A stretch of DNA of 64,000 bases from Ectocarpus siliculosus (Eukaryota; Sar; Phaeophyceae; Ectocarpales; Ectocarpaceae): the NCBI GenBank assembly GCA_000310025.1, contig FN649746.1:2900306-2964305 (forward strand), in the 5' to 3' direction. Of the stretch, positions 1-64,000 are shown in pieces. Under the pieces are notes generated by a model that ran no database searches, had not been told where the DNA came from, and saw only the letters and a list, made by a program, of their open reading frames with translations. Position numbers and translations under genes: made by a program. The first letter of the stretch is position 1. Each line of letters opens with the position of its first letter.

Positions 1-121
1 ATAGCGGTGCATGCCACAACGGCAGGCGGCGAACAGCTGCCGTCAGCAGGAGAGCTAAGCTTGGTTCATTTTCGGCATATTGTGCCAATTTTTCCATTTG
101 TTGAGCGGAGAGGCGCAAGCC

Positions 122-3100
122 ATGGGAGCTAACGAGCTAGCATTCACACTTACAGACGATTTGACCGCAACTTCAATAGTACCCTGCACTACTCTCGATA
201 GAAGAACTTTTGACATCGTGCCCCCCCCCCCCTGTTTTCGTCGTGAAGCAAGCGGACACAGCCCTCCGAAGGCCACCGGACACGCCGCCGGCCCCGGGCC
301 GCAGAGGTCTCCAGAACAAGAGGCCCTGGCGGCCAGGATACAGGAGCACCAGCAGGCCGCCGCTCGCCTCTCGCACACGGAGGGTGGGTGCTACATTCAA
401 ACCAAAGTTGGTGCTTTTCGGCTTTTTGTAGCTCGGAAGTGGTTGCTGTTGGTGTTGTCTTCACAATAGAAAAAATAGTATGTGAACGATATTTGCCGTT
501 GGCCATGTGTTCTCTTGTGCGCGCGCTTCGTGTGCAAGTGGTTGGGGATTTTCCCGCCGTGTTTCTAGACACAGGATTTTAGTCGACGTTCATTGCTCGC
601 CACGTTAAATGATCAATTTATCGCACGAAAGAGAACTTCCCCACAATAGATACCTTGTCCTCCAGAGTAACACACCCGGAGATAACGTTTTGCGGCTCAA
701 CATGAGCCGAAAACGTGATACTCTCGGATCAAGTAGCAGGAAGAACACACTCCCCAGAATATATTCCGCACCCGGTGGTTTTCTTCTAGTGTTGTAGCCA
801 AGAACGTAATCACCGAATGTGTGTTTTTGTGTCGATGATTTCTGGAATACTACGTGATGGAGAGCTTGAAGGCTGCGCCATGAATGTATTGTTCGTGTTG
901 GGAGTGTTTCGATGCAGGCATTGAGTCTGCTTGTTTCGGTACCCAGCTGCACGCAACACCCGCCATCTTGTTTCCTCCTTTGCCGTTACTCTCCTCGAAG
1001 AGGTCCGAAACCTAATGCAGTACAGCACTGGCTTTGGAGTGCTCAGCACCAACTCCCGGACGCTCGAAGGGTGAGCGCCCTGTGCTTCAAAGTTTTTTGT
1101 TTTTTTTACTATTGTTACTAGCGGTCTAGCCCAACTTCGTATCCATGGATGTCACCTGGTTCCGTCTGAGGGACGCCTCAACGGTATTGTGTACGCGATC
1201 ACCACACCATTTCTCGTTCAGGGGCGCCCTTTCGTTGATCGCGTCTTTTCACTCCACGTGTTCTCTTTGAAACGGGTACCCTCGCCGCTTGGCTAAGGGC
1301 TATTTTCTCGATGGGATTGGACCGCCTCTTTTACCGCCAGGCCCTCGTAGCTCGCTCTTCTCTCGATCTCCGCCGATTCTCCCGTGTTCTGCCGGTCCCT
1401 GCTTTCGTTTCAACGCTTCCATACGTCACCTGTGTTCGGTACTGTATTGGCGTGGGTTTTAGCGTCTGGCTTTCGGCAACTCGCGATATATATATGGCTC
1501 CCCGCTCCTTCCGACGGTCTCCTTTGCACCCGGTTTGGTCTGCTCTACTGCTCTCTTGCGTTGCTTCCTCTTCTTGCCTGGTGTCCTTTGTTAGGTACCC
1601 TAGCGGCTCGGTCGTGGGGTTCTCGCTGGACGATAAGGGCCGACCCCTATTCGCGTTCAGCTCCATGAGCGCGCACACGGGAGACCTCGCCGCTGACTCC
1701 CGCGTCAGCCTCACGGTAACCGCGGCCACCTTCAAGGTAAGTCATGCTGAAGCCACGACTTGGTTCCATTTGAGTTTCCTCTGAGTTGGCTGTTTCACTC
1801 ATGCCTGGCGTTGCGTTGACTGTTGCTGGTACAGGCGGTATTGGCCGCAGACTGTCTCCACAGCGTTACATCACCGACATCATAACTCTACTCGGTATAT
1901 AGCTCTTCTGTCTCCGATAAAAATTCCCTTCTAGTTGCTTGCCTTTGGTTTTCCGGGCCTCCAACGTTCAGGCGCACTAACCACAGATTGGCTTGACCTC
2001 GCCTGCCCGATAGATACAAATTTCGTGCCCCCTACTCGAGATCTGCCATTCACCGTGAAGATCGCAACACCCGTTCTGCCTTGATCAGCCTGATCCGTTG
2101 AATGCCGGTGTTTTTGTTTTGTGTTTGTGCCGTTGATGCCTACGCTAGTGCGGGTACCGCTTGGTGATCGGCACACCCCACATCGCACTACTGTACTTCC
2201 CCATGGTCACGGCCACCGTATGCCATGTGAATTTGAATACTCTGGGAGGAGACGCATTCGACGATAGCATCATTGTTTTCCCGTCTATTCTCTTGTTTGC
2301 CTTGGCCTTCTCCCCCTCGACTGCTCTCAGGGAGCGGCGGACGGCCGCGTGAGCTTGATCGGAGACGTGAACAAGGTGCGCTCATGTGTCCAACATGGCG
2401 CTGTTACTCAGTGACCCCTGTGCTTTTGCCATGTATCTAAGCATTGCTGTAGCCTTGGTTTCGGAGCATGCCGCTTGTACGTTGTGTCTGGGGCATTTCC
2501 CTGCGGGAACCGAAAGTGGGAGATGCCTCGTGGAGGAGAGGCTTTTCTGATTGCTTTGGGTTCTGAAAAAAATGACGCATCCCCTGGGGTAGGCTAGTGT
2601 TTTCGTTCATTTTTTGGCCTACGCTCATTGCACAAGTGTGTGTGCATTGATCCGTTCCGACTCATGAATTGGCTCGTCGTTTGATTCGATTTGGTTCAAC
2701 ACGTGGGACGTTCTTTGATTGACAATCCAGGTGCCGGAAGAAGACCTCCCCAGCGTTCGCGAGATGTACAAGAAAAAGCACCCGAACGCCTACTGGGTGG
2801 ACTTCGGCGACTTCCGACTCATGCGTATGGACACTATCAAGGCCATGCGGTTTGTTGGAGGGTTTGCCATGGCGGGAGACGTCAACCCAGAAGGCACGAT
2901 TTTACATTGTTTTTTACGTCGTGTCCCCTCTCTGAAGTGATCCCGAGGAAGCAACACTGAAAGTTTCTAGCCGATAATTTGACCATCTCTGGTAAACTCT
3001 CCGCGGACTGTGATGTCGAAACGTTTGCGGTAGCGTAGAGCATTAGCCTAGGTTAGTGCTCGCCTGTAGGCCTGTGCACGCGTTTGAGCTTAAACGGATC

Positions 3101-4170
3101 ACCGATGCGCCATCAGTCAATCACGCCCCCCACCCAGCGGGGCATAGTTTTCCACAAGTATCGTCTATCAAGGTATTCACGCCAGGTATGGCAAGCCATC
3201 TACCCAATGATGCATGGAACAATCAACAGTACTTCATCAGCCGATCGGTGATCAGTTTGTCGGCGTGAGGGTCCAGGAGATTGCGGTGCCGCGGGTGTCG
3301 TCATACGTTATTTGGAGACCTGAAAAAGAGCGTTTTGTCGGATTTTGTGCGGTGGCGAATCCCGGCTGCGCTGTTGACTTGTGTTCCATGCCCTTGCCCG
3401 TTTCTTCGTCCTTGTCGGTGTTCACGGACCGACCCTGCAAGCATACCGACTCTCTGTAGCTGTGCGTTGCCTTGCTTATCGTATGTGCTTCTTTTGTCAG
3501 ACTACCTGACGACTGCTCCCGATGCCGTAGCGGAGTTCTCCGCCCCCATCAGCAAGCACATGAACGACGACCACTCGGACACCACGAGGGCTATGATCGC
3601 GCATTTCATCACGGGAGGAGTGGAGGTGACAAGGCGGCGTTGCAAGTGCTAATATCGTTGACACCGATGCCGATGCGGATGTTGTGTTTAGGGAGCTGTT
3701 GTTTGATGCTGTTTGCCCGTTGCTGTTCCAGTCTGCATGGCGATAGGGGCCGATGTCATGCGGTGAGTATTTTTGACCTTAAGCGAAGAGGCGGCGAGAG
3801 TGGAGCGCGGCAGAAGCGGACTTCCTGCACTGTCGTTCACGTAGAATCACGGAAGCCCCCTGTCTCGAAAAACGACGCCCTTTGTTGCATGAGGCCAACG
3901 GCATGCAGCACCACCCTTCGCCCTTGCCTCTCCCCACCCCACTGAACCCAAACCCCACACCATTCCCGCCCACAACCACGACTAACGCCCACGACACAGG
4001 TGACTTCGGCCCAGATTACGGCCGTGGATCGACTGGGCATGTACGTGCTTGTGGGCATGCCGGACGGACAATCCGGCAAGCTCAGGCTGCCCTTCCCGCG
4101 GCCGGCCGAAAGCCGGAAAGATGTGAAAACCTTGATCGTCGAGATGACCCAAGCGGCCATGGCAAAGTAG
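122..4170 (+). CDS. HugZ/PPOX-like FMN-binding split-barrel protein with DUF2470 domain (5' end uncertain)
   Basis: Phase-consistent exons are ?-383, 1001-1070, 1595-1736, 2331-2375, 2731-2893, 3501-3625 and 4000-4170 (TAG). The spliced protein runs EEVRNLMQYSTGFGVLST, then EGYPSGSVVGFSLDD, SMSAHTGDLAADSRVSLTV, a short GDVNK strand, AYWVDFGDFRLMRM and MRFVGGFAMAGDV. This is the order of the pyridoxamine 5'-phosphate-oxidase-like split barrel. It is followed by SKHMNDDHSDTTRAMI and a C-terminal strand/helix, which is a DUF2470 tail. Family members bind FMN or haem (HugZ) or act as plastid glutamyl-tRNA-reductase-binding protein in plants; which role applies here is not shown. The 2894-3500 intron appears to be GC-AG (GAAG/GCACGA). 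Residues before EEVRNL come from an upstream exon ending at 383. An ATG at 122 is in frame, but a C-homopolymer lies inside that stretch, so the true start may be a splice acceptor near 250 with earlier exons outside the window. Confidence 0.82.
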
Positions 4171-5189
4171 GGGGGAAACTAGGAGGAAACAACGTTTTTA
4201 GGGATATGACGTTGATCGATGACTCTGTGCAGCTTCGCGATGATTTGCTGCAAGTGTTGCTGAGTTTTTCGGCGTGAACAACAACGAAACTGGGTAGTCT
4301 TCCCACCCTCGGAATCTACTTCTCGGTGACTAGATCGTTTAGAATTGGTTCTGTGTAGGCAAGAACATACCAAGCATTGAGCGATGAGGTAGCGGTGGAG
4401 GGTGGGTCGGGAAAAGTGTGGCGATTTGGTTTTGATTTGTAAGCTTGGGGCTTCCACGCCCAATCACGCCCATGCTTAGCGCTTCGGCATATAGAGATGG
4501 ATTTTCAACGGCAAGATTACACAATCTTGGCGGACCCTGGGGCTAGCGAGGGTATTCGGAACCAAAGAGAATAGGCGCGAGTTGCCGAACTGATTGGCAC
4601 CTCATGCCACCGACACTTGTTTCAAGCACGTCGGAGAGAGAGCGAGAGGCCAACCCAGAGAGATAGAGAGAGACAGAGAGAGAGAGAGCGAAAGTGATAC
4701 GTAGGTTCTTCCCCGTTTATCTCCTGCTCTCCGCCGCACCGTACCTCGAGACTCACTACTACCAAACACACAAAACCAGCTGCAACTCGTCTGCATTTTT
4801 TTCCTTCCCCGCTCGAACCGCAATGATTCCTACACTTCCATCACATTTTCTACATACCTGTTGTACGTTCTGCTGTCGTTTTTGGGTTTCCCTGACCCTT
4901 TTGCGCAATCGGATGGAGTAACTCGTTACTTCATGACTTATCTTCGGGGTAGCTCGTAGTTTTTCGGTACATCCCCGCCTGAGGGTCAGCCGAACAATTC
5001 TACCGAACCGACTGGCAATCCCGTCGTGCAAGATTCCAATCAGGTTCACGTGAACAAATATTGGCATTCAACGCTAAATCATGGTCCCATGTCGCAAACG
5101 TATGAGCAGCACACGAGATACGTGACGCGGAGATAACCGTGGTGTCTACCCCGCTTCAGTCGCGTTGTCTATTCATAGCAAGATCCAGC
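4171..5189. other. intergenic between convergent genes
   Basis: No coding exon recognised. This stretch should hold the 3' ends of the HugZ-like gene (plus) and NB-ARC-TPR copy 1 (minus). It contains a GA-rich microsatellite at about 4633-4690. Confidence 0.6.
4633..4690. repeat. GA-rich microsatellite
   Basis: Imperfect (GA)n tract made of GAGA runs broken by C and T. Short reading frames across it are Ser-Leu repeats and not genes. Confidence 0.8.
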
Positions 5190-8100
5190 TCATGTAACGC
5201 ACGGGCAGCTGGGACGTTGTTGGCCCTGACACAGCGTGGATCTTCCTGAATCGTCCAACAACGCCTCCGCGTCCCGCAGCCCCCCCAATTTACGAACACT
5301 CCCACCAAGCTCGTGCAGCGTATCGGCCGCCTGGGCATGATTTTGCCCAAGCCTGGCCTCCTCGATCAGCAATCTCTCCGCCTCTGCTAGCCGCCCCGCC
5401 TCTCGTACGCATATGCCCAACTGATACAGCGTGTTGGCATCCTCTGACTCCAGCGTTGCCTTCCGCACGCTCAGAGAGCGTCTCAATAATGTCTCCGCCT
5501 CTTCCAACCGACCTCCCTGTCGAAGGCATACGCCCAGCTCGTACAGCGTAGAGGCTACCTTTACATCTTCTCGGCCCAGCTTGGTTTCCCTGATCGCCAG
5601 GCAACGCCTCAACAACACCTCCGCTTCCCCCAATCGTTCTGCTTCACGAACGCATATGCCAAGCTCGCGCAGCGCAAACGCGACCCCAACATCCTCAGGG
5701 CCCAGCTTGTTTTCCTTGATGGTGAGGCAGCGCCTCAAAAATTCCTCCGCTTGCTCCATCTGCCCCGACTCTCTAGCACACACACCGAGCTGTTGCAGTG
5801 TGGTGGCCACCTGCACATCCTCTGGTCCCAGCTTGGTCTCCTCGATCGCCAGGCAGCTCCTCAGCAATCCTTCCGCCTCGCCCCACCGTCCGGACTTTCG
5901 AACGCAGGCACCCAGTTCATACAACGTGCAGGCCACTTGCATATCCTCCTGCCCCAGCTTCTTTCTCCTTATTGTCAGGCAACGCCTCAGCAATCCCTCC
6001 GCCTCGTCCAGCCGACCTGCCTCTCTAGCAGACACACCGAGCTGACGAAGCGTATCAGCCACCTGGAGATGCTCCGGGCCCAGAATGGCTTCCTTGACAT
6101 CCAGAGACCGCCTTAAAAGCGTTTCCGCTAGAGCTCTATCGCCGGGTCTGAACTCCAAAGCGGTTGCTGCAACAGAGGAAAGGCTGTCCGCGTCATCTAG
6201 ATCCGCTTCCAGACCAGAACGGACTAGCGCGTTCATTCTAGCCAAGGCCAGAGGGAGCCCCTCGACCTCCTTCTCATGCCATTTCGCAGCCTCTTCGATA
6301 TTTCCCAATCGCTCTGCCCATATAGCTAGGTTCCCGTACGTATTTAACACGAACGGGTGGTCTGCCCCAAGCTCCCTTTTCTCGACTTCGAGCAGTCGGC
6401 GCCACGAAGCGGATGCTCCCTCCAAATCCTCCTGTGCTTCTTGAAACCATCCCACAGCCTCCGCAGTTGTTCTGAGCAAGGCGTCCGATTCCAACATCAT
6501 GCCCAACGCCTTTTCATATGGGCGTGTCTTGCCCCAGCCATCTCCACCCAAGCGTTCTATAGCCAGCCATAGACCCTTCAGAACGTAGCGGTCAGTGGAA
6601 CGGAGGATATCTAGCGAGGAAAGGTACCTCGTCCACCTCTTCAAAGCAGGCCGGCGCACATGCCCACGGTCCAGAAGACACTCCCTCGCAAAGTCGGTGT
6701 GGGCATCATGCATTCGGTACGTCCCTTGTGCCGAGCGGATGATCGACCATCGCTCTAAAACGTCTACTACGCCCCCTGCAGATGCTTCGTCCTCCGTGCT
6801 GGGCGACCGATCGTAAAGCAGCACCGCGGCGTCTTTCAATGAGAAAGCATGGCCATCCGGCATCACCGCGAGCGACAGGTACAACCGTTGTACACGCTCG
6901 TCGTCCGATCCAATGGCAAGATCCTCGAACCCACCCTGAAGAATGGCTTTCCGTCTTTTCGCTGGAATGTTTTCTGCGCTATCGTTGTCGGGATCATGTC
7001 CCACCTTCTCCATCTCAGTGCGAATCGTGCTGGCCGCATCCGACCAAGACGCTGGGTCATGCCTGCCGCGAACTGTACTCCATCGCCCCACGAACGCGAC
7101 GTCCATCGCCACGCGGCCGCACAACTTGATCAGGTCAACAGCATCGTCGGGCAAGCGGGATTCGCGGGGAAGTTCTGCCGCTCTCTTCAGCACCGACTCC
7201 GCATCTGCCTGGGACAGCTCGTCAACTACCACAGCCTTGCCTCGTGAACGCTTCACGACCGCCTCATCACGGGTTGACAGGAGGACCCACATGCCCGTTT
7301 CCACGAGTTTCGAGACAACGTCCTCCTCCCACACGTTGTCCGCCACTACGAGGCACTTCAATCTTCTGCCCTTGTGCCCTTCCTCGAGCCGTTGTTTGAT
7401 GTAGGTCGCACTGTCTTCAGACGCGCTGGGTACACGGCCTACGCTACCACCAATCTCTTCATGAACCATGCGGGCCAGCTGCAGCATCAAGGACGGGAGG
7501 CGCTTCTTTGCTCCCTCGTTCACCGGCAACCACACGATACCGTCGGAGAAGGCCTCTCGCACCTCCGTACTCCTAACGATCTCGGCCGCGACGGTGGTCT
7601 TGCCGGACCCGCTGTAGCCCGCTAATGCAACCACACACGCTCTGTCACTACCATTGAGCGCGTCGAGCACCGTCGCCATCGCGTGCCGACGTTCCACGTG
7701 CCAGCTCTTGCGTACCGGCGCCCCCATTGGCACCGCGGCTAGCTTGCCGAATGACCTTGGTAGACTCTCCAGCCTTTGGTCTATGCGATCCTGGAGATAC
7801 ACGAGATGCAAAGTGCGTGAGAGGTAGATACATGGAAACCCGCCTGCAATACCGCATCAAGTGTTCAAAGCGACGAAGAAATATCATTTGAACGAAAAAG
7901 TCGTAGCTCTTAATACGTAATTCTTGATGGACAGTCAAAGAACGCAACGCCCTGATGCGGCGCATGCAATGTAATGATACGATACCATGTATTATTTTAT
8001 CATCGCAGCACATATTAGCATAATGTCGATCGAGATGTGTGATGTTCAGTGTGTTTCCCGTGGGTGCCCCGTTAAAAGGAGCGAAACGTTCGGCTGAAAA

Positions 8101-8752
8101 ACAATCCCCCAGAATGGCAAGCAAAATACGCAAGTGGCACGAATTTCCGAACGCGAGGCCCTCCCGGCGAAAATTAAGAGAAAAGAGTGGCCAGCAGCTA
8201 AGAGAGCGGAGCGCTTCAAGGCGAATGCAGAGGAGAGTTCCGCTCGCAGGAGCGAACTGTTTGAAGACTCACCAGCGTTTTCTTCATGTCGTCCACTTTC
8301 CCTTCAAGAACCGCAATCCCGGCCAGTCCCAAGTCGGTCGTCAGGCGGTCGACGCTTGAGTTCAGACCGGCAATCTCACTCTTGTCGCTAAAGGCCTTTA
8401 TCACTCTCGACACCTTGCCCCTCCGGCTACAACGCTCGGCAAAGTTCTTCGCCGCCTCGACGCAGTCCTTGAGGGGAGCCACATCCACCTCGCTTTCGAT
8501 TAGCCTGCACTTCACGACAAAACATGCCGTAATGTAGGTGCACCTCTGTTCGAGTGCAGCCAGCTCCTCCCGATTGTTTTTCACCGTCTCGACCGTCGTG
8601 CGGATGGCCTTGAGAGTTTTAAAAACCGGCTTGATGACAGGAAGCTCCTCACCCAAGTCCACCGCGCAAGACACTGCATCGGAGATGGTTGAACCGATCT
8701 CCAGCGCGAGTCTTGCGGCCTCTGCTGCAGAATCGCTGATATCGGCAACCAT
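5190..8752 (-). CDS. NB-ARC-TPR NLR-like receptor, copy 1
   Basis: Two exons: 8752-8273 (160 residues from ATG) and 7790-5190, with a phase-0 intron (GTGAGT donor, CTCCAG acceptor); about 1,026 residues. Residues ~1-150 form an all-helical domain resembling HeLo/MLKL-type four-helix bundles (pattern recognition only). NB-ARC motifs follow: P-loop GYSGSGKTT (~218), kinase-2 LKCLVVADNVW (~304), RNBS-B-like WVLLSTRD (~328), GLPL-like LCGRVAMDVAF (~383) and MHD in YRMHDAH (~520). A first TPR-like pair lies at ~607-669. An array of kinesin-light-chain-type 42-residue TPRs covers ~713-1003 (core LLRRCLxIxxxKLGxEDVxVAxTL). NB-ARC ATPases are nucleotide switches in immune and apoptotic regulators, and TPRs would serve as ligand sensor or scaffold. 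The last repeats are irregular: one lacks three residues and the tail RSTLCQGQQ departs from the repeat. The start was chosen by alignment with copy 2 (MVADISDSA versus MAADLADAT). Confidence 0.88.
5200..6110 (-). repeat. 126-bp direct repeats encoding TPRs
   Basis: About seven tandem 126-nt units within exon 2 of copy 1, each encoding one 42-residue TPR, with no intron between units. Units nearer the 3' end shrink (39 and 37 residues) and the last is broken. Confidence 0.8.
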
Positions 8753-11700
8753 CTGTTGCTGCCGCAACACCAGCTGAAGAAACGATATTCGCAACTGCTG
8801 GTGGTGGCGCAAGCCGAGAGAGAACGGGCAGATACTGACGTGAGTAATCGAAAGATTCAGTCGTAGGCACTGAGCGTGAACATCATCGCTTTAACTGCTG
8901 CGAATGTGTACAAAAATCATGCATACGCCGGCTTTGATGGAGCAAATGCATCCGATACACAGCCAGCATCTCCTACAAGGACACGGCACAAATGGGGTGG
9001 ACATATCAAGATTGTTGTACTAAATAATAATAGAGAATTCCATCCTCGACACCGCACAGTTTTCTCGTCGTCCAGACGAAGAGGTGTGCAGCCAAGAGAC
9101 GCAATTTTCGTTTCCTCGGAGCACAATATGGCCCAACGGACTTGCCTTATGGGATTGACGGCATTATACCGACCGAAAGACCGCCCGGAAATGCATGATA
9201 TACACCAGACCAGTTGGAAAGCGTTGAGCGGGAAACACTCGTTTGTTGTCGCACAGAGCAGCTGCTGGGTCCGTCTCCGCCAGCATGCCGTGCAGTGTAC
9301 ATCCGCACACACCCTCAAACCAAGACAAAACTTCCGCAATGCAAGCGTCAAGACTACACAGTGAGAAAAAGTTGGTGTTGAAGGAGGAGGCCTTTGCGTT
9401 TTCGGAGCCTAACCTATATGCCACAACAGTTGCAGAATTCATGGAGCATGAATTTGTGTGCTGGCATGCTCAGGTCTGATCGGTCTGTGCTGTTTATGGC
9501 TGCAGCTGCGGCTCGAAATGTCTGCAACTTTTGGGCCCAAAGCATTCATCTTTCACGGCAGTGCTCGCCTTCGCAGGCGCAATCCCCGGATTTACGTGTC
9601 TACCGCTACACCTCATACCACAGCTTCCTTGGATGACCCGCAGTTCAGGGGTTGGGGCTCGTCGTGGCGAGCCAGGAGTGTGGCATGTTTGGTCTGATTT
9701 ATGGAGGTTTGAACCCAACCGTAGCCTCCGATGTCCCGACCCCAGCACGGCCCTGAGCCCACGTCGCTACTGCCTGATGTCCTCTGCTGGTGCTGTAGAG
9801 CATGCCAGATTGGTACGCGGAAAGCCTCCGAAACCGGATCATTTTCGATTTGTTTGTCCCTCTAAAGGCGTACTCCGGAGTACCTCTAAATCGATGTTTC
9901 GTCCTTGTCTCCAACCCCTTAAATATTCGAGTGGACTCAACATGGTTCACGGAAGGAGAAGTTTCCTTTCTTTCGCGGTGTTCCCGGGGCCTAATTTTCG
10001 ATAATGGCGCTCATTCCGGCGATTTTCAAGGAGTGTTCGGCGTGCGGAGGTGAAAACCCCGGTGTTAGTTCAACGCATGTCTTCGTCAGGTTTGTCGACC
10101 TGAACATGGGCTTGTCAAATAAAATGTCTGAAACATGTCTGACGATGAGGAGGTCATCCTTCAGCTTGACTCACGATGGCCAGTCACGTTGCTTTCATCA
10201 CTCGGAGGAGTAGCTAGGTCTGTGTCCCAACTCCTTTTGGCCTCAGACACGCACCATCTACACATGTACAGGTCAGGACTTGTAATGGGCATGGCAGGTA
10301 CGTCCAATCACCGACGATAAATGCAGGTATCAGAGCTGAGGCAAGCTCTTAGAAAGGAGTTTGGGTGCGGCGGGTAAAGGTTCGGCACGGACGGAGCGTT
10401 GGGGCGTGAGCGGCGAGTATGCCCCGATCGTTTTCGTCGAATGGCAAGTATCTTCGGGGCTGCGAACCGTCAGTTTGAACTCTCCTCAAGATAGTCGAAT
10501 CTGGAATGAGTACAATGGACGTGTTTCATCTGCACCTTATCCTGCCACCACCTCCGACCTTCGATATGCCATACCTCGAGGTATAACGATCAAAACCCAT
10601 TTTCGATGCGAAGATGATTACCGTCGAAACAACACAAACATCCATGCAGGGGTCTTATGCCATGTTGACTGGGCCGTGTTCATCCTCGGGGGGAATGAGG
10701 AGGGCGGGGGGCTGGACAAAAGGTGGGCATACAGTATATCAACGGCGTTTGGGTCAGGCCGATGTTCTTAAGGGAAAAAAGAACAGAACGACGTCGCAAA
10801 TAAGGCAGAGATACGATCACCACTGGTTCTCGTCCGCAAGCGGTTCTTTTTGTGCAATATCAATACTTTCTTCAACACCTGTGGTTCGTTCTAGAGCGAG
10901 AATGCCCAACGGTCTTGGCTACCCAGTTCAGAGACATGCTACATGGGGAAAACAGGAGAAATGTCTGATGCGCATCTAGACTATGTTTCCCTCTCGGCAG
11001 ACAGGCTTGCGGTACTCGAGAAGGTCCCTCACTCACCGTCTGGTATTGCCTCCCGGGACAATTTGATGCGTCCCGGTCGTTCAGAGCCTCCCTCCCTCGG
11101 ATTCGATCAAGACATCCCTGGGCAATTTTTCCCAACTGCGTTGTGTGCTGCGCGCTGGTGATGATTGCAGAGTGATGGGAGCTTGTGCTTGCACATGCAG
11201 CATGTGTCACCCAAGGAATGTCGCGATCAGGGGGCGCCGCGGGATGAAGCAAGCCTCGCCGACACTGCTGGGCTGGACTGGGCTACGCAGCCTGTCACAC
11301 ACTCCACTCTGCACCTCTTCACATCTGCTACCTCCTGTTACCTTGTATTGTGAGAGTCTCCTCGCACTAGGCTGGGCGCACGCCGTATTCGCTACCCCAC
11401 TGGTGCTAGCTTCAGTGGAGAGAACGGTAGTGCCTGGAGAGCTTCACAGGTGACAATACTGCTCCCAGGCAAGCTAGCTACACTAGGCGGCAACCCAGCA
11501 GCAGCAGTAGTCACCCGAACAAGTCAGGTGTATCGTGTTGTATGCTGTTCCACCCTAGCATCCTCGGATCAACGATAAGGTGCTAGCAATAGCCGTTTAC
11601 TGCTGTGAGGAGAGAGGAGCAAGGCATTGTTCGTCAATATGGGTAGGATGCGGCGTGATTACAGATGGAATTGCTCCGCGTGCTAACGCGTGCTCAGAGA

Positions 11701-12493
11701 GAGGAGAGAGTCAACGTGTAAAGACAACACACACACAAACCGCGCTCGCGTGCTCCGGCGATAAACGGCGTACAGTCGTGCAGTGCTGTCTGTGGTTTAG
11801 GGGTTCTTTTCACGACATGTCATGCTGTGTGGCAACACTGTTCTAGTCGTGCACGCAGACACACCAGCTTACACAGCACAGCTGTAGCGCAGTGTACCTG
11901 CACCTTGGGATGCGTTTGTCCCTGCCATGACTACAGACTTACAATATTTCTGCAGCTGCTGGGGCAGCACCCAAGAGCTAATCAAACGTATTTGCGGTGA
12001 ACACTTGGTGTCGGTCTTGAAAGCCCAACGCAGCCTCCCGCGCGGTGACCCCTTGTTGAGGCAACCTCCCGGCCCTCCTTGTCTCTCTGAGTGCACCCCG
12101 TCTACAATCTACGGACTGCTGTGCCCCTGTAGCATGCTGATTACACACGATGCCGCAGCTTGTTATACAGTTGGCCGTTAACAGCAGTTGTAACTCGTGT
12201 AAAGGGCTAAAAAGATGGTGCTCAAGTTCTTCGAATTTGAGTTTGTCGAGCTGAATTTGTGACTTCCAAGTACACCAGAACACTAAAACCTACTTTAGCG
12301 GCCATTTGTAGCATAACATATGTACAGCAGTAATGTAGGAGGAACTAACATCCCCAGCCTCGACCACAAACTAGAGATTCTTAAGTGCGGGCACTAGCTG
12401 TACATGTCGCCAGTGGTTGCTACGGCTAATACATTCCCCTGCTTTGCGGCATCCCGCTCGTCTCTCTCAAGGTGGTTCGTCGTTTAGAGAAAA
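8753..12493. other. intergenic between divergent genes
   Basis: About 3.7 kb between the starts of NB-ARC-TPR copy 1 (minus) and VPS29 (plus). I see no conserved protein fragment, RNA gene or clear repeat on either strand. Open frames here are short and low-scoring. It must contain the promoters of both flanking genes, but no element can be named. Confidence 0.5.
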
Positions 12494-13680
12494 ATGGCGG
12501 GGGATTTCGGGGAACTGGTGCTGGTACTGGGAGACATGCACATCCCACACCGAGAGGCCGCTATCCCGGAGAAGTTCAAGAAGATGCTCGTGCCCAACAA
12601 GATGCAGCACGTCCTATGCACGGGGAACCTGGTGGGGAAGGACCAGTACAACGACTTGCGAACGTGAGCATTCCTTGATTGCATCCTGCTCGAGAAAGAA
12701 CAAAGCACGCTGCTGCTGAGCTTGCGGTAGTTCAAAGCCGGCAGCGGCATGACTTTCCTCCAAGAGGTTTACGGAACCCTCCGGAGATTATTTTTTGGCA
12801 GAGCCACGACACGTCGATTGCTGTGCGAGCCCCCTCAAGTTGCACTGGGACATCCTTGAATGAAGTAGAAAGCCAACGCGATTCCCGGGACGATGAAAAA
12901 GGAGCATCAGGCGCTTTGAGAGAGGTCACACTGGGGTTGAAACGATTGCTTGAAGACCGCATGAAACAAGATTTGGAGCCCTTCCCGCTTCTCTGACCTC
13001 GCCAGCTAGCCACGTGCTGCTGCAGCAACAGTATCGGTCACGCTGTTGGAGAGATTTCGCACCAAACCACGCCACCCTCTCTTGAACCCACGAAAAGCGC
13101 ATGAGCAAGATTTGTTTGTGCGCGCTGTCGCAGACTCCAGGCGTGCATTTTGTCGGGGCCTTGTTTCGAGCAGAGGTAGGAACGCTGACGCTCTGTGCCG
13201 ATACAGGTCAACTGGCGCATAAAGGCAAGCAGTTTGAGGAAGACGCCCTCCCTCCCCTCCCCTCCCCTCCACAGATTAGCGCCTAACGTGCACGTGGTGC
13301 GGGGTGACTTCGAAGAGTCCACCACCTTCCCAGAGACGAAAGTCGTCCAGATTGGCCAGTTCCGGGTAGGCCTCACCCACGGGCACCAGATCGTGCCCTG
13401 GGGAGACCCTAACGCGCTGGCGATGACGCAGCGCCAGCTGGGCGCCGACATCCTCATCTCGGGACACACGCACCGGAATCAGGTCAACGAGTTCGGTGGC
13501 CGGTGGTTCATCAACCCTGGGTCGATCACAGGGGCGTACTCCGCCGTGGAGTCGGACGCCGTGCCGAGCTTCATCCTGCTCGCGGTGCAGGGCGCCAAGT
13601 GCGTCACGTACGTGTACGAGCTGCACGGGGACCAGGTGGAGGTGTCCAAGAGCGAGTTCAGCAAGGCATCATCAGCATGA
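12494..13680 (+). CDS. VPS29: retromer subunit VPS29
   Basis: Exons 12494-12663 and 13275-13680 join in phase (AC/A) at a GTGAGC donor and a pyrimidine-rich CCACAG acceptor, giving 191 residues, the usual VPS29 size. The sequence begins [20 protein letters not shown] and continues [56 protein letters not shown] and [15 protein letters not shown]. These are the metallophosphoesterase-fold blocks of VPS29. In animals and yeast it is a non-catalytic scaffold of the retromer cargo-selective complex, binding VPS35 on endosomes for endosome-to-Golgi and plasma-membrane recycling. The end of the coding sequence is tandemly repeated beyond the stop. The first exon is short (57 codons). No alternative identity fits. 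Confidence 0.96.
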
Positions 13681-13812
13681 TTTTTTGTTGTCGATGTCCG
13701 TGCCCATGCCCTGTCCAAAATCGACTTCAGCAAGGCATCAGCAGCATGATTGCTGTTGATGATGTCCGTGGCCAAACTCTGTCCAAGAGCGACTTCAGTA
13801 TGACATCAGCAC
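13644..13812 (+). repeat. ~68-bp tandem repeat spanning the VPS29 stop codon
   Basis: Units start at 13644, 13713 and 13781 with GTCCAARAKCGASTTCAG and carry GGCATCA(T/G)CAGCATGATT followed by a GATGTCCGTG tail. Unit 1 contains the last codons and stop of VPS29; units 2 and 3 (partial) lie in the 3' UTR. Confidence 0.8.
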
Positions 13813-14137
13813 GATCTAGTCCCTGTGTTTGCAGTGGATGTTGTTGACAGGTCAGCTGAACCATCATCAGCTTTGTGTTGAGGCAGGACCCCTTCGCACA
13901 TTCGTGTCCCAGGAGCTCGCAGGCGGCGAAGGGCTGTGTTTGCAGATCTTATTGTAGGGTTTGTTGATTTGTTTTGGTTGTTTTCGGTTGAACGAACCTT
14001 TCTTGGCACAAGATTCCGAATCTATGCGACGGTATTTTCAGGGAAGAATAGCTCCGGCGGGGTTCAGGTTCCCACGTTACTACTGTATATACGTATGCAT
14101 GCTTGTCTTCCACGCGGCATGGCCGTGCAAGGCTTTG

Positions 14138-14297
14138 TCAGGCATGAAATTTCCATGGTGGTTTGGTTTTTGGTGGTAACATTGAGATGCGCCTGCATGG
14201 GTCAGGAGTACAGCTCATCAGGCATGCAGTTTCCAGCGTGGTTTGGTTGTGGGTGGTAACGTTGAGATGCGCGTACATGGGGCAGGAGTTTAGTAGT
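14138..14297. repeat. 80-bp tandem duplication
   Basis: Two diverged copies starting at 14138 and 14218 (TCAGGCATGMARTTTCCA, then GTGGTTTGGTT, GGTGGTAAC, TTGAGATGCGC, CATGGGKCAGGAGT). Confidence 0.75.
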
Positions 14298-16276
14298 TTT
14301 CTCGGGCTCCTTCCTTACTCTCTTCTGTAGACCACGCCATCCTCGGGTACTTTAGATAGCCCCCCCCGAACAAGGGGGCGTGTCGCTCACTACAAAGTGT
14401 GTTCTGTTACGCTGCGGTTTGGGGGTAGCGGTGGGCAAGGGAGGTTGCGAAGGCGGGGACATAATGAACGGAACCAGGTAGATCGCGTGCGTCAGCGAGA
14501 TGGTCAGCAGCGGTATGTATACCGTAGGTTGCACAAGATATCACACACCCCGGACCTATTTTTTATGAAAGATCCCCGATTACGCTCTGCAGCGCAAAGG
14601 CTGATTGTGCTGAACATGATGTTGTTGGGACCTTCACGTCGAGAGATTTCCTAAAACATATCATTCGATGTTGGCATCCTCCTCGTTGTAAAGTAATCGA
14701 GCTTTGAAAATCGACCCTGGGGATGTGGTATCTTTCGTCATGTCACCTATGGTACGCTCCGCCCAACATCGCTAAAGGCGTGTTCGGGGACCTTGTGGGG
14801 AGAGAACTTCTGTCGGCAATTACCCCAGGTCGAAGGCACGTTGATCAGAGAGAGGAAAAGCTTCAAGTATGGAAGGGGGTTCTACTGAAGTAGAAGCTGG
14901 CGATCGCGGTGACCGGAATGACCACAGAGTTCCAACACCGACAAAACCCGTGCATGCAGCACATGTGATCAAACCATTTGATGTTCCGCTTGAAATGTGG
15001 AGAGGATTGATTCGTTTTTTGGTGCCATCCCTTCGAGGGAGAGATGAGAGCGTAGGCTCGCTCTCTTGTACGAAACCTTCGTTGTACCTCTTTGTCGCCG
15101 GTACTGCTGTTGTTTTGCTGTAGGAGACAACGAGCCTTTCGACTGCATCCTGTGCTATGAAAACTGTCGCGAAGCCACATCCCTCAATTCCTCGGAGAAA
15201 AAGCTCCAAAGGCTTGCGCGGCCACTCTACCTCCGTGACCATGCCGCCATGGTGAACAGTGGTACGGGTATACCGTCGGCATGCCGCCGTTTTTTTGTTT
15301 GACCGCCTTCGCCAAATTCGTTTTCGCCGAAAAACGCAAATATCGTCTACCTTCAAAAAAAATAATTTGCAAACGCGGCAATACCACCGAAAATGTATCC
15401 GCCCAGTAGACGTTTCCGAGTAAACTATCGGTCAGCAAACACCTGTGCGGGTCGTTTCCGATTGGCCAAAAATCCTTGGGTGGCCAATATTTGCAGCAAT
15501 AACTACGGGAATCAACAACTGCAATATGCGCCTCTTCCTCATCCACATAAAAGAACACCAGGGCAATGTACAAGTGGATCAATTCAAGCGAGTTCGGCCG
15601 GTACTGCTACTGCCGTACAGTGTACCGTGACGAAACGTTTGAAAAACAAATTAGTATTCGGCCAACACGGCCGGAAAGAAGGATGGTGATACAACCACGC
15701 TCTCGTACTACTTCCCGCTGCTGCAACACATGCATGCGCCAGAAGTGTCAAACCGTCCCTTGCGAGGCTCGTTGACTTTTCCGAACGTCACACTGCTGTT
15801 CCTCAGCACGTGGGATTGCCTTTCCCGCACGTGTCTACCACGAGCCCCAACAAGCAAAGCCGTCGGGCGCTGTCATCGTGAGCGCTCCTCAGCGTAAAGC
15901 CAAGACTAGATGAAACCGACCTAGAATGTGCACGGGAGAGTCCTCTCTTATACCGCCCTCTTAGCTGGGGCAGAAACCGAACTGGACCTCCTAGCCGCTT
16001 GCTCGTGTACCTTCCAGTGAGTAGTCAACACTGACGGCGATTCCACGGGCCCCCCTCAAAAGAATGAATACCACAAGGCGAAGGTCTTGCTCTAAGGCCT
16101 TGGTAGGGTAAGCCCTGGCTTGAAATGTTCCTTTCGGAGGAGGAGGGGGCGTAGAGCCACCCCACCCCATGGCCCGGCTCAAAGATGTCATCTTGCAACT
16201 TTTCCGGCGACTGTTACGTGCGTCAACAAATTCCCAAACTCTATCTGCAGCGCTGCGGACAAGGCTCTTTACCAGC

Positions 16277-16437
16277 AAGCACACCTGTGCCCGTCTGCGG
16301 CCTTTCGGAGAGGCGATTGAAGTTGGGGCCAAATCTCCGCAAAAGATACATTGTAGTACAAGCACACCTGTGCCCGTCTGCTGCCTTTCCGAGAGACGAT
16401 TGAAGTTGGGGCCGAATCTCCGTAAAAGGTAGTACGG
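16277..16437. repeat. 83-bp tandem duplication
   Basis: Two copies starting at 16277 and 16360 with AAGCACACCTGTGCCCGTCT, followed by GCCTTTC, GATTGAAGTTGGGGCC and AATCTCCG. Confidence 0.8.
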
Positions 16438-16537
16438 GGAATCGTGAGCGACCCCGGAAATACCCCAATTCGGTGGCAAACCGGCGTCCACTGGAGAGCA
16501 AACAATTTCAAGCCCCACGACATTGACAGACTTCATG

Positions 16538-16570
16538 TGTAATGTGTAATGTGTAATGTGTAATGTGTAG
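16538..16570. repeat. short TGTAATG tandem array
   Basis: Four near-perfect head-to-tail copies of an 8-9 bp unit (GTGTAATGTGTAATG). Confidence 0.8.
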
Positions 16571-17009
16571 AGAGAAGTTCTTAACCGCCATAGAACGGGC
16601 AGAGAATTACAACGGCATCGACGGCCAAGTAACCATCTTCTTTCAAAGGGGATTCAAAACTGTAGCACCTACAACCCTACGAGAGGGCCGGGAGCTCTGT
16701 ACACTAGAAGCGAATGGCAAACTCGGGAAGAAATCACAACAAGAAGACGGGTTCACGTGTACAGGGCCCAAATGACAAAAACGGGAGAGAGGGAACGATC
16801 CTCCTAGGGCAACCAAATCGCTTCGTACATAACTCACCCAACAAAGGAGGGTGTATGTACTCCCTGTACCGCAACAATCAAGTTTTTTTTTTTTTTTTTC
16901 GGAACAGTTCGAGCTGCGAAATCAAACACCAGCTCTCCCTCGATCAACAAAAATCGACCTGACGATGCTGGCATGACGCATTGTACGCCCCGCACCACCT
17001 AGGATACTA

Positions 17010-20000
17010 TCACGATTGCAAGGCGGCGATGCGAGCGACAGCCAATCCCATGGCGATGACGCTGCCAAAGAACCCGATCCCGTACTGTAGGATGACTCGT
17101 CGCTCCAGGGCCGCGATTTCGGTATGCACCTGCGTGAAGCGAACCTCGTCGGTTTCTCGTCGCTGGAAAACCTGAAAATAAGGGGGGGGGGGGACGCAGA
17201 ATCATTAATGGGGGGCACCTATTCCAATAGCTGATACCCGTCAAGCCCTGCTAACCACCTCGGACTTCATGGGGAGCTGAGCGACCGCCAACAGCGGGGG
17301 AAGGGACTTCGCTCACGCTGAACGGCGAATTCCCATCGCGGCCCACTTCTTCCCATCTCTCCGAGTCCGCGGCTCACGCCCACGGGTCGCTTTCGAGATG
17401 GGCCAGAAGAAGACGAGCATGAGGCAATACGATACAACACAACCTTATGTAATAACACGGGCGGTACATAGCCAGGAGCAGTGAGACAACCTACAAGGCT
17501 TCTAGTTCGGTTGTCGTCCCCGCGTGGGTTGTGCGAGCAATGGGTAACGACTGCCAACCCCCGGGTAGACGCTACGCTAAATATCTGGTGTCCGAAGCCA
17601 CAAACAAGTTTCAGCGCTGCTGGGCGACCTGAGCGGGCGCGGGGCCGTTGTAAGCATTTGTTTGGGCAGAGTGGTTGGTATCTAACGTATGTAGCATTTT
17701 GGCGCTAGCGTGAGTGATTCGACCCTTAACCGACCCTTCTCGAGGTGGACGAATGCTCCTATACGCTGCAAATTACACAAACACGGGCAGCTTCAGTGCT
17801 TGGGGTAACTGTGACTACAACAAGAGATCGCATAAACACTCATAGAAGCAGCAACAACAACGATAACATCAACAACAACAACAACAACAACAACAACAAG
17901 GATAACTTGCTCTCGGTGGAGAGCGGCCTTTCGCCCATACTGCGGGTGGTGTCGTCGAAACTCACCCGCTTCTCCAGCTCGGTAATCTCGTCGTGAAGCT
18001 TAGCAAAATCGAACTTCTCCTCCGAGCGAACGTCGGCCTTGACCTGCATCAGGTCCCTCTGCATCAGCTCCTTCAGGTGCCGTTGGGCGAGGTCTGCCCC
18101 GCACGCGCGCGAGGCAGCAAGAGGACGAAAGGGGAAAATATTCACCCGATGAGGCCAGGGAATGACTAAATAGTGTTCTTGAAGAAGGCCACTGTTTTAT
18201 AGAACACGATCTATTCCGTTGGTCTAGCCAAGACTTGCAAGGGGAGGAGGTCATTTTCACTCTGACCTGCATACCTGGTGGGTGTTTTGTGTGCCGCCGG
18301 CGTGTTACTGAATCTTTTTCGAAAGGACGTTAAAACCTCCCCTTCAGTCCGGTCTGGGGCGAGCGGTAGTTCTTCTGTGATGTTGCTATGTGTTACGGAA
18401 TATAAAGGTGTCTGCCACCACTGCCAACAATGGGTCTATTAATAGCTAACAGAGATGGCGAGAAGAGTGCATGTCTTCCAACCGAAACATGTTCCGATCT
18501 ATACGCACTATTCTTTACCAATGCCACTACGCGACGTCTCCCCCGGGGGCGGCAAGATCAGGAAACCGTAACAAAAAAACGTTGTTCTGAGCCTAAGCGC
18601 CCTCCGCCACGCCAAATTTGCACGCATCGTGCCCCGTTCTTTCCCATGCCAACATACGCTCCTTGTGAGGGGTACCTCTCCTATGCTGCTGACCAAACAA
18701 CAAATACAGATGTAGCTTATTGAGACTCGAGACAGGGGAGACTTAGTGCTAACACCTTCGGTTCGAGAAAACTCATTGCAAATACGCCAACATCAACACT
18801 CACCTGAAACACATCCACAACGGCCAACGAGTACTCTCCGGATGGTTTCCGACTGGATACTCGGGGCTGCTGGGTCTCAATAGTTATTTGATTCGAAGCC
18901 ACGATTGAAAAAAAACATACGCACACACAAACGCACAAGAATAGCATCTCACCGTATCGCAGAGTGGAAGAAAAGACCTTCTCGTTGATTTCAGATTGCA
19001 GGCTGAGCAGGTCCTGCTTCGTCGCCACCTGAAAACGACCCCGACATACCAAAACGCCGGTTCGACGCGGCCGTTGGAGTGTACTTGGTCACCTCGAAAA
19101 CCGTCTACATTGCGGTCGGGACGTGAGTTCGAATACCGGCAAAGGCGAGTTTACTGGGATTTCATGTGCCGGGCACTGAAGAAACGCGCCTGTACATGTG
19201 TTCGCTGTTGAGGGGAAGAGGGTCGCCGACCTTCCTCGAGCTTATGACCCGGGGGCGGTCATGACATAGAGAAGCAACGCCGGTGCACACGGCGAGCGAT
19301 GGGTAACAAATGGGATGACGAAAAATAACAAGATGACACGACAATGGCTATACCAAAACAAACCGCTGGCCTAATGCGGTACTTGCGCGATCGGAACTCT
19401 TGTCTGTCTAGGTCATTCCCTTCGCCCCTGCCTACACCGAAGGGTGTGGCTTGATTGGGCAAACCAGCATCAAATAGGGTGCCCGTCTTGGGACCCGAAT
19501 CCCCAAGGTGCCACCGCTATGTTGTATGATACCGATTGCAAAGCAGACATCACTCTGCCGTACGTTCCTGAGTCCTGCTTGTCCGTCACGCATCAAGTGT
19601 TGTACAAAATCGATTTCAGTCTCATACAATGTGCATGGACTGCACCCCAAAAACCTCCGTCACCAAACGAATTCCCACCCCTTAAACACGCGTCAGAGCG
19701 ACCTCCCAACTGCGTGTTCCGTCTACGACCAACAGCAAGTGTTGCTCCACCGCCATGATTTTCCGCATTCGAAACCTCAACGACAACAAAAACTGAAAGA
19801 GACGACAACAATGGTGCAAATACCACGCGAAGCATCCCCGGCACGACTCCTCCTTTTCTCACCAGCGCAATCTGACGAGTGTTTGCCTCGCTGATGGCCA
19901 ACAGCACCTGCTCCATAATCATAACCGCCTGCCCCTTTGGAACTCCAGCTCGCTCCAGCTCCGTCACGAAACGGTACGTGTCGAAAGCCCCGTGGCCTTG

Positions 20001-21538
20001 TCGCGGATTGCTGGTCTCGGGCGCGGGAGTTGCGAGCAGCATGTCTAGATGGCGGATAAAACAAAAACGGGAACGACAAGAAACACAAGAAAAAATAAAA
20101 AGTTGTTCAACGTCGGGAAGAGCGGTAGAGAGCATGAGAAACGCGGACGAGAAACAATGAAAGCGGGAAACAACTGGAAGAAGTGCGTTGGGATCACCGC
20201 AGATGTATGGGGTTATGTATAGATGTGGTATGGGGTTGTTGAAAGTCTTGCAGACGATTCGCATAACGACATAAGAGATGCATTTTGAGGCCACTTTCTC
20301 GTCAGTGCCATCGAAGTGAGAAGTTCCCGCCGTCGCCTCATCGCACACGAAACCGTGCTTGTGCTTGCACCAGAGCCGATTTCTGTTTCGTTTGATTGGT
20401 TGCACGCCGATACGAGATACTCCGGTGGTTTGGACTCGTTGTCCGTGCAGATTCTGTAGGTACATTGTTTCCGGTGGTGCCTTTGAAACGCTCTCTATCC
20501 GAAATTTTTCCGTGCTACTTTGCTGCACAACGGAAAGTTTCTCGTTTTTTGGTTGTCGACCTGCCAGAGTTGGATGTGCAAGGGGGTGCACGTCCGAAAG
20601 TTTGTACACTGAACTGCAAAAATAAAACCCGCTAACCCTGTACCGACCCGTAGTGAAGCACAGCACAGCAGAGGTCGTGGGGTCCACTTTTTGTCTCCCG
20701 TGCTATCACAGTGAGAAGAGTGCAATATCGAGAAGGGCAGCGTTATTGTTGGACGGGACTCAGTGGTGAATGTCTGCACGATCTACAGTAGGAGTCATGT
20801 CTCTGGTTCGTGTTCGTTCTCAAAACACCCCGCATCGTGCTAATCCGCCGCCGGCGCTGTTGTGGTAGGGCATGGACATATGGGTGATGCAGCGATAGAC
20901 CAGCGTAGCTTAACGTGCGCTATACTGTGATGGCAAATGTTTCACAGCATTAAGTCAGGTACTTTGGGGCGTTGGTGCCGCAAGAACTTCAGCCGGCGAT
21001 GGAGGTTTGTACAGAACCATCTGCTATTCCTCCGCCATTGTACGCATACGGAAGTTAACAGCAGTCCCACGGCTGCCAAGGCGAGCAAGAAACGCGGCAC
21101 AACCTCGGATTTGAGTTTGGAGGAGGGCGGTAGAACTGAGCTGGTCGCTAGCAGCGGAGTGCCGGCTTGCCTATTAAGGATGATGCATACTATCTACGCA
21201 CGTGTGCAAAACCTGAGCTGTACCACTTGCACACACCGACACAAGGGCGCGCATTGAATCTGGTATTCATATCGTAGGAGTGCAAAAAAAACGTTGGAAC
21301 CTATACCACGTCTGTCCGCTGCTGGGAGGAGTGCCACGCCGATTCATTGAATCTACGTAGAAAGTATACAGAAATCTCGCAGTCATGCGTAACTTTCGTT
21401 GGCACTCCTTTGCTCATTATGCATACCATCAGGTGCGCTCGAGAATGTTCTGGCTCTGAGCAGTTGGGCAGGAGTAGAAGCGCCTGGCGGAACCATTCCA
21501 ATACGTGCCTTCCCCAGCGCGGCGCGCACCGCACTCAT
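17010..21538 (-). CDS. mitochondrial DUF1640/CCDC90 (MCUR1-like) coiled-coil membrane protein
   Basis: Five phase-consistent exons on the minus strand: 21538-21427, 20044-19863, 19028-18953, 18093-17966 and 17171-17010; 219 residues. The first exon (MSAVRAALGKARIGMVPP to RARTFSSAP) is rich in Arg/Ser/Ala and lacks acids, like a mitochondrial presequence. The next exon has FDTYRFVTELERAGVPKGQA and VLLAISEANTRQIAL. It is followed by VATKQDLLSLQSEINEKV, QRDLMQVKADVRSEEKFDF and AKLHDEITELEKR, then VHTEIAALERRVILQYGIGF with a transmembrane helix FFGSVIAMGLAVARI near the C terminus. This is the DUF1640 architecture (PF07798: MCUR1, CCDC90B, yeast Fmp32). Family members sit in the inner mitochondrial membrane and are linked to the calcium uniporter or cytochrome-oxidase assembly; which function applies is unknown. 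An upstream in-frame stretch before 21538 could extend the N terminus. Confidence 0.88.
17870..17899. repeat. CAA trinucleotide microsatellite
   Basis: About ten CAA units within the last intron of the DUF1640 gene. Confidence 0.85.
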
Positions 21539-22401
21539 CGTCTCCCCCTCCCTAGGAAAAGTACACGGTTGCCGAAGTTGCTCCCACCCGTTCTCCACCG
21601 TAACCCTCGCGGGTGCCTTCGACGTTGTGCGCACGTTGGTGGACTCCTTTGCCACTGACTGCTGCACTCTCCATCCATATCTCAGTCGCGGTGTGAGCGC
21701 GGGTTTTCGTGCCGGTTCGGCACAGATGCGGGGCATCTTGGTCGTGTGTCCCTTCGCACGCAGGACGCTGCTGCAGCCGTTGCTTAGGCACCTACACCTA
21801 GCTTGTAGCTGACAGCTAACCCACTCTCAAGCTCCGAACACACACACAACCGAGGAAGAGAGAGAGAGGGAGGGAGGGATAGAGGGTGGGCGAAGGAAAA
21901 GTCGGCACGGGCGGCGCATGGCGTTTTGTGCTACTATGCAGACTAGTAACTCACAGCAAGGGCCCAGCGCGGTGTCTGGCCGGCCGTCTGCTCATCCCAT
22001 GAGACACCAGCAATAGTGGCAGCAACGAGTTATGTTCTCCCCGACAACGAGGCCTCAACTGGTCTCCGAACTAAGAGATGAAGCGAACCAGAAGGTTCGT
22101 AGGTTCCAAGACCTAGAACGCCTACTTGCCCGTTAGGGTTTTGAAGTGTCCGTAGAGGATCATTTTCACCGCTGTTCATCCGCTGCCGCGCTATTGTATT
22201 GTACTCCTGCTGTCTCCAATGCACAGTGGAACGCTTTGCGGCTATTTAATTTCACGCCAACAACAGGAATCTAAATTTGAATTCCCGTGGGCTTGCTGTG
22301 AATTGGGCCTCACTTGCAGGAAAACAAATGGTGGAAGCAAGCTCATTGTAGCTACTTGATGTCGCAGGGTCAAAGGGCAGCTGTAGAAACTTTTTGGCGT
22401 C
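21539..22401. promoter_or_regulatory. putative bidirectional promoter region
   Basis: About 860 bp separates the start codon of the DUF1640 gene (minus) from the proposed start of the giant IQ/WW/TPR gene (plus), so both promoters must lie here. It includes a GA-rich purine tract near 21855-21890. No TATA or named factor site is claimed. Confidence 0.45.
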
Positions 22402-24017
22402 ATGTGCGCATCAGAGATCACTCAAGAGAATTGTAGGATGATACACACCAACGGGACGCCCTCCTTATGGAACCAGGTGCAAGAGAGAGAGACCTTCCTG
22501 GGGGGGCTGCGTGGCGTTCTCTTTCCTCCCGAGAGTACCGGTAGCCCGGAATCACCAACGACCATCGAGTCATCAGGTGCCGCCAATGGCAATCATCACC
22601 TCAGCCCGCTACCATCGGTGATGTCACCACCGCTAGCCTCTGCGCGCATGTTTCAAGGCCCTAGCATTCGCGAAGTCCAGGGAGTCGTCGGATACCTCAG
22701 AGAGGCCTCTCTTTGCGTGGTCGAAATAGTCCAAGCGTGGCGTAAAGCACGGCAGAGAGAGCTGAAGGGCAGAAGTCAAAGTGGCTACAGCAACGAACAA
22801 CCGTCGCAAGCAAGCTCGCCCGAAGCCGGTAGCGACAAAGAGGGATCATCCCGGAAATTGCCGCATGGTAGGCCAGAGCACATAGAGAGAGCGGGATCAT
22901 TGCCAGAGATCCGATTTCCTGTTCTACCGACGGCTCGTCCCATGTCTACCGACGATGAAGACATGCCTACTTTTCTGTGGTTCCCATCCCGAGCAAACGG
23001 CGGTGAAAGCGGTCAAGATACCGTCGTTGTGTCTGGGCAGAGCAGCCTTAATCCGGAAACATGTGCCCCAGAGGGAATAGGTGACGATGAGGAAACGACC
23101 GGACCAACGGCAGCAGCCGCGGCGAATGGATACCCAGATGGTGATACAATAGCGGGGAGTATATCACCAGCCCGCGCGAGTGGGACAATCGTCCAGTCCA
23201 ACAATGCCAATGATGGACTCGACGCTCACCATACAGCATCAGGCGTTAACTACCTCGCGCGTATGGCGACAGATACAGATTTCATCGGGGCCCCTGGATC
23301 TGTTTTGGCAGAAATCTTCCCTCCAGACACAAAACTCTACAGGAACCCGTTCATCTTGGGACACAATCTCGACGACACGCTGGCCCTTTTCACTGGCAAC
23401 GGCGTCGGCGGCGCAGTTAGCCCTCGTGCTCGTGATAGTGGTGAGGGTGCACTGTCACCGTCGCAAACGAAGAGCAGGCTGGACAAGCAGCGAGTAAGAC
23501 TTGCCGCTGTCGCCATCGTCGCAGAAGAAGCCAAGGAGCGTTCCAGGAGGGGCAGCAAGCGCCACATGACCGAGCACGCACGGGAGACAAGTGAAGTCGT
23601 CGGAGCAACTGGGGACATTGGCGGAGTCCCAAACCGAAGCGGTGTCGAGGGGCACGACTTAACAAGAAGCATTTCTCCCCCGCAAGATGGTCAACGCTCC
23701 GATCGGTCAGGCTCGGGTAGAGATGATGGCCACCTTGGCGATGACGGCAAAGTCTCCAAGAGGCGGAGAGGGAAAGGTGGGATAACCTTCCAGGACCAAC
23801 AGGGCGAAGGTGGGTTCAGTTTCCCAAAGACGCCATTGTCGGATCAATTTCAAAAACACAAGGCCGCTTCGTGGCTTGAAGAGATTTACCGCAGCTTTTC
23901 TGTCGCCTTTCTCTTCGTCAAAATTCTGAACTCGATGACCTTGGGCGCAGGCGGCCAAGCAGATAGCCAGCCCGGGAGCGACGGGGCGGGCAACGCGGAG
24001 TCTCCGCAAGCGGCGGG
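22402..24017 (+). other. first large exon of the giant gene, disordered region
   Basis: Open for 539 codons from ATG to a TGA that overlaps a GG/GTGAGA donor at phase 2. The next exon's acceptor at 24285 supplies the missing base (GG/A), which is why I treat this as exon 1 and not as a single-exon gene. Composition is rich in Ser, Gly, Pro and acidic/basic clusters, with no recognised domain. One hydrophobic stretch near the end (FSVAFLFVKILNSM) could be an amphipathic or membrane helix. Confidence 0.6.
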
Positions 24018-27000
24018 GTGAGATTGATCGACTCTATGCAGCTGTTTGAAGATGAAGCAATAGAAGGCTAGATTCGGAAGGTGTTTCATGCACAGTGTAC
24101 GCGGTCAACCTTCCCACGGTCGAGTCCAGGCGGTGTTTGGTTATTCGCGGTGCCAAATATCTGTACTAGAGAACGACTGCAACCGTCCTCCTCTTCTGGT
24201 CGCTCACCCAGACGAAGGCCAGACTAACCAGACAGACCGTCGCTGACAATTTCCGGGATGATCGCTCGTGGTCCCGTTTGTTCAGAAAACGTGCACACCA
24301 CCATCACCACCACGGAAAACTGAAGCGCGGCCGGAAGGCCAAAACGATTTCCCACATCGAAGTCGACGACGACGCTTGTGACGTCAGAACGTCGGAAAGT
24401 GCCACAAAACCGGGGAGTGCAAACGTTACGAAGCACAGCTGGCACGGTAGGTCAGGAGGGGGGGCAGATTGGAAGACCATAGCAAAGGCCATCAAGGAAC
24501 CGGCGTATAAGGGACCGTGGGTGAGTGGAACAAGGCAACCGGACTGGATAAGAGAGGTTCAAAGGGGACTCGATTGCTACTCCGATTGATTTTTGCGGGA
24601 ACTCGACTGGGGTAGTTGGCCAACAGACGTATCTTAAATGGAAAATATCGTGTGCTCGGATGCCATTAAAGTTGGAAGCCGTGCAAGTGCGGCAGCTGCG
24701 TCTGTCGCCGTTTCGCCGTGGACTTGCTCAACCAGAACCAGAAAAAAGATGTCCCCATACAATTGTAGGACAGTTTTGGAAGTATTTCCTGCAAGGACGT
24801 TTCAAATGAAAACTCGCGAGATTGAAGGCGCTTTCATTCGTCAGTAGAAACGTGCAGGTTCCACGCCTCTTGAGGGTACGTTCGAGACCCCATACAACGA
24901 GCGGCAAACCGTACAGCATCTCGGGCACGACGCTCCGCCCAACCCGTGCTAATCATCTGGCCTTATCTTTTTGTTGTTCCGATAGGTTCCTGTGCTGCTG
25001 GACACAAACGTGTCTTGCCCGGAAGGCATAAAGGAAATCCTATCCGAAGACGACGTGTCGTGGCAGCTGAAGGCGGTAAGGCCCAACTCCTCATCCCCCG
25101 TTGAAAACAAACCGGCTTGGGCCGGCTGGAACTGGCTGTCGGTGCCCCGTCGATGCCAACGACGAGCGCAAGACCTCCACTTGTTTACGCCTCGGCAACT
25201 GTACTCCAGACGTGGAAGCAACAGCTCCTTGGGGGTCTTGATGGCAATAGATTCGGAACTATCGTAGATACTCTGTGTGCTTGGACAACAGCAGTGTGGG
25301 TGATGACTAAATTCTCTACGCAGAAGGTTCCACCCCTTTAGAAGAAGAGTCGGGGATGTTGGGGGACATTCTGCTCAGATCACACCAGATGTACGCCATC
25401 ACATGGTGACTGTACAAATTGCGGATGACAACAAATCGGCACACGTGCTGTCGAGCACACGCGTGAACTGCGTACGGTTGTCAAGCATTGCCGGGAAATC
25501 ACGGAGCCTCTCGACGGCTTCAAAGACGAGAGATGGAGTTCAAGGCTTATGCTTCTTTAGGACGGAGCGGATCACCTGACAACACCTACATGTAGAGGCC
25601 GAACCTCCTGTACTACTAATCTAGGAAATCACTGTTTTCGGTGCCATACTTCAGTATTGCTGGTATTGTCCACTACTTGACCTCCATGTTTTCCTTGCTA
25701 TGCATATGTGGTGCCAATCCATAATCTAACTCAGGGAGATCGCATTCGAATCGGTTGTTGTACGGGCCACGAGTGGGAAGTGAGAGGCGTGATCGTCGTC
25801 CCGAATGGAAAGGGCAAGTGCAGGGTCGCTCTGTCGGAGGTGTACAACCATGCCAAGGTGATGCTACTCTTGCTACTCTTGCTGGTGTTGGTGATACGGA
25901 GCTTACCACTGCTGTCACCGTGGATGTCGTCATCCCTGTTGCGTTCGGCGTTCTTCTCTTAATCATGGAAACAGCCCTCGGGCTGTGACAACACTCAGGC
26001 TTGCCGACAACCTTACGGGTGGGCCGACCCCACGGTGAAATTTCTCGCGGAAAGGTTTGTCGGCGCGGTCGTGAGCATTTTGACTCTCCCCTTTATATTG
26101 CTAGAATACATCCCTTATACGGAATTGTGCGTGAGCTGCGAACGGGTGGTTGGATCCAGGGCTAGGCGCATTCCGACAGGGAGGACACGAGATTCTCTCG
26201 GGCTGACGGAGCAATATCTGTTTCACCTCCTATCTCCTTGCCGCTTCTTCTATCATAAAAAAGCCTTCGCGCTGGTTTGCGATTGCCTTCCACTTCCGCC
26301 TCCCGCCGGTCTCGCTTCAATTGCGGCGCTTCATCGTAACAGTCTATGCGGCCGCAACACGTCTCCCCCGCCCAAGACCTCCCCACGCTTCAGCATCACC
26401 ACCACCATGTGGGCGGGCATGGACCGGGTTCCTCGCACGTTGCAGGGGCAAGAGGGCATGGGGAGGGTGGCGGACGTGGGGGAGGACGTGGGCCAGGTGG
26501 GGCACGACTCACGAAAGGAGGGTTACAAGGGGGAAGCTTGAGGCACGACAGGTAAACAATCGACCTCTTTGCTTTGCTCAAGACCAACGTGTGTTTGGAC
26601 CGGGTGCGTGATAGCTGCAGTCTTGTTTGGATGCGCTTTCTGAGGGATACTTGGGAACCTCGTGACGGTTGTAGGTCCTGGTGGTACGGTTGATGTGTTA
26701 TGTTTTCCGGCCAGCTCCGTTCGCGGTGTCGTACCGTAGGCGCAGCTAAGAACACAACCCTTTGAGGACGATCTAGGTTAACCTCAAGAGTGTTCCTCCG
26801 CCCCATGAATCAATCCTCCAGGGGCATCCTTCGCACGGCGTCAAGTCACAGCAACCTCAAGACTATCGCCGCCGAGGCATCTTCTTCCCCGCCTCACGTG
26901 CAGTTTCACCCGGCTGTGGCATCTTCCTCCTCGGCACCTCGTCTTCCTGGCGCCGCCGAGAGCATTGCTACGGAGGCAGGGGAGGGGAGCAGAGCCGACC

Positions 27001-30000
27001 CCGCGACGACACACGTAGGCCAGCAGCCCGCAGGCATGCCGATTCCGTCAGCCGCTAAGGAAACGAGGTCAGAAGCCACCCCCGCTGTCGACGGCGAAGA
27101 CAAAGGAAGCTCTCCCGTAGCCCCGTCGGTTACCGCTGCGCCCGGCGAAGCGCACCCCACCACAGGGGAAGAAGCGGAGAGGAGTTCTCCGGGGGGAAGA
27201 GCCGCTCTGGAAGCCACCATCAAGACCAAGACAGGGAGAGCGAAGCTCGCTGGCGGCAACAAAAAGCAGCTGGACGGCGTTCGTCGGGCGGGGGCGAGAT
27301 CAACACAGGGCGCCGGGGGGCCTTCCAAGAAGGCGGGGGGGAGTGGGGGGATGGGTGCGAAGCACCACCGTGGAGGCGGAGGCGGTAGGGAGAAAGGGGC
27401 TACGGGAGGAGGGGAGTCGGCCGAAAAACACGCCGCTCGAAATCTGGAAATCTTCGAGCAGAATCTTGAGGGGTTGGCGCTACCCAAGGGCGTCGCGGGC
27501 AAAGGGGCAGGAAGCGGCAGGTGCGGTGTTACGTTGACCCGCAACCCTTCACTGTGGATTGTCATTCCGTAGTTGCCGCTGCAGGGGAGGGGACTTTGGG
27601 TTGTCACTCTGTAGTTGTCGCTGCAGGGGACGGGAGAACCCGGGTAGGCCCGCGTTGTGGTTGGGACGGACGTTGAAGAGGTGCAACAAATATACACGTT
27701 TGCCCTTTCATGACCGGTGATTGGAGGCTGTTTGGCATACGTTCGTTCCATACCCCGAGTGGACATGAGACCAACCGGCTTCTATTTCTGCCCCGTTAGC
27801 GCATGGGTTTGTTGACATCATCACGTGGGTTCCCCTGGCGTTTCGTCGGCGTGGTGTTGGTTTCATCCATGCCACGGGCAACCGATTGCTGTCGAAATTG
27901 TCTCTAATACATTTCCTGCGGGAACGCTGCCATGCTATTGTACCGCCTCTCGATTCCCCAACCTTGTCTCAGGAGGCGTTCTCTTCTCGGTGGCTACAAG
28001 GCCCACTCGGAAGCGGTTCAAGAGTCCCGTCGACGGCACCCCAAGACTCCCCCGCCCGCGCGTGGCAAACCCCACGACCCTTCCACCAACAGCACGGTAG
28101 CGGAACCTGAAGATCAGGACCACGACGACGACCACCTGCCCAAAAACCGTAGCAGGACCCCAGACAACCGGTCGCGTCGCATGTCCTACGCACCGCGAGA
28201 GTCTGAGAGAATGCCGGGGGCGGAGCGAAGGGGCGGGTTGAAGGAGGGGCACGGTGGGGGGGGGATCGGGGGGGGCAGCGGCGTTGGTGGTCTCGCCAAG
28301 TGCCAGAGGGTTTGGAAGATGGTGCCGCAGGCTAGGGACAAACGCCCAACCTGGTTACGGCAGTACGAGGTATGCAGGCTGGTGTGCGGTGGCTCTTCGA
28401 CCCGATACTAACAGACATCCAGTTTACCCTTTAACGCCAAACGTGATGCATCCCCCCGCGTCTGAAATTTTCGACGATTTTTCCTGGAGTGGGCCGGGAG
28501 GGGAGATTTCGTGACCACCAAGCGTTGTCGGCCAGCAGCCCCCCGAGTCGGACCGGAAAGTTCTCTGTGGCACGAGGACTTGCCGGCAAAACACGATAAC
28601 GAGCCGTTGCAACTCCTCCTATCGAGTTCCCTCCACCCCCAACCCCGCCAACGCGATCGTGGTCGTTCTGCGCTCTCCAGGATGGTTCTATCCCGTACGG
28701 GAGTCACTACCAAAACTACGCCGGACGCCGCCAGAAAGAGGTTCACTTTCGGGTTCGTCTTTCCTGGGCAAAGGTGGAACTCATCGTGACAGATAGGCCT
28801 AATGCCCGACGCTTCGCCGACTTCCGACCGAAGCAGAGGTAAGGAGCGTGACATTGTTGTCGCCGTGAAAGGGGAACTACCGCAAGTATTTCTACCATTG
28901 CCTTGAGAGGATGGGCGCGGAGAACTTCTTCTTCTCTCCGACTGAAGCACATGGGCCAGACTGTGTGGATAAAGTTTCGTCTTCTTCTCGTTGTTTAAAA
29001 GCACAGCACCGGTTGGTTGGCATACGATGCGCAGCTGCTTCCCCCCCTCGTAACTGATCCGCGCTCATTTTTTTTTTTTTCGTTCGCGAAGTATCCGATC
29101 AATCGCTGCTCCCGTGGCTTGCTTACGGACGGCAGGTATACCTTCTTCCGCAAGCTGAAGTTAGACGACCTCTTGGCGATTGCTTACCGAGAGACGGTTG
29201 CGAGCGGTGGCGTCCCTGGCACCGAAAAGTCTCCGGCGGAGCTTGATCTCAAGAGCTGGCACAAGTTCGTGGTAGGTGATAGACAAGTGAAAAACTTGTA
29301 TGTGGTATGTTCGAGAATGCTCGGCGAGTACTTCTACAAGAACAGGACTTGGCGAAGTAAATAAGTAGCGTGTTTGCTTCAACGAATAAATGGTTTGCTC
29401 GTTCTCCACGCGCGGATAAGGTGCAGTTATTGGGTTAGCAGTTGCTCTTACCTTTCCCCCTTCCAGAAACTTGCGATCGTCTCCCTCCTGACCACGCAAC
29501 GATTGTATCACCCCCGTATGTTGTAGAGCTTGACTTGGAGACACCGCCCGCCGGTCTTTGATGCCCACACAAGGCATGCGTTGCATGTCTGAACCCCATC
29601 GCACTCCGGAAAACGAAGCTGAACATGTTATTTTTGCTACTGTGCCATGTGATATGAGAGAACGATCGTCCACGTATGGTACCTTTCTTGTCATCAAACT
29701 CCCACCATCACAGACACGTGATACCTTTTCCTGGCCCAGGTGTCAAGTTTGTTCCCCCGCCGCCCCGCCGTTCTGGGCCCATTTCCCGCTAGGTCTCGTT
29801 AGGGTTCATCGCGGACGTTTCGCAGCCGGCTAGGCACCACGATATCGAGCAGATTTTCCGCCAGAGGACGAGGCAGTACAAGGCGGAGCTCAGGAAGCTT
29901 GAGGCCCAAGCCGCGAAGGAGCGGGAGAGACAGTTAGCCGAGGAAAGGGCGCACGCGAGAAGGCTCGCGGCCATGGGAGAGGCAGCGGCCGGGACCGATG

Positions 30001-33000
30001 ACCACGTATGGCATGCCACACGGTTTGGCGTCTCGTAGATCAGAGCTCTCGCACGGACGTTTTGGGTCGGTATAGCCCCTACGATGTAGTTCTATTGTGT
30101 TCACGTTCTAGCTGTATCCCCCACAACGAGCGCCGGTAGTTTGTACACCCGAGGCTGGCTCAGTTTTATTGGTATAGATGGCGGTGTCGTGTGGATTCCG
30201 CCCTAGCGGAATGGCCTGATTACCCAAACACCGAACACGGTGATGGCACGCATTCCATCTCACGAGACACTGAAGACGTGCGACAAGCACGTGTCAGTAC
30301 TGTTTGTCTGGGATATCAAAACAGTGTCGTGCTCTCAGACTCAGCGGTCTGAAGGGCGTGTCCCAACCCCCCCAAAATGTGAATTTGCTCGGGAGTCGCC
30401 CTTACTTCCTCCTCTCTGTCGTGCTTACGTACGTACTACCCGCCCGCAGAAGGCCCAACAACCAAACAGGCCCAAGTCCGCAGCAGGCGCGCGAACCGGC
30501 ACGCCTTCCAGCGCATCTGCTTCTGCCGTCCGCAAGGCGCCGGAGGTGTCTCGGTCCAGCACCGGAGCGCGAACGGCCAGCAGGGGGCGTGACGCAGACG
30601 GGAAGAGTATAGGTGGTGCGACGCAGGGGCGGATTGGGGCGGCGAGTCGTGGTGGCGTTGGGGGCCGAAAAACAACAGGTAGCAATGCCGCTTTAGGTTA
30701 TTATGGTGGCCTGGGGTATCGTGCGCATATGGTCGTGAGGGCTTTCAAGCCAAGCCGTAGTAATCGGACAACACGTGCAGTAGGTAGGCCCTCGCTTGCC
30801 TTTCGATCGAGCGTGCCTAGAACGTGGAATGCATGAGCAAGGATGGACGCATGTCGCAGAGATTACTCCTATCAATATTCTATTCTTCCCGTTTTAGAAT
30901 CCTTCGTCACCCAGACATGGGCACGGAGTGGATGCTCGACCCGCTCCTTTGTGCACACAAATAAACTTCATGTCCGCACGTAGTGTCGAGCATGGCTCTC
31001 GGGTAGGGCCTACAGCTAGCTCCCTCGCACAACGGCTGGGCATCGCACCTTCACACACACACCCCTGGTAGGCGTGCTCACAGCAACCCCTCCACCCACC
31101 CGAAACAACATTCCGGTTCGCTAGGCAGTAGAGGCAACAGCAGGGAGGCCTCCGCTAGCGGTAAAACGGGTGCAGGGACATCTCAGCGGGGAAACTCGCC
31201 GGGGACGCCTTCCGGTCGGGCACGGGGCCATCACCAGGCGGCGGAGGGCGGCGGGGCTGGAGTAGGCATGCCCAACGCTGCTGCTGCCGCCATAGGGGTT
31301 GGAGCAGCGGCAGCCGATGCTCCGGTGGATTCGGTTCGCAACCACCAGCAGGTTGTAATGAAGCACGTGCTGGACCAGGACCTAAGGATGGATTTGGCGG
31401 GTAAGGACGGATTCTGAAGGGGCGGTTCGCCCGCACGCGGCTGCATCAGAGAGGATCATAATTTGAAACCCGCCCTCCTATTGTGAGGAAGGGATGGGTC
31501 GTTCACACGGAAGTCTGTCTCATCATACGTCTGCTTACCCAAAAAAAACAGGATTCAAGGACGCCCTGTCGGCTCTGGTGATTCTACGCAATCCGGAGTT
31601 AGAACAAAGGAAGAGTCAGGTTGAGGGGCTTCGAGATCTCGTCTTCAACCACGTGCTAATCAGACCGGAGCTTGAAGGGGTCAGAGAGATGGCGTGGCTG
31701 CAGGCGAAGGTGCGTAACGCTGTCAGCAGGTGCAACACTTGTCACCGCCGATCGCTCCGTGTATAATGTGGGCCAGAATCAGCCCTCGATTCGGCGGCTT
31801 GCTATTCTTGGTAGCGCATGCGTTGTATACCGCCCCGACCAGCGCCAAGAAGTCTTCAACGCGACAAATAAAGGGTATTTCACGTGGTCTGATGATGTCC
31901 ATGCAGCAACGGAGGCACGGGCAGCCATTCGTTGACTCCATCGTACGTCGGGTGTACAACTCACGCCCAAGGCACCCTCGCAGAGCAAACGCCAAACACA
32001 GCCCTCGACGTGAACCGTTCTATTTCCAGGATGCCGCTATCAAAGCTGAGGCCCCTCTCCAATGCGCGGCCGTGCGGATCCAGGCGATATGGAGAGGAAG
32101 ATGGTGGTTATGGACCTACCGACGCCAACGGGCGGCGGCCCTACTCTTACACGTTCGTAAAGGGCATTGTGGAAAGACCCAAACGTCTGATGAGCAAAAC
32201 CTGCTTTGGCTTCTTGCTCGAGAAATATCATGTTGATAGCAATACGTCCGAATGAAACACCTGGTGAAATAACAGTGAGAGGAAGTGAACAACAGCAGCT
32301 GCGTACAAACCTCTCCAGCGAATATCTCAACGAGGCGTTTCAAGCCCGACTTGCCCCGTAAGAGGCAGGCGAAAGTTCCACCCCAACTTGTGACGAGTGG
32401 TGCGTACGGTCACCTCATCCAGGAAGGACCCTGCTGTGCTTACACTTGATTCCCCTCACGCTCTCGCATGTGTGGCAAGGCTTGCTCTGTTCTTCATGTT
32501 TCTTTGCACGCGTTCAATTCACCTTTCTTTCCAACACAACAGACGTGGATACGCATGGCCGTGAAGCGTAAGCAATACTTGGCAGAGCTGCGCCGCCTCG
32601 AGGCTCTTCGCATTGCAGCGCTGCGGAAGGCCGCGTCGACCACCATCCAGACGTGGTTCCGCCGTCTCTCGTGGCTGTGGAAGTGAGCCCTGACCCTTCG
32701 CGTAGATTGGTATCGTCTTGCTAAGAATGTGACGTAGAAGAAGTTAAGTTCCCGGTACGTTGGACGTGGGGTGACCCCAGTAACACACGGGGGAGCATCA
32801 AGGTTGTCTTGCGCTAGGGCATAGTTGCTTCTCCCGTGAGGCTTTCCTTGTCAACTTTGGGTCTTGATTTACGGGATCGTGCCGTACCAAGTCACTTCGT
32901 GATGTCATTGCGGAAATGTGTCGAATCAGCTCGGTTCGTGGTGTCACGCCATCTCAGATTTGGAAACGTAAATTAGGGCTTCTGGGCTTCCCCTTACATG

Positions 33001-36000
33001 TGTTGGCTGCATTGTGTGCGCTGCTCTAGGTGGCACAATCAGTTCCTCAACCTATACACACTCTCGCGTCGGCAATTGGATTTGTGCTCTCAAAAGTTTT
33101 CGCCTGACGGATACCTACGGTGAAGTACATAATTTTCTGGGGCGGTTGAAGGCTAGTCAGTTTCCACTCAAAGTGGATTCCGGACAGCGTTGGCGTATCA
33201 TGTTACGTTACAAAGGTACAAAGACGCACTTTGCAATTCGGCAGAGGTCACGGGTCACTCGTTCAGAGCATGATACCTCCAACAAACATACGTTTCGGAG
33301 GACCGCGCGGCCATCAACGTGTCTCACCTGCCATTGAGACTTTGACATACAAAACATCGAAAGTTGCGATTCGTAGTGGCGATTTAAAACACGATCGAGC
33401 AATCAGTATCAAGGCGTGTATTTTCGGGCATTTTACGGTCGCATTTTTCTCTTTCACCACGGTATTATTCCGCCTACACTTGCGGCTTAGGTTTGCGGCC
33501 GTCTGTGAAAAGCGGCGGCTGGAGACGCTAAGGAGATTAAGGGAATGGCGTGCGGTAAAGAGAAGAAAACGGCGGCGACGAGAGGAGGTAAGCTGCATAC
33601 AGATCAGTGCTGAATGAGCACGATCGTCGTAGTTGATTTGGTAGAAAGGCGGCCAAAACAGGTTCTGCAAACGTAGGTGACATAGGCAAGCGGCATTTGT
33701 GTATTAGGCAGAGCTACGGCAACCATTATCACTCAGGTGTGTAAGGGGATACAATCATGCTTCGGCGAAAAGAAAACCGTCAACCACACGGAAGCTTAAG
33801 TACAGGGCAGCCGCGAGTCGCATACCCAGCATCAATCGCCTTCCTTCTTCCTCTCCGTACAGGCGGTTGTGTTCCGACAATCCCGTGACCTGAACGGATG
33901 CATGGTGTTGGTCTCCATGAGCAAAAAAGGTCAACGGGGCCTTGATGTGCATGTCCGAGCCTATGTTCCAGTCACACAGGAGACTTTTAGGTACGGGGTA
34001 TACTTGTGTGCTCGTACATATTCAGTGCGTCAGGAAGTCGGTAGAGCCGGAGCCGGTTATGTATCAGCAATCTGCGAATACAGGGCTACATCTTGGTGTC
34101 CACGGTTTCTAGACTGTATCCGAACATCACACTTCTAATGGAGGGAAAGCGATATGTACCGGACACATCCATCGCCAAAGTTTGGTCAAGACGAGGAGGG
34201 GCGTGTTGGGCAGTGATGGTCCTTTGTCGCCATAGGTCCGCGATCTGGCAATCTTGCGTATGAGACACATGTTGGCGTAGGGATTTGATACAGCCATGTA
34301 CACGCAACGCTACCAGCGACTATCGATGATATCAAACGGCAGGTTCGTCATCACGGAGAAGGCTCTTCACGCCCAGCTGTGCCGGACTCTCAAGACGGAG
34401 TCGCTCAGTGGCGCTGAGGTAATATAAGCAACAACAGAGTTTGCCGCGCATTCCCTGACGCGTACGTTGTGCTCCATCATATCTTCGACGTGATCCCGCG
34501 TTTCTTCCGAGATATATGGCAGCGTTGTGTGCTATGAAGAAAACATCAGGTACGGGACTTAAAGGGCGTCGGCTCATTCGTACCGGCCGCCGTGACTGTG
34601 AGCATCGCGCTGTTTGCCGACATCAACAAACCATGTAGAACGTCCTGGATACGAAATCAGAAGCGTTTCTTTTCAACCGTGGAATCACCCGGTTGTGATA
34701 GTCAAATGCCAAGCCCAGCAGCCCTTAGACGCCGGCTTCAAAAGGGAGGGTAAATAGCGCCGAGGATTTCGTGGTACCGAGGATAGACTTAATGTGAGCA
34801 TATGGAAACTACCTATAATAGCCGGGCGGGATGTACGAGACCAGCAACACTCATTCCCTGACCTTCATCGTGTTCTCCCCCCGACTTCAACCAACAGATT
34901 CTGGAGAACCTCGACAAGGTGGCGGCTAGATTGTCTTGTCGAAAGCAGCGGGATGGACGGCGGTGGGTGGTGTCTAGGGCGAAGAGGGTGGCCGCAGAAT
35001 CCGGAAGTCTGGTGTACCGTGTGGCCAGTCGGCTGGACGGGGTCTTCTACTTCTTAAAGGTCCGATACTTCGGTTTCCGCGGTGTCACGGAACAATTTTG
35101 ACTGAAATTCCCCAAAGCAAACTTCAGACACCCACCACATCAGTTATTGTATTGTCTTCTTTTTACCCGGGGGGGTGGGAGGTCGAGACATGGGTCACGA
35201 CAAGTCAATGGACAAAATTATTTACGAAAGGAGTTGTTCGCACCGCCTTTCCTGAGGCCCTGGCAAACAAACGGCGCACGCTCGCCAATTTTGAACAAGA
35301 GCCGTCCGTGTCAACCTCTAGGGCGCTCTCTTGCGATCGCGAAACAGGTGTATCGGTCAGCAACGGACGTGGCCGTGACCGCTTACGAGCCCAAGAGGTG
35401 CGAAACGCTTCGGGTCGTCTTGCCCATTCGTGGGGCCCGAGGGATCTCCGTCTGGATTGAGTGGGAAGTTGAAACGGCGACGTTGAGGAGGAGGCGGGAG
35501 CTATCGCGGAGGCTTGGGGAGGTGCAGAAGGCAAGCGTCAACACACGGATCTAGCTTATTCTTCGAAGCGCAAGTTTTCTGGAGTTTTAGACTCTTTCGC
35601 GTTTTTTCCAGTTATGTTTGTGGTTCCAAGGGACGTGGAGGAAGACACTGATGCTGTCGTTCTGAGAAATCCTCCAAACGCAATCCCCCCACGACACGAC
35701 CCGGCTGCCGCTCCCGACCCGAAAATCGACCAGATCCTAAAGTTGCACGAGATGAACGTGGAGATCGAGAGGCCCAAGCTTCTCGCCGCCCGTAGATTGG
35801 GCAGCGCCGTGCAGGAACGCGAAGCGCCCTTGCCGGCGGCAGACACAACAAGCAAGGCGAAAAGACTCCCAGGCGGTGGTTCTGTTGCTGCCCTCCTGAG
35901 GTCGACAACGGCTTCCGGGACAACAAGCCTCCTCAAGGCACCACCGCCCGGAGAAGAGGGCGAGGACGAGCCACCACAGGGTGAGTTATCCGGTAAAGCC

Positions 36001-39000
36001 TGGTACACGGTTCACCTCGATGGCTCAACGACTTCATAAACCCGACACATATTGTAGCTTGTCCTTGTGTTTGGAGGGCCTGATGAAAAAACAGAAGAAA
36101 TGGCCGATAGTATCCAAGTTTTTCACAACGTGGCACCACGTTCTTGTGGCAATCCTCCAGGCCCTAGCCCAGCGGTATCGGGGCCGCCGCCACCAGCGGC
36201 AGGGACAGCAGAGGCACCGCCAACGGACGCCGAGCTGACCGGCATGGGAGCGTTGCCGTTCGTGTGGTACGATGGAGCCGTCCCCGACCTTGAGCTGTTC
36301 GGGGATGGCACGCCGCTTGAGACGGATGAGGTGGCCTCCGCTCCGGATGTGAGCAGCTTCTTGGCCCTCCGCCTCCTGTGTCGTTTGGTGGCTGGCTATC
36401 ACGAAGCATTGCCTGCGTATGTTTTTCTTGCCTGTGCTGAGCACCCCTCCCTCGATCAGTGTAGACTTCTTTCTCTGGAATCAAGAAAGCCATCGCTAGT
36501 AGTGCCTGGTTCTACTTCCTTTTTCACTGTGCAGATGTAGTCCTCACTTCAAACCTTAGTGGTCAAGAACTTGACGGTTCGATTTTCACTGATCAAACAA
36601 TTTGAACGCCACCCCGAGTGTTTCCTCCTGTCGCACCCACATCACAATAAAAAGGAGCGAAGGTAACAGCGATTTTTAAGTGAGCGCCGCTCCAGTATCT
36701 TGCCTTGTCTCCGCACAAGAAATGAAAAACCTCCCCCCGCCTATATATATATATACATGAAAACATTTAAACTGGTTCTTGTTCATGCTGTGCGCCCTTG
36801 TAGCCGAGCTATCTAGCACAGCCAGAACATTTTTTGCTCTGATTTTTTCGCTTCTTTCACCGATATGCCGCTCATCACCGCCAACCACTGCGCGGTTCTA
36901 CAGAACCCATGAGCGAGGTCACCGAGAAGGTCCCACCACCCGCTCACTGTTAGCGTTACCTAATGAAGTCTTCCGTTCACTCAGCGAAAGTCTCCTCGCC
37001 ACGAGATTTGTTCTCCTACCCCCCAGCACTGAGACCATCACCTTCCTGTCGTCCCCGTTTTTCTGCCGCATTATCAAAGATCGACATCACCGCCAGGGGG
37101 CGAGAGGTCACCCTTGCCCGTTGGGTCTTGCGCCGGATCAAGGTCGATAGAGTCCGTGTTGTTGAGGTCGCAATGCCCAGCGGGGGAGGCGGTGGTAGAG
37201 GTGGTTGGGATGGAAACGAAACCGAGCAGAAGCAGAAGGTGGCGCGGAGGCCGGTGGCACGATGGGAGAGGGTGAGGCATTTTTACGTTGTTCAGGTCTC
37301 TGCGAGGTGGTATAGCGATAATTTGTGCGCACACGTGGTGGGAAGTGTGATAAATGGCGATTGTGTGTGGAGTACGAAGAATAAGGAACGGTAGAAGTGT
37401 TCTCGTGTGAAATTAGCAAAAGACATACACTGCAGAGTACCTAATCAGTGTGATCCCGGGTGGGAGCTGTGCCGCTTGGCAAAAGCCGTACGACATGTAG
37501 GACAAACCTGAGCGACGGCTATTGAATGAGATGTCATCAATTACGTCAGTGAACTGACGCCCCCATCTCCATCCTGGTTGGTCCTGATCACGAGTTCGTG
37601 AATACTACGAACCAAGAACGTTCGCTGCTATCAATAAGTCAGGCCGACAAACACACGCTGCCGTAGGTGTGAGCTTTGGACACCTCTCCTTTCCCACGAC
37701 TGCGACTATCAGGCATTCACATACGACGAGATATTATTCGTTGATAAAGTCAACAATTTGCTGTTGGTCGGGTTTCTAAACAATCGCCGCAAATCACGAC
37801 GTGAGGCTCCATGCCGGATGAATGCCGTTAGTAGCAACACCAGACAGAGGTGATTTGAGGTGATAGCTTGCGTTTGCTCCGTACACCACGGCAACATGTG
37901 TTGTTGTGTAAACCCAGATGCATGGAAACAACCATGAACGCTCCTGGGGGTCACGTTCATTTTTGCACACGTAGCGTTCCGAACCTGTATCAACTCGTTT
38001 CGCGACACGGCATCTAGAAAACGATCCGAAGTGGTGCGATTGACCTTGTCCATCCTCGGCATACCATCGATGACAACCTCCGTTCGTGCGTCGCGCAGGT
38101 GTTAGTGACGTTCTATGAGATAGAAACGCAGAGGCGCAACCTTGCAGCCTCGCGCGTCCAGGGACTGTCTCGAATGAGGCAAGCGAGAGATCGGGCGAGA
38201 AGCCGCATCTTGTCGCAGTTCGAGAAGCGCTTTGACGTCTACAGCGGAAAGTTCTACTATCACAGCAACAAGACCAAGATCGACACCTTCGTAAAACCAA
38301 GCCTCCTTCGCCCTGACCAGGTGCGGTTTCCAAGCACGTCTTCTGAAATCGCCAACGTAATCAAGCACGATCTTAAGGTTATCCCTCCAATCACACGTGT
38401 GCGCTTGAAAAGGAAGAAGCAATATTCGACACCAACCCGGGTGGTGGATTGCATCAGCAATGTGTTAGATCTTATCGTTGTATATATATCAACGTCCGTC
38501 TGCGCGCGTAAACTGTGGGCAGCTCCTTGTTCTCTCTGCGGCGGGAATCAAACTACGACACCTCTTTGACCTCAGACAGAAAAGAGTCTGCGTCGGAAAC
38601 ACCACTCCTTATAAAGCTTTAAATACCACTATTTTACCTACGCCAGTCGTATCTCTAGCCTCGTCACTTAGAACCAGACATCGTGAAGGCGTTTTGTGAA
38701 GTGATCATGTCGTCAATAACATTTGAATAATATCGACATTTGCTCGTTCAGGATTTGGAGGAGCCTGCCGACGAGTGGATTGAGCAGAAGGACCGCTCTG
38801 GCAAAACGTTCTACACAAATCCCGCCACTGGTGAGAGAGAAGAACTAGTTCGGATAAAGACACACATTTCAGAAAATACGAAGTTTTGCTTCCTCACCCC
38901 TTCTATTCCGTTGCTCGCAATTCTACCTATTGTGGAAGAGTAGATCAAGCATAGCGTTCTACCTAACCCCTATTCCACCATCAGATATGCTCTCCCTCGT

Positions 39001-42000
39001 TGCGACTAGGCTTTGAAACATGAACAGATCATGTTTTCTAGTCTCGACGGAGGGGGGGCGTACTCTAGTGTTTTGCATGCCTTTGCGGTTAGACCATTGA
39101 CTACGCGTCCTCGAGAGGACGGAGCCTTGTTCCCACAGGACCGATCACCGATGGCCAATCGTTCCTTCCTACTTTGCCAAAGGTGGCTCAAAAATGTCTT
39201 CCCTAGTTTGTCTATCCTAACGATATCCCTTCCCACCTTTTCAAACCACTTCCTACTCCCCAGTACAGCTACCGTCCTCTCCTCTCTATTCCATGCCTCA
39301 AACATCTCCCTGTACGTCCCTTGTATTTTTCCCAGCTCAGTCATGTACACTTCCCTCTCCTCTTCGTACCACGGACATTCCGCGACTACATGAACACGGT
39401 CTTTGCATTCGAAGCCGCAATCACATGTGAACTTGTCGTCTTCGTCGTCTACCGTCCTATGTCTTCGTCGACGTTCTCGAAGGCCTACGTCCCCGGTCCT
39501 GAATTTTACCTTAATCTTTGTCCCTGCATCGATTGGTCCATGTAGGTCATCCTTGAACCCTACTCCTTCCTTCAACATTCCGTACACTTCTAGACCCTCC
39601 TTATCCTTGGTTTCTTTCCTTATATTCTGTTCTTCTCTCTCGGCACAAGCAACAGATATCTTCTCCTTGAAACCCTGTAGACCCTCCGTTTCCAGCGTTT
39701 CATCTTCGTCGATGTCTAACCCCTTCCATACGTCCTCTACAACCTTGACCCATTCGGTGGGTTGTCTACCCCTCTTTTTGCTTGCCCACTTCGCCTCCCA
39801 TACTATTCTCGGCAACCTCTCCTCTCTCATCCCGCACATGCGACACTGCCATGTCAGCTTCCTTGCGTCTCTTCCCGACCGTAGGGATTGGATCCCCAAT
39901 TCTGCCCTGACGGCTGCATCACTTGTGCGCTTGGAGCATCCTAGGATGATTTTCGCTGCGTTCATCTGTGCCGCCTCGAGTTCTTTCTCTACCTTCTTAT
40001 TTCCTTCCCATACTTCTCCGGCGTACTCTAGCGGCGGTACGACTACGCTCTTCCAAACCGTCAATGTGATGCGTGTATCGAGGTGCCGGTTTGCGAGTAG
40101 TGGGTGCAGCTTCCCTGCTCGTGCTTTGCCCTTTTCCGCTACCTTGGACATGTGTGCATTCCACGAGCAGTCTTTTGCGATCTCTACTCCGAGGTATGTG
40201 TACTGGTCCACTACTGCAATCTCCTCGATCCCCCACTTCCATCTATGTTCTACTGGTTCCTCCCTAACCTCGTTGCACACCATGACGGCACTCTTCTTAA
40301 CCTTGGCAGACAATCTCCACTTATCAGTAAACTTCTTCGCCGCGTCAATTTGCAGTTGCAGTCCCTCAGGGGTGTCCGACATACCAACAAAGTCATCCGC
40401 AAACAGCATTCCTGACACCGAAGTTTCCGTGTCCCCTACTTTTACTCCCTTCCGGACTGCCTCTACGACTTCCAACAGATCACCTGGAACAATGTTGGGG
40501 ACAGCGTGCAACCTTGTGGGACCCCCTGCTCAATGTCGAAGAACTTAGACAGTTCTCCGTCTAGCATGACCGCGCTTTTCGTACACTCTGTCATCTTCTT
40601 CAGCACTCTCCACATTTTCTCCTTGATCCCGTACTTGAACAATTGTTTCCACAGCCCATTTCTCCGTACGGTATCGTATGCCTTTTTCACGTCCAGGAAG
40701 AAGCAGTACGTCGGCTTTCACGCCCTCTTTCTACCTTGGATGATTCTCCCTACCGTGAATGCGTGGCCTACGCACCCCCTCTTCTGTCGGAAACCTGCCT
40801 GGCCCTCACTAATGCTACGTTCCTTCTCCAATACTCCACTATCCTATCGTTCAGCAGCTTACAAACAGTTTTCCTGCTGTGTTCAACAGTGTCATACCCC
40901 TGTAGTTTCCTGGGTCAGTCTTGTCTCCTTTCTTAAACAAGTTCACAACCACTCCTTCCCTCCATCTACTTGGCGCATACTCGTTTATCCACACCCAGTT
41001 GTACAGCAGTACCATCAGCTGGATCATCCCCTTCCCCCCAAACTTCGTGAACTCGTTTACTATCCCATCCGCCCCTGCTGCTTTGTGGCACTGCAGCTTG
41101 TTCACACACGCCTCAACCTCGTCCTCAGTGAACTCATTTTCTAGTTCTACGTTCCCAACGTCTGCCTTCGATGTCTCTTCTTCTTTCTGGGCCCATGCGT
41201 CCACCTCCTTCTTAAGCACTTGGTCAAAATCTTCATTCTCCGAAGGCACTCCAAGTCTCCTGTAGTGTCCTGCTAGAACTTCCCTTTTTCCTTTCCCACT
41301 GCCGACTAGTCCACCGTTCACACCTCACAAAGTTGCTACCCATCCCCCCCTTGCGTGGTCTTTCTTACCATCCCACCAATCCCTTCCCACATCTGCTTGG
41401 CGTTCCCCTCCAGGCCTCCGTTGGCCTTCTGCACTACTTCGTCCCAAATGCACTTTTTCTTCTTTTTCACTAGTCCCTTCACCTGTTTCCTGTTGGCCCT
41501 GTACTTTTCCCAACTCTCCTCAGACCCCTCACTCAGGTGCTGCTTGAAGACTTCTCGACGTTCCCCTATTTCCTCTTTCAGCTCGTCATCCCACCACTTA
41601 ACCGATACCCCACATCGTACCACCTTCTTTCCCACTACTCTCTCTGCCGTTGTGTTCACTATGGACTCCCATCCTTCAACCACCCTGTCCCCTCCTGCTT
41701 GTACGTCTACCTGTCCGTCTTCGACGCTTCTCAGCAGTTTCCTGAAGGGTTCAACAGTACCAGTCCCTTCTGGAATTCATCCCGTGTCCCCTCGTCTCCC
41801 AAACGCTCTACTTTCCACCGGAACACTTTCCTCTGTTTCTTACTCTCCGTCTTTCTAGATCGGTCAATGTTTGCCCATATGAGGAAGTGGTCGGTCGAAC
41901 CTATATCTATCGCACTTACGTGCAGCTCTGGGATCTGTGTGCTCCCCCTATCTCCCAGGATGCAGTCGAGGATTGAGTATTCATTGCAAACTGCCCTTTG

Positions 42001-45000
42001 CCTGGTGAACTCCGGCTTATCGCATTCCCTCCTACCGTTCAACACCATCAGCTTGTTGCTTCTCAAGAATTCAAGCATCCTTACTCCGTTGTCATTCACT
42101 TTGTCTTCTCCGTGCTGCCCGATCGCCTGTCCTCTACTGGAAGCTTTCCCTACTCTGGAGTTGAAATCGCCCACCAAGACAACTTCTCCCTTCCTACTGA
42201 ACCTCTGGACATCTTCCCTAATGTGTCCAAAGTTCTCCTGTGCCTTGCTTGCGACTTCCTTCGACGACGGTGGGACGTATACGTTCCCTAGAAACAAATC
42301 TTTCTCACCCCGCTCCCCAGGTATCTTAAGCAATAGGCTTTCCTCGAACTCCGTTTTCACCACTACTTCCACCACGTCAAACAAGTGTTCCTTGACCAGG
42401 AATCCGACTTCCCCCTCCCCCCATTTCTTCGGGTCTAAGCCCTTTCTTGCCTTCCCTACCCACCGGTATTTCCCTAGTTTGTATACCACGTCCCCATCCT
42501 TCAGTTCCACGTCTCTTGGATCCCCTCTACATCTAGATCGCTTTGTTCTACTTGGTCCACTATTTCCAACCGCTTGCGCTCACTCCTTGCGAACCCGCAC
42601 ACGTTCCACGACCCCACTCTCAGCTTGTGCTTTCCCTATTGGAGATTTTGCGCACTCTATCGTTCGCCTTCCGCTTCTTCTCGGCGTTCTTCTTACTTGC
42701 CTGCTCGCCTCCCCCGCCCGGTCCCTTCTTCGCCTCCATCGCCCTCGCCTCTTGTCTCCTTACCTTCTCTGTTTCTATCATGTTCGCGACGCAAACCCTC
42801 CATCCAAACTTCCTCACGTAGTGCGACAGCTTCTCGATGTCAACCCCCAAGCACTCTTGGCTGTCTACCTTGGCCAATTTCACCCGGAAATATTCATGCT
42901 CTCTGCCTACTTCTCCCCTTGCTAGGCAGTGCAGTCCCTCCCTGTCACAACAGTTCTTGAACTCTATCCTCGTCATGTCCCTTGGAATCCCAAACAGCAG
43001 CAGCTCCAACCTGCCTCCCTTCCACAGTTTCTGCTTCCATCCTCCCGGCTTCTTCACCATCCTCATGATCTCTACAGCAACTGGACCGTGGTCACTTGTT
43101 TTTCGTGTTTTTTCAGGAAGGTATACGGAATACTCGGCCTTCCCAATCCGAGTGTCCGGTGGGGGTTGTGGTTCCTTTCAGTTCTTTTGCCGGCTCACCG
43201 ACGCTAAATAGCGCCTCCAACATGGGCTCGTAGTCTAGATCCAAGTTCACACCTCCTGGCACAAGTACCCCAGTCTTGTGCCGGGCGCTCTTCTTAGTAC
43301 ACACCCAGACGTCCCCCGACCACCCAGTGTGCCATCTCCGAAGTCGCGCGGTACAAGCTACTTTCCTCCTGGGAGGTCATTTTCACCACAATAAGTTCAG
43401 GGACGACTTGCATAGCCTAAGATCCTACTCACACGCCGGGATGGAGCGTACACCAACGTCCAGCTTCTCATGTACGCTCCACCATGGGTTGCTACCCCAC
43501 TTCCGCTCCCGAGTAGACCTATCTGCCGAAAGTTTGGCCAACAATGCCTTACTGCTTTGGTATCGCCTCTCTCCAATCGAAAACAATGCATTGTGCGTGC
43601 CGCACATCTAGCTCCGCAGTTTTTGCGTGGTTGGTCAGGTCGTTCAGCTTGCTCGACGTGAGTAATAAGCTTTGCTTTGATGGCTCTATGTTTCATTGAT
43701 CCACTTCAAGCAACAAACACCCCCCCCCCCTCCACCGTCCGATCCATTTTGGACCTCACGCCGGAGAGTTTTGGGGTGTCTTAGCTCTAAGTCCTCCACC
43801 GCCCAATGGGGGACTCTAGTATTTTTTTTTAACGCCGTACCAATAGGCATTAACCTTAGGTAAGCTTGTGCTTACTTTGGATTGTACCCTCATCCTCTGG
43901 GGGAGGTAGAGGGGGGGGGGGGCGCATGGCCTCTATTTTTCAGGGGGGCTTCGGGCACGGGTTGGGGATCGGATCTATGTGTACTGCATTCTCGAATTGT
44001 CCCCTCAATATAGCTACTGTGGATTTTCTGTATACAGCTATCCTCACTCAACGCGTCTATGTGTTTGTCAATCTCAAAAAACCAATCCATCTGTGAGGTT
44101 TCAGTATGCAGCTTTCCTCACTCAATGCTTCTATGTGTCCGGCAATCGCAAACATCACTCAACCCGTGAGGTTTCAGTATGCAGCTATCCTCACTCAACC
44201 CGTCTATGTATCCGGCAATCTCGAAATCCACTCAACCCGTGAGGTGTTAGTATGCAGTGAACCTCACTCAACGCGTCTATGTGTTTGGCAATCTCAAAAA
44301 CCAGTCCATCTGTGAGATTTCAGTATGCAGCTATCCTCACTCAACACGCCATGTGTCCGGCAATCTCCAATACAAATCACCTGTGAGGTTTCAGTATGCA
44401 GCTATCCTCACTCAATGCGTCTACGTGTCCGGCAATCACAAACATCACTCAACCCGTGGGGTTTCAGTATGCAGCTATCCCCACTCAACGCGTCTATGTG
44501 TCTGGCAATCTCAAAACCAATCCATCTGTGAAGTTTCAGTATGCAGCTATCCTTACCCATTGCGTATTTGTGTCCGGCAATCTCAAAAACCAATCCATCT
44601 GTGAGATTTCAGTATGCAGCTATCCTCACTCGTCTGTGTGTCCGGCAATCTCAAACCTCACTCAACCCTTGAGGTTTCATTACATTGCTATCCTCACTCC
44701 ACACGTCTATGTGCCCGGCAATCTTATTCATCACTCAACCCGTGAGGTTTCCGTAAACAGCTATCCTCACTCCACTCGTCCATGCGTCACGCGTCTTTGG
44801 TAGCGCATACTACGGGGTCTATATTTGGGGTGGCGTGCTTTACAGCTCTTTGCCGACAGCGCCAACCCACTCATGTCTAGATTTCGGGGTCGGGGGGAGG
44901 GGGTGTCGTCCTCTGTTACGTGACCTATGAATGCAAGTCTTTGAAAATAATACGGAGGCAGCAAGCGCTGGAAATCTGATCATTGATTGCAAAGAGTGTG

Positions 45001-46981
45001 GGGTACACCTCTCTATGTTGATACACCATCTCTGTTGATACACCTCTCTTTATCGATAAATCTCTCTGTGTTGATACACCTCTCTGTTGATACACCTCTC
45101 TCTGCTGATACACCTCTCTCTCTTGATACACCTCTGTCTGTTGATACACCTCTCCTTGTCGAAAAACCTATCTTTCTTGATATCGGCTGGCAGGGCAACG
45201 ATCGTTCTTGTCAGTGCCTGAGGCCGCGGCAGTCATCGTCAAGGCCTGCCGGTATCACCTCCAAGCTTTCTACGGCATCCCTGGACCGGATGTCATTGAA
45301 CGGGGGATACGTTTTTCCCAAGAAGCGGAGGAGGCATGGGTACAGGGTGGGGGTCGGCTGGCATCAACCCTCAACTACGCTCTGGTGAGAGGCACACCAA
45401 GAACCGCAGGTCAAGAAAATTCTCACCACAAAAATAACTTTCTGACACCAACCTCAACCTACCCCACCCACCAACCCCAAAAGGCAAATACCGTTGCTCT
45501 TCTACCTCGCCTCATTGTCTTGATTTCTCGCTTTCGGAAGGTGCTGCATACGCATCTGCACGACCTCGACACCGCCGGCCCCCTCTACGACGCCGCGCTT
45601 GAGTTATCCGGGGAAAATCCTCTCGTTCAGCGCGCCTGCGGCCTGTTCTTGCTCTCGAGCTGTCGCTTCCCGAGGGAGCAAAGCCGTGCCAAGGGGCTGG
45701 CGTTGCTGAGCGCGGCAGACTACAGGTGTCGTGAGATAACGCAGATATGTCGGACGGGCGTGATTGTTTGAGATTATGCCTTCTGTGCTATCAATGTGTC
45801 CGTAGTTGTTTCGAAATATCGGTAAATCGGCTCGTGGCAATCCGCCTGACTCTTTCGCAAGTTTAGGCATCTGATATGTTTGAATCCCAGGATAGGTACC
45901 TTCCTGTTGTGTTCTACGCGGCAGTTGGAATAGCGTAGGTTTGGCACTCTCTGTCGTCGTTCAACCATCCACGACCCCCATTGGTAGTGTTTGTGCCTCT
46001 TCGGGTCTACGTGCTCTGAGGTTGAGGGAGTCCACTACTCTGTTCAACCAGCTCGCCGACATGTTAGCCAAAGAGGTACAACACAGCAGCCCTCAAGAGT
46101 CATGGCGAGAATGCAATCCGTCCAAGCCCCAGGACAACCAAATGCCACAGACAGATCGAGAGAGGTAAGGTAGTAAGCAGAGGGCGATGATGACGTCATC
46201 GACCACGTCATGCTTGATACAGATCTCAGATGCTCAGCACAATTGCGAGGTTGAGGGCCACCGAGACGATTCCGCGACCGGCCGTACTCCTCTTCCCCCC
46301 TGCAGGGACCGTGATCTCAACACTTTTGCCCTCGCCGAGGGGGCGTTTTACCACTTTGGTCTCCTCTCCTCGCCAAAGCATGCAAGGGCGTTGTTGAACT
46401 GGGCTTTGGTTCTCGAGCATGTCCGCCGAGACCCGGCACAGGCCGGTAAGTATGTGGGCCCTTATTGTGGACGGAGATATGTGCTCTTTTGTGATTTTCG
46501 TATCTGGACGAACGTGCCTTGCTCGGCTTGGGGCCAGGTGGGGGAAAATCGCCAGCGAGACCGGTCGGACTCCTTACATAAATTGGCACCTCACGAACAC
46601 GACGATACTTCGCCGCCAATGCTCCTGGGGAAGCGTGAGTTTACCACGTTCAAGCATGTTCAAGGATGTTACAATGCAACAAACTTCCGCCTTTGGGCTA
46701 TACAAATCGGTCAAGTCTCAACCGCGAGGAAAATACGTCTGCTCTAACGTAAAAACGGGTTGATCGCCATCCTCAAACTTTACCCTGATTTCCACTTGAT
46801 GCCGCACGTGTTTTGAGCAGAGCTGTTTTATCGGCGAGCCATCGCAGCGAACGACCTCGACCCTCACGTCCTGGCGAACTACAAGAGTTTTTGCATGGAG
46901 CGTCTACCAGGAGGCCTGTATCCAGGGGGGGGACCGGGGTCAAGGATCCTCCGCCGGTCGCGATTGGACGGCGAAAGGTGA
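22402..46981 (+). CDS. giant IQ-motif / WW-module / TPR protein
   Basis: Proposed exons: 22402-24017, 24286-24520, 24986-25075, 25735-25857, 25999-26054, 26822-27520, 27973-28369, 29092-29271, 29826-30005, 30450-30678, 31125-31400, 31552-31709, 32030-32152, 32543-32682, 33491-33587, 33863-33929, 34294-34418, 34550-34597, 34898-35059, 35348-35530, 35612-35980, 36161-36416, 37080-37271, 38099-38320, 38752-38830, 45215-45384, 45541-45725, 46306-46445, 46821-46981 (TGA); about 2,300 residues. Phase agrees at every junction except 35530/35612 and 36416/37080, where a micro-exon or indel is likely. Order: disordered N-terminal exon, basic Gly/Ser-rich segments, charged coiled coil (~1140-1190), IQ motifs (~1430-1500), more basic helices, an IQ plus WW-like unit (~2000-2074), a WW half (~2075-2101) and C-terminal TPRs. 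IQ motifs bind calmodulin-like proteins and WW modules bind proline motifs. The overall function is unknown; a cytoskeletal scaffold would be a guess. It could be annotated as two or more genes; phase continuity is why I join it. Confidence 0.72.
32030..33587 (+). other. IQ-motif exon block of the giant gene
   Basis: Exon 32030-32152 encodes AAVRIQAIWRGRWWLWTYRR, a full IQ motif (IQxxxRGxxxx). Exon 32543-32682 encodes ASTTIQTWFRRLSWLWK, a second IQ-like motif preceded by a Leu/Arg helix. Exon 33491-33587 continues with an Arg/Lys helix (EKRRLETLRRLREWRAVKRR). The three exons join at phases 0 and 2 without loss of frame. Confidence 0.8.
38099..38830 (+). other. IQ plus WW-type exons of the giant gene
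   Basis: Exon 38099-38320 has an IQ-like helix (AASRVQGLSRMRQARDRARS), then FEKRFDVYSGKFYYHSNKT and FVKP, a WW-like module whose Trp positions are replaced by Phe. Exon 38752-38830 starts a canonical WW (DEWIEQKDRSGKTFYTNPAT) but stops at a phase-1 donor before the second Trp and Pro. The downstream exon at 45215 does not supply them. Confidence 0.75.
39006..41321 (-). pseudogene. LINE reverse transcriptase and C-terminal Cys/His segment
   Basis: Fingers block NKLQCHKAAGADGIVNEF and FKKGDKTDPGNYRGMTLLNT, then a frameshift into LLNDRIVEYW. A further shift gives GQAGFRQKRGC, a stop at RA*KPTYCFF, KKAYDTVRRNGLWKQLF and DIEQGVPQGCTLSPTLF. A small deletion precedes SGMLFADDFVGM, the FADD form of the catalytic box. 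The thumb region continues with YLGVEIAKDCSWNAHM. A Cys/His cluster (CDCGFECKDRVHVVAECP) lies in the C-terminal third. Multiple disablements indicate a dead copy. Confidence 0.9.
41731..42640 (-). pseudogene. LINE endonuclease domain (exonuclease-endonuclease-phosphatase fold)
   Basis: Starts with LRVGSWNVCGFARSERKRLE and GIQETW, shifts frame near 42515, then continues through LFLGNVYVPPSS, GEVVLVGDFNSRVG, DNGVRMLEFLRSNKL and IDIGSTDHFLIWANI. These match the N-terminal SWNxxG, the QE(T)W, the GDFN and the catalytic SDH-type blocks of LINE endonucleases, which nick target DNA to prime reverse transcription. Confidence 0.88.
44030..44775. repeat. ~71-74 bp minisatellite, about 11 copies
   Basis: Unit core GTATGCAGCTATCCTCACTC, then AACGCGTCTATGTGTCCGGC and AATCTCAAAAACCAATCCAT, then CTGTGAGGTTTCA. 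Copies begin near 44030, 44103, 44176, 44250, 44322, 44393, 44467, 44541, 44612, 44682 and 44755 and diverge by substitutions and 1-3 bp indels. There are no unique spacers. Confidence 0.92.
45003..45180. repeat. 16-18 bp tandem array next to a splice acceptor
   Basis: About ten copies of ACCTCTCTNTGTTGATAC with variants, ending about 35 bp before the acceptor of exon 45215-45384. The plus strand is pyrimidine-rich, so it may serve as or compete with the polypyrimidine tract. Confidence 0.85.
45215..46981 (+). other. C-terminal TPR exons of the giant gene
   Basis: Four exons join without frame loss at phases 0, 2 and 1. Successive TPR-type helices read STLNYALVLHTHLHDLDTAG, PLYDAALELSGENPLVQRAC, ALLNWALVLEHVRRDPAQAE and LFYRRAIAANDLDPHVLANY. 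This matches the degenerate TPR type (NYALxL...D...A..LY.RAL) common in stramenopile repeat proteins. The tail after PGGLYP is Gly/Arg-rich. Confidence 0.8.
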
Positions 46982-49900
46982 GGTCCTTACAGTTGGATAG
47001 AACAAAAGCGCAGGACGTGCAGTCGACGACGCTGTGTGTGATGTGTATTGAAAATTCTTCGTCAATCTCGTGTCGCCTCTAACAAAGGTCGTCCTTGTAG
47101 AATAGGTTGGCCTGTGGTTGGCCACTGTGGTGCAGCTATTGGGTGCCTCATTTGATGCCGTGTGGTTGTTCAAATATCCATTGGAATTATTCGCCCACCC
47201 ACCATTGCTCTTTCCCTCTTGCAAGCTACATAGCCACCGGTATGGCGTGCTCACATAATTTTGCTCTTTCACTCGTCTGTTCTGCGTCTTGGGCTGATTT
47301 CGACGCCATCACACCTGAAACCCTGAAAAAAAATCCAGCTTGGAGTTGGGGGCATGGAAGCGATATCACGACCCGGCGGCGAGCGAAAGGTGCTTGGCGA
47401 CGTTTTGGTTCCATCCTCTGCAGCAAGAAACTAGTTGGCAAGGGCCACCGACGGAAGGAGAGGAAGAGATCAGCTGAAAATAGCTGTCGTGGGATGTTGT
47501 CAGCAAAATCTTTGGCACGCCGCACGTTTCTCGATCTTGGAGGTTTCATGCAGTGAAGCGAAAAAGACTCATCACTTTCATCTGAAGAAAATATCTCCGG
47601 AGGCACTGACAGTTATCATTGGAGGAGTAAACTTTCAGTGAACATTTGTAGACAGGGTGAAGATTGGATCGCTTGATCACGGCGTTGGTGGCGATTCACG
47701 AAGTAAGCGATGTTGCTCAGCAGCTGCTGGGCCGTTGTGGATCATTGTAAGAAGCACCCCATATGTGTTCCTAACTAACCCTAAGCCATCAAGCCGGAGC
47801 AGCGGAAAGGCACAATGTACGAACGGCACGAGCTCTCTGCCATCTTGGACCCGTCACGCCGTCTACAGAGCACACACGCATTTGTTTTCGTAAGGAGCAC
47901 ACACGCCACCACGCACCACGGCCCTACTAAACAAGTAGGGATCAACTTTTCCCCTGTGTTACGGGATTCATTCGACAAGTATGGAACATATGAGCGCTCC
48001 ATCAAACTGCCCTTGGTGCCAACTCATGCTTTGTTGACCCCCCTGTTCGTGGAACAGAAAATGAATGTGCCAAAGAGAGCGCCCTCCAACTTAAAGTGAT
48101 CGATTGGAACAGCAGTTAGTTGCAGACTACGGCAAGCAGCCGTACTGTAGCACACTGAGGCCCGGTGACCCCGGTCGGCAATATAAAACTCGTGTCCAGC
48201 TTACAAACGAATGAGATATTACACAAATGCCAAAGGCAGTTGAGACTGTATGCCAAAGGCAGTTGAATTGAACCTATGCGTATTATGTACGTGTTGCATT
48301 GTTTTTCGCACACGCAGAGTCTAAACAGAGGACCTTCCTCGAGATCTCGAGATATAGTTTACACTGCACAGTCGTGTCGAAAATAAACACGCACACGCAT
48401 TGCCGGGAGCCACCGTTGGGGACTGCAAGAACTGCTGTGATGAAACACTCTGTTACGCAGCAGTGTCCTCTACCACAGGGAGGTGACACTCTGGGAGTTG
48501 CTGCCCTGTCCCTTATTGTCCTTTGCACCGCCGCGCTTAGCTTCATCAAAGGCGACGTGTGTGTGACGATCGAATAACGCACCGCCGGACACCCAAAAAG
48601 GATGAACGGCGAGGCCATTCCCTGGATTGGATCACCAACATGACAGCCGTGAGACCCACTCCCACGCCTTTTCTGTAACCCCCCCCCCCCCCCGCCCCCG
48701 CCGACGTAAGAAATAAACCCGCCCCGTGTGATGTAAGTGAAACGCGGCTGTGTAACTGCTGCTGTGTTAAACCAGGTGTAACGTGCGAAACGTGTGAACG
48801 TGTGAACGCGTGAACGCGTGAACACGTGCCCACTTTACCCGATGCGGCACTTGAACCCCAAAAATGCGGCACTTGTTTCTGTTCGGGTGAACTGCACTGC
48901 GGACTGAGAACCAACGAGAGACAGAAAACACGCCGATGTCCCCTATGCCTGTTCTCTCATGCTGTTCCCATCTGGAACGGCGGCCCCTCTGGTCTTTCGT
49001 TACACGGAGATATCTTCTGGTGCCAACACCAAGACATAGCTGCCGGCTAGCACCCTGTAGGCTGCGATGTGCGGTCCGGAACAGCGCATTGCTTAACGAT
49101 TCCCTACAATCGTGACGTACGTGAGCGACCTTTTGCACAAGACGCTTGACCGTTGCTCCCTAGATCTAGGGCCACACAGCGGAAGGAAACAACAAGCGGC
49201 ACGTGACGACCCAGTCAGGTTGGGGATAATAGCCACAGGTCTACGCAATCGATAGACAACTGTCCACCGTACTGAGGTGAGCGCGTTCAGCGTGCAATTA
49301 TTATTATTGGGACGTGGTATGGGGGTTGAACGGGAAAACGCGCGAGCGAGTGCGGCGTTTCATTTTGGCATACCCTGCAGTAGACAAAATCTGGACACGC
49401 ATCTGTAGTAATATTGAGGCGAGAATCGAGGACGAGCTACGTAAGGAAGTACGTGCCTATCCTCTTTTGGGTATAACACGCTCCCGCTGGTTTGCTCAGA
49501 AGCGGCCGTAGCCATGTTCAGCATGTGGAAAGGAACCACTCAGCTTGTGCTGACTCTGCTGCCCCCGCCGGCGACTGGGCAGCCGTAGACTCCGTGGAGC
49601 AACTGCGCTACAGTGGGCAGTTTTAGCCCGTTAGCACATTTGCATGATAAAACTGCAAGTATTCGCCCTGGGTTAGGCTATATCTACGAAAGTGATAGCA
49701 TCAAGCCGCAGGTTCAAACGTAGGCATGAGTGCATACTGTAGTCGGCTCTACATACAGCCGATTCAGCTCCGTTCTCAGCTCCGATCACTTTGCGTGCCG
49801 AAAGATCGCCGTTGTGCCTCGCCTACGAGCAAAAAACATGCATAGAGACCAGCAGGGAGACACAGAGGCAGCCTACCCAAAAGCACGCTTATCAGCAATT

Positions 49901-50205
49901 CGCACAGGACACACACAGTACAATACTATTCATCCATGCCTAATCTCTCTGATGTGGGGCAGATATCCTTTCCAGATCCAATCTACTGCCTACCGGTACT
50001 GCTGTAAGATTCAAACGCAAAATACCACCGGAGGGAACATACAGCACCCTGAACATGTGATCAACCCGGTGACGCATCCGCGGGGGAGAGCAGAGAAAAC
50101 GCGCACCGGAGCCGATGCTAACGTACTGCCTCGGTGCTTGATGTTGTTGTGATTGCGGTGCGTGTGGTTCCCAGTATTGGGAGTGAAGGGTGGTTCGTCT
50201 GCGCA
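46982..50205. other. intergenic, no gene recognised
   Basis: About 3.2 kb between the giant gene and the LTR-like element. It contains a G/C homopolymer near 48680-48695 and a 9-bp GTGTGAACG/GCGTGAACG repeat near 48790-48830. No protein motif was found in the short open frames. Confidence 0.5.
48786..48830. repeat. 9-bp tandem repeat (CGTGTGAAC type)
   Basis: Five copies of CGTGTGAAC / CGCGTGAAC in a row. Confidence 0.75.
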
Positions 50206-50388
50206 TGTGTTCACTGAAACAGGACCTGTACTGACTTCGGTCCGTGCTGGAAGAGCACGTGTGTGTTAATCAAGGTTATATATCATCTGCATCGGTCCTC
50301 TGGGTTTACATCATACCGTGGGTGGGCCCGGTATCCTCCGTGGGTGGGCACGGTAACCTCCGTGGGTGGTCACGGGGGTACACAAACA
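50206..50388 (+). repeat. left LTR-like direct repeat
   Basis: 183 bp, TG...CA ends, TATA-like TTATATATC at 50276-50284, and three internal ~25-bp CCGTGGGTGGGCACGG-type units. The Gag-like ATG follows 29 bp after the end. Confidence 0.7.
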
Positions 50389-50417
50389 CGATTAATTAAT
50401 CGAAATAAGTTCGACCG

Positions 50418-51923
50418 ATGTCGGATGAACATGCTGCAGAGAAGGCAGCAGCTGCGGAGAGGGCAGCAGCCGCGGCGAGGGCGGTAGAGGAATTGAGGAA
50501 GAAAGTCCAACTAGCGATGGGCAAGATCGCTGCGTTAGAGAGTGCTGGGAAGGCAGCAGGTGGTCAAGCTGGGTGGGCAGCTGGAGGAGGTGTACATGTC
50601 GGGGGTGGGCCCGGCGGTGGATCCGGGAGATTGTTTTTAGACGAGGACACGGAAGGATCGATCCAAACCATTTTTTGTCAGAGAGAGAGGGGAAGAAGCC
50701 CCATGTGTGGTACGGTGGACACCAGCAGCAGGTGACGAGAGGAGTGCAGCAGCAAAGCAGCCGCCACAACCACGTCCTTACAGGGCACAGCCAGTACCAG
50801 CATCAGCAGCAGCTGGTGCCCAACGAACGCTCACGCCCTCCCGCTGCTCCCCCTCCCGAACAGCAGCAGCAATGCAGCTGCTGTGGAGAGAAAGGTCATG
50901 CACATCAGTATTGCAAGTTCAACCTCGCCCGCAGACCGTTTCAGCAGCAGCAGAGGAACGGTGGCTTTGGCGGCGGGTCTGTGTTCCAGCTGCAGCTGCA
51001 GCAGCAACAGCAGCAGCCGCGGCAACAGCAGCTGGCGGCCGGGCTCCACGGGCGGTGTGGTTGGACAGGTGAGTGGTGGGGTGTTTGTTGGCGAGAGGGG
51101 GGGGGGGGCTGCTGCCGGTTCGTTTGCGGCGTCTCTGCCGGTAAAAGCCCCCGCCAACGTAACTTCTCTCAACACAGTTACACACCCCGCCACTCATTCT
51201 CCCCCGCGACCCACGACATCATGTGTATCACCTGCAGTAGCGCGAAAACGCGCAGAGCTGGATCTCATGGAGGCCGGTTACGGTAGCAGTGTAGCAATGC
51301 GGCAGATTCCCGGACCATACCGCGTTGTTGTAGTTTCCCCGTCCGCGGCATCGCAACAACCCAAGCAGTCACCGTCGCAGCAGCAGCAGCAGCAGCCAGC
51401 AGCCTCACTTGTGCCATCACCCACAGCAGACCATGTCGATGAGATCCGTCCTGCTGCCCCATCTTCAACGGTTGGGATTTGTGGAACGGCATCCGCACCG
51501 GCGGTCGCAGCGGCGGCTTCGGCCAGAGCTGCGGCGGCAGGAGCAACGCCGCCGGGAGCGACAGCGGCAGCGGCGTCCCCGGTTGCCGCGTTGGCGGTGG
51601 GCAGTCAAGATACGTGCGCCGACAGCGGCGGCCTGACCTGCAGCAGCGGTGGAGACGACGGCATCTACGGTTTCGAGAGGGGCGCGTCGTACCCTTTTGA
51701 CCCGGGAGGATTATTTGCGCAGGAGGTGCGTGAGAAGGGAGACCACAACAGCGGTGGTAAGGAGGACCGGAGCAGCGGTGGCCGCCGCAGCAGCAGCGGC
51801 GACGGTGGAGATGGCGCAGCCTGGGGTGGAGCGTCAACCCATCCCTTTGACAGAGGGAAGCGGTCCCGGTGGAGGAGAGCGACCAGAGGGGCCGTACTGG
51901 GAGTGGACCTCCCGTTCGATTGA
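50418..51923 (+). CDS. Gag-like coiled-coil and CCHC zinc-knuckle protein of the LTR-like element
   Basis: The first exon starts at ATG 50418 with an Ala/Glu/Arg coiled coil (EKAAAAERAAAAARAVEELR) and a Gly-rich linker. The frame shifts by -1 around 50670-50690 (T-rich stretch; indel or very short intron). It then runs EREGKKPHVWYGGHQQQ and a Gln-rich region into CSCCGEKGHAHQYC, a perfect CX2CX4HX4C knuckle. A donor G/GTGAGT at 51069 and acceptor CTGCAG at 51237 are both phase 1 and join to ARKRAELDLMEAGYGSSV in the second exon (51238-51923). That exon has Gln/Ala/Ser/Gly-rich low complexity, recurring PFD motifs (SYPFDPGG, THPFDRGK, LPFD) and a stop. CCHC knuckles bind nucleic acid in Gag proteins. 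No capsid fold can be recognised by eye. It could instead be a host RNA-binding protein. Confidence 0.55.
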
Positions 51924-53903
51924 GGTAGAGATGCATGGGCACATGCCGGGGGGTGATGCTTCCCCCCAAGCGGCACCACCGGGAGCGGCGGCGGCGGCGG
52001 CGCGGACGGCTTCGGCCGGAGCCCCGTCGCCGACAGCAGCGTCATCAGGAGCGGCGACAGCAGGACGCACTGCGACGTAGGTGGAGGCTTCGGCCAGAGC
52101 TACGTCGCCGGCAGCGGGAGTGGCGGCCTCGGCCAGAGCTCCGGGGGGGGCGGCAACGACGACGGCGGTGACGGTGGTAGCGGCCGCAGCAGCAGCAGCG
52201 GCGGCGGCGGCGGCGGTGGCTTCGGCAGCAGCGACGGCGGGAGCGGCGCCACCGGCAACGGCAGCAGTTTGAGTGGGGATGAGAGGGCGCGCGAGCGGGG
52301 GGAGAGTCTGCCCTTGTCTGTTTCCCCGCCCGCCCACCCCTCCCGTGCCCCCCCCACAACGCCACACCTGCAGCGAGCCCCGGCGACGTACGCGCAAGCT
52401 AACGCGGGGTGGGCGCAGCGTAATTCGGGGAGCAGAAGCGAACTGGAAGACGGATATTTGCCTCCGGCGGACACCCTCGAGTCGACCGAGCAGGGCGAGG
52501 ACATGGTGGCAACGACGACCTCACCATATGTGCGTCAAATTGGAGACGATGTGAAATGTTAACGAGTTTGTTTGGGTTTTATGTGGAGGCATTGGGATGT
52601 TAACTTCACGTTGTTTTGTTCTTCATGGTTTTTTATTTTTGTTGTTCCATGTCGGGTGCATTCTTCCCGTTGCGCCGAAGTCGAGGAATTCATCCAGGAA
52701 TCGCCTCCGAGAGACAATGTGTTGACGTAAACGGCATTCCTGTTTGTGGTTGCGTAATTTTTTTTGTCTGGGCTTTGACTTGTTGTGTTTCGGACCCGAA
52801 TTGGTGTACTATGCGAAATTCAATGACAACTGTCGAACTCTGCTGTTTGTACTGCTGTCAAAAACCATGGGGGGGGGGGTTGTGTATCATGTTTCTAGCC
52901 GCAGCACCAGCAGAGCAGAGTGCTTTCGTGGAGTTCTGTTCAAATTGGATTTGTTTCATGATGTTCATTACGTTTTCTTCGTTCTGCTGTGTTTTGCGCC
53001 AAGAATCAGGGGGAGGAAATGTGTTGTCATGATTCCAGACGCAACAGCAGCGAATGCATACATGTGTTCTTGTGTATGCAGGGCATGTTTCAGCTGGGGG
53101 GCTGGTTCGTACACTTTGATGTTTTGAGATATTCTCTTGGTTGGAAAGGAGGGGAAGAAAGCGCAGGCGGATCTATATGTATGTCTCGGGGAAATATTCC
53201 AGCTGGGGAACTATTGATATTGGTACTGATACTGCTGTCTTGTGCCAACACCAGTGAGAGAAGGGTGGCACAGAATTTGCATGTTTCGGAGATGTTGCAG
53301 CAGGGGGGCTGTTTGCATGGATATTTGCTTATGTTTCTATCATCTCTTGGACAACAGCTGAGGCACCGATAGCATGTGCGCGCTGTTTACGATTTGGTCC
53401 TTGGACGCTATATTGGAGGAGGGTTTGACATGTTTTGACGAGTAATGGTTGGGGCCCTTGTGCTTTCCGAATGCTTGTTTTAATTGGTCGAGAAGTTGAA
53501 ACTTTGTGTTGTTTGAGGATGTTGTGTCAATTCTTCTAAAGCTGTTTTTCCGGATTTGTCTGTCACCGACGATTTTCTGATGTAGCGCAGATATTTGTTG
53601 GTACTCTTCTGAGGATGATTCTTTTGTTTTGACGGTTTGAGAATACATTGGGTTCGTGGATAAACTGATGGAGACGCTTTGTGTTAAATTCGTAGCCAGT
53701 TTTGTAGAGGATGTTTCTCGAGTGGTTTTTTGTGTTTTTTGTATTGGTTGGAAGATTATCCACAATGGACTTCCAGATCGTATATTGTTTCAAGCAGGGG
53801 GGCTGTTTGGGGTACTTGGATACAAGATCCGATCTGCAGAGAATATGTGTGGGGGGTATACTGTTGGGGGTCCAAGTGCGGGGCCCCTCGTGAGAGCCCC
53901 GCA
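51924..53903. other. non-coding interior of the LTR-like element
   Basis: 51924-52560 is very GC-rich with GCGGCGGCAGCAGC-type simple repeats that create long Ala/Arg-rich open frames on both strands; I do not regard these as genes. 52560-53900 is T/G-rich with no convincing product. Confidence 0.55.
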
Positions 53904-54103
53904 TGTGTTCACTGAAACAGGACCTGTACTGACTTCGGTCCGCGCTGGAAGAGCACGTGTGTGTTAATCAAGGTTATATATCATCTGCATCGGTCCTCTG
54001 GGTTAACATAGTCCCCAGACAGACATCATACCGTTTGTGGGCACGGTATCCTCCGTGGGTGGGCACGGTAACCTCCTTGGGTGGTCACGGGAGTACACGA
54101 ACA
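53904..54103 (+). repeat. right LTR-like direct repeat
   Basis: 200 bp, the same sequence as 50206-50388 with a few substitutions and a 17-nt insertion (TAGTCCCCAGACAGACA). TATA-like box at 53974-53982. Confidence 0.7.
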
Positions 54104-54767
54104 GGTGGAGAAGATGTGCCAATAGGTATTGCTTGCACAGGTACATCCTCTGTGCGGATGGTTGACAGACATGCACACCTTCCCAGAAACTACTCTGCTG
54201 CTGTAGTCTATGTTTCTCTCCGCGTAACTGCTACTGCTATACAGCAGTAGTACTACTGTACTCCTGTTTGTCACCCTTACATATAGCGCGTCCCCATCCC
54301 TGTGAGCCCCACACATGGACTCACTACTGCACCATCCTTGCCGCCGTCATTTCTGGATGCACACGCATGCGTGGAAGATCTTTGACCACAGAGAGCCAGT
54401 TGTGGGGGGAAAAAACAAAAAAATCAAATTACCCAGTCACGTAAGGGTTAATATCTGTGTCGGATGCTACATAGGAAATGCGTTGGATTGTGGGTACTTG
54501 GTACGTTCCATCAAGAGGTTGGTACTTGGCTGCCGTATGTTACTATAGTTTAGAGAGGCAGACCAAATCGTTGTACCTTATGGCGGGTCCCAAGTTCCAA
54601 GCGCTCGAAGGTTAACCTACGGCCTCTTGCCCGCTTTTGCATTCCCTCAGGTACATGGGCGCCGCACCAACCTTAACACACCACACCCCATAGTTGTGCC
54701 TATACGGGCTCACTGCTGCACTTCAGTATCCTGTACCGCGAGTTCGAGGTCACACAACTACGGTGGC
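54104..54767. promoter_or_regulatory. 5' flank of NB-ARC-TPR copy 2
   Basis: About 660 bp between the right LTR-like repeat and the start codon of copy 2, so it must contain that gene's promoter. No specific element can be named. The element's right end sits close enough to affect expression. Confidence 0.4.
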
Positions 54768-57700
54768 ATGGCTGCCGATCTTGCGGATGCCACTGGCGAG
54801 GCTGCCAAGATCGCCTCGAAGATAGGCTCAGCCGCGGCGGACGCTATCCTGTTCGTGGCGGACTTGGGCGAAGAGCTTCCGCTATTGCAGCCCGTGTTTC
54901 GGACCCTCCGAATCGTTCGAGAGAAGGTGGAGACTGTGAAGAGCAATCCAGAGGATTTGACAGTGCTTCACCAAAGGTGCACGTACATCACGGCATGCTT
55001 CATCGTTAAGTGCCGCCACTGCTCCTCAGATTTGGATGTAGCGCCTCTCGAGGACTGCGTCAACGTAGTGGAGAAAATCGTGGAGCGGTATAGGAAGCGA
55101 GGCAAGATATCGAGGGTCTTGAAGGCGATCGGCGACAAGGGCGACATGGTCCGGCTGAAGGAACGACTCAGAGATCTCGAAGGCGACTTGAGTCTGGCGG
55201 GCATCGCAAGCTTGGTGTGTGGATGTTGAGCGCGTATTAGCAGCTATGTGGTTTCTCAATGCTTTGTAGAGAATGGCAGCCAACCACTGCAGCTTGTGAG
55301 CCGAAGACCGACCTCCCCTCACTGCGGTGCCAACATTCCACCCCCTACAACCCAGTCTGCCTTCCCTTCCAAGTGTTTTTTTTTGTTTGAGAGCGGGCTT
55401 AAATCAACGAACGCAGGTTCTTTGGTGTTGCTTTTGCACACCTGTGAAAATCATATAGATAGCGGCTGCGGAAGAGAAATTGCTCACATAGTATCTTGCG
55501 AAGTATTTGATGGCCGATCCCAAACCATGCTCTCCTACTGCGGTTGCTTTCCAGGAACGTATGGGCAAGAAACAAGAAGGGAATCATGAGGAGCTGTTAG
55601 CTAATACGGAAACAATTCTTCGCCAGCTGCCGAAACCGCCAGCCAAGGTAGCGAATGTTCCCAAGGGCACCCCTACACACAAAAGTTGGCACGTGGAGCG
55701 TCGTAACGTGACGGAAACGGTGTTCCAGGCGCTCAATGCCGATGGAGGGCCCCATCTGGTTGGCCTAGTGGGCGACAGCGGGGCCGGCAAGACCACCGCC
55801 GCGTCCGCAATTGTCAGCAGTACTGAGGTGCGGGAGGCTTTCTCCGACGGTATCGTGTGGCTGCCGGTGAACGAGGGTGCTCTGGATAATCTCCCCTGTT
55901 TGATGCTTCAGTTAGCTCAAATGGTGTTCGAAGACATCGGAGGCAGCGTGGGGCGTCGTCCCAGCGGATCTGACGACGGCTTGGACTACGTCAAGCAGCA
56001 GGTAGAGAATGGACACGGGAGCAAAGGACTGAAGTGCCTCGTGGTGGCCGACAACGTGTGGGAATCGGACGTGGTCTCGCAGCTGCTGGAAACCGGAATG
56101 TGGGTTCTCCTGTCAACCCGCGATGAAGAGCTGGTGAAACGTGCGAAGGGCGAGGTAGTCGGAGTCGATGAACTGTCCGAGGCAGAAGCGGAGTCGGTGC
56201 TAAGAAGAGCAGCGGAGCTATCCCCTGAGGCACGCTTGCCCGACGATGCGATGGACCTGATAGAGCTGTGCGGGCGCGTGGCGATGGACCTCGCGTTCGT
56301 AGGGCGCTGGAGTACAGTTCGCGGCAGGCAAGACCGGACGGCTTGGTCGGATGCGGCTTGTAAGGTCCGTGCAGAGATGAACAAGGAGCGGGTGAATGCT
56401 GAGAGCAACGGCAGTGAGGACTCTCGTGTGAACCGAAGGAGGGCCATCCTTCAGGCCGGTTTCGAAGATCTAGCCATTGGGTCGGATGACGAGCGGGTGC
56501 AACGTTTGTACCTGTCTCTCGCCGTGTTGCCGGATGGCCATGCCTTCACCGTTAAAGATGCGGCAGTGTTGCTGTACGACCGAGAGCCAGGCACCGAAGA
56601 CAAAGCATCAGTGGGAGCCGTCGTGGAGACCCTGGAACGCTGGACTACCATTCGTTCGGTAGAAGCAACGTACCGCATGCATGACGCCCACTCCAACTTT
56701 GCGAGGGAGAGTCTTATGGACCGCGGGGACGTGCGCCGACCTGCCATAAAGAGGTTGGTCAGGTCCATCTCCTCTCTTGAAGCTCTTCGGTCGATTAACC
56801 GATACGTGCTCAAGAGTTTATGGGCGGGGGTTCAACGCGTGGGCGGAGACGGATGGGCAACAACCCGCCCGTATGAGAAGGCGCTAGAAGCGTTAGACGA
56901 GTCAAACTCCCCGCTTTTCCGACAGAGTATCGAGGCAGTGGCATGGTTTCAAGAAGCACAGGAAGACTGGACGGGGGCCAACCGGACTTGGCGTCGACTA
57001 CTCGCGGTCGAAGAGGTGCAGTTGGGAGCTGACCATCCGTACGTCTTGAACACCTACCGCTGCCTGGCAAAGTGCGCAGAGCACCAGGGCAACGTCGAAG
57101 AGGCCAAGGAGTGGCACAGGAAGGAACGCCAAGCTCTCCCGTTGGCCATGGCCAGAGTACAGTCTAAAAACGTTGGCAGCGAGGCAGCAGGGCTTGATGA
57201 TGCGGGTAGCCTAGCGTCTCTTGCTGCCACCGTGATGACGCTCCATCCCGGCGAACGGGGTGAAGCAGAAAAGCTACTGAGACGATCTTTAGAGATCAAG
57301 ATGGCCGAGCTAGGCGGCCAAGATGATGTGCAGGTGGCCGTCGCACAGCATGACCTGGGTGTATGCATTCGAGAGGCGGGGCGGTTAGACGAGGCGGAGA
57401 TATTGCTTAGGCGATGCCTAGAGGTCAGGGAGGCAAAGCTAGGCCCAGACGACCTGAAAGTGGCCGGCACACTGCATGATTTGGGTATATGCGTCCGCGA
57501 GGCGGGAAGGCCAGACGAGGCAGAGGAGTCCCTCAGGCGTTGTCTTGAGATCAAAGAAACCAGGCTCGGCCGAAAGGACGTCGAGGTAGCCCTAACACTG
57601 TATGAGCTGGGGGGATGCCTTCGAAAAGCAAGGCGGCTGGGCGAAGCGGAGCAAGTGTTAGGCCGTTGTCTGGGTATCGTGGAGGCCGAATTCGGCGGAG

Positions 57701-58245
57701 AAAGTGCCCAGGTCGCGAACACGCTGTGTGCGCTCGTACAATGCGCTCGAGAGCGAGGGGATTTCGAGGAGACGGAGAAATTGTTGAGGCGCTGTCTCGA
57801 CATTAAGGAGGCTCAGTTGGGGCTAGAGGACGTGCAGGTGGCCAGCACGCTGTACGATCTGGGCGTGTGCATTCTCGCCGCGGGACGAGTCGAAGAGGCG
57901 GAAAGGTTGCTGAAACGCTGTCTACAGGTTCGGGAAACCAAGCTTGGTCCGCAGCATGTGGAAGTAGCCAGCACACTGTATGAGCTGAGCTCATGCTTTC
58001 GAAGGGCAGGGCGACTTGGTGAGGAGGAGCAGGTCCTGAGGCGCTGCCTGGGCATCGTGGAAGACAGGCTGGGCCCAGAGAATATTGGGGTTGCCAACAC
58101 CTTGCGGTGTCTAGAGACGTGTGTTCGGGAGGCAGGGCGGCTGGAGGAGGCTGAGGGATTGTCTAGAAGAATTGTGCAGATCCAAGAAGGCGAGATCAGC
58201 CAAGAGAATGCGAAGAAAAGCTTGCCCCACGTAAGACCAAGATAA
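54768..58245 (+). CDS. NB-ARC-TPR NLR-like receptor, copy 2
   Basis: Exons 54768-55214 and 55555-58245, phase-0 intron (donor GTGTGT, acceptor TTTCCAG); about 1,045 residues. The N-terminal ~149 residues are helical (MAADLADATGEAAKIAS, EELPLLQPVFRTLRIV, VKSNPEDLTVLHQRCTYITA, RYRKRGKISRVLKAIGDKGD) and align with copy 1, resembling HeLo/MLKL-type four-helix bundles. NB-ARC: P-loop GDSGAGKTT (~222), LKCLVVADNVWESDVV, WVLLSTRDEELVKR, ELCGRVAMDLAFVGR and MHD in YRMHDAHSNFARE. Seven regular 42-residue TPRs follow (for example EAEILLRRCLEVREAKLGPD), then a partial eighth and a polar tail ending PHVRPR. All switch motifs are intact, so the gene looks functional. Exon 1 ends about 11 codons earlier than in copy 1, whose extra stretch reads EGKVDDMKKTL. 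An in-frame ATG at 55510 would be the start only if the upstream exon were not used. Confidence 0.9.
57240..58200 (+). repeat. 126-bp direct repeats encoding TPRs
   Basis: Seven to eight tandem 126-nt units in one uninterrupted exon, each with LLRRCLxIxExxLGxxxVxVAxTLxxL. The adjacent units sharing GCLGIVE/RCLGIVE and RRCLEVREAKLG hint at past exchange between repeats. Confidence 0.82.
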
Positions 58246-59768
58246 ATCGTTTGTAAAGGTCTCACGAAAACCATGGATAATTCAACTGTTTGCCACAGAG
58301 TCAAAGTGTACAATTTGTTTGAATGAATTTCCGTCGTTGTGGCAAACCAGTTAGTGCGAGTGCTCTTCCGAGCCTGCATTCTACACAAACGTCTCACTCG
58401 GAGCGCCGCACGGTGCCAAACTTCTGGTTTCACGACTGGGTTCTCGTGGCGCGTGTGCATTTGCGGTCTTCAAGGTAGCGAAGGGTGTCGGGAAATCCTC
58501 TTTAACACGATTGAACTTGTTCGCCTATACCGTGGTATTTGGATGCATTTGTCTCTGAAAGGTGGAACTACATGATCCTTGCGTTCAGCTGTTGGATAAA
58601 CAAACTCATGACTCAGAGCGTAGATTTGGACATGCAGCTCAAGTGAGAGAGCCCTCGAACCACGACGGCCTAGTGCGATCCATTTTACTAAGACACGGAG
58701 AATGGTGTCACTGAAGCAAATGTTAACACAACGAACGATAACCGCCAAAAAAAAAAATGGTAGTCCGCCATTAATGGGCTCTAAAGACACTTGTGTCAAA
58801 ACCGAAAGCTATGGCTTCTCCGCAAGGCGTTGCACCCAGCAGAACCAAGACGACAAGTAAGGCTTCACTAAAGCGACAAAGAGAGCCAAAACCGCCTGGC
58901 AAAATTAATGCGGGCTACCGTGCACAGGGCCAGATGCCCCGCGGGCCGGCGTCATCATACACCAAGGCTGCAGCTCCTCTTCGTGGCGACGCGCTTTCAT
59001 ACACACGGCACACAAGTCCCTCGATCTTACTAGACATGAGACAGCGTCCCTTCGAGCAGGGCTGCCGTGGACTTTGAGCGACGCATGGCTCGCACAACAA
59101 TCTTCGATAAAATTAACACGAGGCTCTACGCTAAAGCTGTAGCCACGAGTGGGAGCGAACACAGAACCAACCGATCAAGCTGGCACCAGCCTTCGCCGAA
59201 CACCCGCTCCCTTCCGATCAAGCTCTCTAAGCGAGCCGTACTGGACGAGACGTTCAAGATTTCTCAACCACAGCACGTGCTTGTGCTTTCCCGCTCCCCG
59301 CTTCTCGCCCGAGGAGGGATTGTCTGTGTTTCTGCTTGTGATCGTGCCTGAGGCAAATCGGGCCGTTCGGTCGAGTTATGATCGGCTGTACGCCTTGCCG
59401 TCGCCGTGCTGGTCGACCCATGCCTGAAGTCAGAGAGCGGTAGACGCGGTGCCGTTGGGTTAGGAAACGGACAAGCTCGCCCGAGGAGAGAAAAATAGGC
59501 GAAAGTGGGCTAAATGTGGAGCGGCATGACTTCCCGAGATCCTGAGCTTCAACAGAGTGTATTGGCATTTACGTACAGCCCCGAAAAACTTGGGGCTTCT
59601 CCAACTCCGCGGAAATTGTCGCACCCGATACTCGCGCGTGCGCGAACAAAGCAGCGCTTCAGCAGAAGCAAAAACACAGCGCAAAGACCACTCCTGGTAT
59701 CTACACACTGCAACAAATACATGAAGGGTTGGAATAAGCCGTTCAACACCTCTATCTAGGCCGGATGG
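58246..59768. other. intergenic between NB-ARC-TPR copy 2 and NDUFV1 (convergent)
   Basis: Contains the 3' ends of both genes. A short frame from ATG 58811 (MASPQGVAPSRTKTTSKASL) has no recognised domain and I do not call it a gene. Confidence 0.5.
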
Positions 59769-62700
59769 TCAGCAATGAGGGCACAATGGCACCGGCATCA
59801 GGCGCACCTTGTTCTTGAAAGGCTCCCCGCTCCAAGCCTCCTGGAAGTACTTGCCCTTCTCGGACTGGTACTGCTCCGGCCCGCCGGCGATACGCTCCTC
59901 GATTACCGGCTGGAAACGCCTGATCAGGCCCTGCGAAAACCGAGCCAGCAGTGCAAGATTTGTCACCACAGCAAGGCGGTGTCACTTTAGCGGCGTGCGA
60001 GGTTTACGGTCGAAAACAGGTATATTGAGCTTGAGCTAACGTTCTCTCCCTCTACACCGTTTCGCTTCCGTTTGCTTTCCGCCAAAAGCACTTGTAGCTT
60101 TGCGCCAATTGCATGTGTATCACATGTACCGCCACACGATTGCCGCCGGTTTTCACGTTACCATCTTCTGTACATCCGTTCCCGAGAAGCGCTAGGGGTT
60201 TCATGTTGCCACCGTGATTTGGACTACCGTTCCGCCGAAGTCGCTAGATACAATTACCGAAACACCCACACAGCCATATGGTATTCCGTTCCGTTGTCGA
60301 ACCGGAAAAAAAGGGTTGGTACCAAGAAGAAAACTGGGAATTTTTGAGTCTGGTCGCAACACCAGGCCTCTGTCTGGAAGAACACACAAATCAGAGCGAG
60401 CGGGACGCAAAGAAAAAAAGACGCCGCCCCAGCTGAACTTCTCCGCACCACCACTTCGTTCTATACGTCGGCGGTACACGTCGGTGTGCGGTTCGAACTT
60501 TTAACTGCTCTGTGGAACGTTGCGCGGAACGCCGAAGGCGTAAACGGAACCCGTTTACAGAACCCGCCACAACTAACGAACCACGTTTTTCGCCCCGACG
60601 CTACTTTTTGACGTCCTCTGCGGGCTAGTCCAACAGCTACTACTATATTCTCCTAAATAGGCTTCGGAAAAAGGTACTTACAACTGCGCGCCTGAGCACC
60701 TGTTCTTATGTCCTACCAGTTCTTAAGCTTCGATTGCCGTGAACTTGTCAACTCCGTGCTTCTCAAGTGGCGGCGCTATCAAATAACGCATGACCAAGCG
60801 TACCTGAACGGGCCAGGCCGCGGCGTCGCCGAGGGCGCAGATGGTGTGCCCCTCGATCGACCTGGAGATCTCTTCCAGCATGGGGATCTCGCGCGTGTCT
60901 GCCTCGCCCTTCTCCATCTTGACGAGCATCTGCTCCAACCACCCGGTGCCCTCCCTGCCTCACGAAACGGCCGACGCGGAAAAGCGATCAAGCTCTACCC
61001 GACCCCATGAGGTAAATGAACACTTAGTAAGCGATAAACCTGACACAGTAGAGGTCACTGTTTAGTGCCGGTATGTGCCCAGCAAATTGACCGCATGCCG
61101 GACACCGGCACTATTCAAAGTACAAAATAACTTGAAAATAGTGTGTTGTTGTGTTGTTGTTGTCTTCACATTAAAAACCGTTCCGTTCTCTCCGCCCAGT
61201 ACCTTCTTCTGTCCGAACTAGTTCAACACTTGACGGGGTCGATTCCCGTGGTCACAGGCAGTGTGTGCCCCCCGAAAACACCGGCACCATACCGGTAACC
61301 GGCACTAAAGAAGGACCTCTACTGCATGCAAAAACAACCCTACATGACAAAAAAAACAAAAAAGCCAACTGCCCAATCCTTCGCATCGCAAGACCAGACG
61401 AGGTGCACCCGGTCATAGGGAACCGTAGGATTTGGCCTCTGACCGCGGCAAATAGTTGCAGATTCTAAGGAAATAGTACGGGTACGTGCTAGGCAGAGGT
61501 TGGAATCGTTCTGGGTGCAAAGATGGCGACCAGATACTGTATCATCACTCAAGCGTGGTTTCTCGTTTCTTGGCCTTTCGGACACAAGGCATGGAATGAG
61601 AGGAACGGGCATTTTAGGGGGTGCATAAAAACCAAAACAAAAAAAACAAAAGATACACATATTCTGTGTGACCCTCCTTTGTGACGCCGGCTCATGCTTT
61701 GCGCCCAACGTATACTCCGAAAGGTGTGTAGACTGGCACCCGATTAGATGGGGCGAACACGTACACGGGGCCCCCGACCATGGCCTGTAGAAGCGTTTTC
61801 TGTTTTCAACCGCACGCAGACTGACGCCGTTTCACCGGATAGCGATGCCAATAATTAAAGAAACACACACCGCTGGCACTGACGTTTCATTTTCATTGGT
61901 CAGTCAGTTAGCGCGGTCGATGCTAATTTACGAAGACACACACACACAAAGATCATGGCCTTTAGAAGCTTGTTGTGTTTTCAACAGCAAAGTGAGACTG
62001 ACGTAGTTTCATTGGTCGGCCTGTTGACGCGGTCGATACAAAAAATAAACACACACACACAAACACACACACAAACACACACACACAATCACACAATCAC
62101 ACACAAACACACACATAAACACACACACAAACACACACACAAACACACACACACAAACACACACACACAAACACACAAACACACACACATACACACACAC
62201 ACACATGCTGCCCCCTAACGGGGTCCCAGTTCATGGCAGATAGAAGTGTTTTGTGTTTTCAACCGCATTAAGACTGACGTCTTTTCATTGGTCAGCCGGA
62301 TACCGCGGTCGATGCTAACAGTAATAAAAACACACCTGCAGGGGGTGCACTGGCCGCAAGACTCGTGCTTGTAGAAGTGTGCAAGGCGGCGGATGGCGGC
62401 GATCATGTCGACGCTCTTGTCCATCACGGTCACGGCGGCCGTGCCCAGACCCGATCCGGCTTTCTTGAGGTCGTCGAAGTCCATCATCACATCCGCGCAG
62501 TCGTTGATGTCGAGGACGGGGACCGAGGAGCCTCCGGGGATGACAGCCTGGTTCAATTTGGTCAAGAGGGAGAATAAAAGCGTTTGAAAACATACCGCTA
62601 CAGTACCGCTGTTATTCCGGTACGATGCTGTGAAAAAGTTAGTTGTTTTCGTCCTGTTCAATATGGCGACAGTCCCCCCCCATTTTTCGTGGTGAGACGT

Positions 62701-63604
62701 GCACTACACTTTTCAGTGAAGCCAACAACTGTTGATGTTTTTCGCTGCCCACGAAAAGACAATCTCGGGTTAGACCCTCCAATTCAAGTTAATACTTCGA
62801 AGTACAAGACAAAAGAAAACAAACGATATAGAACAACTTAAGCGTCTTAGATCGGACAGCTTCGCCGGTGGTAATGATGTCTGGGGAGCCGCAGTGGGGT
62901 GGGTGCAGAAGAACAGCATGGCACACAGACCACGGAGTTGGGCACCGTTTTCATTTTGGCATTTATGTCGCGATGAGACTGGCGTGCTTGTCGCTCGCCC
63001 AACAGACAAGCACCGACAACGCCAACTGCAACACAAACTCCCCTAGGGGTCGGAAAGGCGGCCGCTGCAGTGGCGGCTAAGCGTTTGGAGAGCATAGCTT
63101 TGCCGCGAAAGGCTGGGCAGGAACCGAACACTCCAAGACGGCAAAAGCTCGAAAACGGAACAAAGAGTCATTCCCCAAGGCAGCTGTGACAACGGCAACG
63201 AAAACCCAAGCCTACCGTGTACAGCAGTCACATCCAATTGCCAGGACCACATGGTAACGGAGGCCCAAACCTCGTTGTCCAATCGAGCGACAAGAAACAA
63301 AAAAAGTGGTTATATCTCGAACGGGTAGTCTTTCTTTGATGGAATCAAAATCTTCTAAATACCCGTCCCAACGGGGAAAAAAAAAACACTACAAGTTCCC
63401 ACAAAGTACCACAAGAAACACTGTAAGGACAGCCGCAGCAGGCAAGGGCGTTTCCCCAAATACCTGGAGGTTGTCCCAGCCCCCTCTGACGCCGCCGCAG
63501 TGCTTGTCGAGCAGTTCTCTAAGGGTGATCGACATCTCCTCCTCCACCACGATGGGGTTGTTCACGTGGCCAGAGATCGCGAAGAGCTTGGTGCCGTGGT
63601 TGTT
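59769..63604 (-). CDS. NDUFV1: NADH:ubiquinone oxidoreductase 51-kDa flavoprotein subunit (partial, C-terminal half)
   Basis: Minus-strand exons 63604-63464, 62547-62336, 60954-60804 and 59930-59769, all phase-matched; 221 codons plus stop. The N-terminal FMN/NADH half must lie beyond 64000. Sequence blocks are [93 protein letters not shown] and [28 protein letters not shown] plus the Cys in HTICALGD provide the four ligands of 4Fe-4S cluster N3, which passes electrons from FMN along the matrix arm of mitochondrial complex I. After [14 protein letters not shown] the tail ([20 protein letters not shown] to LCPHC) is longer than in animals. A donor-like GTGCGC after FKNK could mean a further unseen exon. 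Confidence 0.95.
62048..62207. repeat. CA-rich microsatellite (ACACACAA type)
   Basis: Imperfect ACACACAA/ACACAC tract of about 160 bp in the NDUFV1 intron between exons 62336 and 60954. Short CACACA tracts also flank it. Confidence 0.9.
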
Positions 63605-63639
63605 CTGGGAAAAAAACGACAAGAGAGAACAACAGACGA

Positions 63640-64000
63640 CGGGGGGGGGGGGGGGGCCCCTGTTCTCCCTGCCTTAACGGTTAAACCATTGACCCCCCCC
63701 CCCCAAAAGGAAGGAAAGGGGGGGGGGATTCGGGTTTCCCAGGCCTTACCTGGGTTTGACCATTTAAAAAAATCCCCGGGAGGCCGGAACATTTTTAAAC
63801 ACCGGGGCAAGGAAAACCTGGAGCAAGGATATCAAGGGGGGCAACTGATGATAACGGAGGTTTTGGTTAAACCGGAGGGGCTGAGGGCACACACCCCCGT
63901 ATGCAAAACCCAAAACATCACCAAGGCCATGTTTTCTTGGAGCTGCTTCCCCCGAAACAAATTTCCCTTCACAAAAAAATGAATATTGGTCAAGGGGGAC
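63640..64000. other. low-complexity window end, probably poor-quality sequence
   Basis: Contains a run of about 16 G, then runs of C and G and a lysine/proline-like mixture unlike the rest of the window. I see no NDUFV1 exon here, although the preceding exon should lie upstream on the minus strand. Confidence 0.5.

Follow-up and report, generated by a model that had tools for sequence, protein, structure and literature searches.

What is the helical domain that precedes the NB-ARC switch in two receptor genes of the brown alga Ectocarpus siliculosus, and could it be the part that kills the cell? The window analysed here is a 64,000-nucleotide stretch of one contig. It contains two genes in which a short predicted first exon stands ahead of a long NB-ARC-TPR exon:

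54768..55214, forward strand: exon 1 of copy 1, MLKL_N-like N-terminal helical domain, 149 residues
55215..55554, forward strand: predicted phase-0 intron from exon 1 to exon 2 of copy 1, read from the sequence, donor gtgtgt, acceptor ccag
55555..58245, forward strand: exon 2 of copy 1, NB-ARC-TPR, open frame of 896 residues
55771..55797, forward strand: Walker A / P-loop of copy 1, GDSGAGKTT
56035..56061, forward strand: Walker B of copy 1, CLVVADNVW
56671..56694, forward strand: MHD motif of copy 1, YRMHDAHS
57277..58242, forward strand: TPR array of copy 1, 42-residue period, 34% self-identity, Pfam TPR_12 at 8.7e-55
5190..7790, reverse strand: exon 2 of copy 2, NB-ARC-TPR, open frame of 866 residues
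8273..8752, reverse strand: exon 1 of copy 2, MLKL_N-like domain, 160 residues, ending in EGKVDDMKKTL, donor gtgagt

The exon 1 frame of copy 1 starts at the first in-frame ATG downstream of the preceding stop and translates into 149 residues free of stops. Besides copy 1, tblastn finds one other copy in the window (8752-8306, reverse strand, 80/149 identical, 54%, E 4e-51). The sequence-only reading had placed the helical domain on its own first exon in both window copies, and at the level of sequence this is confirmed by the open frames, the tblastn pair and the phase-0 donors. The motifs that it listed (DLGEELP, VKxNxEELxxLxQRCTYITACFxVKCR, RGKxSRVxKA and DLxLAGIA) are all found in the alignment of the copies. 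Exon 1 of copy 1 ends about 11 residues short of its close paralogs: at window positions 55200-55220 it is without their EGKVDDLK-like end and has a different donor, gtgtgt. In copy 2 a candidate donor lies after 8273 and a candidate acceptor ahead of 7790 on the reverse strand. All nine copies found across the genome have a GT donor in phase 0, and at the six loci where the NB-ARC frame was located there is a candidate AG acceptor; the intron phase is no independent test because the acceptor listing was restricted to phase 0. Exon 1 is probably spliced onto the NB-ARC exon. All nine genome copies are stop-free from the start codon through the exon end. Among eight copies (L017 omitted), dN/dS is 0.16-0.47 in 28/28 pairs, dS being close to saturation in many of them. 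The exon 1 frame accordingly looks like constrained coding sequence.

The second exon has the parts by which NLR and STAND proteins are recognised, and both copies have them: an NB-ARC with P-loop and MHD, and a repeat sensor. The NB-ARC Pfam matches of the two window genes are at 2.5e-11 and 1e-15 and the TPR_12 matches at 8.7e-55 and 2.2e-58. Walker B usually contains DD; copy 1 has DN. Elsewhere in the window, 62218-62703 on the reverse strand matches NADH_4Fe-4S (E 1.6e-7) and is an exon of a complex I NuoF-type 51 kDa subunit, perhaps with flanking exons from ~59800 to 63600 as judged by eye only. A sub-threshold reverse-transcriptase match at 39009-40529 on the reverse strand (E 0.00029) is perhaps a retroelement remnant.

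The domain is found well beyond the window. A tblastn search of the genome (189 Mb, 492 contigs) yields nine copies. Seven share the contig of the window, and in 9/9 the fetched downstream flank has an NB-ARC-exon match. One of them, L017 on C180 (a 29 kb contig), is a divergent copy, 25-27% identical, and it too has the NB-ARC-exon match. When loci from the preceding searches are scanned with a profile built from the nine copies, nine more NB-ARC loci match in their N-terminal part, with E-values between 8e-9 and 3.3e-5; the best value is 0.096 in reversed sequences and 0.047 in ten shuffle rounds. At 8/9 of these loci the domain and the P-loop share one open frame, and at L045 they lie in separate open frames with a stop between. 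Window-type and second-subfamily domains align in hhalign at 97.7% (E 1.3e-12). By sequence comparison, a homologous N-domain heads a second NB-ARC subfamily. The genome list of NB-ARC matches has 27 PF00931 rows, which give at least 26 loci because two adjacent rows belong to one gene; the NB-ARC beside L017 is outside this list. One of the two domain types is present at 17/26 listed loci (8 window-type, 9 second type). Five others (L032, L033, L038, L041, L052) have a different N-terminus as judged by eye; these N-termini look all-helical, and in some of them the NB-ARC is preceded by a TM-like hydrophobic segment. Those of L041 and L052 may be distantly related to the bundle (hhalign E 0.0025, probability 12%). 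At L046, L048, L049 and L050 there is no N-domain in the first flank nor in ~3 kb further upstream, about half of the C348 stretch reading N. L061 and L063 bear second-subfamily N-domains, and with the copy-1 exon as query their flanks give no NB-ARC match, L061 showing a weak TPR match only. No relatives were found in viral contigs searched with copy 1 or in prokaryote genome contigs searched with a second-subfamily domain, and PADLOC returned nothing for the three N-domains tried. For EsV_1_7_cys, a family expanded in brown algae, 150 of 880 candidates gave scored matches, in keeping with a brown-algal genome.

To which family does the domain belong? Of the Pfam families, MLKL_N (PF22215) alone recurs among the nine copies. 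It matches 6/9 of them at E ≤ 10, while 13 other listed families match 1/9 each. One of the nine, L014, was seen above the curated cut-off of 27 (28.6 bits, E 1.2e-6; genome-wide E 1.1e-4), the individual scores of some copies not being listed, and the two window copies score 17.7 and 14.4 bits, below the cut-off. None of the four second-subfamily members scanned matched the MLKL_N models, and none is in the genome-wide MLKL_N listing. HeLo (PF14479), PigL_N, HeLo-like (PF17111) and Rx_N (PF18052) match nowhere in the genome at E ≤ 1; RPW8 (PF05659) is absent from these loci and has a single sub-threshold genome match elsewhere (C12, E 0.33). HeLo, PigL_N, RPW8 and Rx_N were dropped as labels because their models have no match at these loci at E ≤ 1. 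The earlier proposal of an MLKL_NTD/HeLo-like bundle is supported in its MLKL half, by the Pfam matches, L014 over the cut-off and a first rank in the PDB, and is not in its HeLo half, neither the HeLo nor the PigL_N model having a match. The family-model check likewise speaks for MLKL_N and against HeLo, RPW8 and Rx_N at these loci.

PF22215 has ten matches in the genome. Four are over the cut-off: the L014 copy and the domains L018, L019 and L020. Two of these domains stand beside kinase frames:

1480-2880 of L018 (C10): MLKL_N domain, then kinase frame, Pkinase 2.6e-36
1480-2826 of L019 (C29): MLKL_N domain, then kinase frame, kinase by motif

At both loci the kinase frame begins at most ~400 bases after MLKL_N and contains VAVK, HRDLKSAN and DFG. 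Domain and kinase are likely one gene at each locus, and from these motifs the kinase domains are presumably active; the kinase domain of mammalian MLKL, by contrast, is not. L026 (C25) is an MLKL_N-kinase copy with an in-frame stop. The kinase-type domain L020 matches RPW8 at E 0.046, under the RPW8 cut-off. At L022 (1144-2163, reverse strand, C14) an MLKL_N-like domain scores 24.2 bits, below the cut-off, and the same frame then runs on into a long hydrophobic stretch, rich in Ala, Gly and Val, that may span the membrane.

A profile made from receptors alone leads to the same family. This profile, A6, consists of 20 receptor-linked domains that came from searches with copy 1, the NB-ARC family and a second-subfamily domain, none via the MLKL_N model alone. 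Against 177,635 distinct PDB sequences it gives the first six ranks to MLKL (E 5.7e-4 to 2.3e-3), the six entries being non-independent versions of one protein. A further MLKL entry is at 0.2, and the best non-MLKL protein is at 0.07. The best match spans MLKL residues 47-122, mainly the C-terminal half, which we take to be alpha3, the basic stretch and alpha4. Profile A5, which is A6 plus four kinase-type MLKL_N domains, reaches MLKL at E 5e-8 and covers residues 16-133, an E-value that is partly circular because those four domains were found with MLKL_N. With the nine-copy profile A1, MLKL comes after 15 other matches, at E 1.5, and a PDB search with the single sequence L014 gives no MLKL. 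Compared with the kinase-type domains in hhalign, the receptor domains align at E 2.2e-4 (probability 45%) with A1 and at 8.8e-4 (23%) with A6, and the second subfamily alone at 0.028 (1.8%). In HMMER, A6 scores 14.3 bits on the kinase-type frame of L018, where 50 rounds of shuffling reach 8.6 at best; L019 (8.2), L020 (7.7) and L022 (3.4 bits) are below that control. A residue class is common to all three groups in 27/149 columns, and circular shifts give at most 21 (mean 12), in a comparison where the alignment gives the unshifted count an advantage. Membership of the domain in the MLKL_N family is supported by these sequence comparisons.

The predicted structure of copy 1 contains the following elements:

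54771..54866, forward strand: extra N-terminal amphipathic helix, residues 2-33, from the model, the moment and alignment A5
54885..54935, forward strand: helix 1 of the predicted bundle, residues 40-56, from the model
54948..55019, forward strand: helix 2, residues 61-84, containing the RCTYITACFIVKCR block, from the model and the column comparison
55041..55094, forward strand: helix 3, residues 92-109, from the model and the column comparison
55086..55127, forward strand: basic stretch RYRKRGKISRVLKA, residues 107-120, within the MLKL-matched part of the receptor-only profile
55110..55196, forward strand: helix 4, residues 115-143, from the model and the receptor-only profile

The extra helix stands ahead of the part that A5 aligns with the MLKL_N-kinase genes. 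Its whole-helix moment of 0.35 was reached in 0/1000 shuffles and its best 11-residue window in 51/1000; the moments of the other four helices are not significant against shuffles. Positions 40, 43, 44, 47, 50 and 54 of helix 1 have the residue class common to the three groups. The four-helix bundle that had been read from the sequence receives at most moderate support from an AlphaFold2 model of the copy 1 domain: MLKL is among its structural matches, together with NRG1.1 CC-R and Rx-CC, but the model itself is moderate (pLDDT 63.7, pTM 0.41) and generic bundles tie, with designed bundles, IncA and c-Cbl equalling or exceeding MLKL by Z. No Foldseek E-value is under 0.33. An earlier model built from nine sequences (pLDDT 45.6) was too poor for use. 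The net charge is 0 in copy 1 and -9 to +4 over the nine copies, values that by themselves do not point to a strongly cationic surface for binding membranes.

How would such a receptor work? The explanation that we favour, and hold to be reasonably probable, is that exon 1 encodes a divergent four-helix bundle of the MLKL_N type with an extra amphipathic helix at its N-terminal side, serving as the effector domain of an NLR-type STAND receptor with a membrane-inserting death mechanism. Its basis is the MLKL_N homology, the domain order, the switch motifs, purifying selection and the occurrence in two receptor subfamilies. The receptor would consist of an N-terminal bundle, an NB-ARC switch and a TPR sensor. 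The TPR array would detect a ligand or modified self, whereupon the NB-ARC would swap nucleotide and then oligomerise. Oligomerisation would gather the N-terminal bundles, and the amphipathic helix, helix 1 or both could enter the membrane. Membrane insertion would lead to ion flux and on to regulated cell death. The architecture suggests receptors able to trigger cell death unaided, and we infer a role of the N-domain in membrane permeabilisation, cell death and immunity.

A true MLKL_N-type bundle could instead act as an adaptor that recruits or templates a separate executor, such as the MLKL_N-kinases, and itself stays out of the membrane. Candidates for such an executor, with HRD and DFG motifs, lie in the same genome (L018 on C10, L019 on C29), copy 1 is without net positive charge, and the available text of PMC12881547 describes separate HeLo effectors that serve some fungal NLRs. 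The same text describes 'all-in-one' N-terminal bundles on some fungal and plant NLRs, and an amphipathic helix at the extreme N-terminus suits a membrane role; we regard the adaptor as somewhat unlikely. It is improbable that the domain is an unrelated all-helical or coiled-coil one, MLKL-like merely in composition and helix pattern. Such a domain would fit the Pfam scores of the window copies, the equally good match of generic bundles to the model, the L014 and nine-copy PDB searches and the 3/4 kinase-type frames of A5 that A6 does not score above shuffles, but it would leave MLKL_N as the sole family to recur among the copies, the first rank of MLKL with the receptor-only profile and the 27 class-sharing columns (a count that the alignment favours) to be explained. 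A decayed or regulatory executor leftover, kept as an NB-ARC lid with its killing ability gone, would suit the missing EGKVDDLK-like end, the other donor site and the Walker B DN of copy 1, but dN/dS under 0.5 in every pair and nine stop-free copies make it very improbable.

On the favoured reading of a membrane-inserting MLKL_N-type effector, a recognisable executor domain gives these receptors a concrete, testable output. We tentatively raise the possibility that brown algae, which stand apart from the animal, fungal and plant lineages, hold a complete necroptosis-like module, made of many NLRs with a built-in MLKL-type executor bundle, in one subfamily on a predicted exon of its own, and of MLKL_N-kinases that are apparently active. 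If so, NLR-coupled MLKL-type killing would predate the split of these lineages or have arisen more than once, and the proposed immune receptors of brown algae would have it as their effector arm. In a survey of 67 unicellular eukaryotes, mammalian necroptosis regulators are without homologs according to the available text (PMC7539657), so MLKL_N in a multicellular stramenopile would widen the reach of the module. Among the open-licence PMC matches listed, no title or abstract start reports an MLKL/HeLo domain on a brown-algal NB-ARC.

Several known systems resemble these genes. The closest relative of the domain by sequence is the N-terminal domain of MLKL (PF22215; PDB 4btf, 6zvo, 2msv, 6ux8), the top PDB match of the receptor-only profile. 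The algal domain precedes NB-ARC-TPR whereas that of MLKL precedes a kinase-like domain, and its helix 1 is preceded by an additional helix of ~30 residues. The window genes are without a kinase-like domain after the bundle, unlike the whole MLKL protein. Plant CC and CC-RPW8 NLRs (ZAR1, NRG1, Rx) likewise have a helical bundle before NB-ARC, but the algal loci have no Rx_N or RPW8 match, and their sensor is TPR where that of plants is LRR. A5 matches 6j5t, presumably ZAR1, at E 0.25, below many designed proteins. Bundles of the CC/RPW8 type are found in plants and streptophyte algae, as the available part of PMC10952240 states. In fungi, MLKL-related bundles stand at the N-terminus of receptors (PMC9815663, PMC12881547, both in their available text), examples being the MLKL-like domain of basidiomycetes (BaMLKL) and the Goodbye/HeLo-like domains of fungal NLRs (PMC9815663). 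BaMLKL is reported there to have an extra N-terminal helix, as in the algal domain. The fungal PigL_N and HeLo models are without a match in the algal genome at E ≤ 1, and the lineage is different, a brown alga. The genes of Zambounis 2012 and Teng 2023, according to papers that cite them, have the same NB-ARC-TPR architecture as the window genes. With fungal and plant NLR bundles already known, the algal genes extend a known kind of receptor into a new lineage.
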